Below are positions 1 through 64,000 of a DNA stretch of 64,000 nt, piece by piece (position 1 is the stretch's first letter; each line of letters begins with the position of its first letter). A program made the translations under genes and the position numbers. This DNA comes from Chitinophaga pinensis (lineage in GTDB: Bacteria; Bacteroidota; Bacteroidia; NS11-12g; UBA955). The notes under the pieces were generated by a model, which was not told where the DNA came from, ran no database searches, and worked only from the letters and a program-made list of their open reading frames with translations. The DNA lies in assembly GCA_945877575.1 (NCBI GenBank), contig CAMDUE010000007.1:62001-126000 (forward strand). Reading direction: 5' to 3'.

Positions 1-567
1 AAAATAATTACCACGTCTGGTGGTGGAATGTTGTTATCTGACAATCCCAAGAAGATAGAGAAGGCTAAATTTTTAGCGACTCAAGCTAGAGAGAACTTTC
101 CTCACTATCAGCATGAAGAGATGGGTTATAATTTCAGAATGAGTAATGTTTTGGCTGGAATTGGAAGAGGCCAAATGGAGGTATTGAACGAACGAATTGA
201 GAGTAGAAGAAGTAATTTCAACTACTACAAGGAAAAGCTCGGTCAAATACCTGGAATTTCGTTTTTAAAAGAATTAGAAGGAAGTATTAGTAACAGGTGG
301 TTAACCATAATTTTGTTAGACCCAAAACTCACCGGGGGCATAGGACGAGAAGACCTGAGATTTGCATTGGCTGATGAGAATATAGAATCTCGTCCACTTT
401 GGAAACCAATGCACATGCAACCATTATTTGAGAGTGCGCCATATTTTGGCAAGGGCATAGCAATGAAATTATTTAAACACGGTTTGTGTTTACCAAGCGG
501 CAGTAATCTAACCAATGAAGAATTGGATAGGGTTATTGACGTAATTATTAATGTTATTAATAATTAA
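1..567 (+). CDS. DegT/DnrJ/EryC1/StrS sugar aminotransferase, C-terminal half (5' end outside window)
   Basis: PLP-dependent aminotransferase that would aminate an NDP-keto-sugar for surface glycans. The frame is open from base 1 and begins KIITTSGGGM. In this family that motif carries the PLP-binding lysine, so the very first codon (AAA) is probably the catalytic Lys, and the roughly 185 upstream residues lie outside the window. The HYQHEEMGYNFRMSN and IGRGQM segments are typical of the PglE/bacillosamine-type branch (family knowledge). An internal ATG at 28 is not a real start because the conserved motif begins before it. It sits 34 bp before folA. The exact sugar substrate cannot be read from this half. 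Confidence 0.85.
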   Translation, partial: KIITTSGGGMLLSDNPKKIEKAKFLATQARENFPHYQHEEMGYNFRMSNVLAGIGRGQMEVLNERIESRRSNFNYYKEKLGQIPGISFLKELEGSISNRWLTIILLDPKLTGGIGREDLRFALADENIESRPLWKPMHMQPLFESAPYFGKGIAMKLFKHGLCLPSGSNLTNEELDRVIDVIINVINN

Positions 568-588
568 AATTTATAAAAAGAACTAAGG

Positions 589-596
589 TAATTTTG
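589..596 (+). promoter_or_regulatory. TAnnTTTG -7 box of folA
   Basis: TAATTTTG followed by a 5-nt spacer and the folA ATG, so transcription should begin at or next to the start codon. Confidence 0.6.
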
Positions 597-601
597 CCTT
601 A

Positions 602-1096
602 ATGAAAATCACACTTATTGCTGCAATTGGTAAAAATAATGAATTAGGTTCTAACAATACATTATTGTGGCATATACCGGAAGATTTTCAATGGTTTAAA
701 TCTAAAACTATGGGTAAAACCATGGTTATGGGTAGGAATACCATGGAAAGTTTGGGTAAACCCTTGAAAAATAGAGAGAACTGGGTTTTAACCCGGGATT
801 TAGACAGAGTTAAAGAAGGGTTCCAAGGGTTCACAACCTGGGAAGCTGTGTTTGATAAAGCTGCTGAGAATCAACTCAGTGAACTAATGGTAATTGGCGG
901 GGCGGAGATTTATCGTCAAGCAATAGATTTTGCAGATGAATTAATCATCACCCATGTCCAAGCTGAATTTCCTGAGGCTGATGTGTTTTTTCCAAATATA
1001 GATTTACAAATTTGGAGGGAATTTGAAACAGTAAATCTAACTGAATCAAACGAAACTAAATTTCAATATAGTTTTGTAATTTACAGAAAATTGTAA
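602..1096 (+). CDS. folA: Dihydrofolate reductase
   Basis: Reduces dihydrofolate to tetrahydrofolate with NADPH in the cytoplasm. 164 aa, the usual length. The N-terminal AAIGKNNELG loop, WHIPEDFQWFK with the catalytic acid at Asp28, the cofactor motif VMGRNTMESLG around residues 42-52 and VIGGAEIY near 100-107 are all present. ATG at 602 lies 5 nt after a TAnnTTTG box. nadK follows after 5 bp, so the two are probably co-transcribed. Confidence 0.95.
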   Translation: MKITLIAAIGKNNELGSNNTLLWHIPEDFQWFKSKTMGKTMVMGRNTMESLGKPLKNRENWVLTRDLDRVKEGFQGFTTWEAVFDKAAENQLSELMVIGGAEIYRQAIDFADELIITHVQAEFPEADVFFPNIDLQIWREFETVNLTESNETKFQYSFVIYRKL

Positions 1097-1101
1097 ATCA
1101 T

Positions 1102-1983
1102 ATGAAAATAGGCGTATTCTCGAAGTCAATAAATGATCCGAAACATCGAGATGCACTGCTCGTTTTAGTTAGGATTTTACAAAAACGAGGTCATGAGATT
1201 TGGACAACACCATCGTTGGAGGATTTTATACGAATGAACCACGATGATATTTCGCCTTTGGTTTTTGATGAAGTTGAGGGGATTGGAAAACCCATCGATT
1301 TTTTGTTTAGTATTGGTGGTGATGGAACGGTTCTTGAATCATTAAAAATTGTAAAGTCAAGTGAGGTTCCAATTTTGTCGATAAATACTGGTAGGTTGGG
1401 ATTTTTAACGGGTGTTGGTCTTAGCGAGTTGGAAGATGCTATAGAGCGGATAGAATTAGGGCAATATATTCTTGAATCACGCTCATTATTGCATTTAGAG
1501 TCATCGGAGAAGGTGTTTAATTTCAATTTTGCATTGAACGACTTTGTAGTTCACAAGAAGGAAACTTCAAGCATGATAGTAGTTCATGCTTATTTAAATG
1601 GGGAGTTTTTAAATTCTTATTGGAGCGATGGTTTAATTCTTTCTACACCGACGGGTTCAACGGGCTATAGTTTGAGTTGTGGTGGACCTATTTTGTTTCC
1701 TAAGTCTGATAGTTTTGTTTTAACACCCATAGCTCCGCACAATCTGAATGTTAGGCCCGTGGTAATTCCAGATGATGCTGTAATTTCCTTTGAGATTGAA
1801 GGAAGAGCAAATTCCTATTTAACCAGTTTAGATTCGCGAAGCCAAAGTATTACAAAAGATGTAACAATGGCAGTAAGAAGGGCTGATTTTGTTTTGAAGT
1901 TATTGAGATTGAATGATACCAACTTCATGGATAACTTACGTTCGAAATTGAATTGGGGATATGATAGGAGGTCAGAAAATTGA
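1102..1983 (+). CDS. nadK: NAD kinase
   Basis: Phosphorylates NAD to NADP in the cytoplasm. 293 aa, normal for the family. Visible are the GGDGT nucleotide-binding motif (residues 72-76), NTGRLGFL, and the STPTGSTGYSLSCGGP motif of the C-terminal beta-sandwich domain. It starts 5 bp after folA and its TGA overlaps the TTG start of the next gene. Pairing an NADPH-using enzyme (folA) with the NADP-making enzyme is a sensible operon, although that link is inference. Confidence 0.95.
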   Translation: MKIGVFSKSINDPKHRDALLVLVRILQKRGHEIWTTPSLEDFIRMNHDDISPLVFDEVEGIGKPIDFLFSIGGDGTVLESLKIVKSSEVPILSINTGRLGFLTGVGLSELEDAIERIELGQYILESRSLLHLESSEKVFNFNFALNDFVVHKKETSSMIVVHAYLNGEFLNSYWSDGLILSTPTGSTGYSLSCGGPILFPKSDSFVLTPIAPHNLNVRPVVIPDDAVISFEIEGRANSYLTSLDSRSQSITKDVTMAVRRADFVLKLLRLNDTNFMDNLRSKLNWGYDRRSEN

Positions 1984-3068
1984 GAACAACGGTAATTTTT
2001 ATAGTCTGTTGTTTAAATAGTATTTGCCAAGCACAGAATTACAATCTAAGTTCAGTAGATAGGTTAGATGTTATTGCTTGGAATGTTGAGTGGTTAGGTG
2101 ATGCGAATAATGGTCCATCGAATGAACCAATCCAAATGAGTAATACTATCAAAGTGCTCAAGAATTACAATGCTGATGTGGTGGGACTTTGTGAAATTAG
2201 TACTGATCAGGCATGGATTGATTTAACTAAGAATTTGCCAGAATACGGGGGAGTGAGGAGTACTTGGACACAGACACAGAAAACGGCACTCCTGTATAAA
2301 AAAGATCAGTTTTCGCTGGTATATCAAAAACATATACTTGATAAATATAGTTATGATTTTGCAAGCGGGAGACTTCCGTTAGAGGTGTGTTTAAAAACTC
2401 CGAGTAATGATACTTTTTATTTTTGGGTCATACATTTGAAAGCAAATACTGGGAGTACAAGTGATAAGGTTGAGGCTTATAATAGAAGATATACCGCTGC
2501 ACTAGCTTTGAAAACTCATTCTAAAAGTTACAAGAATGGAGTGATTTTAGGGGATTGGAACGATGATTTTGATCAGAGTATATTAACTGGTTATAATTCA
2601 CCTTTTTGGGGATTTGTGAAAGATACTTTAGCGTTTGTTTCTGCAACAAAGGCTTTGAGTGATCAAGGGAAGAAATCGACTGTGAGTTATAGTGATATGA
2701 TTGATCACATTGTATTGACAAGTGGTTTTAAAAATAGAGTGATTGAAGATTCAGTTTTGGTTTTGAATCCTTCTAGTTTTATATCTAGTTATGGTTCATC
2801 AACAAGCGATCATTATCCGGTATTTGTAAAGACAAAATTCCCGGTAAGGCGAAATGCCCAAGTATATGAAATTTCAGATGATCATTTTTATTTTGATGTT
2901 AATGGAAAATTGATAGTCAACGGTTACGAGGTAATGGGGTCAATGGTATATGATATGTGGGGTCGAGTTAGGGTGTTCGAAAATAATGTGTATTTTAGTG
3001 ACTTGAACCGCGGATTGAATGTGGTTTACATTGAAAATAAACGAATAAGATTAAAAATTGTAAAATGA
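1980..3068 (+). CDS. Secreted endonuclease/exonuclease/phosphatase-family protein with possible sorting tail
   Basis: EEP-fold phosphodiesterase, substrate unknown. An N-terminal hydrophobic stretch ending near CQAQ suggests export. EEP motifs seen: VIAWNVEWLGD (about residues 31-41), CEISTD, VIHLKAN, LGDWNDD and the terminal SDHYPVF. About 75 residues follow the catalytic domain; they end in a short beta-rich segment with DMWGRV and GLNVVYIENKRI, resembling a type IX secretion type A sorting domain. The start is TTG at 1980, overlapping the nadK stop, with no better ATG near the signal peptide. The stop overlaps the next ATG (ATGA), so translational coupling is likely. Confidence 0.8.
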   Translation: MRTTVIFIVCCLNSICQAQNYNLSSVDRLDVIAWNVEWLGDANNGPSNEPIQMSNTIKVLKNYNADVVGLCEISTDQAWIDLTKNLPEYGGVRSTWTQTQKTALLYKKDQFSLVYQKHILDKYSYDFASGRLPLEVCLKTPSNDTFYFWVIHLKANTGSTSDKVEAYNRRYTAALALKTHSKSYKNGVILGDWNDDFDQSILTGYNSPFWGFVKDTLAFVSATKALSDQGKKSTVSYSDMIDHIVLTSGFKNRVIEDSVLVLNPSSFISSYGSSTSDHYPVFVKTKFPVRRNAQVYEISDDHFYFDVNGKLIVNGYEVMGSMVYDMWGRVRVFENNVYFSDLNRGLNVVYIENKRIRLKIVK

Positions 3069-5269
3069 GAACTTTGAATATCAAGAAATTCCTGCTAGCA
3101 ATGGTGGGAATTTTTTATTTAGGCCAAATTGGATTTGGACAATCTCACTATTTTGAGTTAAATCAGCCCATCCAAATGGTAGGCCCCAAAACCACGGTTT
3201 TTTTGAAAGATTATGTATTGGAGGTTTCGAAAATTGCATGGATCAAAAGTGGAAATTTGCCAACCGATTTGAGGAAAATCAATAACAAAGATTATTCTTT
3301 AAGTTGGGTAAAAGGTCAAGATTCTTTGGTGATTTCAACAGCAGAGGGCTGTGCCAAAATGGGTTTTATTCGAATTGGGTTTGTTGATGGAAAGGAAATG
3401 TACATACCCGTCAAAGCATCCCCCGAAGGAAAAAATCAAGAATTACAAAAGGTTCCAATTACTTATAGTTATTCGTATACTAGGATATTGCCTGGTGTTA
3501 AAAATCCTCCGCTAGAATTGGAATTTATCATTGATTCTGAATCAAAGGTGGGAGTATTACCGATGTGGGGAAATAATCTAATTGCAGGATGGAAATTGAC
3601 ACCCTATCACCCGGGAGAGTATAAATTGAAGATTGTTGTCCCCGATAAGGCAAGGAATATTCATAAATCGTACGTACGAATTTGGGTGTACAATGAATAT
3701 GGAATTGGTAATGATATCTTGGTGCCGCTGGTAAGTGGAGCTGTGATGAAAGATCTAATGAAATTTGGGCAAAGAAAAGATCCGCATGGAATGATCATGT
3801 ATAATATCATGATTGATCGCTTTTTTGACGGAAATAAGTTGAATAATAAGCCTCTAAAACACGATTCGGTGCATTGGAAGGTGGATTATTTTGGAGGGGA
3901 TGTTGCGGGGATTACTCAAAAGGTGGAAAGCAATTATTTTAGTACTCTTGGGGTAAATTCATTGTGGATTTCGCCGGTGGTTTTGAACCCTTCGGAACCT
4001 TGGGGACAATGGAAGAGACCAAGAACCAAGTTTAGCGGTTATCATGGATATTGGCCCATTTCGAGTACTTTGACAGACCCAAGGTATTGCACAGAAGCAG
4101 AACTAAAGAAGTTTATTGAAGTGTCTCATCGATATCATAAGAATGTGTATTTGGATTACGTTGCGCATCATATTCATCAGAGTCACCCATTGTACAAACA
4201 AAGACCTGATTGGTATACGCCATTGTATTTGCCGAACGGGAAGAAAAACACGGAACTCTGGGATGAGCAGCGATTGACAACTTGGTTTGATGATTTCATG
4301 CCCACCTTTAACTTTTTTAAGCCGGAGGTTGTCAATGCTTTAACGGACAGCGCTTTGTATTGGGTAAAAACCTATGATATTGATGGATTTAGACATGATG
4401 CTACTAAGCATATACCCAATGAGTTCTGGCGGGAGTTAACTTATAAAATGAAGCTTGAAACGGCTGATAAAGGTCGACAATTGTATCAAATTGGTGAAAC
4501 GTATGGTTCGCCTGGGTTGATTGGATCGTATTTGGGAAATGGATTATTGAACGCTCAATTTGATTTCAATCTTTACGATGCGGCTATTAATACATTCAAG
4601 GCTGATAGTGGTGGGTGTAATAGGTTGGCAGAAGTATTGAATGAGTCTTTAAGAACCTATGGTTCTCATCATTTGATGGGAAATATTACGGGCAACCAAG
4701 ATAGGCCACGGTTTGTTTCGAGGGCTGATGGAAGTGTAAAGGAAAACGAAGATGGAAAACAAGCGGGTTGGGATACAGACATTCAAATACAAGACGAGCT
4801 AGCACTACATAAGCTTAGGAATTTGTACGCTTTCATGTCGGTTATTCCTGGTATTCCTGTGATTTATTATGGTGATGAGATTGGTATGCCTGGCGGAAAT
4901 GATCCTGATAGCCGGAGAATGATGAAGTTTGATTTGAATGAAAAAGAGCAGGAACAATTAGAGGTTTTTAAGAATTTAAATCATTATAGAGGGGGTTCAG
5001 CAGCATTGCAGTATGGTGAGTGTTTTGTTGAGAATATTGGTGATGATTTTATAAAAGTGAGTAGAATTTTCTTCGGAGAGGAAGGAGTTTCATTCATGAT
5101 GTATACAGGAAACAATAAGGCACGAAGAGATTATATACTCAGTGAGTGGGGGTTATCAATTGATGCAAATGGAAAGTTGGTAACAAGCGGTAATGATTCT
5201 GTGCGAATTATATATTTTGATAATAAAGTAAATCCTAATGGTTTTACTTTGATTTACGTGCGCAGATAA
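3065..5269 (+). CDS. Secreted GH13 alpha-amylase-family glycoside hydrolase (neopullulanase/cyclomaltodextrinase-like)
   Basis: Cleaves alpha-glucans outside the cytoplasm. 734 aa: signal peptide to about residue 25, an N-terminal beta domain, then the (beta/alpha)8 barrel from about residue 250 (YNIMIDRFFDG). Catalytic regions: DYVAHHIH (region I), GFRHDATKH with nucleophile Asp445 (II), IGETYG with acid/base Glu478 (III), and GNQDRPR with Asp546 (IV). Region IV has Gln545 where most GH13 enzymes have His. YYGDEIGMPGGNDPDSRR is typical of the neopullulanase/CDase branch. ATG at 3065 overlaps the previous stop. No SusC/SusD pair is adjacent. Confidence 0.9.
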   Translation: MRTLNIKKFLLAMVGIFYLGQIGFGQSHYFELNQPIQMVGPKTTVFLKDYVLEVSKIAWIKSGNLPTDLRKINNKDYSLSWVKGQDSLVISTAEGCAKMGFIRIGFVDGKEMYIPVKASPEGKNQELQKVPITYSYSYTRILPGVKNPPLELEFIIDSESKVGVLPMWGNNLIAGWKLTPYHPGEYKLKIVVPDKARNIHKSYVRIWVYNEYGIGNDILVPLVSGAVMKDLMKFGQRKDPHGMIMYNIMIDRFFDGNKLNNKPLKHDSVHWKVDYFGGDVAGITQKVESNYFSTLGVNSLWISPVVLNPSEPWGQWKRPRTKFSGYHGYWPISSTLTDPRYCTEAELKKFIEVSHRYHKNVYLDYVAHHIHQSHPLYKQRPDWYTPLYLPNGKKNTELWDEQRLTTWFDDFMPTFNFFKPEVVNALTDSALYWVKTYDIDGFRHDATKHIPNEFWRELTYKMKLETADKGRQLYQIGETYGSPGLIGSYLGNGLLNAQFDFNLYDAAINTFKADSGGCNRLAEVLNESLRTYGSHHLMGNITGNQDRPRFVSRADGSVKENEDGKQAGWDTDIQIQDELALHKLRNLYAFMSVIPGIPVIYYGDEIGMPGGNDPDSRRMMKFDLNEKEQEQLEVFKNLNHYRGGSAALQYGECFVENIGDDFIKVSRIFFGEEGVSFMMYTGNNKARRDYILSEWGLSIDANGKLVTSGNDSVRIIYFDNKVNPNGFTLIYVRR

Positions 5270-5271
5270 AA

Positions 5272-8200
5272 TTACTCTCGTTTATTGATGTTATTATGGT
5301 CAATATCAACATCAATTTCTAAACCAAAGTCACGTGGATCATTGGCAAAACGAACGGTTGTTCTTCGGTTTTGTCGGTGTTGGTACTCTTCGCATTTGAC
5401 CATGGGTTTTCCTTCAATATATACGAAGTCTTTGGGTTCGTATTCTTGATATATGGCGCCAATTACGTTTCCGTCATCGTCAAGATCTACGAGCATTTTC
5501 TTTGTTCTTCCAGGGATATAAGGTGTGTAAGTTGTAGCGTTTTCGTCTTCGCAAGCACATTCGTTTACATTTTGGTGTTCACCATAACCTACAGCCACAA
5601 TTTTATTGGGGTCGATTTTCCAAGTTTTAATGATATAATCTACCGCTGAGTCTGCTCTTCGTTTTGAGAGTCTCACATTATAATCATAGGGCATACGGCA
5701 ATCAGTATGTGAACCAAGTTCGACCACTAATTGCGGATATTTCTGCATGATATTGATTACAAATGAGTCTAATACTCTTTGGGCATCAGGGCGAATTTCA
5801 GCTTTATCAAGATCATAATAAATGGGTAGTGCGTAGGCTTTTTCCATTGCATCTTTGATGTTAAAGTTAGCAATGTCAGTGAAGTTGGTTTTGAACTCAT
5901 CAACATTTTCTTTGATGTGACCCAAACCACCTTTTTTCATACGTTCAAAATATTGAGATTGACCAACGTTTGTATTGTTTTTATCTCGATCTTGGTCAAC
6001 AATGATTCCGAATTTTTTGGGGTCATTGGTAAATCTGACCGTAGTTCGTCTATTTTGTCGATGTTGATATTCTTCGCATTTAACGAAGGGCATTTCGCCA
6101 AAGTAGGTAATTTCGGTTGAGTCGTAATCTTGGTAAATTGTACCAATAACTTTACCGTCATCATCTAAATCAACGATCATTTTTGCAGTTCTACCGTGGA
6201 TGTACGGGGTATAATCTACTTTGAGTTCATCTTCGCAATGGCACTCATTAACGAGTTGTGTTTCACCGTAGCCTTTTGCTATGATTCTGTTTGGTCCAAG
6301 GTTCCAACGCTTTCTCAAATAATCTACGGCAGAATCAGCACGGCGTTGTGCAAGTCTTTCGTTATAGTCATATGGCATACGGCAGTCTGTATGTGAACCC
6401 AATTCGCAAATGAGAAATGGATATTTGAACATCACATTAATTGCAAAGGAATCAAGCACGTTTTGGGCGTCTGGTCGAATAACAGCTTTGTCAAGATCGT
6501 AGAAAATAGGTAATGTGAATATTTGGTTGAATGCATTTTGAATGTTGAACCATTCTATTCCTAAACCTTCATCTAAGTTTAATTCTTCAGGTTCTGGAAT
6601 AGGCTCTATCATTTTGTATACTTTATCGATACAAATGTTGTAATAACTTGTATCGATGCGCATGGTAATTCTATCGTTTTGACGGTGTTGTTTATCGTTG
6701 CAAGCAACAAAAGGATTGCCTTCCACAATTCTGATTTCTCGGGGTGTATAATCTTCAAGTTTTTCACCAAAAATTGAACCTCTGGCGTCGAACTCTAGCT
6801 CAAGTTTTTTGGTAACACCTGAAATGAAGGGTGTGAATGGGCTTATTTCAGAGCCTTCACATGAACATTCATTTAGAATATGAGTTTCGCCGTAGCCATT
6901 GGTGACAATCCTTTCAGGGTCAATTTTATGAGTAGATGTGAGATATTCTTTGATTTGGTCTACTCTTTTCTTGGATAGTTCAAGGTTGTATTTGAGTGTT
7001 TGTCTGCAATCGGTATGTCCACCGAGTTCTAACACAAATTTGGGATGAGGCTTTAGGAAATAATCCGCAAATGAGTCAAGAATTTCTTTATTTCTATCTG
7101 ACAATATTGCACTTGTTCGGTCATATTTTATGGGGAGATCAAATATTCCGAGATTGAATGTGTTGGTATCTAGTTTAGTAAAAGGTAGGGAACCCATCTT
7201 GAAATTGTCTCTACAATTTTTTAACTTGGTTAATGGGTTTATTGGACGGTTACAGGTATCAACAATATTTTTAAAATGTTTGAGTTTCTTTTTGAAGCGC
7301 AATGTGATTCTATTGTTCTGTTCCTTTTGATAGATGTCACATTTAACATAAGGTTTTCCATTGAATGAATCAATTTCATAAGATTCGTAATTGACGAAAA
7401 TATAGCCCATTAACTTCCCTTCTTTAGAGAAGTTCGGAATCTGTTTTCTAGTGACAGTGTCAATGAAAGGGGTATATCCCACAACATCAGAACCTTCACA
7501 ATTACATAAGTTAACAGGGACTGATTCTCCATAGCCTATGGCGATTATTTTTTCGGGGCTAGAACCCCAAGCAGTGATGAGATGATTTCTTATTGTATCA
7601 GCTCTTCTTTGGGTAAGTTGTTGATTGTATTCGGCGCGGCCATCGCATTCAGTATGCGAACCAATCTCAACAATGAGATCAGGATTCTCTTTAAGGATAC
7701 CAACTAGATAATATTTTATGCGTTCTCTGAGGTTTCCATCGAGCATGACTTGGTCTTTTTCATAGGCCATTGGAAGCTCAAACGTTCTATTGGTAGCCGT
7801 AAGTTGATTGAAGGAATCAATGGGTAGTGGATTTGCGCAAATGGGTTGACTTGGAATAGGTCCTATCCAAATAGTATCATAGACAATTTCAACAGTGGTG
7901 TCGCGTTTTTGCCACTCTAAGACGCAAGGTAAGCTTCTATCTACGTTGTTGTATTTTCCATCTCCATTTCTGTCTTTTTTGACGAGTGGAATTTCATAAT
8001 AAAATTGGAAGGTTGGACCGAGTGTAAAGGAATACCCCAATTCCCATTGGATAGGTTTATACCTAGAGATGTAACCAACGCCCATCTCCTTTCTGATGCC
8101 GTTCCAAATATTTACTTTGTTTTGAGGGTTAATGAGTCCTTTTTCAATAAAGCCAATTCCTGCCCAAACACGAAAAATGCAATTAACTTGGAAATTAACT

Positions 8201-8436
8201 CCAATTGCATCTCTGCCGTATGAATTGTAGGGGTTTAATTCCCACATTCCATAAACACCAAACCGATTGATTAAATTGGGAATTCCTACTTTTAATCTAA
8301 GTGAAGAAAATGAATATGCTGGAGAAAAAGGAGTGATTCCTGCACCAATAATTAGTTGTTGGGAAGAGGCAGGCCGAGCGAATGTCCCCAGAAAAAAAAG
8401 AAGTGATATGAGTTTAAAAGTTCTGAGAGAGGGCAT
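5272..8436 (-). CDS. Outer-membrane protein with four tandem OmpA peptidoglycan-binding domains
   Basis: 1054 aa. Signal peptide to about residue 26 (ends near SSQ), an N-terminal region of about 170 aa that looks like a small outer-membrane domain, then four OmpA-C-like domains starting near residues 220, 430, 645 and 865. Each has a version of YDLDKAxIRPDAQ, ELGSHTDCR and YNxxLSxRRADS, the last two forming the diaminopimelate-binding signature. Each domain is interrupted between GYGE and HRQNRRTTVRF by a roughly 60-residue insert with a CxCE motif, YTPxIxGxTxKM and KCxEYQ. Domains 3 and 4 are nearest to each other, suggesting recent duplication. Likely anchors the outer membrane to peptidoglycan. 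It ends 2 bp from the convergent GH13 gene. Confidence 0.9.
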   Translation of the reverse strand: MPSLRTFKLISLLFFLGTFARPASSQQLIIGAGITPFSPAYSFSSLRLKVGIPNLINRFGVYGMWELNPYNSYGRDAIGVNFQVNCIFRVWAGIGFIEKGLINPQNKVNIWNGIRKEMGVGYISRYKPIQWELGYSFTLGPTFQFYYEIPLVKKDRNGDGKYNNVDRSLPCVLEWQKRDTTVEIVYDTIWIGPIPSQPICANPLPIDSFNQLTATNRTFELPMAYEKDQVMLDGNLRERIKYYLVGILKENPDLIVEIGSHTECDGRAEYNQQLTQRRADTIRNHLITAWGSSPEKIIAIGYGESVPVNLCNCEGSDVVGYTPFIDTVTRKQIPNFSKEGKLMGYIFVNYESYEIDSFNGKPYVKCDIYQKEQNNRITLRFKKKLKHFKNIVDTCNRPINPLTKLKNCRDNFKMGSLPFTKLDTNTFNLGIFDLPIKYDRTSAILSDRNKEILDSFADYFLKPHPKFVLELGGHTDCRQTLKYNLELSKKRVDQIKEYLTSTHKIDPERIVTNGYGETHILNECSCEGSEISPFTPFISGVTKKLELEFDARGSIFGEKLEDYTPREIRIVEGNPFVACNDKQHRQNDRITMRIDTSYYNICIDKVYKMIEPIPEPEELNLDEGLGIEWFNIQNAFNQIFTLPIFYDLDKAVIRPDAQNVLDSFAINVMFKYPFLICELGSHTDCRMPYDYNERLAQRRADSAVDYLRKRWNLGPNRIIAKGYGETQLVNECHCEDELKVDYTPYIHGRTAKMIVDLDDDGKVIGTIYQDYDSTEITYFGEMPFVKCEEYQHRQNRRTTVRFTNDPKKFGIIVDQDRDKNNTNVGQSQYFERMKKGGLGHIKENVDEFKTNFTDIANFNIKDAMEKAYALPIYYDLDKAEIRPDAQRVLDSFVINIMQKYPQLVVELGSHTDCRMPYDYNVRLSKRRADSAVDYIIKTWKIDPNKIVAVGYGEHQNVNECACEDENATTYTPYIPGRTKKMLVDLDDDGNVIGAIYQEYEPKDFVYIEGKPMVKCEEYQHRQNRRTTVRFANDPRDFGLEIDVDIDHNNINKRE

Positions 8437-8449
8437 TGCAGATGAACTT

Positions 8450-8457
8450 CAAAATTA
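8450..8457 (-). promoter_or_regulatory. TAnnTTTG box upstream of the OmpA-repeat gene
   Basis: TAATTTTG on the minus strand, 13 nt before the ATG at 8436. Confidence 0.5.
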
Positions 8458-8594
8458 TAAAAAGAAATTGTGTATTGGGTGGTTTATTTTCATTAGTCTT
8501 TATTGTTGTTCACTGCTTGAATAATTTGGCATAAAGTTCAACGAATATTGGAATCTTTTCAAAGTAATTTGAAGGATAAAAGAATGGTTCGCTT

Positions 8595-8602
8595 TAGTTT
8601 TG
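8595..8602 (+). promoter_or_regulatory. TAnnTTTG box of the metallophosphoesterase gene
   Basis: TAGTTTTG, 6 nt before ATG 8609. Its last three bases form the TTG at 8600 that a gene finder could take for a start. Confidence 0.6.
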
Positions 8603-8608
8603 CAGTTC

Positions 8609-9862
8609 ATGTTTAAAAGTAAAGTTATCGGTGCCGCCTTTTTTATTGCCTTTTTCCTATTTGTAGATCTTTATGTTTGGCAGGGAGTTAAATTACTGAT
8701 TAAAAATTCAAGTAGTACGACCAAAAAGATTGCATTTGGTCTGTATTGGGGGTATACAATTGGTATGATTGCATTTTTTGCGTTCGCTAGATTTGTGCCT
8801 CACGCTGTAGGTCCTTTGGCTATGAGATTTGTAGGCAGTTTGGCTTTCAGTATTTTGATAGTCAAGGTATTGTGGGTTGTATTTCTACTCATTGATGATT
8901 CTCAAAGAATCATTCGTTGGTTTGGAAAAGATATTCTTAATAACGAAAAGGGAGTGGAAACGTTTGCAGTTGGCGAAGGTATTCCTCGTTCAAAATTTTT
9001 AAATTATTTAGGATTGGGAATTGGATTGTTATTTTTAGGGAGTTCTATTTGGGGAGTCGTTAAAGGTGCTCATAATTATGTGGTTAGAAGAAGAAAATTG
9101 AAAATTAAAAATTTACCCAATGAGTTCAGAGGTATGAAAATTGTTCAGATTTCCGATATTCACTGTGGTAGTTTTTGGAGTAGAGAGGCTGTAGAGAGAG
9201 GTGTAGAGTTAATCAATAAGCAGAATGCTGATGTTGTGTTTTTTACAGGGGATTTAGTGAATGATACATCAAAGGAAGCAGAACCATGGCTAGATGTTTT
9301 TGGAAAAATAAAAGCTAAAGAAGGAGTTTTTTCTATTTTGGGTAACCATGACTACGGTGATTACGTTCAATGGGAATCAGGTAAAGCAAAATTGAAAAAT
9401 TTGCAAGAAATGTATGATCATCATGCAGCTATGGGATGGGAATTACTGTTAGATGAGAATCGTGTTATTGAACGAAATGGACAGAAAATCGCCATTATCG
9501 GGGTTCAAAATTGGAGCGCAAAAGGACGATTTCCTAAATATGGAGATCTGAAAAAGGCACTAGCGGGAACAGAATTGGCAAGTGTAAAATTGTTGTTGAG
9601 TCATGACCCAAGTCATTGGCGGGAACAGGTGCTTGGTAAGACCGATGTAGATGCTATGTTTAGTGGACATACTCACGGCATGCAATTTGGAGTGGATTCA
9701 AAGTTTTATAAATGGAGTCCAGTCAAATATCTTTATAAAGAATGGTTAGACCTTTACAAGGAAGGTGAGCAGTATTTATATGTAAATCGAGGATTTGGTT
9801 ATTTAGGATATCCGGGAAGAATGGGTATCTTCCCGGAAATCACAGTATTTACTTTAGATTAG
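8609..9862 (+). CDS. Membrane-anchored calcineurin-like metallophosphoesterase (YkuE/YaeI type)
   Basis: 417 aa. About four hydrophobic segments occupy the first 165 residues. The phosphoesterase domain follows, with ISDIHCGS (near residue 181), GDLVND, GNHDYG, and a distal HTHG, the dimetal-binding set of the family. Homologous YkuE/YaeI proteins act on lipid-linked phosphates, so a role at the envelope is plausible but inferred. I chose ATG 8609 rather than TTG 8600 because the TTG belongs to the promoter box. The stop overlaps the convergent htpG stop by 4 bp. Confidence 0.88.
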   Translation: MFKSKVIGAAFFIAFFLFVDLYVWQGVKLLIKNSSSTTKKIAFGLYWGYTIGMIAFFAFARFVPHAVGPLAMRFVGSLAFSILIVKVLWVVFLLIDDSQRIIRWFGKDILNNEKGVETFAVGEGIPRSKFLNYLGLGIGLLFLGSSIWGVVKGAHNYVVRRRKLKIKNLPNEFRGMKIVQISDIHCGSFWSREAVERGVELINKQNADVVFFTGDLVNDTSKEAEPWLDVFGKIKAKEGVFSILGNHDYGDYVQWESGKAKLKNLQEMYDHHAAMGWELLLDENRVIERNGQKIAIIGVQNWSAKGRFPKYGDLKKALAGTELASVKLLLSHDPSHWREQVLGKTDVDAMFSGHTHGMQFGVDSKFYKWSPVKYLYKEWLDLYKEGEQYLYVNRGFGYLGYPGRMGIFPEITVFTLD

Positions 9863-11667
9863 AGTAACTCTTTAGCTTTATTGATAAAGCGTTCAAGTGC
9901 TGCACCGTTCAATAGGTTTTTTTCCAGCATTGCTAGGTCTAAACAATATTGGATGGTGCTTTTTTGTGCCTCTGTATCTTGAGACAATACTTTAGCGGCT
10001 AATGGGTGATTTGAATTGATTACTAGATGGTGTTTTTTCATTCCTAAGTCACCAAATGGCATTGATTGTCCCATTTTTGCGTATTCTTCCATACGTCGTT
10101 CCCATTCATTTTTATGAATGCTGATGAACTCTTGTTGCGGTGGAAGGCTTTCTAATTTTATATCAAATGCCACTTCATTCAGAAGTTCTTTTACTGATTT
10201 TTCTAGTGTTTCTTGTTGTTCTTTTGATAAGCTGCTCTCAATGGTTTCGTCTTTTTCAATCAACTGATTTACGGGAGCACTATCAACGCATTTGAAGCGT
10301 ACTTTTTCGAATTTTCCTTCTGCAAATCCTGCGAAATGAACGTCTAAAGTGCCCGTGAGTTTGATGATTTCATATCCAGCATCTTTCACTGATTTTATAC
10401 TCATGTGTTGAGCATTTTGGTCTGTGGTGTAAAGTATGATGGTATCGCCGTTTTTATCGGTTTGATTGATTTTGCAATGGTCAACCCATTCTTGGATGGT
10501 ATGGAATTTATTGTCAGTTGTTTCGAGCAGGCAGTAATCTTTCATGCGCTCAGCAAATTTTTCATCTGAGAGCATTCCGTATTTAACAATTAGATCGAGA
10601 TATTCCCATTTTGATTGGAAATCTTCTCTATCTGCTTTAAAAATTTCGGTTAACTTATCGCTTACTTTTTTAGAAATATGAGAAGTGATTTTTTTAACAT
10701 TTGAATCACTTTGCAGCGCGCTTCTACTTACGTTCAATGGAATATCTGGAGAATCAACAACCCCTTGAAGTAAAACTAAATACTCTGGAAGAACGTCTTT
10801 AACATCTTCTGTTACAAAAACTTGATTAGAGTAAAGTTGAACACGATCTTTTCTATTATCAAGCGCTTGATTGATTTTGGGGAAGTAAAGAACACCCGTT
10901 AGGTTGAAGGGATAGTCGGTATTGATGTGAATGTGAAAAAGAGGGGCTTCCTGCATGGGGTAAAGTTCTTCAAAGAACTTTTTGTAGTCATCTTGTGTTA
11001 AATCACTTGGTTTTTTGGTCCAAATAGGATCAATGTTATTGATGACTTCGCCATCGAATTCTACAGGAATTGGTAAAAATCTACAGTATTTTCTGAGAAG
11101 TTCACGAATTTTCCATTTGCTCAAATAGGTTTCTGCATCTTCATCTGTAAGGTGAAGAACGATGTCTGTTCCACGATGTTTACGTTTTCCTTTTTCAATA
11201 GAATATGAAGTAGTACCATCGCATTCCCATTTAACCGGTTCTGCATCTTTTTTGTAAGAGCGAGAGATAATATTCACCTCCTTAGCAACCATGAATGCAG
11301 AATAGAAACCAAGTCCGAAATGACCAATCATCTGGTCTGGATCTTTGTCTTTCCATTTTTCCACGAATTCTGTGGCGCCAGAGAAAGCCAGTTGAGTTAT
11401 GTACTTTTCAACTTCTTCTTCGGTCATACCAACACCATAATCTGTGATGGTTAGGGTTTTTTTCTTTTCATCGATGGATATTTCTACTTTGAGATCTCCC
11501 AGTTCTTCGGAGTACTCACCGATACGACTTAGTGTTTGGATTTTTTTAGTTGCGTCTACCGCATTACTTACCAATTCGCGCAAGAAAATTTCCTGATCTG
11601 TGTACAAGAATTTCTTGATGATTGGGAAGATGTTTTCTGATTGAACTGAAATTTGACCTGTTCTCAT
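9859..11667 (-). CDS. htpG: Molecular chaperone HtpG (Hsp90)
   Basis: ATP-dependent cytosolic chaperone. 602 aa, close to the usual 610-640. The GHKL ATPase signature is intact: ELVSNAVDA (residues 31-39), DYGVGMT, and GHFGLGFYSAF. The middle domain includes NVSRSALQ with the catalytic-loop arginine, and a C-terminal dimerisation region follows. It diverges from recX; the roughly 110 bp between them holds both promoters. Confidence 0.95.
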   Translation of the reverse strand: MRTGQISVQSENIFPIIKKFLYTDQEIFLRELVSNAVDATKKIQTLSRIGEYSEELGDLKVEISIDEKKKTLTITDYGVGMTEEEVEKYITQLAFSGATEFVEKWKDKDPDQMIGHFGLGFYSAFMVAKEVNIISRSYKKDAEPVKWECDGTTSYSIEKGKRKHRGTDIVLHLTDEDAETYLSKWKIRELLRKYCRFLPIPVEFDGEVINNIDPIWTKKPSDLTQDDYKKFFEELYPMQEAPLFHIHINTDYPFNLTGVLYFPKINQALDNRKDRVQLYSNQVFVTEDVKDVLPEYLVLLQGVVDSPDIPLNVSRSALQSDSNVKKITSHISKKVSDKLTEIFKADREDFQSKWEYLDLIVKYGMLSDEKFAERMKDYCLLETTDNKFHTIQEWVDHCKINQTDKNGDTIILYTTDQNAQHMSIKSVKDAGYEIIKLTGTLDVHFAGFAEGKFEKVRFKCVDSAPVNQLIEKDETIESSLSKEQQETLEKSVKELLNEVAFDIKLESLPPQQEFISIHKNEWERRMEEYAKMGQSMPFGDLGMKKHHLVINSNHPLAAKVLSQDTEAQKSTIQYCLDLAMLEKNLLNGAALERFINKAKELL

Positions 11668-11763
11668 GATTTATTTCATATTCAAAATGCGTTCCATGAA
11701 ATTTATGCGGAAAATTTGGCAGAAATTTAGTGGATGAATGGGACGTTTTGTCATTGACAGACT

Positions 11764-11771
11764 TAATTTTG
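11764..11771 (+). promoter_or_regulatory. TAnnTTTG box of recX
   Basis: TAATTTTG, 10 nt before ATG 11782. Confidence 0.55.
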
Positions 11772-11781
11772 AGTATTGAGA

Positions 11782-12267
11782 ATGATTGATCCCAAAATCA
11801 TATTGAAGTTAGAGCGTTTTTGTGCTTATCAAGAAAGGAGTCAAAGGCAAGTGGAAGAGAAGGGTCGCAAACTGGGTTTGAGTCAAACTCAGATTAATCT
11901 TGCTATGGTAGAATTAATTCAGTCGAATTTTTTAAATGAAGAGCGTTTTGCATTTGCATACGTTAAGGGCAAGGTGAATATTAAAGGTTGGGGAAGGAAT
12001 AAGTTGATTTTGGGTCTTAAGCGCGCGGGAATATCGCAGTCTCTTATCAATAAAGCCCTGCTAACTGTAGGAGTTGATAAAAATGAAAAGGCTTTGAATA
12101 TTCAATTGCGTAAAAAACTAAAATCACTTTTTAAGATTGAAGATAAAGTGGATCTAATTTTGGATGGCGAAGAGGAATTGGACTTCGACACGCGCAACAA
12201 AGTGGTGCGGTTTCTTCTAGGAAAAGGATTTGAATACGATGAGATAAACCGAGCTTTAAGAAATTAA
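11782..12267 (+). CDS. recX: Regulatory protein RecX
   Basis: Small all-helical modulator of RecA filaments, 161 aa. The three-helix RecX repeats are recognisable, with the signatures LNEERFAFAYVKGKVNIKGWGRNKL near the middle and RFLLGKGFEYDEINRAL at the end (both shown in part of the protein only). A TTG six bases upstream is possible, but ATG 11782 fits the promoter spacing better. recA is not in this window. The stop overlaps the convergent neighbour by 4 bp. Confidence 0.85.
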   Translation: MIDPKIILKLERFCAYQERSQRQVEEKGRKLGLSQTQINLAMVELIQSNFLNEERFAFAYVKGKVNIKGWGRNKLILGLKRAGISQSLINKALLTVGVDKNEKALNIQLRKKLKSLFKIEDKVDLILDGEEELDFDTRNKVVRFLLGKGFEYDEINRALRN

Positions 12268-13133
12268 AGCATTTTGGGGTCCATTTCCCATTCATTAATT
12301 TTCATTTCAACAGAATAAGGTTCTTTAACTCCGTTGGTTTCAATGGTGCCTTCAAGATTAAGTACTACTTTTATTCTCAAAATTCTATTGGTTTTGATAT
12401 CTACGTGAACGGTTCCAGAAACTGTGCCTTTCATGTTGAGAATCTTTTGTTCTTTTAGTACTTGTCCGTACACATCTTCATAATTGACATTACCAGAAAC
12501 TACCAATTTTGCACCTGTTTTGCCTTTCAATTCGGTTTCTTGAAAGGTTTCCATACCTTCAAAAGTAAAGGTCATTGGAATGTAATTGGTTAGTGGAAAT
12601 GAAAATATAGAATCAGTCCAAACATCACCAATTTTATGTGATTTTTCGGTGTGGAAGAAGTACATGAAATAAGCTCCTTCATTTAGGTCATGTACATTAT
12701 TTTCTGCTACCCAATTTGTATATACGGGTCTCCCTTTAACTCCAACGCATTGGCCAGATTCGTTGTCATAAACAACAACATACGCATATTCCGTTTTGTC
12801 TTCAATAGGGTTGCCTAAGTCTTTTACCTTACCATCTTCCCTTCTGATTCCTGAAATTTCGGTGTAGGTGTATGATGCCGTTGTATGTCCGTTTGTATTT
12901 TGAACGTATGCTCTTCCAACAGAACGCATATTCAATTGTAAGTCTTTAATTGCAGCTGTTGGGGATTTGAATTTTGTGATGATTCTTTGTTCACGTTTGT
13001 ATGACCCTTCGGTAAACATGCTACTAGATGGGTAACCAGTATGCGAGAGAGCAGGAATGGTTTGAGCAGAGGCTTCAAACACAAAAAGCGCACAAATTGA
13101 GAAGATTGAGGTAGTTAAGGAGATTAATTTCAT
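12264..13133 (-). CDS. Secreted protein of unknown function (paralogue of the next gene)
   Basis: 289 aa with a signal peptide ending near EASAQ (residue 24). The remainder is beta-rich without catalytic motifs I recognise. A segment HKIGDVWTDS (about residue 168) recurs as NIGDIWTDS in the gene immediately upstream on the same strand, and both proteins end in a similar beta-strand pattern, so they look like diverged paralogues. A near-match promoter (TAATTTTA) lies 8 nt before the ATG. The function is unknown; a periplasmic or outer-membrane lipid- or ligand-binding fold would be a guess only. Confidence 0.7.
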   Translation of the reverse strand: MKLISLTTSIFSICALFVFEASAQTIPALSHTGYPSSSMFTEGSYKREQRIITKFKSPTAAIKDLQLNMRSVGRAYVQNTNGHTTASYTYTEISGIRREDGKVKDLGNPIEDKTEYAYVVVYDNESGQCVGVKGRPVYTNWVAENNVHDLNEGAYFMYFFHTEKSHKIGDVWTDSIFSFPLTNYIPMTFTFEGMETFQETELKGKTGAKLVVSGNVNYEDVYGQVLKEQKILNMKGTVSGTVHVDIKTNRILRIKVVLNLEGTIETNGVKEPYSVEMKINEWEMDPKML

Positions 13134-13146
13134 ATTGGATGTAAAA

Positions 13147-13932
13147 TTACAGAATTTCTAAGTTATTTGTAAAGGACCCTTTCAAGGTAGATGGTATTTC
13201 AAGTTTTGTTTCGGAATAGATTATACGTCCCTCGAGATTAATCTTAAAATCTCTTTGCGAAATGAGGTTGGCGAAATCTGTATTAATGACGATTGAGCCA
13301 TTGATTGTGCCAATAAAATTGAATTGGATCGGTTCGCCGGCTTGTACCTCTTGAATCATGTTTACGTCTACCTCAACATCAATTTTAGCTCGATGATCAG
13401 TAATATTCACCAATCTAAAGGTTGCGATACCAATATTTGGCATGAAATTACTGTCGGTCCAAATATCTCCGATGTTTTTATTGGATTTTAAATCTAGAAA
13501 GGGTGACAGCCCAGTAAAACCAAAAAATTGAATTTGTTTGAAATAATTGGATAGAGCTGTATCGCCGTAATATTCGATGATGTTTTGATTTTTATCGATA
13601 GTCAAGGATAATTCCTTAAACGTAGAATTGTCGGAAGGCGTTTTTAGACCGTTGTGTTCTGATTCTAAAATTGGTGGTGAAATTACTCGTTGAATTTGAT
13701 TGGGTTCATTGAATGATATTCGATTTTGAAGTTCAATTTTTAAATAATCATTGTTGATTTGTTCTTCACCAATAAAAAGCGTATTTGATTGAATTTGTTG
13801 TATATACGTTTGTTTGAAGCGGAAATTAGGAGTTTTTTTATTCCATGGTTTGATGTTATTCTGTGCCGAAATAAAAGACATTGACAAAAAGGAAGTCAAA
13901 AAGAATAGGGTGATTTTTTTCATCATAAACAT
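13147..13932 (-). CDS. Secreted protein of unknown function (paralogue)
   Basis: 261 aa. Signal peptide ends near FISAQ (residue 24). It shares the GDIWTDS segment and general architecture with the downstream gene 13 bp away. Three possible Met starts (13932, 13926, 13923) all keep the signal peptide; the first is given. TAACTTG lies about 14 nt upstream, a shortened form of the promoter box. No known domain recognised. Confidence 0.65.
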   Translation of the reverse strand: MFMMKKITLFFLTSFLSMSFISAQNNIKPWNKKTPNFRFKQTYIQQIQSNTLFIGEEQINNDYLKIELQNRISFNEPNQIQRVISPPILESEHNGLKTPSDNSTFKELSLTIDKNQNIIEYYGDTALSNYFKQIQFFGFTGLSPFLDLKSNKNIGDIWTDSNFMPNIGIATFRLVNITDHRAKIDVEVDVNMIQEVQAGEPIQFNFIGTINGSIVINTDFANLISQRDFKINLEGRIIYSETKLEIPSTLKGSFTNNLEIL

Positions 13933-13960
13933 GGTTTTGTAGGCAACAAGTTACAACAAG

Positions 13961-15013
13961 TTATTTGAAATCAGTTGCTGACATATTTAGCCACTGTAAA
14001 GCAGCATTAGAAAGTAGGTCTTCTTTTGTTCTAGAGTCAAGATTCGAAGTTTTGATTAATTCACCAGGTTCAAGCTCACCCAGAGGGAAGGGATAATCTG
14101 TACCTAAGCAGATTCTGTTAGAGCCCATCAGATCAATGATGTGATCAAGAACTTTATGGTCGTGAACTAGGCTGTCTAACCAGAATTTTCCTAGGTATTT
14201 TTTTGGATTATGGGGATTGTCGACGGCTACTAAATCAGGGCGCACTTTCCAGCCGTGTTCAATACGGCCAATAGTACCTGGAAAAGCACCTCCACCATGA
14301 GCAAATGCAACTCTAAGATTGGGTAATTTCTCAAAGATTCCACCGAAAATCATGGAACAAATGGCTAACGAGGTTTCCATAGGCATTCCAACAAGCCAAG
14401 GAAGCCAATAGTCAGGCATTTTTTGTTTTGCTTCAAACCACCAGGGGTGTACAAAAAGGGCCATGTCTAATTCTGCCATGGTTTCGAAAATGGGGAATAA
14501 TTCAGGGGCATTGAGGTTCCACTGATTGATGTGTGTACCTATTTGAATACCCTTTAAACCTATTTCTTTGCATCGTTTCAATTCTTGGATGGAGAGTTTG
14601 GCGTCTTGCATTGGCAAAGTTCCAAGTCCAACAAAACGTTTAGGGTATCGTTTACAGACATCTGCTATGTGATCATTCAGATATTCTGCAATTTCGAGGG
14701 TGTGTTCGGGTTTTGCCCAATAATTAAACATCACGGGAATGGTACTGATGACTTGCACAGCAACTTCATGGTGATTGCATTCTGTGATGCGTTGTTCTGG
14801 TGACCAACAGTTATCTTGTATTTCTCTAAAGAATACTCCGTCTTGCATCATTTTTGCACAGCAGGGTTTATGATGCTCTAGAGTGATAAAGGGACCATAC
14901 CCAAATTTTGATTTCCAATCAGGAAGATGTTCTGGAATGATGTGTGTGTGAATATCAATGGTTAGAATAGAATCAGCAGAAGTTGGATTTTGCTTATCGG
15001 GTGTAGACTGCAT
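13961..15013 (-). CDS. Amidohydrolase-2 family decarboxylase, ACMSD-like
   Basis: Resembles 2-amino-3-carboxymuconate-6-semialdehyde decarboxylase, a metal-dependent non-oxidative decarboxylase of the kynurenine and nitrobenzoate routes. 350 aa. The metal-binding HxH is in IDIHTHI (about residues 19-25), the second-shell histidines in FVHPWW and FAHGGG, and the catalytic Asp in LGTDYPFPLGE near residue 303. These match ACMSD rather than hydrolytic amidohydrolases. No other kynurenine-pathway gene is adjacent, so the substrate remains inferred. The ATG is 4 nt from a TAnnTTTG box. Confidence 0.82.
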   Translation of the reverse strand: MQSTPDKQNPTSADSILTIDIHTHIIPEHLPDWKSKFGYGPFITLEHHKPCCAKMMQDGVFFREIQDNCWSPEQRITECNHHEVAVQVISTIPVMFNYWAKPEHTLEIAEYLNDHIADVCKRYPKRFVGLGTLPMQDAKLSIQELKRCKEIGLKGIQIGTHINQWNLNAPELFPIFETMAELDMALFVHPWWFEAKQKMPDYWLPWLVGMPMETSLAICSMIFGGIFEKLPNLRVAFAHGGGAFPGTIGRIEHGWKVRPDLVAVDNPHNPKKYLGKFWLDSLVHDHKVLDHIIDLMGSNRICLGTDYPFPLGELEPGELIKTSNLDSRTKEDLLSNAALQWLNMSATDFK

Positions 15014-15017
15014 GTTT

Positions 15018-15025
15018 CAAAAATA
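15018..15025 (-). promoter_or_regulatory. TAnnTTTG box of the ACMSD-like gene
   Basis: TATTTTTG on the minus strand, 4 nt before ATG 15013. Confidence 0.6.
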
Positions 15026-15078
15026 AAGGATGAATTTGGGGAAAGTGTAAAAAATGTCCGTTTTTCGAATTCTATTTT

Positions 15079-16386
15079 ATGAAGTCGAAAGGAATTGGGT
15101 TTTGGGGAGCTACCAGTATGGTGGTAGCAAATATGGTGGGGACGGGTGTATTTACGAGTTTGGGTTATCAATTGTACGGAACTCAGGATGGCTTCGCTAT
15201 TTTGATGATATGGCTTGTTGGGGGCATTGTTGCGTTATTTGGTGCTTTTGCATATGCTGAAATTGCCAATAGATTACCACAAAATGGAGGTGAATTTTAC
15301 TTTTTATCTGAAATTTATCATCCTATCGTTGGATTTATGGCTGGATTTGTGAGTGCAACCGTAGGGTTTGCAGCACCCGTGGCAGGGGCGTGTTTGGCTT
15401 TTGGGGCCTATTTAAATGGAATTTTTGAGGGCTTTGATGGTAAATTTATTGGAGCGATTTTGATGGTGCTCATTAGTGTGTTGCATTCAAAGTCTGTTAA
15501 AGTTGGAATGTTGTTTCAGAAAATATCCACTCTTGGGAAAATTATTATTATTGGATTATTTGTTGGGGTTGGATTTATTTGGAGTGGTGATCATGTGAGT
15601 GTAGGATTGAATCTGGCAATGACTGAAAAAAGTTTGGGAGAAATTTGGAAGAACGGCTGGTTCAACTCTGCTTTTTCAGTGAGTTTGGTTTGGGTCTCGT
15701 TTGCTTATAGCGGTTGGAATGCTTCTGCTTACATTGCAGGATCGATTGAAAATCCAGAGAAAAATTTAACGCGTTCAATTGTTATTGGAACCCTTCTGGT
15801 TATTCTAGCTTATTTAGGGTTGAATTCTGTTTTTTTATTGAATGCACCTAAAATTGAATTGATAGGGAAAAAAGAGGTGGGACTCATTGCCGCAAATTAT
15901 ATTTTTGGAATGGGTTGGGGTAAGATTATGGGAGGAATAATTAGTATTTTATTGATTTCTACTATAAGTTCAATGATTTTTACAGGACCAAGAGTTTTGA
16001 ATGAAATGTTCAAGAAGCTCAAGGTTGCAAATAAATGGGCCGTACTGGATTCTAAGAATATTCCAGTTCCTTCAATTTATGCTCAGCTCGGTCTAAGTTT
16101 GTTATTGTTATATACATTGGATTTTGAGTCATTGATTTATTACGTGGCTTTCACCTTGTCATTTTTTACTATTTTAACGGTATTCGGGATTTTTGTATTG
16201 CGAATCAAAGAAGGAAAACCTCTTGGCTATAAGGCTTTTGGTTATCCCATAACTCCGTTGATTTTCATTGTGATGACCAGTTCGGTGGCATGGTTTTTCA
16301 TAACAGAAAAACCGTTTGAAAGTTTATTGGGACTCGGTACTGGTTTAGTGGGAGCTGGGTTGTATTTTTTTAGGGTTAAGGACTAG
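15079..16386 (+). CDS. APC-family amino acid permease
   Basis: Inner-membrane secondary transporter, 435 aa, about 12 hydrophobic segments. The N-terminal GFWGATSMVVANMVGTGVF stretch matches the unwound helix 1 of the APC superfamily, where substrate binds, and SYSGWN-like FAYSGWNASAYIAG is present in helix 6. Specificity cannot be assigned. It diverges from the ACMSD-like gene by 65 bp. Its last 42 bases overlap the convergent acyltransferase coding region. Confidence 0.85.
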   Translation: MKSKGIGFWGATSMVVANMVGTGVFTSLGYQLYGTQDGFAILMIWLVGGIVALFGAFAYAEIANRLPQNGGEFYFLSEIYHPIVGFMAGFVSATVGFAAPVAGACLAFGAYLNGIFEGFDGKFIGAILMVLISVLHSKSVKVGMLFQKISTLGKIIIIGLFVGVGFIWSGDHVSVGLNLAMTEKSLGEIWKNGWFNSAFSVSLVWVSFAYSGWNASAYIAGSIENPEKNLTRSIVIGTLLVILAYLGLNSVFLLNAPKIELIGKKEVGLIAANYIFGMGWGKIMGGIISILLISTISSMIFTGPRVLNEMFKKLKVANKWAVLDSKNIPVPSIYAQLGLSLLLLYTLDFESLIYYVAFTLSFFTILTVFGIFVLRIKEGKPLGYKAFGYPITPLIFIVMTSSVAWFFITEKPFESLLGLGTGLVGAGLYFFRVKD

Positions 16387-17445
16387 GTCTTTAAATTTAA
16401 AAGTCCACCATTTTTTCACCATGAAGGGTCTTTCTAGAATGGGAAATAATAAAAATGATCCAAATAATCCAATGATTATTAATAAAACCCAAAGAACATA
16501 ACCTGAAATATCACCCCATAAATTGATTTTTTGGAAAATGCGTCCAACTCCGCTAATTATTGGATAGTGAACTAAATAGATAATATAACAAGCACTGCCT
16601 AATCTATAAATCAATTCATGACTTAAGAATGAGTTGAGTGCTTTTTGAATAATAACTAAATAGAGTATGATTAATAACAATACTGTTTCAATTAGGTCGA
16701 AATAGTGTGAGGTGATTAAATGACGTGAAAAGAATAAGAATAAAATTAGAGCAATTGATATAATATTTTTAGCAATATTTTCCTTGATAAGAGTTGAAAG
16801 TTTATCTTGATATGAGTATAAAAGTGAAATTAGGATACCTGAAGTAAAAAATTTCATATTGGGAAGCAGTGGAACATCTAATGAGAATAGTTCAATGAAA
16901 ATTATAAATAAGATCCAAAAAAGGATTTTCTTCCTAAATAGAAACCAAAAAAGGGGTAAGAATATATAGAATGCGAATTCAACATCAAGTGACCAATAAA
17001 CAGCTAACAGTTTATTCATTTGAAAATAGGTACTAGTATAAGTAACGACATAAAAGTAGCTTTCGATAAATTTTTTGGGGTCTCCAAATAAGCTAATTTG
17101 CAAAACAACCATTAGTGCGGCAGTTATGAATAAAGGAGGCTCAATTCTTTCAAACCTTCTTCTGAGGTAACTCCAATAATTAAATTTAGCCGAATTTAAA
17201 ATCAATTGTTGACTCAATACAAAACCAGAAATGGCGAAAAACATGTGTACTCCCCCGTGACCATTTTCAAAGTATTTTAGCGTATCATCATCTAATAAAT
17301 ATTCAAGCGCATAGGATGAAGAATGAGTAATTATTACGATTAGTATTGAAAGAAATCTTAATCCGTCAATGGGTTTAATGATTTTGTTTTCGGGTATTGG
17401 TCTTGAAAAATACGGTTTAAGATTACGAAGATTAAAAAAAGGCAT
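16345..17445 (-). CDS. Acyltransferase family 3 membrane protein
   Basis: Integral-membrane O-acyltransferase (366 aa, about 10 hydrophobic segments), the type that acetylates surface polysaccharides. KPIDGLRFLSILIVIITHSS near residue 25 and GVHMFFAISGFVLSQQ around 65-80 are the family's signature, including the catalytic-region His and the SGF motif. RRRFERIEPPL is the usual positively charged cytoplasmic loop. The C-terminal 14 codons overlap the permease gene on the other strand. Confidence 0.85.
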   Translation of the reverse strand: MPFFNLRNLKPYFSRPIPENKIIKPIDGLRFLSILIVIITHSSSYALEYLLDDDTLKYFENGHGGVHMFFAISGFVLSQQLILNSAKFNYWSYLRRRFERIEPPLFITAALMVVLQISLFGDPKKFIESYFYVVTYTSTYFQMNKLLAVYWSLDVEFAFYIFLPLFWFLFRKKILFWILFIIFIELFSLDVPLLPNMKFFTSGILISLLYSYQDKLSTLIKENIAKNIISIALILFLFFSRHLITSHYFDLIETVLLLIILYLVIIQKALNSFLSHELIYRLGSACYIIYLVHYPIISGVGRIFQKINLWGDISGYVLWVLLIIIGLFGSFLLFPILERPFMVKKWWTFKFKDLVLNPKKIQPSSH

Positions 17446-17449
17446 CAGG

Positions 17450-17457
17450 CAAAGTTA
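17450..17457 (-). promoter_or_regulatory. TAnnTTTG box of the acyltransferase gene
   Basis: TAACTTTG on the minus strand, 4 nt before ATG 17445; it lies over the last codons of the MFS gene, so the acyltransferase has its own promoter. Confidence 0.55.
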
Positions 17458-18843
17458 TTGACTTTCCAACTTCTTTTTTTCATTGAAAAGTGGTTCTTTG
17501 ATGCGGAAGGTAAATGCGGCTGCGAGTAAGAAGAATATTCCGCCTATCATGACGTATTTGATGGGGTAGTTGTTACAAAAGTCGCGCACTATGATGCCAC
17601 CAATTAATCCGTTGATGATTTGGGGAATGACTATGAAAAAGTTGAAAATTCCCATATAAACACCCATTTTTTGGGTAGGAATTTTATCTACTAAAAGAGT
17701 GTAGGGTATTGAGAGAATGCTTCCCCATGCGAGACCTACTCCAATCATTGGAATCCATAAGAGGTCTGGATTTGAGATGAAATACATGGAAAGAAGTCCT
17801 ATTCCGCCCGCAGTTAAAGAGAAAATATGTACGAATTTTCTAGAGGTTCTTGCGGCAAATTTGTGAATCAAAAAGGCATAGACTGCGGAGACGGCGTTAT
17901 AAATACCAAAGAGTATTCCGACCCAATCGCCTGCACGTCCAAAAGAAGCAGAACTGTGGTCATCGGGTGATAAATGGTAGTGGTGCGTAGCAATGGCGCT
18001 GGTGGTATAAACCCACATAGTGAAAAGTCCAAACCAGGAGAAAAATTGCACAAAACCTAGGCCTTTCATGCGTTCTGGCATAGACATGAAGTCTTTAATT
18101 ATAGAAGATTTGGAGGTTTCATGTTCTGAAGCTATTGTTGAGTCTTCGTTTTGGTATTTTATGAATTGTTCTGGAGGATATTCTTTGGTTTTGAATATGG
18201 TGATCAAGACAGTACCGAGTAGAATGACAGCACCAATATAAAAAGAATAGACTACGTTTGGTGGAATTATGCCTTCAGCGGCGGTGTTTGGAATTCCCAT
18301 TTTATTGTGCAGAAACCAGGGTAACCATGATCCGATTACAGCGCCAATTCCAATGAGTCCGGTTTGTACACCGAATCCTGCTGTGCTTTGATTTTTGGGA
18401 AGCATATCTCCTACCAATGCTCGGAAGGGTTCCATGGCAATGTTGAAACTCGCATCCATGAAGGCGAGGAACAATCCCCCGAACCAAAGAACTAAAGACA
18501 TCCCCAGAAAAGTAGATGAGGAATTGGATAACACTGAATTTGCGTTGGGGAGAAGGATCAAGCCAATGAATGCAAGGATGGCGCCGAGGAGGAAAAAGGG
18601 TTTTCTTCGGCCGAGGGCATTCCAAGTTTTATCGCTGAAATGACCAATGATGGGTTGAACGATGAGGCCGGTGAAGGGCGCTACGAGCCAGAACCAGGAG
18701 AGTTGGTGAATATCTGCCCCAAAAATTTGGAGAATGCGGCTGGCGTTTCCGTTTTGGAGTGCAAATCCGCCTTGAATGCCGAGAAATCCGAATGATAAAT
18801 ACCAAATTTGTGCGTTGGAAAGTTGGGGCTTTTTAAGTGACAT
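17455..18843 (-). CDS. MFS sugar transporter (SLC45/GPH-like)
   Basis: 462 aa, about 12 hydrophobic segments. GALQNGNASRILQIFGAD, PIIGHFSDKTWNALGRRKPF (the MFS loop 2-3 signature) and a long central cytoplasmic loop are typical of maltose/sucrose-type MFS transporters found beside amylases in Bacteroidota. It lies 6 bp downstream of the lipoprotein amylase, so the pair probably imports oligosaccharides released by that enzyme. Substrate is inferred from context. Confidence 0.85.
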   Translation of the reverse strand: MSLKKPQLSNAQIWYLSFGFLGIQGGFALQNGNASRILQIFGADIHQLSWFWLVAPFTGLIVQPIIGHFSDKTWNALGRRKPFFLLGAILAFIGLILLPNANSVLSNSSSTFLGMSLVLWFGGLFLAFMDASFNIAMEPFRALVGDMLPKNQSTAGFGVQTGLIGIGAVIGSWLPWFLHNKMGIPNTAAEGIIPPNVVYSFYIGAVILLGTVLITIFKTKEYPPEQFIKYQNEDSTIASEHETSKSSIIKDFMSMPERMKGLGFVQFFSWFGLFTMWVYTTSAIATHHYHLSPDDHSSASFGRAGDWVGILFGIYNAVSAVYAFLIHKFAARTSRKFVHIFSLTAGGIGLLSMYFISNPDLLWIPMIGVGLAWGSILSIPYTLLVDKIPTQKMGVYMGIFNFFIVIPQIINGLIGGIIVRDFCNNYPIKYVMIGGIFFLLAAAFTFRIKEPLFNEKKKLESQ

Positions 18844-18849
18844 AATGGT

Positions 18850-20259
18850 TTAATTTAAGATGATTACAACAAAACCGAAGCCTTTGATGTTGGCATTTAG
18901 TTGGTCATCGAATTCCATGTTATCATAGGCAAAAAGACTTGGGTTTTCGGTAACAATTTTGCCTTTTGGAATGGTCACTGAAGTGTTTCCTAAGTTTACC
19001 ACTACACGAACGCCATGCCCCTCAGAGTCAACTCTGTCAAAGGCAAGAAGGTCTTTAGAGATATCGTCTAAATTGATTTCTTTCATTGGAGAGCCCCATT
19101 TTCCATTTGCAATGGCTGGAACGATGTGCTTCAAATGATTCATTTGACGGTACCAATGGTAACGCGAGGTGTCTCCCCATTTGATGGGATCTTTCTCGAA
19201 AAACAATAATCGTTTGGTATTGTTTTCTTCTTCGCCGTTATAAATAAGAGGGAAACTTTGTGGGAGAGTGTAATTCAGAACGGAGAACAACTTCCAGTGT
19301 TTTCCGTATTTCTCTTCAACGGTTCCATTCCAAGTATTTTCATCGTGGTTGGTTAGAAACTGCATCTTGAAAACATCTGAAGGAATTTGTCCGTAGTTAT
19401 ATTTTAAGCCGCTTTTAAAATCTTGGGCAGTCTTCTTTCCTTGAGCTACTTGAGCAGACAAAGCATGTAAATGCCAAGAATAATTGGCATTGAATGCATT
19501 GGAATAGTAATCTTTGAAAGTCTTATCACCTTGTGTTTCAGATTCCATTTCAGCCAGCATGAATACAGGTTTGATTTTTTCGAGGGACGCTCGAGCTTGA
19601 CGCCAAAAATCTGCTGGAACCATGAACGCCACGTCGCAACGATAACCGTCTATGTCAGTCTCTTTAACCCAGTATTCAAGGGCATTTATCATGGCCTTGC
19701 GCATGTTTGAATCGTTGTAATTGAGTTTGGCTACATCGGTCCAATCAAAGGGTGAAAGTACATTACCGGCACTGTCTCTTTCATACCATTCGGGGTGTTC
19801 TTGCATCCAGTGATTATCCCAAGCACTGTGATTAGCCACCCAATCAATGATTACTTTTAGACCATTATCATGGGCAGTTTTTACTAACTGTTTGAAATCG
19901 TTTAGATTACCGAATTCAGTATTGACGCCTTGGTAATCTTTCACGCTGTAATATGAGCCGAGCGTGCCTTTTCTTTTTTCTATTCCAATGGGATGTATGG
20001 GCATGAGCCAAAGAACGTCAACCCCCAAATTTTTTAAACGAGGAATATCAGTTGTAACTGCTTTAAATGAGCTTGCTTGTGAATATTGTCTAACGTTGAC
20101 TTCGTAGATCACCGCATTTTTGCTCCATTCGGGTGCGTAGAATGGCTGGTTTTGAAGTTGATTTTTAGCTGTTTCGGATTTTGTTCCGCAAGAAAACAAC
20201 ATTGCGGTAGCTGAAATCAATAAAAATGATTTGGTTATTGATGAATGAAAAATGCTCAT
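18850..20259 (-). CDS. GH13 alpha-amylase-family lipoprotein
   Basis: Alpha-glucan-degrading enzyme, 469 aa. A lipoprotein signal ends in LFSC (Cys24), so it is membrane-anchored outside the cytoplasm. Barrel motifs are canonical: DWVANHSAW (region I), DGYRCDVAF with the nucleophile Asp near residue 213 (II), MLAEME with the acid/base Glu (III), and FLTNHDENTW (IV). A C-terminal beta domain ends the protein. A one-mismatch promoter box (TACAATTG) lies 5 nt before the ATG. First gene of a two-gene operon with the MFS transporter. Confidence 0.9.
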   Translation of the reverse strand: MSIFHSSITKSFLLISATAMLFSCGTKSETAKNQLQNQPFYAPEWSKNAVIYEVNVRQYSQASSFKAVTTDIPRLKNLGVDVLWLMPIHPIGIEKRKGTLGSYYSVKDYQGVNTEFGNLNDFKQLVKTAHDNGLKVIIDWVANHSAWDNHWMQEHPEWYERDSAGNVLSPFDWTDVAKLNYNDSNMRKAMINALEYWVKETDIDGYRCDVAFMVPADFWRQARASLEKIKPVFMLAEMESETQGDKTFKDYYSNAFNANYSWHLHALSAQVAQGKKTAQDFKSGLKYNYGQIPSDVFKMQFLTNHDENTWNGTVEEKYGKHWKLFSVLNYTLPQSFPLIYNGEEENNTKRLLFFEKDPIKWGDTSRYHWYRQMNHLKHIVPAIANGKWGSPMKEINLDDISKDLLAFDRVDSEGHGVRVVVNLGNTSVTIPKGKIVTENPSLFAYDNMEFDDQLNANIKGFGFVVIILN

Positions 20260-20327
20260 GGTGTCAATTGTACACTAAGTGATGCAATTTACAATTAATA
20301 CTGAGTATAACAAACAGCGTTTTAGAA

Positions 20328-20335
20328 TACCTTTG
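20328..20335 (+). promoter_or_regulatory. TAnnTTTG box of the YbjN-like gene
   Basis: TACCTTTG, 10 nt before ATG 20346. Confidence 0.55.
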
Positions 20336-20345
20336 CATTTGATTT

Positions 20346-20813
20346 ATGAAGTTACAAGATTTAATCACCAATGTGGAGTTGGCAATTGCAAAAATGGGAT
20401 TGTCTGAAAGTGAATCGAAGGCAGATGAGAATGGACAGTGGGTATTATTGAAAGAAGAGATGCCGGTTTATTTGGATGCATGGGAAGATTCAGAATCTTC
20501 GCCTTGGAATTATTTTGTATTTAAGCAAGATCCCACTGTTTTTCAAATAACCATTCCATTTTGTTATGCTCCTACAGTAAAGAGGAATGAATTGATTGAA
20601 GAACTATTGGTTGTAAATTTGAATTTATTGTTTGGTAAGTTTTCATACAATCCGAAAGATAATATTGTGGCATTGAGTTATAGAATTCCGGGCGAACAAT
20701 TCAATCAAGAAGCACTGCAAGTTTGGATAGATGGATTGGCCTATTATGCAGAGATGGCTTATCATGTTTTAAAGGATGAGTTCCATTTGAAGCGTGTGAA
20801 TGTGAGAGATTAA
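20346..20813 (+). CDS. YbjN-like small cytosolic protein
   Basis: 155 aa, no signal peptide. The pattern of an acidic alpha/beta protein with WVLLKEEMPVYLD, WNYFVFKQDP, and VVNLNLLFGKFSYNP followed by a helical tail resembles YbjN/type III-chaperone-like folds, which have no agreed biochemical role. The following lipoprotein gene has its own promoter box, so co-transcription is possible but not required. Confidence 0.55.
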   Translation: MKLQDLITNVELAIAKMGLSESESKADENGQWVLLKEEMPVYLDAWEDSESSPWNYFVFKQDPTVFQITIPFCYAPTVKRNELIEELLVVNLNLLFGKFSYNPKDNIVALSYRIPGEQFNQEALQVWIDGLAYYAEMAYHVLKDEFHLKRVNVRD

Positions 20814-20830
20814 AAGTTGATAAAAACATT

Positions 20831-20838
20831 TAGATTTG
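20831..20838 (+). promoter_or_regulatory. TAnnTTTG box of the TPR-like lipoprotein gene
   Basis: TAGATTTG, 5 nt before ATG 20844. This spacing argues for ATG 20844 over the TTG at 20817. Confidence 0.55.
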
Positions 20839-20843
20839 TTGCA

Positions 20844-21563
20844 ATGAAATATTTAGGGTTATTGGTGGGAACTGCACTTTTATTTGTATCCTGCGGAAAT
20901 AAAGGAGGGAGTAACTCAGAATCATACAAGAAAGCGTATGAATTATCACATAAAGCAGAAGATCGTGAAGGGGTTATTCAGAATTTGACATTATGGTTAG
21001 CGAATGATTCTTCAATTAGTGATTGGGCGTACGATACTTTGGCGTTTTACCATTATTTCTACAGAGTTACACCCGGGGCAGTAAGAAACTCAAAAACTGC
21101 AACGTATTTTGTCAATGAGGGATTGGCCAAGAATTCAGGGAGTTTTTTCTTGAAGGACATTAAGGCGAAATTGGATTTGGAAGAAGGTAAGGATACATTG
21201 GCTTATGAGAGTTTCGATGGAATGTGGAAGCAGACCAATGATCCCACATATTATTGGGATATGGCATGGATTCAAATTGCCCGTGGAAATTTGAAAGTGG
21301 CAGACTCAATGGTGAATTGGGCCATTACCGATAAGGAGATTTTATCTAAAAAAGTGAAGATGGAACACATTCAAGCTTCGTATATTGAGAATGTTCCGAG
21401 TGAAGCGGCTTTTATGCACTTACAGGCTTTATTGGCAAACTCTAGAAAGGATTTGATGGGTGCTGCAACTTATTGGCAGAAATCTCTAGAAATTTTCCCC
21501 GAGTTTTATGCAGCCCGCCGAAGTATCATGGAGTTGCAAAGGTTGGCTTCCGGTCAGCAGTAA
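20844..21563 (+). CDS. Lipoprotein with helical repeat (TPR-like) character
   Basis: 239 aa. Lipobox FVSC with the acylated Cys17. The mature part is a series of amphipathic helices with alternating Ala/Tyr/Trp positions (for example DWAYDTLAFYHYFYRV and YYWDMAWIQIARGNLKVADSM), which looks like tetratricopeptide-type repeats. That suggests a scaffolding or binding role at the outer membrane. I do not recognise the specific family. Confidence 0.65.
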   Translation: MKYLGLLVGTALLFVSCGNKGGSNSESYKKAYELSHKAEDREGVIQNLTLWLANDSSISDWAYDTLAFYHYFYRVTPGAVRNSKTATYFVNEGLAKNSGSFFLKDIKAKLDLEEGKDTLAYESFDGMWKQTNDPTYYWDMAWIQIARGNLKVADSMVNWAITDKEILSKKVKMEHIQASYIENVPSEAAFMHLQALLANSRKDLMGAATYWQKSLEIFPEFYAARRSIMELQRLASGQQ

Positions 21564-21582
21564 CCTAATTAAATTGTATTAT

Positions 21583-22704
21583 TTAAGGCTCAAATAGATC
21601 ATTTCGATCAAATTCTGCGAGGATCAGTTTATGATCGCCGGGGATGTTTTCAATGCTTCTGTATGTTTCGGCTTGTAGAGGGTCAGAATATAATATGTAA
21701 TCAATTCTAAAGCTTGGAAAAACCCCTTTATAAGTGGTTTCAAGACCTTTACCTCTAATGATAAATGCATCATTGAGTCCTTTAGATACATTTCGGTATG
21801 TATAACTCATGGGAACATCGTTAAAGTCTCCCGCCACAATTTTTGTTAACTTACAATCTTGAATTTCTCGTGAAACAATATCAACTTGGTGTTCTCTCTT
21901 TTCGTAAGCAATTCTGATTCTTTGAATAAGTCCAAGTGCATTTTCTTCATCGATTTGATTGGAATCTTTGACGGATTTAACGGTTTGATAATCTTGTTTA
22001 TTAAATCTAAATGATTGAAGATGTATGTTGTACAGGCGAATTTTTTCATCGCCACACTCAAGGCAGTTGAATGGAGGAATTTTAATATCAGCCGACATGG
22101 CCATGTTACCAGTTTGGTCAAGGAATTTGATTTTTTTCCAATCTGTAATGGGGAATTTTGAAAGAATGCACATGCCATACCCTCGGTTTTCGGAGAGCTG
22201 ATATACGGCAGTGTAGGGTGTTTGAAGTTCTTTTCCGAGTTTACGGCACAGGGATTTAAGTTGATTTTTTGGCGAATATGCTTCTTGAATGAGATAAATA
22301 TCGGCGTGGAGTTCTTTTAGTTTTTCTGAAATGGTATCTAAGGAGTAGTTATCTGTCCACTGCCCGAAAGAATTGGCGTTGTAACTAACTACTTTAAGTT
22401 TGCTGTTTTCTTGGATGGGGAAGTCTTTTGCTGAATTCCATTGGAAATAGAGCGACATCTGTCCCATGTTTATAAAAAGGAATGTTGCAGGAATGAGGCT
22501 GCGCCATTTGACTTGAATTAGCCAATAAATGAGGAAAAGAATGTTGAGTGCATAAAGCGCGGGGAAGGCAAGACCTAAAAGAGGAACATAAGATGAGAAG
22601 CTAGGGGGTACTGAAGGAACTTGACCGGAAATGGAAAGTAGCAACCCAAAGATGAGTGTCAATGGGAAAATAAGGAGGTTGAATATTTTTAATAGTATTT
22701 TCAA
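21583..22704 (-). CDS. Endonuclease/exonuclease/phosphatase-family membrane protein
   Basis: 373 aa. Two or three N-terminal hydrophobic segments (residues 1-85), then an EEP domain with VVSYNANSFG, LIQEAY, LQSFRF, VAGDFNDVP and the terminal GDHKLILAEF. This architecture is common in Bacteroidota at the end of the mutL/rhomboid operon. The apparent start is TTG 22704, five bases after the preceding rhomboid stop. Substrate unknown. Confidence 0.82.
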   Translation of the reverse strand: MKILLKIFNLLIFPLTLIFGLLLSISGQVPSVPPSFSSYVPLLGLAFPALYALNILFLIYWLIQVKWRSLIPATFLFINMGQMSLYFQWNSAKDFPIQENSKLKVVSYNANSFGQWTDNYSLDTISEKLKELHADIYLIQEAYSPKNQLKSLCRKLGKELQTPYTAVYQLSENRGYGMCILSKFPITDWKKIKFLDQTGNMAMSADIKIPPFNCLECGDEKIRLYNIHLQSFRFNKQDYQTVKSVKDSNQIDEENALGLIQRIRIAYEKREHQVDIVSREIQDCKLTKIVAGDFNDVPMSYTYRNVSKGLNDAFIIRGKGLETTYKGVFPSFRIDYILYSDPLQAETYRSIENIPGDHKLILAEFDRNDLFEP

Positions 22705-22709
22705 TGCAG

Positions 22710-23501
22710 TTATTTTTTGCTTGCTTTGAAAAGGGTTTCTTTTTCTTTAGAGGTTAGATTATCGTAGCCAGATTCGCTGATTTTATCAAGGATTCTGTCA
22801 ATTTCGGCTTGAGAGGGTGACTGACGATTTATTTGAACGTTAGCAGAACGTGTGGGTTTGGAAGATTTTTTTGGAATCCAGTGGGTTGGGAAATTCCAAA
22901 TTCCTTTAATGAACAGAATATAGACTAGTCCAAAAAGATAGCCGCCCATATGAGCTTGGTTTCCGCCGGAATTTGCGCCTCCAAACATCCCCAGAAAATC
23001 AAAAAAAACTTTGACGATAACAATCCATCGGAGTTCAATTTCAACGATTCCAAAGAGGAAAATACGGTAGCGGGGAGTGAAGATAGCTGTGGCAAGAATG
23101 ATGGCAGAAATGCCCGCGGAGGCACCGACTATGGGATTTAAATTTCCAAAAAGTTTGCTGATGAGATAGAACAAGAAAACACCTGAAATACCCCCTCCGA
23201 AATAGAGGTAATAAATATGTTTTTTACCAATGAGGTCTTCAAGGATGGTTCCAATGAAGAATAACCAGAGCATATTTCCAAGTAAGTGAAAGAATCCATC
23301 GTGAATAAAAATGGAGGTAAGGATGCTGTAAAATGATGCCCAGAGGGGTTTTGAAGGCCAAAACGACAGGAAGTTAAAGACAAAGTTTCCGAAAGGAAAG
23401 AATTTCAAAATAGTCACGAAGAGAAAAGCCAAAACATTGACCCATATGAGGTTGATGACCGCAGTATTGAGTGGGCTGAAAGGCTTATTGTAAATTCTCA
23501 T
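22710..23501 (-). CDS. Rhomboid-family intramembrane serine protease (1)
   Basis: 263 aa, about six hydrophobic segments then a soluble tail of about 60 residues. The serine-loop motif reads VGASAGIS: the catalytic Ser is kept, but the second Gly of the canonical GxSG is Ala. The catalytic His is in QAHMGGYLFG, and HLLGNMLWLFFIG carries the HxxxN oxyanion motif. It lies 2 bp after the second rhomboid. Substrates unknown. Confidence 0.85.
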   Translation of the reverse strand: MRIYNKPFSPLNTAVINLIWVNVLAFLFVTILKFFPFGNFVFNFLSFWPSKPLWASFYSILTSIFIHDGFFHLLGNMLWLFFIGTILEDLIGKKHIYYLYFGGGISGVFLFYLISKLFGNLNPIVGASAGISAIILATAIFTPRYRIFLFGIVEIELRWIVIVKVFFDFLGMFGGANSGGNQAHMGGYLFGLVYILFIKGIWNFPTHWIPKKSSKPTRSANVQINRQSPSQAEIDRILDKISESGYDNLTSKEKETLFKASKK

Positions 23502-23503
23502 AA

Positions 23504-24151
23504 CTATTTAAGCCATCCTTTTTGCCAGATTTTGACGATGATCAATCCAAATAAAGCGCCACCAATATGGGCAAAGTGGGCAATATTGTCAGATTCTAAG
23601 TCAACAAATCCCATGATGACATCTATACCAACGATGATGGGCACTAAATATTTTGCTTTGATGGGATAAGGGATGAAAAGAAAGATCATGCTTTCGTTGG
23701 GGTACAGCACAGCAAAGGCGGTCATAACACCATAGAGGGCACCGCTCGCGCCCAGCATAGGTGGATATGGCACATTGGTGCCAAACATTTTATTGGGGAA
23801 AAATGATCCAGAAAAAGATTCAATTTGATAGGCTGTATACATGTAATGCAGAAGCACTGCACCAAGTCCGCTAAAAAAGAAGAGTTGTAAGAATTTACTG
23901 GTTCCGAGTCTGTATTCTACCACCATACCAAAAGAGAAAAGGGCGATACCGTTGAATAAAATGTGTGAGAAACTTCCGTGGCAAAAAATATGAGTGATCA
24001 ATTGCCAAATTCTGAAGTCGTTTGAGTCAGGGTAAAAAAGGTACCAAGTGGTGGGGTCAATACCCACTTTGGGCAGAGCAGTCTGCGCCATGGCGCCAAG
24101 CACCATGATGATGAGGATATTTTTTAACGCTGGAGGTAAATTATTAAACAT
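23504..24151 (-). CDS. Rhomboid-family intramembrane serine protease (2)
   Basis: 215 aa, six hydrophobic segments. Canonical LGASGALYG serine loop, HILFNGIALFSFG (HxxxN) and AHIGGALFG with the catalytic His. Its ATG overlaps the last base of mutL, and the paralogue follows after 2 bp, so all three are one transcription unit. Confidence 0.88.
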   Translation of the reverse strand: MFNNLPPALKNILIIMVLGAMAQTALPKVGIDPTTWYLFYPDSNDFRIWQLITHIFCHGSFSHILFNGIALFSFGMVVEYRLGTSKFLQLFFFSGLGAVLLHYMYTAYQIESFSGSFFPNKMFGTNVPYPPMLGASGALYGVMTAFAVLYPNESMIFLFIPYPIKAKYLVPIIVGIDVIMGFVDLESDNIAHFAHIGGALFGLIIVKIWQKGWLK

Positions 24152-25974
24152 TACTTTCTTTTAAACAAATCAAACAAAATTTCGTTGTTGAGGTGCACAC
24201 AAATGGTTTTGCCATCGAAGGTATATTGAAAACTTGGCAATGAGAAAAGTTCTTTAATCAAATATTCGGATTCTGTCTGATTCAATTGGTGGTTTTGTGC
24301 AGTGAGGCGCGAAAGACTGAGAGCAAGGCTATCGTTTTTGGAAAGTTTGAGGTCACCTTGAGTAATTTCATAATCATCTATCATTTTTTCAATGATTTTC
24401 TCTTCGTTGCCATTTATTTGGGGCGGTATTCCGTTGATGATTATGGTATTTCCTCCAAAATGTCCGAGGTCAAACCCGAGGAATTTAAATTCATCCATCA
24501 GTTCGAGGAGTAGCCCCATTTTAGATGGTTGAAATTCGAGGGTTTTTGGGAAGAGAAGTTGTTGAGAGCTGCTTTTATGTTGCGCTAATTGTTCTTGGAA
24601 TTGGTTGAACAAGATGTGTTGTCGCGCGAGTTTTATATCAATTAAATAAAGGTGATTATTCAAAGAGGCTACTAGGAATCGTTCATTGTGCTGGAAGAAA
24701 CCTTGAATATTCAAAGAGTTATCTTGTGGAATGAGCGAAACTTGATCTTGATTGAATGCCGAAGCTAATTTCGGAGGGAGTGATTGATGTGGAGTTCTTA
24801 CAGGATCTATGGGCCCCAATATTTTTTGCCAATCTTGGTTTTGAAATCTTTGATTGGTGGGATTTGAATTTCCAAAGGGGTTGTATTTGGGTTGACTTGA
24901 AGGAATAGAAGTTCCGGAATTATTGAGGTTGTTAGACCATTTTGAGAAGTTATCAATATCAAAAAGTCCATCAGAAGTTGGAAGAATTGATTGTCCGAGG
25001 GCCTTTTTTACAGAAACTTTGAGAAGGTTATAAATGTGTTTTTCGTCTTCGAATTTGACTTCTGTTTTTGTTGGATGCACATTCACGTCAACTTTATCTG
25101 GGCTGACATTGATGAATATGACGTAAAGAGGATAAGATTCGGGTTCTATTTGTCCGTCATAAGCTTGCATTACTGCATGGTGAAAATAAGGACTTTTAAT
25201 GAAGCGATTATTGACAAAGAAGTATTGGTCACCTCGGGTTTTTCTCGATTTTTCGGGTTTTCCTAAAAAGCCGTTGAAAGCAGAAATTTCGGTATCTTCG
25301 GCAAAATCGATGAGATTTTCAGGGTCTTTAATGCCTAAAACGCCTGCAATTCGATCTTTTAGGGGCCTAATTGGGAAGTTAAAGATTTCGTTTCCGTTGT
25401 TATAAAGTTTGAAGGCAATGTTTGGGTTAGCGAGTGCCTGGCGTTGAAATTCTTCAAAAATATGTTTTGTTTCAACGGCAATTGATTTTAGAAAGTTGCG
25501 TCGTGCAGGAATGTTGTAGAATAGGTTCTTTATTGAGATGGAAGTACCAATGGGGGCACTTTCAATTTTCACATCAAGAACTTCACTTCCTTCAATTCTG
25601 ATATAGGTAGCCACAGAATCTTCCGGTCTTCGGGTTTTCATTTCCACTTGAGCAACGGCCGCAATAGATGCTAATGCTTCTCCTCTGAAACCGTAGGTAT
25701 TTAAAGAGAATAAATCTTGGGCCTTTCTGATTTTGGATGTGGCATGTCTTTCCCAGCAAAGACGGGCATCGGTCTCACTCATTCCTTTTCCATTGTCAAT
25801 AACCTGCATCAGGGTGGAACCACCATCTTTGATGAGCAGTTTCACTTCGGTGGCGCCTGCATCAATGCTGTTTTCGAGAAGTTCTTTAACCGCTGAAGCG
25901 GGTCTCTGAACTACTTCTCCGGCGGCAATTTGATTTGCAACTGCGTCTGAAAGTAACTTGATTATACCTGACAA
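24151..25974 (-). CDS. mutL: DNA mismatch repair protein MutL with degenerate endonuclease motifs
   Basis: Couples mismatch recognition by MutS to strand removal. 607 aa. The N-terminal GHKL ATPase is intact: ELLENSIDAGAT, DNGKGM, and GFRGEALASI. The C-terminal domain is recognisable, but at the DQHAx2Ex4E position it reads LIDIKLARQHILFNQ (Asp446 kept, Gln/His/Glu positions changed). The distal FACxxPxxxPxGKP motif reads LFSLPSFQYTFDGKT, so its Cys and Pro are missing. Those motifs bind metal in MutL endonucleases, so nuclease activity is doubtful. Start is TTG, 23 nt after a TAnnTTTG box that overlaps the prmA stop. Confidence 0.93.
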   Translation of the reverse strand: MSGIIKLLSDAVANQIAAGEVVQRPASAVKELLENSIDAGATEVKLLIKDGGSTLMQVIDNGKGMSETDARLCWERHATSKIRKAQDLFSLNTYGFRGEALASIAAVAQVEMKTRRPEDSVATYIRIEGSEVLDVKIESAPIGTSISIKNLFYNIPARRNFLKSIAVETKHIFEEFQRQALANPNIAFKLYNNGNEIFNFPIRPLKDRIAGVLGIKDPENLIDFAEDTEISAFNGFLGKPEKSRKTRGDQYFFVNNRFIKSPYFHHAVMQAYDGQIEPESYPLYVIFINVSPDKVDVNVHPTKTEVKFEDEKHIYNLLKVSVKKALGQSILPTSDGLFDIDNFSKWSNNLNNSGTSIPSSQPKYNPFGNSNPTNQRFQNQDWQKILGPIDPVRTPHQSLPPKLASAFNQDQVSLIPQDNSLNIQGFFQHNERFLVASLNNHLYLIDIKLARQHILFNQFQEQLAQHKSSSQQLLFPKTLEFQPSKMGLLLELMDEFKFLGFDLGHFGGNTIIINGIPPQINGNEEKIIEKMIDDYEITQGDLKLSKNDSLALSLSRLTAQNHQLNQTESEYLIKELFSLPSFQYTFDGKTICVHLNNEILFDLFKRK

Positions 25975-25997
25975 TGTGGGTGTGATTTGAAACTGTT

Positions 25998-26005
25998 CAA
26001 AGTTA
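25998..26005 (-). promoter_or_regulatory. TAnnTTTG box of the mutL operon
   Basis: TAACTTTG on the minus strand, 23 nt before the TTG start of mutL and overlapping the prmA stop codon. Confidence 0.45.
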
Positions 26006-26899
26006 CAAATCGTTTTTCAGATAACCCAAGACACCCCATTCGGTGTGGGTTTCTTTATAAATGGGTTTTAAGTTCATATTTACCGCAAAGTCATTGACCA
26101 AATCTAGGTCTTGAAGTTGCAAGCCGCTGATGAAAATATATCCGTCTTTTTTGGTTACTCTGCTGTATTCAGGCAGGTCTGCAAGAATTACTTCTCTGTG
26201 AATATTGGCGAGCGTTACGTCATAATACTCGTTGGAAATGGGCTTTAATTGTTCTGCTGTACCAAGAATAATTTTGGTTTTTTTGCAAAAGTTCTTCTCC
26301 ACATTTTCAAGGGCATTATCAACTACCCAATCATCAATTTCAATACCCAGGCATTCCTGTGCTCCAAGCATTTCGGCTGCAATGGCTAAAATGCCAGTGC
26401 CCGTTCCCATATCAAGAACCTTTTTGTTAGCAATGTGTTCTTCAAAAGCGAGCAATGCCCCAAGCATTAATTGAGTGGTGGAATGGTGTCCAGTTCCAAA
26501 ACTCATCTTGGGTTCTATGGTGATTGTAAGTGCGTCTGATTTTTCAGGGTGAAATGGTGCTCTAACATAGAATTTACCTATTGACAAGGGCTGAAAAAAA
26601 TTCTTTTCCCATTCTTCGTTCCAGTTTTTGATTTCCGTTTCTTTCCACTCAAAAAATTCAGCAAAATCAAACATCAAGGCCTCAATTTCTTTTTGGGTCT
26701 CTATGGGAAATTCAGAAGTTTCACCATAAGCTTTTACTGCTTTAGGATCTGTGTCTTGATCAAATATGGTGAAAGGATAAACGCTTAAAAGCGCAACGAT
26801 AATTTCGCTGTTTTCTTGGGATATTTCGTTGGGAACAACAGTAAATTCGATGAATCGAGGCTGTGTTACCGACTCTATTTTGGAGGTATCTTCTGGCAT
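26003..26899 (-). CDS. prmA: Ribosomal protein L11 methyltransferase
   Basis: SAM-dependent methylation of ribosomal protein L11. 298 aa, normal length. FGTGHHSTTQLML precedes the SAM motif DMGTGTGILAIAAEMLGA (about residues 163-180); the acidic motif is IEIDDW and the NPPF-like site is LANIHREV. Downstream of a lipoprotein gene by one base, so probably co-transcribed with it. Confidence 0.92.
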   Translation of the reverse strand: MPEDTSKIESVTQPRFIEFTVVPNEISQENSEIIVALLSVYPFTIFDQDTDPKAVKAYGETSEFPIETQKEIEALMFDFAEFFEWKETEIKNWNEEWEKNFFQPLSIGKFYVRAPFHPEKSDALTITIEPKMSFGTGHHSTTQLMLGALLAFEEHIANKKVLDMGTGTGILAIAAEMLGAQECLGIEIDDWVVDNALENVEKNFCKKTKIILGTAEQLKPISNEYYDVTLANIHREVILADLPEYSRVTKKDGYIFISGLQLQDLDLVNDFAVNMNLKPIYKETHTEWGVLGYLKNDL

Positions 26900-26900
26900 G

Positions 26901-28046
26901 TTATTTTTTCTGGGCTAGTTGCAGATTGCACTCTTTATATTGAGCATTATAGCCAATATTGAAGGGTAGTTTAGCGGGTTTGATTTCATCGTACTTGGCT
27001 TTTAAGTCAGATTGAAACATATTGCTAAAAAGAGGAATGGTACGTTTGTATTCACCTAAAACGGCAACTGAAAAACCATTGTTTTCTAGTTCCTTTAAGG
27101 GGATACCCGAATCGTCTTGGAGAATGGTATTGCAATTTTTTAAGCAGATATTCCTGATGATTGAGAAATAATCTTTATGCATCAAATAGGTAGCTGCTTT
27201 AAAGAAGGCAGCAGAATTGGTTTTTGATGCCAAATAAAAAGCAGAACCAATGCGTTTGTTTTTTTGGTTTAGACCCAAATCGCTGAGGTCTTCAGAGAAG
27301 TAAATGAGTTCTTTTACGGTTCCATTATTGGATGAATAACCGATTTTAATGCCTTTTTGGTTGTGAGGTTTGGTGGAAATTGGCTGAATTTTGGTGATTT
27401 TACCAGAATCGTTGATGTCAAAAGATTGGATGTAGTGAATTTGGTTTCCAAACTTGGCCAAGTAATAGAGGCAGGTGTGAATGGTTCCATTTAGGTATCC
27501 TTTTTTGAAATCAACGGCCATACTTTTCGTTCTAAAAAAGCCCAATTGATGTGGGAAGAATAACGATTTTTCTAAATTTCTTAAGTATTCAGTTAGTAGG
27601 GTAGAGTCGGCGGTATTGGGGTCAAATAGAAATCCAGCAGGTTCGAGTCCAATCATAATGATGGTGTCAGCATTTGGATAGAATAAATGCGGATAAAAGA
27701 AATCTCCACCGGCAAAAGGGTATAAGACAGTTCCCACTGGGTTTGTTAGTGCCTTTTGTGAATGGGTCCAAGAAGCAATGGGTTGAGCTATGTTGCGGTT
27801 GAGTTTATCCCATTTTGCTTGGCTGGTAGAGCTGAATTCTGACCAAATTGGATTTAAATGGGTTTGTTGGGTTAGGTTTTCGGAATCACCGGCAAGCAAT
27901 TGACAGAAGGGGTTCCAAATACTATCAACGGGGGTTGCATTAACCGTGGTTTTTGCAGGAATGGTAGAATCTTTTTTGGACTTTTCGGTTTTGTTGCCCT
28001 GGCATGCGAAAAGGAACAACGGAAGAAACCAAACTACGCGTTTCAT
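26901..28046 (-). CDS. Lipoprotein of unknown function
   Basis: 381 aa from ATG 28046: the signal WFLPLFLFAC gives an acylated Cys15. The frame is open further upstream to 28109, but that extension has no signal peptide at its N terminus and a TAnnTTTG box sits inside it, so 28046 is the better start. The mature protein contains TVLYPFAGGDFFYPHLFYP and a segment LLQDDSGIPLKEL-like near residue 320 (read approximately). I do not recognise the family with confidence. In operon with prmA. Confidence 0.7.
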   Translation of the reverse strand: MKRVVWFLPLFLFACQGNKTEKSKKDSTIPAKTTVNATPVDSIWNPFCQLLAGDSENLTQQTHLNPIWSEFSSTSQAKWDKLNRNIAQPIASWTHSQKALTNPVGTVLYPFAGGDFFYPHLFYPNADTIIMIGLEPAGFLFDPNTADSTLLTEYLRNLEKSLFFPHQLGFFRTKSMAVDFKKGYLNGTIHTCLYYLAKFGNQIHYIQSFDINDSGKITKIQPISTKPHNQKGIKIGYSSNNGTVKELIYFSEDLSDLGLNQKNKRIGSAFYLASKTNSAAFFKAATYLMHKDYFSIIRNICLKNCNTILQDDSGIPLKELENNGFSVAVLGEYKRTIPLFSNMFQSDLKAKYDEIKPAKLPFNIGYNAQYKECNLQLAQKK

Positions 28047-28054
28047 ATTGGGAG

Positions 28055-28062
28055 CAAATGTA
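28055..28062 (-). promoter_or_regulatory. TAnnTTTG box of the lipoprotein-prmA unit
   Basis: TACATTTG on the minus strand, 8 nt before ATG 28046. Confidence 0.55.
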
Positions 28063-28069
28063 CAATCTT

Positions 28070-28783
28070 TTAGAATAGAGTGTGATGTTCGAAGGGTTGA
28101 ATGGACCAAGGAAAATTTCGGTCTGATGGTTTATTCAAATTAGGATTTACTGTAAAGGCTGTTAGGAAGTCAGGGGGCATTTGGTTGATTAAGAAATCTC
28201 GGTCATTGACTGAACCTTTTAGCCATAGTGGGGCATTTTTAGGTTCAATGATGACGGGCATTCTTTGTTTGGTGTTGTGTATTTCTGCCATAAACGGATT
28301 AGCGGCGGTGGTGAGAATGGTAAAACTCCTTTGCCATTGGTTTGAGGTTGGATGTTTGTAGTCAGAAAAAAGTCCCCCGAAAAAAAGAATCTTATGATTT
28401 TTTGGAAAAATAAAATGGGGAATCTTGGTTTTACCTTGGTGTTTCCATTCGAAGAAACCGGTAGCGGGAATCAAACAGGGATTATTCAACCAAGCATTTT
28501 TGAACATGGGTTTAACAGATGCGGTCTCAGAGCGAGCGTTGAGAGATAGCTTTTGCAATTCGGAAATCTGCTGTGGTTGAGACCAATTGGGAATTAGTCC
28601 CCATTCGGCAAGTTCGCTGTTTTGTGATTGGGTAACAATGGGTAGAATGGGGTGTGAAAATCCGTTCAAAAAGAAGCCTGGCTGGGGAATGAGTGCAGGA
28701 TCTAAATTTAGTTGAGCTTGAGAAAGTAATTCTTGAGTGGGTTTATTCTGCAAATTGATGTTGACCGAATATGAAAAGCACAT
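28070..28783 (-). CDS. SOS response-associated peptidase / HMCES-type abasic-site crosslinking protein
   Basis: SRAP family (YedK in E. coli, HMCES in humans): forms a thiazolidine crosslink to abasic sites in single-stranded DNA through its N-terminal cysteine. 237 aa. Met1-Cys2 gives the catalytic Cys2 after Met removal. NARSET, ATGFFEW with the active-site Glu, and HNTKQRMPVII with the conserved His are all present. A shortened promoter box TAACTTGC lies 4 nt before the ATG. Confidence 0.92.
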   Translation of the reverse strand: MCFSYSVNINLQNKPTQELLSQAQLNLDPALIPQPGFFLNGFSHPILPIVTQSQNSELAEWGLIPNWSQPQQISELQKLSLNARSETASVKPMFKNAWLNNPCLIPATGFFEWKHQGKTKIPHFIFPKNHKILFFGGLFSDYKHPTSNQWQRSFTILTTAANPFMAEIHNTKQRMPVIIEPKNAPLWLKGSVNDRDFLINQMPPDFLTAFTVNPNLNKPSDRNFPWSIQPFEHHTLF

Positions 28784-28828
28784 GGTTGCAAGTTAGGACA
28801 GACGATTGATTTTCTATAAATTGCTATC

Positions 28829-30031
28829 ATGATCTTTGCTTTGATACGGGAAAGAAAAAATCCGCCTGACAACCGAGTGGCATTGTCGCCGGTTCAATGT
28901 GTGACCTTGAAGAAGAGGTTTCCACAGGTTGATATTTGGGTGGAATCAAGTCCTGATCGTTGTTTTTCGGATGACGATTACAGGGAAGTAGGAATTGAGG
29001 TTAGGGATGATGTTTCTGGGGCTGATATTCTGTTAGGTATAAAAGAGGTACCTATTGAATTTTTAATTCCGAATAAGACCTATTTGATTTTTTCACACAC
29101 TATAAAGAAGCAGCCATACAATAGATGTTTGTTGCAAAGTATTTTGGAAAAGAACATTCGTTTGATAGATTATGAAGTGTTGAAATGGGAATCGGGGCAG
29201 CGTGTATTAGGATTTGGCCGTTGGGCTGGAATTATTGGTGCTTACAATGGTTTGAAGGTTTATGGTGAGCGTAATTCTTTGTATTCGTTGAAGCCTGCAC
29301 ATTTGTGTTTAGATTATGCTGAGGTGATATCAGAAGTCATTGTGAATGGGTTGCCTAACATTAAAATGGTAGTAACCGGAGGTGGAAGAGTAGCAAAAGG
29401 GGCGGTTGAATTTTTAAAGCAAGTAAGAGTTAGGGAAGTAACCCCACAACAGTATCTAAATGTGAGTTATGATGTGCCGGTATTTACTCAATTAAATAGT
29501 CCTGATTTGTATGTGCATCCCGATAAGAGTGAGTGGGACACTCATCATTTTTACGAGCATGGCAATGAATATATGTCACAGTTTCTGAATTATGTGAGGG
29601 TGAGTGATTTGATTATCAATGGAATTTTTTGGAATGAATCGTTGCCTAGATTGTTTGCGATAGAAGATTTAAAACGCGATGATTTCAAACCAAAGGTGAT
29701 AGCAGATATCAGTTGCGATGTGAATGGTAGCGTGCCCATTACAGTAAGAGCAACAAGTATTTCGGACCCGGTCTTGGGATGGGATATTTTTAATGGATGC
29801 GAAGGGGTGCCATTTTCACCGGGTGGAATTGACGTTATGGCTGTGGGTAATTTACCCAATGAATTGCCTAGGGATGCGAGTCACGATTTTGGGGCTATGT
29901 TATTCCAACACGTTATACCCGAATTATTGGAGTGCAACTCGCATCTTATTGAAAAGGCAACCATTGCTGAAAGTGGTCAGTTAACAACTGACTTTTTATA
30001 TCTGAGCGATTATGTTTTAGAACGTGATTAG
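28829..30031 (+). CDS. Lysine-forming saccharopine-dehydrogenase-like NAD(P)-dependent oxidoreductase
   Basis: 400 aa of the alanine dehydrogenase/transhydrogenase/Lys1 superfamily. The N terminus FALIRERKNPPDNRVALSP holds the Arg/Lys substrate-binding residues, FGRWAGIIGAYNGL is typical of the Lys1 branch, MVVTGGGRVAKGAVEF is the Rossmann nucleotide site, and PKVIADISCDVNGSVP is the conserved second-domain motif. Bacterial members lack an established alpha-aminoadipate pathway, so the true reaction is uncertain. TAAATTG lies 5 nt upstream of the ATG. Confidence 0.75.
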   Translation: MIFALIRERKNPPDNRVALSPVQCVTLKKRFPQVDIWVESSPDRCFSDDDYREVGIEVRDDVSGADILLGIKEVPIEFLIPNKTYLIFSHTIKKQPYNRCLLQSILEKNIRLIDYEVLKWESGQRVLGFGRWAGIIGAYNGLKVYGERNSLYSLKPAHLCLDYAEVISEVIVNGLPNIKMVVTGGGRVAKGAVEFLKQVRVREVTPQQYLNVSYDVPVFTQLNSPDLYVHPDKSEWDTHHFYEHGNEYMSQFLNYVRVSDLIINGIFWNESLPRLFAIEDLKRDDFKPKVIADISCDVNGSVPITVRATSISDPVLGWDIFNGCEGVPFSPGGIDVMAVGNLPNELPRDASHDFGAMLFQHVIPELLECNSHLIEKATIAESGQLTTDFLYLSDYVLERD

Positions 30032-30037
30032 TTTTGG

Positions 30038-30056
30038 GCGGTTCAATTAGAACTGC
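30038..30056. terminator. Hairpin between convergent genes
   Basis: GCGGTTC, loop AATTA, GAACTGC: a 7-bp stem with one G-T wobble between the dehydrogenase and ndk stop codons. No strong T-tract, so only a candidate bidirectional terminator. Confidence 0.4.
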
Positions 30057-30078
30057 TCAAATTTAGAACTGCTCAAAT
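30047..30078. repeat. Perfect 16-bp tandem duplication at the ndk 3' end
   Basis: TTAGAACTGCTCAAAT occurs twice head to tail. The right copy contains the last codons and stop of ndk; the left copy duplicates them just outside the gene. Confidence 0.9.
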
Positions 30079-30479
30079 TTTGAGAAGAAGAAGCTTCCTT
30101 CGATAGCAGCGTTTTCATCGCTGTCGCTTCCGTGGATTGCGTTTGCATCGATGCTTTTAGCATATAGGTTGCGAATGGTTCCTTCTGCTGCTTGCTCAGG
30201 ATTAGTAGCACCGATCAAATTACGGAAATCTGCAACAGCGTTGTCTTTTTCAAGAATTGCCGCATAAATTGGACCGCTGGTCATGAAACTCACCAACTCT
30301 CCGTAAAAAGGTCTTTCCTTGTGAACTTCGTAGAATGCGCCAGCTTGATCTGTAGTTAGATAGGTGTATTTTAAAGCTACAACTCTAAAACCAGCTTGAA
30401 TGATGTGATCTAGGATTTTACCTGCATGTCCGTTAGCTACGGCATCAGGTTTAATCATGGTAAAAGTACGATTTGACAT
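30063..30479 (-). CDS. ndk: Nucleoside diphosphate kinase
   Basis: Transfers gamma-phosphate between nucleotides via a phosphohistidine. 138 aa. [13 protein letters not shown] at the N terminus and [12 protein letters not shown] with catalytic His116 are intact, and the protein ends [18 protein letters not shown], a one-mismatch form of the promoter box, lies about 20 nt upstream. Divergent from the LOG-family gene. Confidence 0.95.
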
Positions 30480-30548
30480 GTTTTATTGTGGATTTCGCTC
30501 CAAATTTCGTGATTTATTGGGAACTTTGAAGATGATTGGTCGATTTTT

Positions 30549-31298
30549 ATGGAAAGTTCAAATAATAATTTAAAAAATCAGCGCAGAATGCGCGGAGTGG
30601 GTGATTTGCATATGTTGGAAGGCCCACATAGTAGGTCAGAGGAGTTCTTTTTTCTTTTTCGTGTGGTTTGGGAATTTTTGAAGGGATTTAGGAAGTTGCA
30701 TTTTGTGGGTCCGTGTGTAAGTGTTTTTGGATCTGCTCGTTATGGATCTGATCATGATTATTATCAAAAGGCAAAATTGATGGGTGCAAAAATCAGTGAA
30801 TCTGGATTTACCGTTTTGACGGGTGGTGGACCAGGAATCATGATGGCTGCAAATGAAGGTGCAAAGAGTGTTGGAGGCAAGAGTATAGGAGTGAACATTG
30901 AATTACCTTTTGAGCAAAAGCCCAATCCATTTCTAGATGTTTGGGTAGACATAAGATATTTCTTTGTGCGCAAGGTGTTGTTGTTTAAGTATTCTGTTGG
31001 ATTTGTGATTTTTCCCGGTGGATTTGGAACGATGGATGAAATGTTTGAAGCGTTGACATTGATTCAAACTCGAAAAATGCCTTGGTTTCCGGTGGTAATT
31101 GTAGGAACTGAGTTTTGGTCTGCTTATCAGAAGTTTGTAGATCAAATGGAAATTGGAGGAACTATATCACCTGAAGACAAGAATCTGTATCTAGTTACCG
31201 ATGATTTAGATGAAGCATTGGATTACATTCACGAGAAGGTGGCATTAATGCCGCGCAAAAAACAAAATTATCGTCGATTCTGGTGGTTGGGTGAGTAG
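30549..31298 (+). CDS. LOG-family protein (TIGR00730 type, nucleotide phosphoribohydrolase-like)
   Basis: 249 aa. The lysine-decarboxylase-like Rossmann fold of cytokinin-activating/nucleotide 5'-monophosphate phosphoribohydrolases: VSVFGSARYG, TGGGPGIMMAANEGA and the catalytic PGGFGTMDEMFE (around residues 157-168) are present. In bacteria these enzymes probably cleave nucleoside monophosphates to base plus ribose 5-phosphate. It heads a run of same-strand genes including the deoxyhypusine-synthase-like gene 20 bp on. Confidence 0.88.
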   Translation: MESSNNNLKNQRRMRGVGDLHMLEGPHSRSEEFFFLFRVVWEFLKGFRKLHFVGPCVSVFGSARYGSDHDYYQKAKLMGAKISESGFTVLTGGGPGIMMAANEGAKSVGGKSIGVNIELPFEQKPNPFLDVWVDIRYFFVRKVLLFKYSVGFVIFPGGFGTMDEMFEALTLIQTRKMPWFPVVIVGTEFWSAYQKFVDQMEIGGTISPEDKNLYLVTDDLDEALDYIHEKVALMPRKKQNYRRFWWLGE

Positions 31299-31306
31299 AT
31301 TTGAAG

Positions 31307-31314
31307 TAACTTTG
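31307..31314 (+). promoter_or_regulatory. TAnnTTTG box of the deoxyhypusine-synthase-like gene
   Basis: TAACTTTG, 4 nt before ATG 31319. A TTG about 17 nt further upstream could serve as the -33 element. Confidence 0.6.
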
Positions 31315-31318
31315 CAGT

Positions 31319-32290
31319 ATGAAAGGTCCTATTTCTCAATTCATTGAAAATCATTACTTGCACTTTAATGCAGCTGCTTTAGTTGATGCTGCAAAAGGAT
31401 ATGAAACGCATCTTACTGAAGGTGGTAAAATGATGGTAACCCTTGCGGGTGCTATGAGTACTGCCGAGTTAGGTAAAAGTTTAGCAGAAATGATTCGTCA
31501 GGGAAAGGTTGATATTATTTCTTGTACTGGAGCAAATCTTGAAGAGGATATTATGAACTTGGTGGCACACAAGCACTACAAGAGGGTACCAAACTACAGA
31601 GATTTAAGTCCGCAAGATGAGTGGGATTTATTGGAAAATCACTTCAACAGAGTTACTGATACTTGCATACCGGAGGAAGAGGCTTTCAGAAGACTTCAGA
31701 AGCACATTCATGGAATTTGGAAGGGCGCTGATGACAAAGGTGAACGTTACTTTCCTCACGAATACATGTACAAAATTTTGCTGAGCGGCGAGTTAGAACA
31801 ATATTATGAAATCGACCCTAAGAATAGTTGGATGCTTGCAGCTGCAGAAAGAAATTTGCCCATTGTAGTTCCGGGTTGGGAAGATTCTACCATGGGGAAC
31901 ATTTTTGCGAGTTACGTGATCAAAGGAGAAATCAAGGCATCTACCATGAAGAGTGGTATAGAATACATGACTTGGTTGGCAGATTGGTACGTAAAGAATT
32001 CAGAAGGTAAAGGTGTAGGTTTTTTCCAAATTGGAGGCGGTATTGCGGGTGATTTCCCTATTTGCGTAGTTCCTATGTTGTATCAAGATATGGAAATGGA
32101 AAACATCCCATTTTGGTCGTATTTCTGTCAAATTTCGGATAGTACTACGAGTTACGGAAGTTATTCAGGTGCTGTTCCCAATGAGAAAATCACTTGGGGT
32201 AAATTAGATATAAATACTCCCAAGTTCATTGTTGAAAGCGATGCTACTATCGTAGCGCCCTTGATATTTGCTTGGGTATTGGGATGGTAA
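31319..32290 (+). CDS. Deoxyhypusine-synthase-like protein
   Basis: 323 aa. Deoxyhypusine synthase transfers the aminobutyl group of spermidine to a lysine of eIF5A, which bacteria lack; bacterial homologues may act on other polyamine acceptors or make homospermidine. MVTLAGAMSTAELGK is the NAD-binding start, VDIISCTGANLEED follows, and FFQIGGGIAGDFPICVVP matches the family core. The catalytic-lysine motif EAVSWGK is represented by NEKITWGKL, with Lys295 in place. Its stop overlaps the start of the truncated hemoglobin gene. Confidence 0.85.
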   Translation: MKGPISQFIENHYLHFNAAALVDAAKGYETHLTEGGKMMVTLAGAMSTAELGKSLAEMIRQGKVDIISCTGANLEEDIMNLVAHKHYKRVPNYRDLSPQDEWDLLENHFNRVTDTCIPEEEAFRRLQKHIHGIWKGADDKGERYFPHEYMYKILLSGELEQYYEIDPKNSWMLAAAERNLPIVVPGWEDSTMGNIFASYVIKGEIKASTMKSGIEYMTWLADWYVKNSEGKGVGFFQIGGGIAGDFPICVVPMLYQDMEMENIPFWSYFCQISDSTTSYGSYSGAVPNEKITWGKLDINTPKFIVESDATIVAPLIFAWVLGW

Positions 32291-32664
32291 TTCCAAAATC
32301 TGATATTGTATTGTTTGAAGATGTTCAAAAGGTTGTTAATAGACAATATGAACAGTTAATTGCAGATCCTCAAACAGGAAGACACTTCAAAGAACTCAAT
32401 TTTGAAGAGCATTTTCCAAGAATCTACAATTTTTGGAGCTTTATATTAGGAATTGATCCTGAAAATCATGCTTATAAGGGAAGTGCATTTGAACCGCATA
32501 CCCATATGGATCTGACGCATCAAGATTTCAACGACTGGCAGAAATATTTGAAAATTGCCGTAGAGGAACGATTTGAGGGTCCTACAGCCAATTTAATGTT
32601 GCAAAAGGCAGAGCAACTAGGGATGATGTTTGAATACAAACTGGGTTTACTAGACGATAAATAA
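32284..32664 (+). CDS. Group III truncated hemoglobin
   Basis: 126 aa 2-on-2 globin that binds heme and O2/NO. Signature residues of group III: Tyr in VNRQYEQLIAD, FPRIYNFWSFIL, the proximal His in HTHMDLTH, and FNDWQKYL with the conserved Trp. ATG 32284 overlaps the upstream stop by 7 bp; the TTG at 32272 is a less likely start. The operon position suggests co-expression with the deoxyhypusine-synthase-like enzyme, with no known functional reason. Confidence 0.82.
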   Translation: MVIPKSDIVLFEDVQKVVNRQYEQLIADPQTGRHFKELNFEEHFPRIYNFWSFILGIDPENHAYKGSAFEPHTHMDLTHQDFNDWQKYLKIAVEERFEGPTANLMLQKAEQLGMMFEYKLGLLDDK

Positions 32665-32667
32665 ATT

Positions 32668-33189
32668 ATGAGTAATTTAATTCCTAAATTAAAGAATATC
32701 AAAGGGTTTCTCTTTGATATTGACGGAGTTCTGACCAAAGGTTCGGTTTTGGTGACCGAAGAGGGACATATGCTCAGATCGGTGAATATTAAAGATGGTT
32801 ATGCCTTACAACATGCTGTTAAACAAGGATATATTGTGGGGGTAATCTCTGGCGGAAGATCTGAGGGAATGAGAAAACGATTTGAAGGATTAGGACTTAA
32901 ACATATTTACCTTGGCCAATCGCATAAAGAGGAGGCCTTTGAAGAAGTTTGCAAGTTAAGTGGAGTAAATGCCTCCGAATTTATCTATATGGGCGATGAT
33001 ATGCCTGATATTCCGTTGTTCGAAAAAGTAGGTTTGAGTTGCTGTCCGAAGGACGCAAGCATCGACGTTTTGGATAGAGCTGAGTACATAGCGAATGCAA
33101 ATGGAGGTGAAGGTTGTGTTAGAGAAATCATTGAAAAAGTGATGAAACTTCAAAATTCTTGGTTTAACGATGACACACACCGTTGGTAA
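32668..33189 (+). CDS. KdsC-like HAD phosphatase
   Basis: 173 aa HAD subfamily III enzyme, typically 3-deoxy-D-manno-octulosonate 8-phosphate phosphatase for lipopolysaccharide core. FDIDGVLTKG carries the nucleophile Asp, ISGGRSEG motif II, and YMGDDMPDIPLF the terminal metal-binding Asp pair. Three bases after the globin gene. KdsC versus a related sugar phosphatase cannot be settled by reading. Confidence 0.85.
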   Translation: MSNLIPKLKNIKGFLFDIDGVLTKGSVLVTEEGHMLRSVNIKDGYALQHAVKQGYIVGVISGGRSEGMRKRFEGLGLKHIYLGQSHKEEAFEEVCKLSGVNASEFIYMGDDMPDIPLFEKVGLSCCPKDASIDVLDRAEYIANANGGEGCVREIIEKVMKLQNSWFNDDTHRW

Positions 33190-33205
33190 GCATGTTTTCA
33201 TTGCT

Positions 33206-33213
33206 TACATTTG
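33206..33213 (+). promoter_or_regulatory. TAnnTTTG box of the CBS-domain gene
   Basis: TACATTTG, 6 nt before ATG 33220. The TTG at 33211 lies inside the box and should not be read as a start codon. Confidence 0.6.
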
Positions 33214-33219
33214 AAAAAC

Positions 33220-33882
33220 ATGACTGCTAAAGAACTATTAAACGAAAGTATCAATGTATTAAGACATACAGATACGGTAGAAGCAGCTGTGGGCTACCTA
33301 AATGGCCAGGGTTTGACGGAATTGCCGGTTGTAAAGAATAAATTCTTATACAATTACGCGCGAATTGAAAACTTGAATCAAGTAGATGATCATTCTTTGA
33401 GATTGGATGAAGTTATTGCTGAAAATGTTCATGCACCCGCTGTGTTTCACAATCACCATTTATACGAAATTGTTCCTATAATGGCGGTTAGTGAGTTGTC
33501 AGTTATTGCTGTTTTAGGAGAGAATAAAGAGTTTGAAGGAACCATTGATCAAAGGCGAATCAATAAATTGATCACCGAATCTATGACTTATAGAGGACTA
33601 GGTGCTGTGGTGGTATTGGATTTAGAGGACCGTGATTTCTCACCTGCCTCAATCTGCAGATGGGTTGAAGAGAATGGAGCTAAGGTCATTGGAATGATGG
33701 TAAAAAGCGAGGAAATGGGAAGATTAAAGGTTAATTTGAAATTGAATACCACGGTTTCGAGAAATATTGTATCCACATTTCAAAGACAAGGTTATAAGGT
33801 AGAGAATGTTTATTTGTCAGAAGATCAAAATGGCCAAGAAGACAGAGAGATAGACATGGTTCTCAAGTTTTTTGATTTATAA
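33220..33882 (+). CDS. CBS-domain protein
   Basis: 220 aa cytosolic protein. Two CBS-like halves in the first ~120 residues (AKELLNESINVL..., then LDEVIAENVHAPA...), followed by an ACT-like beta-alpha region (YRGLGAVVVLDLEDRDFSP... LNTTVSRNIVSTFQRQGYKVENVY). CBS domains bind adenosyl ligands. In many Bacteroidota this gene sits next to nadK; here it does not. Function unknown. Confidence 0.72.
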   Translation: MTAKELLNESINVLRHTDTVEAAVGYLNGQGLTELPVVKNKFLYNYARIENLNQVDDHSLRLDEVIAENVHAPAVFHNHHLYEIVPIMAVSELSVIAVLGENKEFEGTIDQRRINKLITESMTYRGLGAVVVLDLEDRDFSPASICRWVEENGAKVIGMMVKSEEMGRLKVNLKLNTTVSRNIVSTFQRQGYKVENVYLSEDQNGQEDREIDMVLKFFDL

Positions 33883-33890
33883 TTTTTTTT

Positions 33891-33911
33891 GGGATTGCAT
33901 GTGAAAATCCC
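33891..33911 (+). terminator. Possible weak terminator hairpin
   Basis: GGGATT, nine-base loop, AATCCC, followed by a T/A-rich stretch, after the CBS gene. A run of eight T lies before rather than after the stem, so support is weak. Confidence 0.3.
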
Positions 33912-34007
33912 TATTTATTATTGAAATTTGTGGAAAACCGATTTATACTGCTGCAAATATTGTTTGTAGATATGTCGTTAGTAGTACTTTGAAAGCATTT
34001 TAACTTT

Positions 34008-35033
34008 ATGAATGATAATTTGATCAATGAAAATGAGGTAAAACCAATAACTCTAGTTAGTGTTGTTAATTTTTTCTGGAGGTGGCGCAAGGTTTTCATC
34101 ATTTCGGCGAGCATAGCAGCAGTAATGGCAATTGTTATGACCCATCCGGCCATCACGAAGCCAAAATACAAGGCTCAGCACATTTTTTATCCCACGAAAA
34201 ACAACTCAATATCCAATGCGTTATTGACCGAATTGAATCAGCGTCAACAAGACCCATTGGAATTTGGGGAAGAAATTGAAGCAGAAAAGGCGCTTCAAAT
34301 CATTCAATCGGGAACATTGATTGGTAGATTGGTAAAGAACTTCAATTTGATGGAGCATTACGGAATAGATCCTAAAAAAGAGAAATTTCCCAAGTATGCT
34401 TTAGATAATAAAATGAAGGAGAACTTCAGTTTTGAGAGAACTCGTTATTTAAGTATCAAGGTTGAAGTCTTAGACGAAGATCCCAAAATGGCTGCAGCTT
34501 TGGCCAACGGAATTGCCCTGTTGTATGATTCAATCAAAACAGAGGTTCAAAATCAAGTGGCAAAACCGGCTTTGGATATTGTTGGTCGTGCTTTAGCTGA
34601 AAAAAGAAGCAAAATTCAAAAAATTAAAGATGATTTAAGAGAATTGGGTACTCGAGGAATCACAAACTACGAAGAGCAGTCGCGCGCTTTGGCGGAAGAA
34701 ATATACAAAGCCCAATCATCTGGAAAAACCGGTCAATTGCAACAGTTACTTACTGAGCAAAAGGCGTTGGTAGCAAGTGGTGGTGATTTTATTGCTTTAA
34801 ATGAATTGATTAAGCTAGAAGAGGAAAAGGAAAGTAATTTAATCACGCAATTCGAAAAGCGCCAAGTAGATGTTGGTGAGCGCTTATCGCATAAATTTAC
34901 TGTAGAAGAGGCCACTGTTCCAGAAATTAAGTTTTGGCCTAAGCGCAGTTTTATTTTTATCATTTCAGTATTAGGAACCATCATTGCAACGGCCGTTGTG
35001 TTGGTGTGTTTTGAGCTGTTTTGGAAGAAGTAA
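34008..35033 (+). CDS. Wzz/GumC-like polysaccharide chain-length or export protein
   Basis: 341 aa inner-membrane protein. Hydrophobic segment near residues 30-48 and another near 310-335 flank a large periplasmic, coiled-coil-rich middle (about residues 180-300). This is the Wzz chain-length-determinant layout. The downstream O-antigen-ligase-like gene starts one base after the stop, supporting a surface-glycan role. No tyrosine-kinase domain is present. Confidence 0.8.
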   Translation: MNDNLINENEVKPITLVSVVNFFWRWRKVFIISASIAAVMAIVMTHPAITKPKYKAQHIFYPTKNNSISNALLTELNQRQQDPLEFGEEIEAEKALQIIQSGTLIGRLVKNFNLMEHYGIDPKKEKFPKYALDNKMKENFSFERTRYLSIKVEVLDEDPKMAAALANGIALLYDSIKTEVQNQVAKPALDIVGRALAEKRSKIQKIKDDLRELGTRGITNYEEQSRALAEEIYKAQSSGKTGQLQQLLTEQKALVASGGDFIALNELIKLEEEKESNLITQFEKRQVDVGERLSHKFTVEEATVPEIKFWPKRSFIFIISVLGTIIATAVVLVCFELFWKK

Positions 35034-35034
35034 T

Positions 35035-36501
35035 ATGCAGCTTTCTTGGAATCAATTGAAAAACGGCAACCGTAATTGGTTGATTCTGATTCTTTTTATA
35101 GTTTCTACAAGCATTGTCTGGGCTGTAGTGCAACAAATTTGGTGGGTTCTTGGAATTCCCGTGGTTTTGTTGGTGATTCTTTCAAGTCTGTTGTTTACTG
35201 AAAAAACGTTGCTTTTCTTTGGGGCATTTGCACCTTTAGCGGTTAACTTTGAGAATTTGGGTGGTGGATTGGGAATGTCATTGCCAACAGAGCCTGTATA
35301 TATATTTCTTTTTGGTTTACTTCTGTTTCATGCATTTAAAGAAAGACGGGTTAATTTTAGTTATTTAAAGCACCCTGTAGTAGCAACGGTTACGGCTTAT
35401 CTTGCATGGTTGTGGTTGAGCAGTATTTTCAGTTCAATGCCCACCGTAAGTTTTAAGTTTACATTGGCACGCACATGGTATATTTCATTGTTTTTTTATT
35501 GGGGATTGTTTATTTTTAACAGAGAAGATAGGGTTAAGTTTTTCTTAAATTGGTTTACCATTTTTACCATGATTATGGTGTGTTATACCCTTTTTATGCA
35601 TGCCAAAGATGGTTTTTCTAGGGGGTCAAGTTATGGGGTTTCATGGCCATTTTTTCCTGACCACGGTATGTATGCAGCTGCCATCGCTTACGTGGTTTTC
35701 ATATTGGTGGTTTACACCTTTTATGTAAGACAAATGGATTTCCATATCACCTTTGCACCGTTCTTTTTTATTACTCTATTGATACTGTTGTTTGCCATTG
35801 TTGTGAGTTTTACAAGGGCAACTTGGTTAAGTTTATTGGTCTCAATGGGTGTTTGGATTTTGACCCGATTTAAAGTGAAATTCTCTGTAATTTTAATTGT
35901 ATTGGTTTCGGTGTTGGCGGTTGGAATAATCAAGCAAGACGAGATTTTATATTCTTTAGAAGCAAATAAACAAGGCAGCAGCGATGAATTGGAAGGTCAC
36001 GTAAAGTCGGTTAGCAATATTACAACTGACCCAAGTAATTTAGAGCGTATCAATCGTTGGAAATGTGCAGGTAGGATGGTATCTGAAAGACCTGTATTTG
36101 GATTTGGACCTGGAACTTTTGTATTTCAGTATGCGCCTTTTCAGAAGAGCAGTGAATTGACCTTGATTTCCACGCATGCTGGTGATTTGGGTGATGCGCA
36201 TAGTGAGTATTTTTCGGCGATGAGTGAAAGTGGATTTGCTGGAATGTTGCTTTGGTTAGGTATTGTTCTTACAACTATTTCAACGGCTTTTAAGATTATT
36301 TATACTTCAAATAGTTTAAAGATTAAGTTATATACCTATGCCGTATTTTTGGGTTTGATAGCCTATCATTCTCACGGGGTTTTAAATAATTATACGCAAT
36401 ACGATAAGTTGGCTGTTCCCATGTGGGCATTTACAGCTATTTTAGTAGTGTTAGATTATAAGAACCAGAATTTAATAACTGCTGATGAGAAAGGCACTTA
36501 G
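35035..36501 (+). CDS. O-antigen ligase/polymerase-family membrane protein
   Basis: 488 aa with about 12 hydrophobic segments and a large periplasmic loop containing ERINRWKCAGRMVSERPVFG and GPGTFVFQY, the Wzy_C (WaaL/Wzy) signature with the functional Arg and the HSEYF-like motif (DAHSEYFSAM). Acts at the periplasmic face on undecaprenyl-linked glycans, by family knowledge. ATG 35035 is preferred over an upstream TTG because it directly follows the previous stop. The last 17 bases overlap the ABC permease gene. Confidence 0.85.
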   Translation: MQLSWNQLKNGNRNWLILILFIVSTSIVWAVVQQIWWVLGIPVVLLVILSSLLFTEKTLLFFGAFAPLAVNFENLGGGLGMSLPTEPVYIFLFGLLLFHAFKERRVNFSYLKHPVVATVTAYLAWLWLSSIFSSMPTVSFKFTLARTWYISLFFYWGLFIFNREDRVKFFLNWFTIFTMIMVCYTLFMHAKDGFSRGSSYGVSWPFFPDHGMYAAAIAYVVFILVVYTFYVRQMDFHITFAPFFFITLLILLFAIVVSFTRATWLSLLVSMGVWILTRFKVKFSVILIVLVSVLAVGIIKQDEILYSLEANKQGSSDELEGHVKSVSNITTDPSNLERINRWKCAGRMVSERPVFGFGPGTFVFQYAPFQKSSELTLISTHAGDLGDAHSEYFSAMSESGFAGMLLWLGIVLTTISTAFKIIYTSNSLKIKLYTYAVFLGLIAYHSHGVLNNYTQYDKLAVPMWAFTAILVVLDYKNQNLITADEKGT

Positions 36502-37336
36502 AATCCCTACGTTTTCAATTGGATTGGCTCTTTGCCTTTTGTTTGTTTTGATTTCGGTTATAGGTCCATTTTTTATTCAAGATCAGACTCCAAATGCCAA
36601 TGATATACATCCAGAATGGTCTGGATTGAAACCTGGGTCAAGGGTAGATTTTAAGGGAGAACAGAAGGTGTTTTGGTTAGGTACAGATACCTTTGGAAGA
36701 GATATTTTAAGTAGGTTGGTTTTAGGTTCTCAGATTTCTTTGAGTATTGGACTTTTGGCCATGTTATTATCTCTGATTATTGGGATTTTTGTGGGACTTA
36801 TTGCGGGATATTACGGGGGTTGGATAGATTCTGTTCTGACCTGGTTGATAACCGTTTTTTGGTCTGTACCCACGTTGCTAATTGCTTTGGGTTTGAGTGT
36901 TTTTTTAGGGAAGGGCTATTTCCAAGTGCTTATTGCCACCGGATTAAGTTCGTGGGTGGAAGTTGCTAGGGTGGTTAGAGGACAGGCAATGCAATTGAAG
37001 AACCGTGAGTTTATTTTATCGGCGAGGATTACTGGATTTGGAAATTTCCATATCATGTTCCGCCATATCTTACCTAATTTAACGGGTACCTTAACGGTTT
37101 TGGCCACCACTAATTTTGCTGCAGCAATCTTATTAGAAGCTGGACTGGGATTTTTGGGATTGGGAGTATCTCCACCAAAACCTAGTTGGGGAATAATGGT
37201 AAAGGAGAATCTTGGATTTTTGGTATTGGATCAAGCCTATTTGGCGATAATCCCGGGCATGGCCATCATGATTTTAGTTATGTCTTTCAATCTGATGGCC
37301 ATGGGTTTACGGGATGTATTGGATGAACAGAATTGA
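36485..37336 (+). CDS. ABC transporter permease, DppC/OppC-like
   Basis: 283 aa with about six hydrophobic segments and the BPD_transp_1 EAA-type loop EAGLGFLGLGVSPPKPSWG. FWLGTDTFGRDILSRLVLGSQ is typical for DppC-type dipeptide/oligopeptide permeases. No ATPase, DppB partner or binding protein adjoins it; in Bacteroidota these subunits are often dispersed. The start overlaps the glycan gene by 17 bp, so the two are likely translationally coupled. Confidence 0.85.
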   Translation: MRKALRIPTFSIGLALCLLFVLISVIGPFFIQDQTPNANDIHPEWSGLKPGSRVDFKGEQKVFWLGTDTFGRDILSRLVLGSQISLSIGLLAMLLSLIIGIFVGLIAGYYGGWIDSVLTWLITVFWSVPTLLIALGLSVFLGKGYFQVLIATGLSSWVEVARVVRGQAMQLKNREFILSARITGFGNFHIMFRHILPNLTGTLTVLATTNFAAAILLEAGLGFLGLGVSPPKPSWGIMVKENLGFLVLDQAYLAIIPGMAIMILVMSFNLMAMGLRDVLDEQN

Positions 37337-37346
37337 TTATTCTGTT
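37326..37346. terminator. Hairpin across the stops of two convergent genes
   Basis: AACAGAAT, loop TGATT, ATTCTGTT: a perfect 8-bp stem centred on the permease TGA and the adjacent minus-strand TAA. It could terminate both transcripts, though there is no T-tract. Confidence 0.45.
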
Positions 37347-40084
37347 ACTTGAATTCTTGCAGAGAAGTTAGATTTGTTTGAGTTAGACTTTATTATGTAA
37401 AGTCCAGTTTTCAATGTGCTTGGCACTTGGTATTGGTTGTTTTGCAATTCACTATATCCTACAGCTCTTCCTGTTAAATCAAACCATGTTAAGTTTGAAG
37501 GAAGTTGTTGAATTCCGTTCATGGTGATGTTAGATTTAGCATCAACTGGATTAGGGTATACAGAAACATTGTCAATATTGATGATCTGGTTGTTTAGATG
37601 ATCAGCGATGACTTGAATAATTGCGGTGTCTTTACAGCCAGAAGCATTGGAAGTAACAATCATTTGAACGTCATAAGTTCCGTCAGTAGCGTATTGGTGA
37701 GTACCAGTTGCGCCAGATGAAGTATTTCCATCACCCCATACCCATTGAATACTGCTATTTGGGTTGGTAACAGCGGGTGTACAAGTAACTTTGCGGGGAT
37801 AGTCTAGTGTCCATTGGAAACCAGATGTTGGACGGAATTTAGTGTTAATGGTGACAGATTTTCTCTCTGAAGTACAGCCTTTGAATTCGGTTTGGTAATA
37901 AACGGTTTTATCTGAGAAAAGAATGCCAAGGTTTAAATTGCTGCTAGAAGAGAAGCTATTATTAGTGGTCTCATCTTCATACCAATAGATATTTCCATAG
38001 GTTATAGGTGCTGATATAAGGCCTAGTGACTTGTTACATACATCAGGAGCACTTATTGTGCTTGGTGTTGGTGGTATGTTAACGGTTACTAATACAGAGT
38101 CAAAAGAATTGTTTTCGCATTTACCGTCAATGGTTTTGAAGAATACATAGCTATTGCTATTTTGTAAATTCTTTACATTCACAAATTTTGAACTAGCGAA
38201 AATAGATCCAGATTTAGAGGTATACCAATTTACATTACCCCACTGAGTTGAAGCAGCAACATCTGCTGAATCGCCGATACAGATTTCATCACCAATTTTC
38301 GCAAAAGTAGGCGGTGCTTGGTTTGCATTCACATTGATAGTAATTCTACCAGATCCGCAGTTACCGTCGTAAGATTCAACATAATATGTTTGTGTTCCGC
38401 GCTTGTTGATGGATGCAGTAAATTGAGTTCCTGTTGCGAGTGGACTTCCCCCGTTAGGGACATCAAACCAACGAATGGTAGCACTAGAATTATTTGATGC
38501 AGATAGTTTTAAATTTAAATTTCCAGAGGTGTAGCAAATGCTCGTATCTGAAATGGTAGTTGGAGCGTCAGGGGCGAAATCATTTCCAACTAATGCAGAA
38601 ACGGCAACACGGCCCATTTTATAGGTGCAACCCCCATTTTGGGCTTCTACATAGAAAGTGGTGTCGTTATTTAAAACAACAGTGGTGTATGTGCTTCCGG
38701 TGTGAAATTTGGTTCCACCTGTTGAAGTTCTGTACCAATCAAGGTTTCCGTTGTCAGATTTTGCTTCTAGGTTTGCTGAGGCACCGCTGCATAATGAGTC
38801 ATTTTTTGTTGTAAGTGTAGTGGGGTATGCCTTAGCCACAACTGGAACTAAAAAGTCTCTAGATTTACAGTCGCCATTGACGCCATAAACATAGAATGAA
38901 TCAGAAGTTAATACTTTTGAAATGGTATAGTTGTTAGTGATTTGGAAAGGAGTTTTATCTAATCTCTCGTTAAACCATTGGTGTTCAACATCAGTTGCGG
39001 GAGTCATTGAAATTCTCAAACTATCACCAATGCAGGCATTGTATCCTTTAGCAAAAGAAGGTGTATTGGGTTTGAAACGAACAATTTTTGTGGTGGTATC
39101 ATAACAGAAAGAACTTGAGTAAGTTGCAACCATAGAACGCAATTCAACAGTTACATTTTTCTTGGTAGAAGGTCTGAATTTGCCGTTGATTGAATTCAAT
39201 TGGAAATTGGTTTTGTCGAAAACCCAATTGTGGCAATAGGCATCAAATCCAGCGTAATCATAGTACATATATTGATTGTAGAAAACAGAACCGCTGACAT
39301 TCTTTTTGTAGGAATTGGTCATTCGTAGGGTATCAACGTTTGCGTAACAATCTTGATTATGGGTAAAATCAGTACCAAATTTATACTTCACAAAAGGATA
39401 TAATTGGATATGACAATCGAAGGTAACACCGCCAACATTTAATGTTAGTCCTCTGTACCACTGAGCCTGAAGTTTCGCGCAATTGATGTTTCTTCCTTCG
39501 CCGTCGCCATTTGCCCAAGAGTTGGTTACTAGTCCGGGTCTGCTGAATTGGCTACTATCACATTCAACAGTTAGAATGTAATTTTTAGAGGTTTTTACAG
39601 GAGTAGAGAATACTACATTTCGTGCGATACGAGTCAATAACAAATTCCCCTGAACTGTATCAATTCTTACGAGCTCACTAGCTAAAGGTGAACCTGTGGG
39701 TAAAGAATCACCGCCTGCTTCATAAACACTGCATTTGATATAGGTAGAAGTTACTTTTCTACCTGTATCGTAAGGCAAATATGCGTATAATCTAAAGCCA
39801 GAAATGGTTATTTCTTGTGGTGCATCAAAGAATTGTCCGAATGCAAGAGTATTGGATACTAACAATGAGCTGTAACTAGTTGAAGCAATATTTACGAAGT
39901 AACTGGTATCAGAACCACATTGGGTGGGGTTGGTCGCGCTCCTTTTTGCAAAAGAGGATGGTTTGCCCGTTATTCGATTCATTTTCACTGTACCCGATAT
40001 TTTTCCGGGACCTTCAATCAGCTGAGCGAAAGAGGTTTGTGAAAACAAGAAAATGGCAACAAAAAAATGTAGTGCTTTTTTCAT
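37337..40084 (-). CDS. Large secreted protein with CHU-type Ig modules, PKD domain and type IX sorting domain
   Basis: 915 aa. Signal peptide ends near SFAQ (residue 20). A ~330-residue N-terminal region of unknown fold is followed by several Ig-like CHU_C-type modules with repeating DSLC/WY..., GG and FYVE... patterns, a PKD-like domain with WVWGDGNTSSG near residue 780, and a C-terminal type A sorting domain beginning VSVYPNPV and ending GLYIIKSN... RIQVTE. This is the layout of Por/T9SS-secreted, cell-surface-attached proteins. Likely adhesin-like; ligand unknown. No T9SS machinery gene is in this window. Confidence 0.82.
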   Translation of the reverse strand: MKKALHFFVAIFLFSQTSFAQLIEGPGKISGTVKMNRITGKPSSFAKRSATNPTQCGSDTSYFVNIASTSYSSLLVSNTLAFGQFFDAPQEITISGFRLYAYLPYDTGRKVTSTYIKCSVYEAGGDSLPTGSPLASELVRIDTVQGNLLLTRIARNVVFSTPVKTSKNYILTVECDSSQFSRPGLVTNSWANGDGEGRNINCAKLQAQWYRGLTLNVGGVTFDCHIQLYPFVKYKFGTDFTHNQDCYANVDTLRMTNSYKKNVSGSVFYNQYMYYDYAGFDAYCHNWVFDKTNFQLNSINGKFRPSTKKNVTVELRSMVATYSSSFCYDTTTKIVRFKPNTPSFAKGYNACIGDSLRISMTPATDVEHQWFNERLDKTPFQITNNYTISKVLTSDSFYVYGVNGDCKSRDFLVPVVAKAYPTTLTTKNDSLCSGASANLEAKSDNGNLDWYRTSTGGTKFHTGSTYTTVVLNNDTTFYVEAQNGGCTYKMGRVAVSALVGNDFAPDAPTTISDTSICYTSGNLNLKLSASNNSSATIRWFDVPNGGSPLATGTQFTASINKRGTQTYYVESYDGNCGSGRITINVNANQAPPTFAKIGDEICIGDSADVAASTQWGNVNWYTSKSGSIFASSKFVNVKNLQNSNSYVFFKTIDGKCENNSFDSVLVTVNIPPTPSTISAPDVCNKSLGLISAPITYGNIYWYEDETTNNSFSSSSNLNLGILFSDKTVYYQTEFKGCTSERKSVTINTKFRPTSGFQWTLDYPRKVTCTPAVTNPNSSIQWVWGDGNTSSGATGTHQYATDGTYDVQMIVTSNASGCKDTAIIQVIADHLNNQIINIDNVSVYPNPVDAKSNITMNGIQQLPSNLTWFDLTGRAVGYSELQNNQYQVPSTLKTGLYIIKSNSNKSNFSARIQVTE

Positions 40085-40197
40085 AGTTGGATTTTTTAAT
40101 TCACGTGAAATAACAAGAAATTCATGAGATTAGCAAGTTTGAGAGTTTCTCAATAGGTGTTCTGACATTCGTGAGAGATTGCATGCTTAAAATTAGT

Positions 40198-40205
40198 TAC
40201 TTTTG
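40198..40205 (+). promoter_or_regulatory. TAnnTTTG box of fabI
   Basis: TACTTTTG, 20 nt before ATG 40226; this gene should have a short leader. Confidence 0.5.
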
Positions 40206-40225
40206 CTGAGGTAAAATTTAAAATT

Positions 40226-41041
40226 ATGAGTTCAAATCAATTATTGAAGGGTAAAAGAGGAATCATATTTGGTGCTTTGAATGAAGCATCTATTGCATGG
40301 AAAGTGGCAGAATTGTGTCATGCTGAAGGTGCACAAATTGTGCTAACCAATGCACCTGTTGCAGCTAAAGTGGGACAAACTGGTCAATTGGCTGAAAAAT
40401 TAGGGGCCACTCTTATATACGCTGATGTTACCAAAATGGATGATATGGAGAATTTGATTTCTCAAAGCATGGAAGTTTTGGGTGGAAAATTGGATTTTGT
40501 TCTTCATTCTGTGGGTATGAGTTTAAATGTGCGTAAGAAGAACGCTTACACCGACTCAAACTATGATTATATGCATACAACTATGGATATTTCGGCTATG
40601 TCGTTCCATAGATTGATGCAGACTTTATGGAAACAAGATGCCATGAACGAGTGGGGCAGTATTTTGGCTCTTTCTTATATTGCAGCTCAGAGAATTTTCC
40701 CTGATTACGGTGAAATGGCAGATGCTAAAGCTCTGTTAGAGAGTTTTTCTCGTAGTTTTGGATATCACTTCGGAAAAGCAAAAAAAGTTCGTGTAAATAC
40801 CATATCTCAAAGTCCTACTAAAACCACTGCTGGTAGCGGTGTTGGCGGATTTGATTCCTTCTTTAACTATGCTGATAAAATGAGCCCATTGGGCAACGCT
40901 GATTCTGAATCGTGCGCTCAATATTGCGTTTCTATGTTCAGTGATTATACTCGAATGGTTACCATGCAGAATCTTTTCCACGACGGAGGATTCAGCTTCA
41001 CAGGTATCTCGACTGATTTTATGGAAACGTTCAAAGACTAG
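40226..41041 (+). CDS. fabI: Enoyl-[acyl-carrier-protein] reductase
   Basis: Final step of fatty-acid elongation, NADH-dependent SDR. 271 aa. GIIFGALNEASIAWKVAE is the FabI cofactor motif, VLHSVGM follows, and the catalytic Tyr-x6-Lys is YGEMADAK near residues 163-170. The stop codon TAG directly abuts a heptanucleotide repeat block. Confidence 0.93.
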   Translation: MSSNQLLKGKRGIIFGALNEASIAWKVAELCHAEGAQIVLTNAPVAAKVGQTGQLAEKLGATLIYADVTKMDDMENLISQSMEVLGGKLDFVLHSVGMSLNVRKKNAYTDSNYDYMHTTMDISAMSFHRLMQTLWKQDAMNEWGSILALSYIAAQRIFPDYGEMADAKALLESFSRSFGYHFGKAKKVRVNTISQSPTKTTAGSGVGGFDSFFNYADKMSPLGNADSESCAQYCVSMFSDYTRMVTMQNLFHDGGFSFTGISTDFMETFKD

Positions 41042-41052
41042 TCTATGGTACT

Positions 41053-41150
41053 GGGTACCGGGTACCGGGTTTCGGGTACCGGGTTTCGGGAGTAGGGTGA
41101 CGGGTGTCGGGTTTCGGGTACCGGGTGACGGGTGACGGGTGACGGGGATT
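41053..41150. repeat. Heptanucleotide repeat block 1 (GGGTACC/GGGTGAC type)
   Basis: Fourteen contiguous 7-bp units, each starting GGG on the plus strand: GGGTACC, GGGTTTC, GGGAGTA, GGGTGAC, GGGTGTC and GGGGATT forms. The register is unbroken. Units GGATTAGG follow to about 41163, reaching the pdxH stop. Twelve bases between fabI stop and the block contain part of the GGTCTAT unit seen in block 2. Confidence 0.9.
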
Positions 41151-41156
41151 AGGGGA

Positions 41157-41786
41157 TTAGGGGGCGAGGCGCTCCTTTGACCAGAGCTGATTTGCTAGTT
41201 TGTATCGCACTCTGTCGTGAACGCGACTGGGTCTGCCTTGCCAAAATTCAAATTGAACGGGTTTGATGTTGATTCCGCCCCAATGATTTGGACGGATTAT
41301 TTTTTCTGGAGTTTTGAGGAGTTCTTGAGTTTCAAGTTCAAGATTGCGATCAGCATCAATGGCTGAGCTTTGTAGGCTGATGATGGCGCCTGCTTGCGAT
41401 TCAATGGGGCGAGAATAAAAGTATTTATCTGATTCTTCGGGGGATATTTTTTCGGCGATGCCGAGGATTCTGACCTGTCTTTCTAGTTCGGGCCAGAAAA
41501 AGTTCATGGCAATCTGGGGGTTTGTAGCAATTTGTTGTCCTTTTTGGCTGTTGTAGTTGGTAAAAAACACCAGTCCTTTTTCATTAAAATCTTTGAGTAG
41601 AACAACTCTTGAATCGGGGAAGCCATCGTTTGAAGTTGATAACGTAAAAGCGGTAGGTTCATGAACCTGCGACTCAATGGCTTCCGACATCCATTTTTTA
41701 AATGCCGAAAAGGGTTCGTTGGGCATCTCATGGAGAGAAATGCTGCCTTTCATGTAGATTTTGCGGATATCGGCGAGGTTAGTCAT
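41157..41786 (-). CDS. pdxH: Pyridoxamine 5'-phosphate oxidase
   Basis: FMN-dependent oxidation of pyridoxine/pyridoxamine phosphate to PLP. 209 aa, standard length. SRVVLLKDFNEKGLVFFTNYNSQKG holds FMN-binding residues (shown only in part), FFWPELERQVRI and the C-terminal FWQGRPSRVHDR/WSKERLAP motifs are intact. The gene is bracketed by repeat blocks at both ends, so its promoter must lie in or beyond block 4 or in read-through from ffh. Confidence 0.93.
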   Translation of the reverse strand: MTNLADIRKIYMKGSISLHEMPNEPFSAFKKWMSEAIESQVHEPTAFTLSTSNDGFPDSRVVLLKDFNEKGLVFFTNYNSQKGQQIATNPQIAMNFFWPELERQVRILGIAEKISPEESDKYFYSRPIESQAGAIISLQSSAIDADRNLELETQELLKTPEKIIRPNHWGGINIKPVQFEFWQGRPSRVHDRVRYKLANQLWSKERLAP

Positions 41787-41787
41787 T

Positions 41788-41829
41788 GGTCTATGGTCTA
41801 TGGTCTATGGTCTGTGGTCTATGGTCTAT
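41788..41829. repeat. Heptanucleotide repeat block 2 (GGTCTAT)
   Basis: Six 7-bp units GGTCTAT (one GGTCTGT), beginning two bases after the pdxH start codon on the plus strand. Only GG runs, so less prone to quadruplex formation than its neighbours. Confidence 0.9.
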
Positions 41830-41833
41830 GGTC

Positions 41834-41910
41834 GAGGGACGAGGGACGAGGGACGAGGGGCGAGGGACGAGGGACGAGGGACGAGGGGCGAGGGGCGAGG
41901 GGCGAGGGGC
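41834..41910. repeat. Heptanucleotide repeat block 3 (GAGGGAC/GAGGGGC)
   Basis: Eleven 7-bp units, six GAGGGAC and five GAGGGGC, G-rich on the plus strand. It starts four bases after block 2. Confidence 0.9.
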
Positions 41911-41919
41911 GGCATGAAA

Positions 41920-42066
41920 CCCGATACCCGATACCCGATACCCGATACCCGATACCCGATACCCGATACCCGATACCCGATACCTGGCTCCCGATACCTG
42001 ATACCTGGTTCCCGGTACCTGGCTCCTGGTACCCGGTACCCGGAACCCGGTATTTGGTTCCCGGTA
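41920..42066. repeat. Heptanucleotide repeat block 4 (CCCGATA/CCCGGTA)
   Basis: Twenty-one 7-bp units in unbroken register: nine perfect CCCGATA, then degenerate CCTGGCT, CCTGGTA, CCCGGTA and similar. G-rich on the minus strand. CCCGGTA is the reverse complement, in rotated phase, of GGGTACC in block 1, so blocks 1 and 4 are inverted relative to each other around pdxH. Ends at the ffh stop codon. Confidence 0.92.
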
Positions 42067-42071
42067 CCTAA

Positions 42072-43382
42072 TTAAAACAATCCAGGTATTTTGCCTTTGC
42101 TGTTGTTCATCATTTTCATCATTTGGCGCATTTGATTGAACTGAGTGAGGAGTTTGTTGAGGTCTTGTATGTTGCGACCACTGCCGCGAACGATGCGTTG
42201 TTTGCGGGAGTTGTTGAGGATTTCGGGTTTGGCGCGTTCTTCGGGGGTCATTGATTGGATGATGGCTTCAATGCCTTTGAATGCGTTTTCATCTACATCG
42301 AGGTCTTTGATTTTGCTTCCAACGCCGGGCAGCATGCCGAGAAGATCTTTCATGTTACCCATCTTTTTGATTTGTTGGAGTTGAGCTAGGAAGTCTTCGA
42401 AATCGAATTTGTTTTTGGCGATTTTCTTGGCAAGTCTTTGAGCTTCTTCTTCGTCAATGGTTGCTTGTGCACGTTCTACCAAGCTGACAACGTCACCCAT
42501 ACCCAAGATTCTTCCGGCCATACGATCAGGGTGGAAAATATCAAGGGCGTCCATCTTTTCGCCGTTGGAGGCGAATTTGATGGGTTTGTTGACAATGGAT
42601 TTGATTGAAAGTGCAGCACCACCGCGCGCGTCACCGTCTAATTTCGTTAGAACAACGCCGGTGAAATCAAGAACATCGTTGAATGCTTTTGCAGTGTTGA
42701 CGGCATCTTGTCCGGTCATCGCATCTACTACAAAGAGGGTCTCAACGGGGTTGAGGGCTTTCTTGAGGGATGCAATTTCTTTCATCATGGCCTCGTCAAT
42801 GGCGATACGACCTGCGGTGTCGACAATCAGCACATTGCAGTTTTTGACTTTGGCGTGCTTGATGGCGTTTTCGGCTATTTGAACTGGGTTATTATTGTCG
42901 TTTTCGGTGTAGTATTCGGCTTCGGTTTGTTCGGCCAGGACGCGCAATTGTTCGCGTGCTGCTGGACGATAAACGTCGCCAGCTACCAGCATGGGAGTGC
43001 GACCTTGACTTTTAAGGTGTTTGGCTAGTTTACCGGTAAAAGTTGTTTTACCAGCACCTTGAAGTCCTGCCACCAAAATGATGGCTGGAGAACCTTTTAG
43101 GTGGAGTTCGGCAGTGCTTCCCCCGAGAAGTTGAACCAGTTCATCGTGAACAATCTTGGTAAGCATTTGTCCCGGTGAAACCGATTGTAATACTTCGGCG
43201 CCGGTGGCCTTTTCCATGATATCATCGGTAAAGGTTTTAGCTACTTTGAAGTTTACGTCGGCAGAGATGAGGGCTCTACGGATTTCCTTTACGGTATCGG
43301 TAACGTTAGATTCGGTGATGCGGCTTTGTCCTTTAAGGGTTTTGAAGGCCTTTTCGAGTTTGCTTTGCAGACTGTCAAACAT
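42072..43382 (-). CDS. ffh: Signal recognition particle protein Ffh
   Basis: GTPase that delivers nascent membrane proteins to FtsY. 436 aa. N domain, then G domain with GLQGAGKTTFTGKLAKHLK, VDTAGR and TKLDGDARGG, and a methionine-rich M domain ending MRQMMKMMNNSKGKIPGLF. ATG 43382 is 4 nt from a TAnnTTTG box. Confidence 0.96.
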   Translation of the reverse strand: MFDSLQSKLEKAFKTLKGQSRITESNVTDTVKEIRRALISADVNFKVAKTFTDDIMEKATGAEVLQSVSPGQMLTKIVHDELVQLLGGSTAELHLKGSPAIILVAGLQGAGKTTFTGKLAKHLKSQGRTPMLVAGDVYRPAAREQLRVLAEQTEAEYYTENDNNNPVQIAENAIKHAKVKNCNVLIVDTAGRIAIDEAMMKEIASLKKALNPVETLFVVDAMTGQDAVNTAKAFNDVLDFTGVVLTKLDGDARGGAALSIKSIVNKPIKFASNGEKMDALDIFHPDRMAGRILGMGDVVSLVERAQATIDEEEAQRLAKKIAKNKFDFEDFLAQLQQIKKMGNMKDLLGMLPGVGSKIKDLDVDENAFKGIEAIIQSMTPEERAKPEILNNSRKQRIVRGSGRNIQDLNKLLTQFNQMRQMMKMMNNSKGKIPGLF

Positions 43383-43386
43383 GGTA

Positions 43387-43394
43387 CAAAGATA
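43387..43394 (-). promoter_or_regulatory. TAnnTTTG box of ffh
   Basis: TATCTTTG on the minus strand, 4 nt before ATG 43382. Confidence 0.6.
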
Positions 43395-43487
43395 ACAAAA
43401 CTGATTGTAGAGTGTTGGAGTTAGTCGTCTATTAATTGAAATGGTCTAATAATCAAATAGGTCAGAGGAGTAGAATGAAAATTTGCG

Positions 43488-43495
43488 TATTTTTG
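43488..43495 (+). promoter_or_regulatory. TAnnTTTG box of metK
   Basis: TATTTTTG, 16 nt before ATG 43512. I saw no SAM riboswitch fold in the roughly 115 bp between ffh and metK. Confidence 0.5.
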
Positions 43496-43511
43496 TATTT
43501 TATTAAAAATC

Positions 43512-44807
43512 ATGGCATATTTTTTTACTTCAGAATCTGTGAGCGAAGGCCATCCAGATAAAGTGGCTGACCAAATATCTGACGCGTTAATTGATCATTT
43601 CTTGGCATATGACCCCAGCAGTAAGGTTGCATGCGAAACTTTGGTAACTACCGGCCAGGTAGTTTTGGCAGGTGAAGTTAAGTCTGACGCTTATTTGGAT
43701 GTTCAGAAAATTGCTCGTGAAGTGATTGCAAAAATTGGTTATACCAAAAGTGAATACATGTTTGACGCTAGCAGTTGCGGTGTATTGAGTGCAATTCACG
43801 AACAAAGTCCTGATATCAATCAGGGTGTTGAGCGCAAGAATCCTGAAGAACAGGGTGCTGGTGACCAAGGTATGATGTTTGGTTATGCAAACAACGAAAC
43901 TGAAAATTACATGCCTTTGCCATTGATGTTGGCACATATGATTTTGGAGGAATTGGCAGCGATTCGCAGAGAGAATTCTCACATTACTTATTTGCGTCCA
44001 GATGCAAAGAGCCAAGTGACTTTGGAATATTCTGATGATCACAAGCCTTTGAGAATTGATACTATTGTAATTTCTACTCAACATGATGATTTTATCAAGC
44101 CTGAGAATGATAGTAAAGAGGCTCAAGATAAAGCGGATGATGCTATCTTAGCTAAGATTGCACATGATTTAAAGACTATTTTGATGCCAAGAATCATCCA
44201 TAAGTTGGGTGATAAATTGGCTTATTTGTTTGAAGGAGATATTAAATATCACATCAATCCAACAGGTAAATTTGTAATTGGTGGACCTCACGGTGATACC
44301 GGTTTGACAGGAAGAAAAATTATTGTTGATACTTACGGTGGACGCGGTGCACACGGTGGAGGAGCATTTTCAGGTAAAGATCCTAGTAAGGTAGATAGAA
44401 GTGCTGCTTATGCTACACGACACATTGCAAAAAATATTGTTGCAGCAGGTTTGTGTGATACAGCATTGGTTCAAGTGAGTTACGCTATTGGTGTTGCAAG
44501 ACCCGTAGGTTTGTTTGTTGACACTTATGGTACCGCTAAAGTGGGTATGACTGATGGAGAAATTGCAGCGAAATTGTTGGAAATGCCTGAATTCGATTTG
44601 CGTCCCTATTTCATTGAGCAGCGTTTCAATTTGAGAAGCCCCATTTATTTGGAAACAGCGGCATACGGACACATGGGTAGACCTTGTGAGACGGTGACAA
44701 AGGTATTCAATAAGGGCAGCAAGAATGAGAAATCGGTGTCAGTGAAGTTGTTCCCATGGGAAGAATTGAACGCGGTTTCTGCGGTTAAATCTGCTTTTGG
44801 TCTGTAA
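43512..44807 (+). CDS. metK: S-adenosylmethionine synthase
   Basis: Makes SAM from methionine and ATP. 431 aa, somewhat longer than E. coli MetK but usual for Bacteroidota. [18 protein letters not shown] (N-terminal ATP/Mg site), [12 protein letters not shown], and [21 protein letters not shown] are intact. Followed after 49 bp by glmS. Confidence 0.96.
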
Positions 44808-44820
44808 AAACGAATAATAG

Positions 44821-44848
44821 TCCCCCGAAAAAACGTCCCCCGAAAAAA
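44821..44848. repeat. Two 13-bp TCCCCCGAAAAAA copies before glmS
   Basis: TCCCCCGAAAAAA at 44821-44833 and 44836-44848, a 15-bp period, in the metK-glmS gap. The same 13-mer also occurs at 28373 and 54053. Confidence 0.85.
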
Positions 44849-44856
44849 GAAAAAAT

Positions 44857-46698
44857 ATGTGTGGAATTGTAGGATATATTGGTAAAAGAGAAGCTTATCC
44901 CATTGTAATTAAGGGTTTGAAGCGCCTTGAATACCGTGGTTATGACAGTGCAGGAGTTGCTTTATTGAACGGCGACATGCGCATTTATAAGACCAAAGGA
45001 AAGGTGGCTAACCTTGAAGAATTAGTGGGTAAAAGCGATGTGAGTGCACATATTGGAATGGGACACACGCGTTGGGCAACCCACGGGGAGCCTAATGACG
45101 CGAACGCTCATCCGCATTTGAGTGATTCGGGCGATTTGAGTATTATTCACAACGGAATTATAGAAAATTACGCAACCCTCAAGGAAGGGTTGTTGCAGCG
45201 AGGGCATAAGTTTAGCAGCGATACTGATACGGAGGTTTTGGCGCATCTGATTGAAGATGTGATGCAAAATGCAAAGTTGAGTTTGGCAGATGCGGTGAGG
45301 GCATCGTTGAAGCAAGTTGTTGGAGCTTATGCCATCGTGATTTTGAGTAAAAACCATCCTGAGCACGTGATTGCAGCAAGAAAAGGCAGTCCGTTGGTGG
45401 TTGGAATAGGTTCAGACAGGGGCGAGTATTTCTTTGCATCGGATGCAACGCCCATTGTAGAGTATACGAAGAAAGTGGTTTACTTGAAAGATGGTGAAAT
45501 TGCCATTGTAGAGAACCAAGAAATGATCATCAAGAGTATTGACAATGTAGTTCAAGTGCCTTATGTTCAAGAACTTGAATTGAATTTGGAGCAGTTGGAA
45601 AAGGGTGGATATGAGCATTTTATGCTTAAGGAAATCTATGAGCAGCCGAAATCAATTTTTGATAGTTACCGAGGAAGATTTGACGCGCCTACCGGCACAT
45701 TCCACATGCGTAGTTTGGAAGAGCATGCTGATAAGTTGAAGGATATAAAGCGATTAATTTTAATTGGTTGTGGTACTAGTTGGCACGCAGGGTTGGTAGC
45801 AGAATATTTGTTTGAAGACTTTGCTCGTTTGCCTGTGGAGGTAGAATATGCATCGGAGTTCAGATATAGAAATCCAGTTTTATACTCAGATGACTTGGTA
45901 GTAGCCATTTCACAGAGTGGAGAAACGGCAGATACCTTAGCGGCGATGGACCTATCTAAGCGCAAGAGTGCTACGGTATTTGGAGTTTGTAATGTGGTTG
46001 GAAGCAGTATTCCTCGTTTGAGTGATGCGGGTGCTTATACCCATGCTGGACCTGAAATTGGTGTGGCCAGTACCAAAGCGTTTACGGCACAAGTGACTGT
46101 TTTAACGTTGTTGGCGTTGGGGATTGCCAAATTGAGAGGTACGATGAGCATTCAAGCTATTTCGGAAGTGATGAAGGAGTTGGAGCAAATTCCAGCTAAA
46201 ATTGAGAAGGCATTAAAGTTGAATGACGAAATTGTAGAGCTATCGAAATTGTACAAGGACTCTCGTAATTTCCTTTATTTGGGACGTGGATATAATTTCC
46301 CGGTAGCCTTAGAAGGGGCTTTGAAATTGAAGGAGATCAGTTACATTCACGCTGAGGGTTATCCAGCAGCAGAAATGAAACACGGACCCATTGCCTTGAT
46401 AGATGCCGAAATGCCTGTGGTGGTGATTGCTACAAATAGTGAGCACTACGAAAAGGTGGTGAGCAATATTCAAGAAGTAAAGGCTCGCAAGGGAAGAGTT
46501 ATTGCGGTTGTTTCTGAAGGCAATAAGACGTTGAATTCTTTGGTAGACCACGTAATTGAAGTTCCCGAAACGATTGAAGCTTTGAGTCCGTTGATTAATA
46601 CCATTCCATTGCAGCTATTGAGTTACCACATAGCGGTAATGAGGGGTTGCAACGTTGACCAGCCAAGAAACTTGGCGAAGAGCGTTACGGTGGAGTAG
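44857..46698 (+). CDS. glmS: Glutamine--fructose-6-phosphate aminotransferase (isomerizing)
   Basis: First step to UDP-GlcNAc for peptidoglycan and LPS. 613 aa. N-terminal glutaminase with catalytic Cys2 (MCGIVGYIG), then two SIS domains (GCGTSWHAGLVAEYL; SQSGETADT; LGRGYNFPVALEGALKLKE) and the C-terminal PRNLAKSVTVE loop. The 49-bp upstream gap is too short for a glmS ribozyme. Confidence 0.96.
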   Translation: MCGIVGYIGKREAYPIVIKGLKRLEYRGYDSAGVALLNGDMRIYKTKGKVANLEELVGKSDVSAHIGMGHTRWATHGEPNDANAHPHLSDSGDLSIIHNGIIENYATLKEGLLQRGHKFSSDTDTEVLAHLIEDVMQNAKLSLADAVRASLKQVVGAYAIVILSKNHPEHVIAARKGSPLVVGIGSDRGEYFFASDATPIVEYTKKVVYLKDGEIAIVENQEMIIKSIDNVVQVPYVQELELNLEQLEKGGYEHFMLKEIYEQPKSIFDSYRGRFDAPTGTFHMRSLEEHADKLKDIKRLILIGCGTSWHAGLVAEYLFEDFARLPVEVEYASEFRYRNPVLYSDDLVVAISQSGETADTLAAMDLSKRKSATVFGVCNVVGSSIPRLSDAGAYTHAGPEIGVASTKAFTAQVTVLTLLALGIAKLRGTMSIQAISEVMKELEQIPAKIEKALKLNDEIVELSKLYKDSRNFLYLGRGYNFPVALEGALKLKEISYIHAEGYPAAEMKHGPIALIDAEMPVVVIATNSEHYEKVVSNIQEVKARKGRVIAVVSEGNKTLNSLVDHVIEVPETIEALSPLINTIPLQLLSYHIAVMRGCNVDQPRNLAKSVTVE

Positions 46699-46703
46699 AT
46701 ACA

Positions 46704-47960
46704 CTACTGTTTATCAATTTTGTAAACTCTACCTGCATCTGTAATGGCGTAAAGTGCGCCATCAGATCCCTGAGTAATATCTCTAAATCGCTGTTGTTCA
46801 GAAACTAGGAGGCGTTCTTCGCCGAGGACTTTGTTATTATGAACATGTAGTCGAGCAATGTGAGTACCTCCGAGAGCTCCAACAAATAAGTTATTTTGCC
46901 ATTCCGGTATTTTGTTTCCCTTGTAAAAAGTCATTCCGCTGGGTGATATAGCAGGGTCCCAATAGTACACGGGTTGCTCCATGTTTTCTTTTTGTTGGAT
47001 GCCTTGACCTACTTTTTGTCCACTATATTCTATACCATAGGTAATGACAGGCCAACCGTAATTTTTGCCTGGGTTCAGTAAATTGATTTCATCGCCTGCC
47101 TTTGGTCCGAATTCCCCTAACCAAATTTGTCCAGTTATGGGATGGATGGCTAAACCTTGTGGATTGCGATGTCCCATGGTGTAAAGTTCTTCTAGAGCAC
47201 CTGTACCATCGAATTTCGGATTGTTTGGAGCTGGTTGGCCTTCTGCAGTGATGCGAATTACCTTTCCAAGGCTGCTTGAAACAGATTGTGCTTGGTTCCT
47301 GATGTTTGCGTCTGATCGTTCTCCTAGGCTTATCAATAGGTTTCCGGAATTGTCCATTACAATGCGAGCACCAAAGTGCAGGTTGCCGTTATACGGAGTA
47401 TTAGATCGGTAAATTACCGATACAGATTCCAAAGCGTCTTCGTTTTCGGATAGTCTGCCTTTTGCTACTGATGTAATGCTTCCCCCGGAAATACTTTCTG
47501 AGAATGCCCAGTAGAGCATCCTGTTTGACATGAAATTTGGATCAACACAAATCCCTAAAAGCCCACCCTGACCGGAGTAATAAACTGGAGGGATATTGGC
47601 AATATTTCCGCTGAGAACTCCATCGGTTGTCATAGTGCGCATAGTGCCTCCTTGTTCGGTTATAATTAGTTTTCCGTTAGGCAATGCGGCAATTCCCCAT
47701 GGATCTTTTAGGTTGTTGTTGAGGATTTGAAATTGGAATGGAGTTTTTGTTTTAAGACTTCCAACGCGGGTTTGTCCAATGAATGCAGGCGCGTATTTCG
47801 TCACTGTGGGTCTGGTCTCAACGGGTGAACCAAGTTCCAAAGTAATGGTTGAATCTTTGGGATTCGGATTTTTGTTATTGGGGGATTCCTTTTCTTTACA
47901 AGCACTAAACTCAATTAAAAAGATACAAGCGATGGCAAATTGGATGGCAGACTTTTGCAT
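46704..47960 (-). CDS. PQQ-dependent aldose sugar dehydrogenase-like lipoprotein
   Basis: 418 aa beta-propeller of the soluble glucose dehydrogenase/YliI family, oxidising sugars to lactones outside the cytoplasm. Lipobox FSAC with Cys21. PWGIAALPNGKLIITEQGG, GGLLGICVDPNF, MGHRNPQGLAIHP and GEFGPKAGDEIN are family motifs. PQQ synthesis genes are not in the window. A one-mismatch promoter box (TATCATTG) lies 4 nt upstream. Confidence 0.87.
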   Translation of the reverse strand: MQKSAIQFAIACIFLIEFSACKEKESPNNKNPNPKDSTITLELGSPVETRPTVTKYAPAFIGQTRVGSLKTKTPFQFQILNNNLKDPWGIAALPNGKLIITEQGGTMRTMTTDGVLSGNIANIPPVYYSGQGGLLGICVDPNFMSNRMLYWAFSESISGGSITSVAKGRLSENEDALESVSVIYRSNTPYNGNLHFGARIVMDNSGNLLISLGERSDANIRNQAQSVSSSLGKVIRITAEGQPAPNNPKFDGTGALEELYTMGHRNPQGLAIHPITGQIWLGEFGPKAGDEINLLNPGKNYGWPVITYGIEYSGQKVGQGIQQKENMEQPVYYWDPAISPSGMTFYKGNKIPEWQNNLFVGALGGTHIARLHVHNNKVLGEERLLVSEQQRFRDITQGSDGALYAITDAGRVYKIDKQ

Positions 47961-48078
47961 TTGGCAATGATAGTTTTAATATCAGAGGAGTTGGATTTTT
48001 GTTATGTCATATTTTGATAAGTATTTATAAATCTACAATCTGCAACGTGTGTATAATTGAAAAGATGTGTATATTTAA

Positions 48079-48270
48079 TTTGTAAAAAAACGAATCAATA
48101 TCACCTTAGACTCCTATTTGCATGAAAAATGCAGTCGCCTGACGGGGAATTTGAGTCAGCTGATTGAAGATCTTCTCGAAAAACATGTTGCAGATACAAT
48201 AGTATCTGTTGCCGAAGAGCCTGCAGAGTATTATGTAAAGTCGCACATTGAATATGAACTTAAAGATTCG
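48079..48270 (+). pseudogene. Ribbon-helix-helix antitoxin remnant
   Basis: The open frame reads KKRINITLDSYL then a helix NLSQLIEDLLEKHVADT, the pattern of small ribbon-helix-helix antitoxins. The conserved beta strand lies upstream of the only usable start (TTG 48118), and no ATG, GTG or TTG precedes it; ATT 48079 is the only candidate. The frame runs without a stop into the next antitoxin, so it looks like an eroded antitoxin fused in frame to its neighbour. The 47961-48078 gap shows nothing else. Confidence 0.5.
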
Positions 48271-48468
48271 ATGGCGTTTCAAGTCTTTCAACAATTGAAA
48301 GGACAACCCCAAAAATTACAGTCGGAGGTATTGAATTATGTAAAATATCTGCTTTCACAGGAAGCAACCAATACCAGATTTAAAAACAGGTTAGAGCCGG
48401 GGCTTTTGAAAGGACAAATTAAAATGTCTGATGATTTCAATGATTCAATTTCAAATTATCCCCATTGA
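48271..48468 (+). CDS. VapB-like (DUF2281-type) antitoxin
   Basis: 65 aa. FQQLKGQPQKLQSEVLNYVKYLL then LEPGLLKGQIKMSDDFND match the DUF2281 antitoxins usually paired with PIN-domain toxins; the KGQIKMSDDF tail is the toxin-wrapping segment. The usual ending (DEPLEDF-like) is replaced by DSISNYPH, apparently because a deletion joined it to the toxin remnant. It has no intact partner here. The ATG is supported by its alignment to the family's usual start. Confidence 0.65.
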   Translation: MAFQVFQQLKGQPQKLQSEVLNYVKYLLSQEATNTRFKNRLEPGLLKGQIKMSDDFNDSISNYPH

Positions 48469-48631
48469 TGAAAGAGCCATTGACAATTTGGGAGAAATTC
48501 CTTTCATACATAAAGACCCCTTTGACCGATTGCTGATAGCAACGTGTTTGACTCAGGATTTGATGTTGATTTCAACAGACGGGAGTATGAAGGGGTATGA
48601 AGATTCAATCGGTTTGAAATTATTGAGTTAA
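48431..48631 (+). pseudogene. Truncated PIN-domain (VapC-like) toxin
   Basis: 66-residue open frame overlapping the antitoxin end. It matches only the C-terminal half of VapC-type PIN ribonucleases: IPIDERAIDNLGEIPFIHKDPFDRLLIATC and ISTDG with two of the metal-binding Asp (shown partially). The N-terminal half with the LLDT(H/N) Asp and the central Glu is missing, so it cannot be an active nuclease. Confidence 0.7.
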
Positions 48632-48638
48632 GATTAAT

Positions 48639-48646
48639 TACTTTTG
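48639..48646 (+). promoter_or_regulatory. TAnnTTTG box of the methyltransferase gene
   Basis: TACTTTTG, 4 nt before ATG 48651. Confidence 0.6.
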
Positions 48647-48650
48647 CCCC

Positions 48651-49553
48651 ATGAGTATTGCCTCAACCATTTTAAAGAGATTATTTCTTCCGCCTCATAT
48701 TTTTAGAGTCATCAGATTGCAGCGCAATCGCAAGAAGCACGACAGATCTGCTGATGATGCACAATTGAAGTTGTATCACGATATTTTGCCAGGAGATTAT
48801 CTGCATTATGGTTATTTCGAAAATCCAGATATACACCCTCTAGATATGTCTTTCAGGATGATCTATGAAGCCCAAGATAATTATGGTAAGAAGTTAACTT
48901 CGTTGATTACCGATTTCGAAAATCCGGTGTTTGATGTGGGATGCGGCATGGGTGGATTGTTGGGCCAGATGAATTCAATGAACTTAAAAGCCATCGGATT
49001 GACGCCCGATGTGAATCAAGTCAAACACATCAGAGCGAAATATCCGAATGAGGTGATACATTCAAAGTTTGAAGAATTTGATTCAACGGGTTATGAGAAG
49101 CACTTTGGAACGTTCATTACCTCAGAATCTCTGCAGTATTTGAAGTTGGATAAGGCTTTGCCTTTGATACAGAAGGTTTTAAAAGAGGGTGGTAAATGGA
49201 TTGCCTGCGATTATTTTAAAACGGGTGTAAAAGGTGAAAAGAGCGGACATAATTGGGAAATGTTTGAGCAAAAGTTGAAGGATAACGGATTTAAAATCAC
49301 GTTTCAAGAAGATATTACCAAACATATTTTGCCCACCATTGGGTACGCTCATCATTGGGCAACCAAAATCGGAGTGCCCCTTAAAAATTATGGTATAGGC
49401 AAGTTGAAGGTGAAAGCACCTGGTATTTATTATGCTCTAGAAACTGTGTTGCCTGAAATAGATGCAAAAATAGAGAAGAACATTCAGACGGTTGACCCCG
49501 AAGTATTTGCTGCCAACAAGAGGTATATCTTGATGGTCATCGAAAGGGCCTAA
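48651..49553 (+). CDS. Class I SAM-dependent methyltransferase
   Basis: 300 aa. VFDVGCGMGGLLGQM (about residues 93-107) is SAM motif I. DYLHYGYFENPDIHPLDMSF upstream resembles the coclaurine/cyclopropane-synthase-like branch, and ACDYFKTG lies at motif III. Acts on an unknown small molecule or lipid. Lies 19 bp after the TA remnant and 2 bp from a convergent lipoprotein gene. Confidence 0.8.
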   Translation: MSIASTILKRLFLPPHIFRVIRLQRNRKKHDRSADDAQLKLYHDILPGDYLHYGYFENPDIHPLDMSFRMIYEAQDNYGKKLTSLITDFENPVFDVGCGMGGLLGQMNSMNLKAIGLTPDVNQVKHIRAKYPNEVIHSKFEEFDSTGYEKHFGTFITSESLQYLKLDKALPLIQKVLKEGGKWIACDYFKTGVKGEKSGHNWEMFEQKLKDNGFKITFQEDITKHILPTIGYAHHWATKIGVPLKNYGIGKLKVKAPGIYYALETVLPEIDAKIEKNIQTVDPEVFAANKRYILMVIERA

Positions 49554-49555
49554 AC

Positions 49556-49960
49556 TTATTTCTTGCTGAGAATTCCCGATCCCAACACGGCAAATTCAGC
49601 CGTATCGTTGGCTGTGTTGATTTTGTGACTGTAATCAAAACTGCCTGTTTTTCTAATAATTTGAATTTTTTCAGTGCCGTTTGACAAAGTTTTATTGATG
49701 GTCACGATGTTTTCTGGACCAAAATAATACTTCGTATCGTCAATATTTAAATACAAACCTTCTTTGTCTTCCCACATGGTATGTGTGATGGTATCTCTGA
49801 AAAAGCGGGTATTCGTGGGATTGGAAGAGCTTCCCTTGTAAGTGTATTCGGTGAAAGCAATATCGCCTTCAAAGGTTCCTTTATTTACGGGTTTGCCTGT
49901 AATAGTTTCACAAGAGTTCAATAAGGCCAAGCTGAGGATTAATCCAAAAAAGGTTTTCAT
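49556..49960 (-). CDS. Small lipoprotein of unknown function
   Basis: 134 aa. Lipobox LNSC with Cys17. The mature part is a beta-rich domain (TFEGDIAFTEYTYKGSSSN, HTMWEDKEGLYLNIDDTKYYFG). It has its own promoter box overlapping the end of the upstream gene. Family not recognised. Confidence 0.65.
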   Translation of the reverse strand: MKTFFGLILSLALLNSCETITGKPVNKGTFEGDIAFTEYTYKGSSSNPTNTRFFRDTITHTMWEDKEGLYLNIDDTKYYFGPENIVTINKTLSNGTEKIQIIRKTGSFDYSHKINTANDTAEFAVLGSGILSKK

Positions 49961-49968
49961 AATGTTGG

Positions 49969-49976
49969 CAAAACTA
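49969..49976 (-). promoter_or_regulatory. TAnnTTTG box of the small lipoprotein gene
   Basis: TAGTTTTG on the minus strand, 8 nt before ATG 49960, overlapping the stop of the DUF5686 gene. Confidence 0.5.
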
Positions 49977-52475
49977 CCACTTATTGTTCAATCGATCGTA
50001 ATTCTGTAAGTTGATTTTAAATTGAGCAAAGGGCCTATTGAAGAGGTTTGAGTGGCCCACACAATAGTAAATTCCAATTTTGTAGCGTTCTCGCCAAATG
50101 CGAACAACCTTATCAATTCCGGCATACGCCTCAATGAAGAACATGTTTCTTCGTTCGGGTGCGTAAAGCATATTCATTCCAACAGATTCATACAGACTTA
50201 ACTTTTTAACTAAGGGAATTTTATTCAAAATTGCCCCATTGAAGTGGTGTCTATAATGAACTTCATAGAATCGCTTGAATGTGGTAAATGTGCTATCCAA
50301 GGTTTGAAAGGCGAACATGGGTGGGGTAAAAATCAAGGGGTCGCTTCGGCGCTGATATCGATAGTCAATGAGGCTTACATTACGGCGGTTCAAAAAAGCT
50401 CCGGAATTGGCTTTGATTTCACTGTTTCCAAGAAGTCCCCAGGGAAAATCATGCTCTATGGTGTATTCCAGATAATCGAGGTCAATGGTACTTTGAAGAA
50501 TTCCGGGGAGTGATTTTCGGTAAGTAACGGCGAAGGTGGGCCATGCAGAACCGAGAATTACTTTCCTGCGCGGCTCGGAAATGTATTTTTGGAAGGGGGT
50601 GTAAGACAGGGTGATACTTCCAAAAACCGCTCGATGGCTTTTGAATTGTACGGCGGTGTTATTTTCAAAAAGGCTATCTCCTGAGGCAGCAAATCGGTAC
50701 GATGAAATGTCTTTTCGGTCGCTGATTTCGGCTCTCAATCTCAGATATAAACCATTCACAATTTCCTGCCTGTGGTAAGCGGTAAAGTGATCGTGTTGAT
50801 AGAAATTATCGCGTCTAAAGACGTCAACATAGGCCGCGAACGGGTTGATGAATCCAAAATCTCTACCCACCTGAATCCAGATTCTTTTTTGTTTGTAGGG
50901 ATTGTATAGGGTGGTGAAAATGATGTTTCCTCTGATGTCTCGATTCAGTACACCGTAAGACAAATTAGGCACGAGCCTCACGGTTTTCTTGTTTTCGAAG
51001 GTTTTTTCGAGGGCGCAGAAAAATACCCCGCGTCCGCCGCCAGGCCACCAAGGTTGGTAGGTGATCCACAACGGCTGAAAGCCCATTTGAATGCCTTTTC
51101 TACGATCTTGGAACCCTTGTCCTTCAAGCACCAAGCTTTTGAAAGTGACTTTGTTGATGAGCCGCTCAATGGAGTCAAGATAGTCATCAGAATTATGCAC
51201 TCGCTCTATGCTGTCAGTCTGAGTAACAAACTTCTCTTCAATCACACTGAGAGGAATGGCACGATTTTGCTTCCAAAAAGCGGTGTCTTTATCGTATGCT
51301 TCTTGATCGGTTTTGCTCAGTTCTAGTCCGAAGTGCTTTTTGGGGAAGTTGGGATTTACCTGTATGTTGGAATAAATGACTTTGGTATTGCCCAAGTTCA
51401 AAGTGCTTCCAGATTTGGAAGTGTAGTCAAAGGTCTGACTGTCAATCAGTATCAGGCTGTCTTTTGTGAGTCGATAAGATTGAGTGAGTCTCATGGAATT
51501 GTATTCAGCCATGAGGTGCTGAGGGATATTTAATCGAAGTTTAGAAACATAAAAGGCGGTATCTACCAGATGTATTTCGCCGTTGAAAGTAGCGTTAGAT
51601 GTTTGTCTACCGTCAAATCTTATGATTAATGTTTTTCCGTGTTGTGAGTCGACATAGCTTTTTATGAACCGAAAACGGTAAGCAAGAAGAGCAGAGTTAG
51701 AGAGCGGAGACATGATGGGTAGAGGGCTCAAAGCGGGAAGTGACAGCAAATTTTGGTAAATGTTAAAGTCGCCGTCAAGAGTGGTTAGATAGAAAAGGCC
51801 TGATTTGTTGCCTCTAATTTTTACAGCGGTTCGCACTTCTTTCAATTTATTTGGTGGCAACCAATCGCGAGTCATGATGACCTCGGCCATATTTGCATTG
51901 ACCAGAGGCTCTGATGAGTCTTTTTTGGAATCCGCTCCAAATTCAGCCGCAATGGAAGCAGTACCTTCTTCTTGAGTTGACTTATACTTGTTCTTTCTTT
52001 GGGACGTAACTTCTTCGAAGGCCTTGATAAAAACGGTAGACGATTGAGATGGAATTCTGGATGCCCATACGTCTCTTCGATCAATGGCTTTCCGCATATA
52101 ACTCGGTCCTGGATCTTTCCATTTGGTTTTGACGTAAACGGTTTCAACCGATTCCACGGTGGGAATCATTTTGATGATTACGGTATCTGATTTTCCGTTT
52201 TGGCAGAGGTACGCAAACTCTTGTTCGCGGAATTCAATTTTTGAGAAGACCAGGTTGTAGTTGCCGTTATCAAAAGGAATTCTGAAATAACCATCAATGC
52301 CGGTTTGTCCGATTTTACGATTTTCGTTGTTGGTTTTTAAGTAGATATCTACGTATGCTAAAGGGGCTTGATTGGTATCTAAAACTAGTCCTGTCAGTTG
52401 TGATTTATAGATTTGTGCAAAGGAGGCTTGATTCAATCCAAAGAGAAATAGAATTAGACCAAAGAATTTACGCAT
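49974..52475 (-). CDS. DUF5686/carboxypeptidase-regulatory-like outer-membrane protein
   Basis: 833 aa. Signal peptide ends near SFAQ. An N-terminal carboxypeptidase-regulatory-like beta sandwich (LTGLVLDTNQAPLAYVDIYL, GYFRIPFDNGNYNLVFSKI) is followed by a long region with the strand-rich character of an outer-membrane barrel, typical of DUF5686. An in-frame ATG at 52502 overlaps the OstA stop (ATGA); ATG 52475 gives the cleaner signal peptide and is chosen. Common in Bacteroidota, function unknown, and sits next to an LPS-transport-like gene. Confidence 0.82.
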   Translation of the reverse strand: MRKFFGLILFLFGLNQASFAQIYKSQLTGLVLDTNQAPLAYVDIYLKTNNENRKIGQTGIDGYFRIPFDNGNYNLVFSKIEFREQEFAYLCQNGKSDTVIIKMIPTVESVETVYVKTKWKDPGPSYMRKAIDRRDVWASRIPSQSSTVFIKAFEEVTSQRKNKYKSTQEEGTASIAAEFGADSKKDSSEPLVNANMAEVIMTRDWLPPNKLKEVRTAVKIRGNKSGLFYLTTLDGDFNIYQNLLSLPALSPLPIMSPLSNSALLAYRFRFIKSYVDSQHGKTLIIRFDGRQTSNATFNGEIHLVDTAFYVSKLRLNIPQHLMAEYNSMRLTQSYRLTKDSLILIDSQTFDYTSKSGSTLNLGNTKVIYSNIQVNPNFPKKHFGLELSKTDQEAYDKDTAFWKQNRAIPLSVIEEKFVTQTDSIERVHNSDDYLDSIERLINKVTFKSLVLEGQGFQDRRKGIQMGFQPLWITYQPWWPGGGRGVFFCALEKTFENKKTVRLVPNLSYGVLNRDIRGNIIFTTLYNPYKQKRIWIQVGRDFGFINPFAAYVDVFRRDNFYQHDHFTAYHRQEIVNGLYLRLRAEISDRKDISSYRFAASGDSLFENNTAVQFKSHRAVFGSITLSYTPFQKYISEPRRKVILGSAWPTFAVTYRKSLPGILQSTIDLDYLEYTIEHDFPWGLLGNSEIKANSGAFLNRRNVSLIDYRYQRRSDPLIFTPPMFAFQTLDSTFTTFKRFYEVHYRHHFNGAILNKIPLVKKLSLYESVGMNMLYAPERRNMFFIEAYAGIDKVVRIWRERYKIGIYYCVGHSNLFNRPFAQFKINLQNYDRLNNKW

Positions 52476-52498
52476 TTTATATAAAACGTTTAAATTGC

Positions 52499-54157
52499 TC
52501 ATGAGTTACCGAACCATTTTCTTTTTTTGGAATCTTTGGAATCTTTTGATTTTGATGCCGGAAGCTCCTTGATTTTGTATTTTTTAACTGGAACTTTTAC
52601 GGGGAAGGGGGTTTGAAAATCTTTCAGGGTGGGCTTATCTTCTATGTTCCATTTGAAGCGCGATAGCTTGGTTTCACTGTCGGAAAGTTCTTGCAACGGA
52701 TAGATTTTACCTTTGGGTTCAACGTAGAAGTGAACGGTAGATATTTTGCCGGCATTGAAGCGAAATTCCATATTGGTGCAGTCAACGGTGAAGGCAGAGT
52801 TGATGGTGTCTTGTTCCTTGATGTAGTAGAGGGCTTTGCCTTTTCGGAAGACTTGAGTTTTATCGATGCGTTGGTTTGAATTTAAAAAATAGTGAATGGA
52901 ATCGCCTTGAATTTGACTGAAGCGGCCACTGTCTTCTTGAAGAGCAATAAAAGCATTGGGGAAAAGTTCACCTTCTCGCATTTTGCCATTTTTGATGACT
53001 AAATTCACCGAATCGCCTGACAATCTGCTGCTAGAGTCCCAAATTACGGGGTTTTCACGCAGTCGGAAGGTGCTATCTTCAGAGGTATAAATCATGCGAT
53101 TGGCAGAAATACGGGTTTGTTTTTGCATGATTTTTACTTTGTTTAGTGCTCTGGTTTGTTGTTTTCCTGAAATGGGTCGGCGTGAGTTTTCAAGGGTATC
53201 TGCAGCAATAAACAGAGTGTCTTTTGATTTTGTTTGGATTCCTTTCGCGTTTGGATATACCATGGAAAGTCCAATATCATCGCGGTAAAATCCTTGATTT
53301 CCCCAAATTTGGAACATTTCAGCAGAGTCTATGCTCCAAACATGTCCTTTGGTTATGCCGTATTTTGCTTTTTGGTTGACCCAAGCTGAATCTGCTATGA
53401 GGGTTTTTCCGGGAGAGGAATAGGCAAATTTGGTGTGAAAAAAACCATTTTTTTCTTCGGTGAAATAGTAGCCGCCTTCAAATAAAATGAGATCTTCATC
53501 GGTGTTGATTTGAGTAAAGCTCATGAAGTTGGCTTTTTTCTCTTGGGTATTGTATTGAAGGGTATCGGTTTGAATGACGTAATCTGGAGTGATGAGTTTG
53601 ACGTTTCCTTGAAAGAAGAGTTGATGTTTTGAAGGATCATAGCTCCCGCGGTTTGAGGTGAGTTGGGTTTCTTTATCAATGATTTTACCTCCGGCGCCAT
53701 ACCAACCCAATTTGGTGAGGGTGTTGTATCGGAGCCAGGGGGTTGAGAGTTTCATGGACTCGTCTTTGAGTTCTACCTTTCCTTCTACAAAAGCAACGTG
53801 TGTTTTATTGTCGTAGAAAAGGCGATTTCCGGTTACAACTGACCCTCCCGTATTGACAATTTTGACTCCACCAATTCCACGTAGGGTTTCATCTGTGGGG
53901 TCATATTCAGCTTCATCGCAATATACGGTTGAGCCGCTTTGTTCGAATTGTACGTTCCCTTTTAATAGTTGGCCTTTATGTCCGTTGATGTCTAAACTCT
54001 TCATTCTACGGGCTTTCAGCGATATGGGCTGAGCGTTTGCCGCGTAAAAGCATCCCCCGAAAAAAAGAAAAACCAACCACCACCTAAGTAGCGTTTGCGA
54101 AGACCATCTAGATCTATTTGCAAAAGGATTGAGGGCGGTGATGTAACTTGCGTTCAA
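52499..54157 (-). CDS. OstA-like (LptA/OstA_2) protein
   Basis: 552 aa. Hydrophobic N-terminal segment to about residue 43 (ends ANAQ) then repeated beta-jellyroll strands of the OstA/LptA fold: LKGNVQFEQSGSTVYCDEAEYD, GNRLFYDNKTHVAFVEGKVEL, SNRGSYDPSKHQLFFQGNVKL, and so on. Probably helps move LPS to the outer membrane. The TTG start at 54157 is the only reasonable upstream start; it is only 2 bp from the divergent tilS ATG. Ends in a lysine-rich tail. Confidence 0.8.
   Translation of the reverse strand: MNASYITALNPFANRSRWSSQTLLRWWLVFLFFGGCFYAANAQPISLKARRMKSLDINGHKGQLLKGNVQFEQSGSTVYCDEAEYDPTDETLRGIGGVKIVNTGGSVVTGNRLFYDNKTHVAFVEGKVELKDESMKLSTPWLRYNTLTKLGWYGAGGKIIDKETQLTSNRGSYDPSKHQLFFQGNVKLITPDYVIQTDTLQYNTQEKKANFMSFTQINTDEDLILFEGGYYFTEEKNGFFHTKFAYSSPGKTLIADSAWVNQKAKYGITKGHVWSIDSAEMFQIWGNQGFYRDDIGLSMVYPNAKGIQTKSKDTLFIAADTLENSRRPISGKQQTRALNKVKIMQKQTRISANRMIYTSEDSTFRLRENPVIWDSSSRLSGDSVNLVIKNGKMREGELFPNAFIALQEDSGRFSQIQGDSIHYFLNSNQRIDKTQVFRKGKALYYIKEQDTINSAFTVDCTNMEFRFNAGKISTVHFYVEPKGKIYPLQELSDSETKLSRFKWNIEDKPTLKDFQTPFPVKVPVKKYKIKELPASKSKDSKDSKKRKWFGNS
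54144..54151 (+). promoter_or_regulatory. Shortened promoter box of tilS
   Basis: TAACTTGC, 8 nt (after the G) before ATG 54159. One base shorter in the T run than TAnnTTTG; the same form occurs before the SRAP gene. Confidence 0.35.
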
Positions 54158-54158
54158 A

Positions 54159-55421
54159 ATGTCAAATCAACCCGCAAATTACCTATTAAATTCCATTTTG
54201 GCGGAGTCAAATCGTTGGGAGTGGAACTTAGACCGACAATTGACTTTGTTGGGAGTATCAGGAGGGCGTGATTCAACGGCTATGTTGTTGGCATTTGTGG
54301 AGTTGAAGTTGCCGGTAATAGTGGGGCACGTGAACTACGGACTTCGGGGTGAGGACAGTGATGGAGATGTGGAGTTTGTGCGGGAATTGTGTGATAAATT
54401 GGAGGTTAAGTGTTTCATATTGAATGTGAAAGACTCTAAGAGTGGCCGATTTGAAATTCGTTCTGGAGAATCTACGCAGGTTTGGGCAAGAAGAGTTAGG
54501 TACGACTTTTTTCAAGAAATTATGCTTGAGAATGGGGCGGTGTATTTAGCCGTTGCACATCATCTTCAAGATCATTTTGAACATCTGTTCATTTACTTAT
54601 CACGTGGGCAGAATCACCATGCTTTTTCGGGAATGAGAATTCAGAATGGCAAATTGATTCGTCCTATGTTGAAAGTCAAACCGTCTTCAATTGTTGAATT
54701 TTTGAAGCATCGTGGGGTAGTTTGGCGTGAAGATGCATCGAACGAATCGCTTAAATATTTGAGAAATAAGGTTCGTTGGGGTATTGTGACTCCTTTACTT
54801 GCCGAAAACGAGGCACTTTTGGATGAATTTTTAGAAAGTAGCCAGCATTTTCAAGTTAGTTTTGATGAAATTCGTCAACAATTTGAGCTAAAGTGGCCGC
54901 GAAAGGATTTGAAAAAGGGATTTTGGTTCAAGGCTGATGACCGTTGGACGTATTGGGGAGTTTTAGATGATTTTATGAGAGGTCTGGGTTTTACATCGTC
55001 TGATGTGGAGCAGATTTTTGGCTTGACATCAAAGGTGGGAGCTTTACGGGAAACGGGAAATTACGTGATGTGCAAAGAGCGCAATTCACAGATTTTGCTA
55101 TACGAGAAGGTGGTAATTGACGATTTTTATGATGATTGGAGAATCAATGTCCCACGGCAGTGGAAAGAAAAAAACCTAGAAATCAGGCAATGGCAACAGG
55201 GAGATAAAATCAAAATTGCGTTAGGCAATAAAATGATTACCAAAAAGATAAGCGATGTTTTTGTTGATTTAAAATGGAATAGATTGCAAAAACAGCGGTG
55301 CAGAATCTTGGTGGTTGATGGGGAAATTATGGCTGTGGAAGGTGCTTTAATGTCGTGGGAACTGCAATTTAGTGGAGAGATTATGGTGGAAATCGTGGTT
55401 CACGGAAAAAACATTGGGTAA
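54159..55421 (+). CDS. tilS: tRNA(Ile)-lysidine synthase
   Basis: Adds lysine to C34 of tRNA-Ile so that it reads AUA. 420 aa. The PP-loop SGGRDS (residues 34-39) is intact, with VGHVNYGLRG and AVAHHLQDHFEH downstream and a C-terminal TilS domain (IRQWQQGDKI... MITKKISDVFVDLKW). Divergent from ostA-like. Followed by the nucleotidyltransferase after 30 bp. Confidence 0.93.
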   Translation: MSNQPANYLLNSILAESNRWEWNLDRQLTLLGVSGGRDSTAMLLAFVELKLPVIVGHVNYGLRGEDSDGDVEFVRELCDKLEVKCFILNVKDSKSGRFEIRSGESTQVWARRVRYDFFQEIMLENGAVYLAVAHHLQDHFEHLFIYLSRGQNHHAFSGMRIQNGKLIRPMLKVKPSSIVEFLKHRGVVWREDASNESLKYLRNKVRWGIVTPLLAENEALLDEFLESSQHFQVSFDEIRQQFELKWPRKDLKKGFWFKADDRWTYWGVLDDFMRGLGFTSSDVEQIFGLTSKVGALRETGNYVMCKERNSQILLYEKVVIDDFYDDWRINVPRQWKEKNLEIRQWQQGDKIKIALGNKMITKKISDVFVDLKWNRLQKQRCRILVVDGEIMAVEGALMSWELQFSGEIMVEIVVHGKNIG

Positions 55422-55436
55422 GCGTTTTGGAATGAC

Positions 55437-55444
55437 TAAATTTG
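55437..55444 (+). promoter_or_regulatory. TAnnTTTG box of the nucleotidyltransferase gene
   Basis: TAAATTTG, 7 nt before ATG 55452. Confidence 0.55.
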
Positions 55445-55451
55445 CTATAAG

Positions 55452-56444
55452 ATGAAAGCGATAATTCCGGTTGCAGGTATTGGAAGTAGGTTAAAGCCGC
55501 ACACTCAAACCCAACCAAAGTCTCTGATTCCTGTGGCGGGTAAGCCCATTTTGGGTCACATTATGGACCATTTGGTGGCAGCAGGTATTGATGAATTTGT
55601 GTTCATCATTGGCTATTTAGGAGATAAAATTGAGCAGTTTCTTACTGAAAATTATGCTGATGTTAAATTGAGTTTCGTCATGCAAACGGTGGGAAAAGGG
55701 ATAGGTCATGCCATTTGGTTGGCCAAAAATGAGATCAATGTAGAGGAACCCGTATTCATTGTATTGGGTGATACCATTTTTGAAGCTGACTTGAAGGAAG
55801 TTTTCGCATCTGAAAACAGCAGATTGGGTGTTAAAAAAGTGGAAGACCCAAGGTTATTTGGCGTGGCTGAAGTTGAAGCTGACGGTAGAATCAAAAAGCT
55901 GATAGAAAAGCCCAAGATTCCCCATTCCAATTTGGCTTTGGTTGGACTTTACTACATTAAAGAAACGGCTGAATTGATGCAATGTTTGGAATACAACATT
56001 CAGAACGATATTCGCAATAACAATGAATTTCATTTAACCGATGCCTTGGAATGCATGATTCAAAAAGGCGTCAAGATGGAAACCTTCCCTGTTTCTACTT
56101 GGTTTGATTGCGGAAAGAAAGACATCATTTTACAGACCAATAAAACTTTATTAAAGCGCAGAGAGATAGGTAATTACAAGAAGTTTACTGACCATGGAAA
56201 CATCATTGTTCCTCCAGTTTACATTGCTGATTCAGCGCAAATTGAGAACAGCATCATTGGTCCAGATGTGAGTGTGGGTGCTGACGCCATCATTTCTCAA
56301 TCGATTGTAAAAAATAGCATCATTGGACAAGGCGCTTCGTTGAAACATGCCATTATTGAAAATTCTCTTATAGGAAGCGATGCCTCACTTTCTGGCGCGG
56401 TTCATTCTTTGAATATAGGAGATAGCGCGGAAATAAATTTATAA
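55452..56444 (+). CDS. Sugar-phosphate nucleotidyltransferase with left-handed beta-helix tail
   Basis: 330 aa, RmlA/GlmU-like. GIGSRLKPHTQTQPKSLIP is the nucleotide-binding loop, FIVLGDTIFE carries the metal Asp, and VGLYYIKE and WFDCGKKD are later core motifs. Residues from about 255 are hexapeptide repeats (IENSIIGPDVSVGADAIISQ) of a left-handed beta-helix. Activates a hexose-1-phosphate; the sugar is not determinable. Five bp before murF-alr. Confidence 0.88.
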   Translation: MKAIIPVAGIGSRLKPHTQTQPKSLIPVAGKPILGHIMDHLVAAGIDEFVFIIGYLGDKIEQFLTENYADVKLSFVMQTVGKGIGHAIWLAKNEINVEEPVFIVLGDTIFEADLKEVFASENSRLGVKKVEDPRLFGVAEVEADGRIKKLIEKPKIPHSNLALVGLYYIKETAELMQCLEYNIQNDIRNNNEFHLTDALECMIQKGVKMETFPVSTWFDCGKKDIILQTNKTLLKRREIGNYKKFTDHGNIIVPPVYIADSAQIENSIIGPDVSVGADAIISQSIVKNSIIGQGASLKHAIIENSLIGSDASLSGAVHSLNIGDSAEINL

Positions 56445-56449
56445 TTATT

Positions 56450-58858
56450 ATGTATTCTGCTTCAGAATTGGCCGCAATCATGAGTGCCCAAATTTGGGCT
56501 CAGGAACTGAAAGCAGAAGAGGTTTTTGTTGAAGGCGTTTGTTATGATTCACGCCTATCGGAAGGAAGGGGAAGTGTGTTTTTTGCCCTTAACGGCGATG
56601 GTTTTTCGGGGGATATTCTGACTGCAAGCCTGAACGATGGACATCGATATTTAAAAGAGGCCGCGGCTTCGGGAATTCAGGTGTTTGTGGTAAATAAGAG
56701 GCCATTAAATTGGCATTCAGCGGGTATTTTTTTAGTGGTTGATTCACCTTTGGTGGCTTTACAGAAATGGGCAGCAGTGCATCGAAAAAAATTCACCATT
56801 CCGGTAGTAGGAATTACAGGCTCCAATGGAAAGACCATTGTAAAAGAGTGGTTGGGAGAGTTGTTACACGGTGATTTTCGAATTCATAAAAGTCCTCGGA
56901 GTTTCAACAGTCAATTGGGGGTAGCGGTTTCCATATTGGGCATCAGATCGCACCATCAAATGGCATTGATTGAGGCGGGTATTTCTCAAAAAGGTGAAAT
57001 GTTGCCGTTGTGGGAAATGATTCGTCCATCGCTAACGGTATTGACAGGGCTGGGTTCAGCGCATGATGATGGATTTGAATCGATGCAAGAAAAGGCGGCG
57101 GAGAAAATGCTTCTTTGCAAAAATGCCGATGTGGTAATAATGCCCTCAGATCAGGCAGATTTGATGCTGGAAGCTTCCAAATGGCGGCAGCTTCAACCCA
57201 TGACTAGATTTATCACCTGGGGAAAGGCTGAACGAAGTTCGTTTACTCTTCAAAATGTAGAGAATACTTTCATGGGGCAAAAGCTTCAATTTACTTACAG
57301 AGGTCAACCCCAGGAATTGGAAATCTCCATGAACGATGCGGCCAGCGCGTTCAATGCCATGACGTGTTTTTCGGTGTTGTTCGCTGTTGAGCGTTGGGAC
57401 GCTGAACATATTGATAAATTCAAAGCCTTGCAGCCAATCGGAAACAGAATGTCTTTAGAGCGAGGAAAGCGCGGGAACATTCTTTTGAATGATAGTTACT
57501 CCATGGACTATGAAAGTTTGGTTTTAGCCATAGACTACTTGAAGTCTCATGCGGGAAGCAGAAAAATTACGGCGGTGCTGAGTGCGGGTGGAGATTGGAG
57601 AATAGAAGGGCGAGTGGATGAAGTAATTTGGGTTGGGCCGGGTGGACAATTTGACGATGTTCAAGATTTGATATCCTCAGGCGTATTGGATAAACTTGAA
57701 AATCAAGGAATTTTGATCAAGGGCGCTCGAAGATTCGGAATGGAACGGATTGTTGACCGATTGAAAGGGTTGTTGCATAAAACCGTCATGGAAATCAACT
57801 TAGATGCGCTCAAGAGCAATTTTATGTATTTCAAAAAAGCCGTGAAACCCGGGGTGAAATTGATGGTGATGGTCAAGGCTCAAGGGTATGGTAGCGGAAG
57901 CACCGAAGTAGCTAAGGAATTGCAGGATCTCGGGGTAGATTACTTGGGTGTGGCTTATGCAGATGAAGGAGTATCCCTCAGAGAGGCAGGAATTCACGTC
58001 CCCATAATGGTTTTGAATGTAGATGCCTACACCTTGGAGATTCTAGATAAATATGCTTTAGAACCCGTCATTTATTCGGTGAATAATTTGAATGAATATT
58101 TGAATGAACGAAGCGGAAGAGCCGGTAAAATTCACTTGGAAATAGATACCGGAATGCATCGTTTGGGTTTCGAGGGACCAGAAATTTTTGAGGCCATGAA
58201 AAATCTGCCCAAAGAAATTGAAGTGGAGAGTTGTTTCAGCCATTTCTCGGTTTCCGAAGATGAATTACAAGACTCATTCAGTCAATCTCAAGCGGAAAAA
58301 TTGATTGAATTTTCCTCTGAGGTTGAGAAAATTTTGGGTTATAAAGTAATCAAGCATATTTGCAATACAGCTGGAATCATTCGTTTTCCGCAGTACCATT
58401 TAGACATGGTGCGTTTGGGATTGGGGCTTTACGGTTTGGATCCTTCGGGAGAAAATAATTATAAAATTCGCGCTATCGCTTCACTTAAGGCCTCTGTCAC
58501 GCAAATTCGCGATGTAAAAAGTGGCGAAGGGATAGGTTACGGACAGAATGATCGTTCCGATAATGATCGTAAAATTGCTACCATTTCAATGGGTTACGCC
58601 GATGGGCTCTCACGGATTTACAGCAGGGGTAATGGCAAGGTTTGGTTGAATGGTCAATTGTGCGCCTTTGTAGGGAATATTTGCATGGACATGGCCATGA
58701 TAGATGTCACGGGAGTGAATTGCAGGGAAGGCGATGTGGTAGAGATTTTTGGAGAGAACTTATCTATAAACGAAGTTGCGAGATGGGGGTCAACCATTTC
58801 GTATGAAGTTTTGACCGGCATCTCGCAACGAGTTCCACGGGTATTCGTGGGTGAATAA
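56450..58858 (+). CDS. murF: Bifunctional UDP-N-acetylmuramoyl-tripeptide--D-alanyl-D-alanine ligase / alanine racemase
   Basis: Fusion typical of Bacteroidota: one protein makes D-Ala and adds D-Ala-D-Ala to the peptidoglycan precursor. 802 aa. MurF half (about 1-440): ATP loop GITGSNGKTIVKEW near residue 122 and NDSYSMDYESL. The usual DxLxSG-type segment near its end is shortened (SAGGDWRIEGRVDEVIWVGP). Alr half from about residue 446: KAQGYGSGS with PLP Lys476, IDTGMHRLGF, and MGYADGLSR with the catalytic Tyr. Confidence 0.93.
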   Translation: MYSASELAAIMSAQIWAQELKAEEVFVEGVCYDSRLSEGRGSVFFALNGDGFSGDILTASLNDGHRYLKEAAASGIQVFVVNKRPLNWHSAGIFLVVDSPLVALQKWAAVHRKKFTIPVVGITGSNGKTIVKEWLGELLHGDFRIHKSPRSFNSQLGVAVSILGIRSHHQMALIEAGISQKGEMLPLWEMIRPSLTVLTGLGSAHDDGFESMQEKAAEKMLLCKNADVVIMPSDQADLMLEASKWRQLQPMTRFITWGKAERSSFTLQNVENTFMGQKLQFTYRGQPQELEISMNDAASAFNAMTCFSVLFAVERWDAEHIDKFKALQPIGNRMSLERGKRGNILLNDSYSMDYESLVLAIDYLKSHAGSRKITAVLSAGGDWRIEGRVDEVIWVGPGGQFDDVQDLISSGVLDKLENQGILIKGARRFGMERIVDRLKGLLHKTVMEINLDALKSNFMYFKKAVKPGVKLMVMVKAQGYGSGSTEVAKELQDLGVDYLGVAYADEGVSLREAGIHVPIMVLNVDAYTLEILDKYALEPVIYSVNNLNEYLNERSGRAGKIHLEIDTGMHRLGFEGPEIFEAMKNLPKEIEVESCFSHFSVSEDELQDSFSQSQAEKLIEFSSEVEKILGYKVIKHICNTAGIIRFPQYHLDMVRLGLGLYGLDPSGENNYKIRAIASLKASVTQIRDVKSGEGIGYGQNDRSDNDRKIATISMGYADGLSRIYSRGNGKVWLNGQLCAFVGNICMDMAMIDVTGVNCREGDVVEIFGENLSINEVARWGSTISYEVLTGISQRVPRVFVGE

Positions 58859-58860
58859 GA

Positions 58861-59691
58861 TTATTTTTTTACTAGAGAAGTCATGGGTGACTTCAAATTT
58901 TGAGTTTTTACGATATCCACTTTCAAAGAACCCACGTATATATCAGTTTGGATACGCACTGGAATGTGGTTGTCATCGTCAGAAACCCATACGGTCATGG
59001 CGTCTTTAGATTTGAATACTCTATCTACCACCAATTCGGGCTTTAATTTGATGCAGCGCACCTTACCAATGTCAGTTTTGATGGTTTCCTTGCCTACGTA
59101 TTTGAGTTTCAAGTTATAGATTTGATTGTCAATGTAAATATCTAAGGGAAACTCATATCCTACGGCTTTGTTGGAATAATCTAAGTTTCTGAGATAATAA
59201 ATTGCAGCGGCAACGTCTTGGGTATTTTCAGTGATGGGCATTTTCCCTTTCTTGTTTTTCAGGAATTTGTCTTTGTGGTTGTAAACCACCACATCTTGGA
59301 AATAGTAGTCGTTTTCTCTAGCGGTTTTGGCATAGCGCAGGGGAGTGTGGTTCTCGGTATCTACCCAAGATTCAAGTTTATCTCTAACAATGTAAAGCCA
59401 TTCAAAGGAACTGAGGGTTTCACCTTCAATTTTTAAACTGAGGGCTTTTCTATTGTTGATCATGATGGGATCTGAAACGCTCATGTTTACAACGGCAGCG
59501 TTTATAACACCATAGTGAATGCGGTATTTTAAATTTTCATTGGGCTGATAGGCCAATTTGGTTATTTTTTGAGAGAATTGTCCGTGATCAGCAGAAGTAT
59601 TTTGCATGGGTTCTGCTTTGTAAGAAATAAGAGAGGCAGCTAATGCTATACCAGCAATTGCAGCGATTCCGAAAATGTGCAGACGTTTCAT
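58861..59691 (-). CDS. DUF3108-family secreted protein
   Basis: 276 aa. Signal peptide or anchor to about residue 22. YQPNENLKYRIHYGVINA opens the DUF3108 beta domain, with KLESWVDTENHTPLRYAK and DDDNHIPVRIQTDIYVGSLKVD as typical strands. ATG 59691 is chosen over the extension to 59727 because it begins the signal sequence. Function unknown; converges with murF-alr and diverges from selD. Confidence 0.78.
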   Translation of the reverse strand: MKRLHIFGIAAIAGIALAASLISYKAEPMQNTSADHGQFSQKITKLAYQPNENLKYRIHYGVINAAVVNMSVSDPIMINNRKALSLKIEGETLSSFEWLYIVRDKLESWVDTENHTPLRYAKTARENDYYFQDVVVYNHKDKFLKNKKGKMPITENTQDVAAAIYYLRNLDYSNKAVGYEFPLDIYIDNQIYNLKLKYVGKETIKTDIGKVRCIKLKPELVVDRVFKSKDAMTVWVSDDDNHIPVRIQTDIYVGSLKVDIVKTQNLKSPMTSLVKK

Positions 59692-59737
59692 GCCAAGATA
59701 TACACAAAAACCGTGCCTATCCCCCAAAACAAAAGAG

Positions 59738-59745
59738 TAAATTTG
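59738..59745 (+). promoter_or_regulatory. TAnnTTTG box of selD
   Basis: TAAATTTG, 5 nt before ATG 59751, which rules against the longer frame starting at 59643. Confidence 0.6.
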
Positions 59746-59750
59746 CAGCT

Positions 59751-60794
59751 ATGCAAGAACAAAGACCATTGACCCAGTTTTCTAAAGGCAGCGGCTGCGG
59801 TTGTAAAATTCAACCCGCAGTGCTTACAGAGTTGCTTAGTGGTCTGAGGATTGGCGCTGATAATTTTGATAAGATTTTGGTTGGAAACAATCAAAACGAT
59901 GATTGTTCGGTATATGATTTAGGCAACGGTCAATATCTGCTGCAGACCGTTGATTTTTTCACTCCAATGGTGAACGATGCTTCTGTTTTTGGGAAGGCCG
60001 CCGCCGCAAATGCATTGAGCGACATTTATGCCATGGGAGGCAAACCCATTATGGCGAATGCCATTTTTGGATGGCCTATTGATGATTTGAGCTTAGATCA
60101 AGCGCGTCAAGTGCTACAGGGTGGACATGATGTCTGTAAGATGTTCGGTGTTCCGTTGGTTGGTGGACATAGCATTGATTCCAAAGAGCCATTATTTGGA
60201 TTGAGCGTAACGGGTTTGGTGTCTGCCGCTGATTTAAAAGTAAATTCCGGCGCGAAAGATGGAGATGCAATCATTTTAACCAAATCTCTTGGGGTGGGAA
60301 TTTTGGCAGCAGGACATAAGCGTAATTTGAATTCTGCTGAGCAAAACGAAGCGTTGTTTGCCTATTTGACTCGCGTGAATTCAGTAGGACAAGAATTGGG
60401 TAAAATTCCGGGAGTTCATGCCATGACCGATGTAACAGGATTTGGGTTGTTGGGTCATTTGGTGGAAGTGTGTCAAGCTTCGGGATTGATGGCTGAGTTG
60501 AATGCGGGTGCTCTTCCCAAGATAGAAGAAGCCCAAGCATTAGCTGCACAGTTCGTGATGCCCGATAACGCGATGCGCAATTGGAATACCTACGAACAAT
60601 TCTGTGAGATGAGTGCGGCAGACGCTTTTGCATGGATAAATGATCCCCAAACAAACGGAGGGCTGTTGCTATCTGTTGCAGAAGAGTCTGTTGATGAAGT
60701 AAAGAAAATACTTGAATCAAACGGCGATGAGTTTCACCTCATCGGGAAAATGGTTGCTGTTAGTCGCGATACAGAGTGCTGCGTACGGCTTTGA
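59751..60794 (+). CDS. selD: Selenide, water dikinase (selenophosphate synthetase)
   Basis: Makes selenophosphate for selenouridine tRNA or selenocysteine. 347 aa. The active-site GSGCGCKIQP has Cys16 (the Sec/Cys position) and Lys19. DDCSVYDLGNG and GGKPIMANAIFGWP follow, and TDVTGFGLLGH lies in the C-terminal half. The Cys form needs no Sec insertion. No selA, selB or mnmH is visible here. The last 35 bases overlap pdhB on the other strand. Confidence 0.93.
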   Translation: MQEQRPLTQFSKGSGCGCKIQPAVLTELLSGLRIGADNFDKILVGNNQNDDCSVYDLGNGQYLLQTVDFFTPMVNDASVFGKAAAANALSDIYAMGGKPIMANAIFGWPIDDLSLDQARQVLQGGHDVCKMFGVPLVGGHSIDSKEPLFGLSVTGLVSAADLKVNSGAKDGDAIILTKSLGVGILAAGHKRNLNSAEQNEALFAYLTRVNSVGQELGKIPGVHAMTDVTGFGLLGHLVEVCQASGLMAELNAGALPKIEEAQALAAQFVMPDNAMRNWNTYEQFCEMSAADAFAWINDPQTNGGLLLSVAEESVDEVKKILESNGDEFHLIGKMVAVSRDTECCVRL

Positions 60795-61740
60795 TGATTC
60801 TTTCTACGCTAGGTAAGTAAGCTTCAACGAAGGTAGGTGCGTAAGGCAGGTTGGTATCCATACTGGTTACACGATGAACAGGTGCATCTAGGTAATCAAA
60901 TGCGCGGCGCTGAACAATGTGTGACAATTCTGAACTGATGCTCGCCAAAGGCCAAGCTTCTTCAACTACAACCAATCTATTTGTTTTCTTCACGCTATTA
61001 ATTACGGTATCATAATCAATAGGACGAACGGTTCTTAAGTCTATTAATTCAACGCTGATGCCTTGAGCTTCAAGTTCTTTAATGGCCTCGTAGCAGCGAA
61101 GCATCATTTTACCGAAACTCACGATGGTTACGTCATTTCCTTGTTGAACAACGTCAGCAACTCCAATGGGGATGGTGTATTCACCGTCTGGAACCATGCC
61201 TTTGAAACCATACATTTGCTCACTTTCCATGAAAATCACAGGATTTTCATCGCGGATGGCACTCTTAAGAAGGCCTTTAGCATCGGCTGGATTGGATGGA
61301 ACCACTACTTTCAAACCGGGAGTATTGGCGTACCAATTTTCGAAATTTTGAGAGTGTTGTTGAGCCAATTGACCAGCACTTCCTGTAGGTCCGCGGAAAA
61401 CCATAGGGGCAAGGAATTGCCCGTTACTCATAGAGTTGATTTTTGCGGCAGAATTAATCACTTGATCAATGGCAACTAACGAGAAGTTGAATGTCATGAA
61501 CTCGCAAATTGGGCGGAGGCCGTTCATGGCTGCTCCAACGGCGATACCTGCAAATCCTAATTCAGCGATGGGTGTATCTATAACGCGTTTTGGACCGAAT
61601 TCGTCGAGCATTCCTTGGCTCACTTTGTAAGCGCCGTTGTACTCTGCTACTTCTTCTCCCAACAAAAACACGCGTTCATCGGCGCGCATTTCCTCTTGCA
61701 TGGCTTCGCGAAGTGCTTCGCGGAATTGAAGTTCTCTCAT
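60760..61740 (-). CDS. pdhB: Pyruvate dehydrogenase E1 component, beta subunit
   Basis: 326 aa, forms the alpha2beta2 E1 that decarboxylates pyruvate with ThDP. EAMQEEMRADERVFLLGEEV, ELGFAGIAVGAAMNGLRPI, and the Q...VFRGPTG motif are characteristic; the C-terminal half is the transketolase C domain (VSFGKMMLRCYEA, LIDLRTVRP). The E1 alpha and E2 genes are not adjacent. Overlaps selD by 35 bp. Confidence 0.93.
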   Translation of the reverse strand: MRELQFREALREAMQEEMRADERVFLLGEEVAEYNGAYKVSQGMLDEFGPKRVIDTPIAELGFAGIAVGAAMNGLRPICEFMTFNFSLVAIDQVINSAAKINSMSNGQFLAPMVFRGPTGSAGQLAQQHSQNFENWYANTPGLKVVVPSNPADAKGLLKSAIRDENPVIFMESEQMYGFKGMVPDGEYTIPIGVADVVQQGNDVTIVSFGKMMLRCYEAIKELEAQGISVELIDLRTVRPIDYDTVINSVKKTNRLVVVEEAWPLASISSELSHIVQRRAFDYLDAPVHRVTSMDTNLPYAPTFVEAYLPSVERIIKAVRSTLYRD

Positions 61741-61751
61741 AATTTCGAAGG

Positions 61752-61759
61752 CAAAAATA
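61752..61759 (-). promoter_or_regulatory. TAnnTTTG box of pdhB
   Basis: TATTTTTG on the minus strand, 11 nt before ATG 61740. Confidence 0.5.
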
Positions 61760-61765
61760 ATGAAT

Positions 61766-62332
61766 TCAATTCAATCTCTTGTTCAAAATTCCTAGTACAA
61801 AAGCATGTAGTTGTCTGGGGCCAAATTTTCTCCATTCAAGATCATCTAAATCGCCCCCAAAATTGAGGTAATAATCGATTCCGTTTGATCTAAATTCATG
61901 GAGTACGTGTACTCTAAAATTGAGCAAGGCAATCCAACCGTCTTCGCAATCTTGGAACCATTCCTCGTAGTAACTGTCATCGGAGGCATGAAAATTCATG
62001 ACGTTTTCGCCAATAAGAATGAATTGATTGATGCCTTCTTGGTTCAATATTTCAATGACTTCGCGCTTGAACATCATGATGTCATTGTACAGAGCATCGT
62101 TCCATTCACCAATGAATTCAATGATGGCAAAACCGTCTTGGTAATCGGCAAACAGAATTTTTAGGTAGAGGGTTTGAGAGCCAAAATCATCCCATTGCGG
62201 GTGAATGAGGTGGTTGTACACGGCATTTTCGTAATAAAATTCACTGTATTCGCGTCCATAAAATGGAGAACGCGGATCTTCGGCAGCGCTGTATTGGCTG
62301 ATCCAGGTGAAATGCGGTTCTAGGCTGTGCAC
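61766..62332 (-). CDS. Conserved hypothetical acidic protein
   Basis: 188 aa from GTG 62332. Acidic and aromatic-rich (REYSEFYYENAVYNHLIHPQ; SDDSYYEEWFQDCEDGWIALL), no signal peptide or membrane segment, no motif I recognise. The longer frame to 62416 has an ill-fitting N terminus and would overlap the divergent flippase start, whereas GTG 62332 lies 4 nt after a perfect TAnnTTTG box. Confidence 0.65.
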   Translation of the reverse strand: MHSLEPHFTWISQYSAAEDPRSPFYGREYSEFYYENAVYNHLIHPQWDDFGSQTLYLKILFADYQDGFAIIEFIGEWNDALYNDIMMFKREVIEILNQEGINQFILIGENVMNFHASDDSYYEEWFQDCEDGWIALLNFRVHVLHEFRSNGIDYYLNFGGDLDDLEWRKFGPRQLHAFVLGILNKRLN

Positions 62333-62336
62333 TTTG

Positions 62337-62344
62337 CAAAGATA
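62337..62344 (-). promoter_or_regulatory. TAnnTTTG box before the GTG of the hypothetical gene
   Basis: TATCTTTG on the minus strand, 4 nt before GTG 62332. Confidence 0.55.
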
Positions 62345-62372
62345 TCTTGAAAATCCATACCTTCGCGGCACT

Positions 62373-63833
62373 GTGCCTCGTTCATTTGTCAAAAATTTGT
62401 TGTGGTTGCAAGCCATAAATTGGTTGGTAAAACCCTTGTGGATTTTATGGATTGAGCGAACCGTTCAAGTGCAATTGGGCAACGAATGGTATGGTAATTA
62501 CTTTGTGCATTTCAATACCGGACTGTTATTTGCAGTGCTTTTAGACGCCGGTTTGAACTCATATATTGCCCGAGAAGTAGCGGCTTCGGGAAGAATGAAG
62601 CACCCCCAAAGAATGTTGGTTTTCAGGCTGATTTTGGGTGCAATTTACATTCTGTTAATAGGGATATTTTCATGGAAACAGAATTTAGATTGGAGGATAT
62701 TGGGATTTGTAGTCTTGAATCAGATTCTGGCATCGTTGGTATTGATTCAACGGTCTGTTTTGCAAGGTAGGCACTTGTTTGTTTCGGACGGATTTTTGAG
62801 CGTGGCTGACCGGTTTGTTGCCATACTGGTGAGTGCTTGGTTTTTGTTCGGATCGGCCGGTAGTTTTAATGGGTTGAACGGAATAGTCGTATTCTTGACA
62901 GCTCAAACGGCTGGGTATGCTTTTGCCCTATTGACGGGTGTTTATTTCCTCAAGTTCAAGAAAAATGTAAGTGTTTTGGCTAATGAAGCTGTAGATGAAA
63001 CCTCTTGGATGGATTGGTTTTCTGAGGTGAAGTGGTATGTAATGATGGCCTTGTTTATGAGTGTATTTACTCGAATTGATGCATTGATGATTCGAAATTA
63101 TTCGAGCGATAATGGATTGGTTCAAGCGGGTTTGTATGCTCAAGGGTATAGATTATTGGATGCAGCATTGATTTTTTCTACTTTGTTAAGTACCCAATTA
63201 TTGCCTTTGTTCAGCCAGAAATTGTCTAGGAAAGAGAATGCAGGAACGCTTGTTTGGGGTAGTTTTAGGTTGGTTTTGTGGGTGGGATTGTCTGCCTCTG
63301 TGGTGGCATTCACCTATGGAGATTGGATTTTGAAATTGTTGTATAAAGAAGATACTCGTGAGGTGAGTTATTGGATATTTTCATTCCTGATGACATCATT
63401 TATACCTATGGCGGCCATCCATGTTTTTGGAACTTTTGTGACTGCCATGGGAAAATTGAATTGGTTGACAGGGGCTGCTTTGCTTGGCATGGCGGTGAAT
63501 GCTTCTTTCAACTTTTGGTTGGTACCTAAATTGGGTGCAGCGGGTGCTGCTTTGGTTTGCTTGTTAACACAGAGTGTTTTTGTGGCTTTGTGTTTCCGAT
63601 TGGCTTTAAAGTCAGATTATTTTGGCTGGAGACGGGCGTTTACAGTTAAAACATTGGTGGTTTTTTCTGGATTTATTTTGTTCGTGTCGAAATTTTTACA
63701 AAAGCGTTCTGTAGATATCACTGTGTTAAATGATGCTGCAGATTTGGGCGGTGATGTCTGGATGGTGCTGACTTTTGTGGTGTTGATGGGAATAACCTTG
63801 TTTTGGGAGGAAATCAAAAAGAGAATTATCTAA
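62373..63833 (+). CDS. Polysaccharide flippase (Wzx/MATE-like)
   Basis: 486 aa from GTG 62373, about 12-14 hydrophobic segments, polysaccharide_synt family pattern: FNTGLLFAVLLDAGLNSYIAREVAASG and YAQGYRLLDAALIFSTLLSTQLLPLFSQKL. Moves lipid-linked glycans across the inner membrane. The frame is open to 62307, but GTG 62373 lies 7 nt after TACCTTCG, one mismatch from the promoter box. Divergent from the hypothetical gene with 40 bp between starts. Confidence 0.8.
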   Translation: MPRSFVKNLLWLQAINWLVKPLWILWIERTVQVQLGNEWYGNYFVHFNTGLLFAVLLDAGLNSYIAREVAASGRMKHPQRMLVFRLILGAIYILLIGIFSWKQNLDWRILGFVVLNQILASLVLIQRSVLQGRHLFVSDGFLSVADRFVAILVSAWFLFGSAGSFNGLNGIVVFLTAQTAGYAFALLTGVYFLKFKKNVSVLANEAVDETSWMDWFSEVKWYVMMALFMSVFTRIDALMIRNYSSDNGLVQAGLYAQGYRLLDAALIFSTLLSTQLLPLFSQKLSRKENAGTLVWGSFRLVLWVGLSASVVAFTYGDWILKLLYKEDTREVSYWIFSFLMTSFIPMAAIHVFGTFVTAMGKLNWLTGAALLGMAVNASFNFWLVPKLGAAGAALVCLLTQSVFVALCFRLALKSDYFGWRRAFTVKTLVVFSGFILFVSKFLQKRSVDITVLNDAADLGGDVWMVLTFVVLMGITLFWEEIKKRII

Positions 63834-64000
63834 AACTCTATTTTATTGTAGTAATTGACCTTCCTCTTTGACTTGTCATCGGTGTTTTTGATGACTTGAT
63901 AACCGCTGTTCAAGAAGTAATTGTCGTACCAATAATCGGTTGTTCCTGTAGATCTGCGTACTTCGTCTTCAGAATTTAACGTGACATCGTTATTGATGGT
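63830..64000 (-). CDS. C-terminal end of an unidentified protein (5' end outside window)
   Basis: On the minus strand the last 56 codons are open and end in TAG at 63830-63832, with the segment TTDYWYDNYFLNSGYQVIKN and a lysine-rich tail. The stop overlaps the flippase stop by 4 bp, the same arrangement as at other convergent pairs in the window, and base use looks coding. No family recognised. Confidence 0.55.
   Translation of the reverse strand, partial: TINNDVTLNSEDEVRRSTGTTDYWYDNYFLNSGYQVIKNTDDKSKRKVNYYNKIEF

Follow-up and report, generated by a model that had tools for sequence, protein, structure and literature searches.

Tandem arrays of heptamers have for decades been catalogued across many bacteria, yet there is no agreement on where they come from or what they do. 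In heterocystous cyanobacteria, the STRR elements (short tandemly repeated repetitive sequences, a term used in several cyanobacterial papers) are degenerate heptamer tandem arrays located between genes. In Xanthomonas and Nostoc, G-rich heptamers of the forms GGGNATC and GGGGA(C/T)T make up single arrays that lie nearer to the ORF at the 5' end of their G strand, "irrespective of the ORFs orientation," and that differ in length and sequence from one related species to another where they occupy a shared gap (Rehm et al. 2015; PMC4692102). Slippage of heptamer arrays in 7-nt steps has also been proposed in the literature (PMC4692102). A further kind, the TAACTGA direct repeats of Beggiatoaceae, cyanobacteria, and some Bacteroidetes (MacGregor 2015; PMC4679880), has a single unit, which in Beggiatoaceae usually stands in the "forward" orientation directly before start codons. 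As a class, G-rich heptamer repeats are already known; what is new here is a head-to-head polarity of every two-armed array counted, anchoring at stop codons, the inheritance of places with replaced units, the near absence of terminators from convergent gaps with arrays, and 285 bp of heptads inside an operon. On balance, we consider it probable that the arrays reported here, a lineage-specific, genome-wide period-7 family, grow by slippage in steps of 7 nt and by copying between loci.

The arrays share with the STRR elements the form of degenerate heptamer arrays between genes, and the cyanobacterial arrays examined follow the same head-to-head rule as described below. Like the Xanthomonas and Nostoc repeats, they are G-rich, have a period of 7 with exact 7-nt units, are dispersed throughout the genome with an excess in non-coding DNA, and lie within 50 bp of ORFs, nearer to the ORF on the 5' side of the G strand. 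Unlike those repeats, they comprise dozens of units per genome, mostly without GGG, they form long two-armed head-to-head arrays, their units are fully replaced between sister species, and the convergent gaps that bear them lack terminators. Their likeness to the TAACTGA repeats lies in the intergenic arrays of heptamers, which in Bacteroidetes are interspersed with other heptamers, and in the indels of 7 nt that separate related strains (PMC4679880), whereas the arrays here are stop-anchored, occur in both orientations, and draw on many units.

The site that led to the family lies in the window, the whole 64,000-nt stretch of Bacteroidota DNA that was analyzed. There, pdxH (41157..41786, minus strand; PF01243 and PF10590), an ORF for pyridoxamine 5'-phosphate oxidase, stands between the ORFs of a fabI-like enoyl-ACP reductase (40226..41041, plus strand; PF13561, E 2.7e-61) and the signal-recognition-particle GTPase Ffh (42072..43382, minus strand; PF00448, E 8.9e-73). 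The convergent gap between fabI and pdxH is entirely occupied by the left array (41047..41163, plus strand), which was delimited by direct unit reading, Tandem Repeats Finder, and a period scan; it is a single G-rich arm that begins at the fabI stop codon and consists of 13 GGGNNNN units followed by two 8-bp GGGGATTA units reaching the pdxH stop codon, which itself lies inside the array. The right array, delimited by the period scan and unit reading, directly abuts the pdxH start codon. Its left arm (41787..41909), G-rich on the plus strand, passes from 6 GGTCTAT-type units to 11 GAGGGRC units, and at a 10-base junction, CGGCATGAAA (41910..41919, by unit reading), this G arm meets a C arm head to head. 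The right arm (41920..42071), G-rich on the minus strand, contains 21 CCCGATA/CCCGGTA-type units and adjoins the ffh stop codon; read on the minus strand, it has 9 GGGTATC-type units on the inside and GGTACC-type units on the ffh side. Both pdxH and ffh are on the minus strand, and the right gap lies within an ffh-pdxH operon. The period scan called arrays at 41047-41146, 41779-41911, and 41916-42050, and Tandem Repeats Finder scores for the window arrays reached 142.

The earlier note on this DNA had described four blocks of strictly 7-bp units around pdxH. The blocks are real and the counts on the right (6, 11, and 21) stand; on the left, the 14 units it gave are 13 plus the two of 8 bp, which contradict a strict 7-bp register. 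Its G3N4 pattern holds for blocks 1, 3, and 4 (numbered from the left) and fails for block 2, which has no GGG; a G3N1-7 x4 pattern is likewise present in three blocks only, and three of the four may well fold as quadruplexes. The reverse-complement relation that it proposed between blocks 1 and 4 holds for the GGTACC-type units and not for the remaining ones. The idea that one inverted pair brackets pdxH does not survive, as each gap owns its array and the one in the right gap is head-to-head by itself; the position of pdxH "between inverted arrays" is a side effect of the general rule for two-armed arrays. The composition of the arrays also leaves long open frames on the plus strand, of 136 aa (41661-42071) and 104 aa (41761-42075), because stop-less heptads stay open, and automatic annotation may call such array-crossing frames as genes.

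The gene order, with fabI and pdxH converging and ffh behind pdxH, is conserved throughout the genus and in certain other genera. In relatives, the ffh-pdxH gap, measured from aligned end to aligned start, is 21-25 bp (seven genomes), 42 bp, or 65 bp; in the window genome, 285 bp of heptads take up the space, reaching the start codon of pdxH at one end and the stop codon of ffh at the other, so that by this comparison the gap has grown from 21-25 bp to 285 bp. In five relatives (G006, G009, G010, G012, and G013), the fabI/pdxH gap carries a small ORF whose product starts with MGKGD and looks like ribosomal protein THX, followed in four of the five by a hairpin with a T-run. The THX-like protein was not found anywhere in the window genome or in its sister species (G011), and the T-run hairpin is absent from the fabI/pdxH gap of the window genome. 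The ORF is also missing in G003 and G005, neither of which has an array in this gap, so there need be no connection between the disappearance of the ORF and the growth of the array.

It is clear that the window arrays are not a product of chance, and they are confirmed as one site of a genome-wide period-7 family. The part of the window genome that was read amounts to about a third; in the period scan, 864 kb yielded 61 period-7 arrays compared to 0-2 at periods other than multiples of 7, 464 kb yielded 27 compared to 0-2, and the sister species 48 compared to 0-3. Genome-wide, GGGNNNC x4 occurs 308 times and its reversed control 5 times. The suggestion in the earlier note that the heptamers are like those known from Xanthomonas and Nostoc (PMC4692102) is borne out, and the genome-wide search that it proposed found heptads all over the genome. 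Most arrays are 50-430 bp in length, or about 7 to 60 units, and the preference for four units that marks the Xanthomonas and Nostoc repeats was not seen. Both genomes are drafts, in which arrays that exceed the read length may be collapsed. An assembly artefact is unlikely, since arrays are present at the same sites in two assemblies. At least 69 dimer-supported units occur in the window genome; they mostly differ from GGGNATC and do not conform to a GGGNATC / GGGGA(C/T)T consensus with at least three Gs per unit. Only 37% of the units carry GGG, and just 9% do in the sister species, which nevertheless keeps the period, the places, and the polarity. Quadruplex folding, which the earlier note had raised as a possibility, cannot be their conserved feature, because 63% of units here and 91% in the sister species are without GGG. 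Other genera of the order have dispersed heptads of their own (L184-L195), such as GGTAAGT in g2, GGTTATT and GGTTAAT in g18 and g21, and GGTTGGT in g13.

The arms of these arrays follow a single polarity. Among two-armed arrays, a G-rich arm followed by a C-rich arm, an order that reads alike on either strand, was found 22 times in the window genome and 15 times in the sister species, with no instance of the opposite order in either, and short loci picked by their repeat pattern added 6 G-to-C arrays from three cyanobacterial genomes and 4 from GC-rich viral contigs, again with none reversed. The total is 47 to 0, and on each side the G-rich strand runs away from the adjacent ORF. Single-arm arrays obey the same rule in 16 of 18 cases in the window genome and in 11 of 15 cases in the sister species: the G strand has its 5' end near an ORF, whatever the direction of that ORF. 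In several other genera of the order, inspected by eye at one locus each, most of the single arrays, which have different units, follow the rule as well. Gene direction alone is not the cause, because 10 of the 21 two-armed arrays of the window genome that could be placed in gaps are in tandem or divergent gaps. Terminator stems were also considered as a seed for the polarity and were rejected, as the 5' arms of stems in array-free gaps are G-rich and C-rich at similar frequency (17 vs 18 in the window genome and 17 vs 25 in the sister species). The viral arrays form a separate observation: three contigs of 65-67% GC, classed as viral and from an unrelated high-GC source (L238, L239, and L241) have GGTGATC arrays in convergent gaps, head-to-head and touching stop codons. 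Carriage by a mobile phage was discarded as an origin, given that GGGTACC x3 is absent from the viral contigs, and that GGTGATC x3, found in 7 stretches of viral contigs of 61-67% GC, obeys the same polarity rule with no link to the window genome.

With respect to genes, arrays occupy 20 of 52 convergent gaps, 13 of 223 tandem gaps, and 6 of 107 divergent gaps as delimited by a simple hexamer-based gene caller, and the difference between convergent gaps and all others (19 of 330) is significant (p 1e-9). Relative to stop codons, the 5' end of the G strand has a median position of -1 bp (n=79 arms, 69 of them within 15 bp), and near start codons the arms (n=27) lie at a median distance of 40 bp. 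Gene starts, like terminators, are here predictions by simple scripts. Convergent gaps with arrays retain a median of 14 bp of non-array DNA, compared to a median length of 78 bp for array-free gaps. In both species together, a simple hairpin-plus-T-run script found terminator-like hairpins in 2 of 37 convergent gaps with arrays and 24 of 53 without (p 3e-5), and in two array-free relatives such hairpins are present in 10 of 11 convergent gaps. The arrays thus stand where terminators are missing, which makes a role in ending transcription, or the dispensability of such a role, directly testable. One possible, though on present evidence unlikely, reading is that they are selected bidirectional terminators or insulators, in which a G-rich followed by a C-rich stretch stops RNA polymerase arriving from either side; RNA structure, quadruplexes, R-loops, or Rho would be the route, and this we put forward just as tentatively. 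Both the concentration in convergent gaps and the near absence of hairpins at gaps of a type that array-free relatives supply with them are in line with this reading. It is harder to reconcile with the rarity of GGG units in the sister species and with arrays that lie in divergent gaps or within the ffh-pdxH operon, where an end to transcription would do harm. Nor do the arrays offer a hairpin terminator, because their arms are not complementary beyond chance (mean rank of own-arm against foreign-arm duplex energy, 0.58) and the window array, with no surplus of folding, is less stable than its shuffles (z 1.68). The same two values exclude a selected hairpin, whether REP/BIME-like or a terminator, as well as a hairpin or foldback origin.

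Among 14 genomes of the genus, only the window genome and the sister species are array-rich; one other (G002) has five GGTNNNN matches, and the rest have none. The two species are linked by 235 reciprocal best hits with a median protein identity of 90%. For all 6 syntenic arrays, the orthologous gap in the sister species is also occupied by an array, although the comparison covers these 6 arrays only and two draft genomes, one of them 74% complete. For tandem gaps, the sister species has an array opposite 3 of 3 array gaps and 0 of 125 array-free gaps, and for convergent gaps, opposite 3 of 3 and 2 of 27. The flanking DNA aligns by eye and the units do not: GGTACC, GGGTTTC, and GGTAGTT in the window genome stand against GGTGATC, GGCTGAC, and GGTCTTT in the sister species, and none of the 6 orthologous pairs has a heptad in common. 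Within species, 51% and 50% of array pairs share at least one heptad, compared to 7% between species. Mixed 30-mers common to several loci number 50 in the window genome, against a mean of 3.5 in unit-shuffled arrays, and 22 in the sister species, where the excess is marginal (mean 7.2, maximum 21 in shuffles). The order of units from ORF edge to center is consistent across loci in both species (arm-flip test, p 0.0005 in each). The pattern is one of concerted evolution, with places that are inherited and units that are replaced genome-wide. That the arrays are ordinary neutral microsatellites, each growing alone by slippage with neither exchange between loci nor function, seems improbable to us. 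Array lengths do differ between the sister species at the same site, and the heptamer excess of many bacteria has been tied to polymerase slippage in the literature (PMC4692102), both of which would suit such an origin; the sharing of units within rather than between species, the head-to-head polarity of 47 of 47 two-armed arrays, and the common unit order would not. A few arrays of the sister species (L151, C3:55083-56139; L152, C1:8457-8626) have window-genome-like units, GTACCTA, GGTAGAT, and GGACTAT, unlike the rest of that genome, and may represent older units, exchange, or a misbinned contig.

The explanation that we favor, slippage growth combined with copying between loci, would work as follows. 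Arrays would grow in 7-nt slippage steps, and units would spread among loci via short-homology copying, by gene conversion or single-strand annealing; the sharing of units within a species could also reflect selection for particular units by a DNA- or RNA-binding protein. Growth would erode non-coding DNA until selection on the ORFs halts it, on one side at the stop codon and on the other short of the promoter, and in convergent gaps it would have removed the intrinsic terminators, with the implication that the arrays either replace terminators or occupy sites where termination is unneeded. Slippage alone predicts no head-to-head polarity, and the combination of slippage and copying leaves the polarity unexplained. 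Together with the inheritance of places whose units are fully replaced between sister species, the polarity constrains the maker of the arrays, which is fixed at 7 nt, blind to sequence, able to read strand polarity, and active genome-wide.

Telomere-like end growth would explain the polarity. A break in a gap between genes would leave two 3' ends, whose G-rich strands would be extended as heptads are copied onto them, perhaps out of other arrays in the manner of recombination-based (ALT) telomere maintenance. Head-to-head joining of the two ends would follow. Such growth alone explains a polarity independent of gene direction, the same outer-to-inner unit types in both arms, and the vanished flanking non-coding DNA together with genome-wide unit sharing. 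The register of the arms often changes at the junction, as this origin would have it, with a best shift of 0 in only 9 of 25 arrays; those nine are nonetheless more than the 3.6 expected. No direct sign of such breaks was seen. Between the sister species, 0 of 6 array gaps are broken compared to 8 of 187 array-free gaps, and period-7 purity is slightly higher at the outer than at the inner end of the arms, a comparison biased by array calling, which trims the outer end. We regard this origin as doubtful, to the same degree as neutral microsatellites. The arrays were also considered as rearrangement breakpoints and rejected as such, since all 6 array gaps keep their gene neighbors in the sister species. 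In form, they resemble the head-to-head telomere fusions and interstitial telomeric repeats of eukaryotes, where a G-rich 5'-to-3' arm of short units meets a C-rich arm and a species-specific unit is found at all loci. The likeness is one of resemblance only, as the genome here is a circular-type bacterial one with no telomere, many units, and no telomerase-like enzyme found. A more general process, indifferent to sequence, in which 3' G-rich ends in the gaps between genes gain 7-nt units by addition or copying and are joined head-to-head, with exchange of units among all such sites, is, in our estimation, slightly less probable still; if true, it would be a bacterial, chromosome-internal counterpart of recombination-based telomere upkeep in Bacteroidota, cyanobacteria, and others.

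The weakest candidate as the maker of the repeats is a telomerase-like reverse transcriptase with an RNA template, such as DRT10. It would account for species-specific units, as DRT10 synthesizes tandem-repeat DNA on an RNA template that changes fast (PMC12632851), and is rejected as highly improbable in that a search of the 99.9% complete window genome for the reverse-transcriptase domain PF00078 gave no match, the sole reverse transcriptase of the sister species looks like a type VI retron, and repeat lengths vary between DRT10 systems (PMC12632851) while the arrays here are always of period 7.

That retron-like reverse transcriptase is encoded beside a contig end (C11:182-1060 of L196; PADLOC RT_VI, E 1e-77). 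Also in the sister species, C2:44690-44847 contains seven CCCTAAA units, equivalent to the plant-type telomere heptamer TTTAGGG, which is probably a coincidence. Elsewhere in the window, the short gap between metK and the next gene carries, at 44820-44848, a near-perfect 15-bp tandem pair, GTCCCCCGAAAAAAC, and no heptad array. Upstream of fabI, and in keeping with a Bacteroidota host, to which the relatives also point, the minus strand encodes a 915-aa protein (37337-40084) with Ig-like, PKD, and Por_Secre_tail domains, marking it as cargo of type IX secretion.
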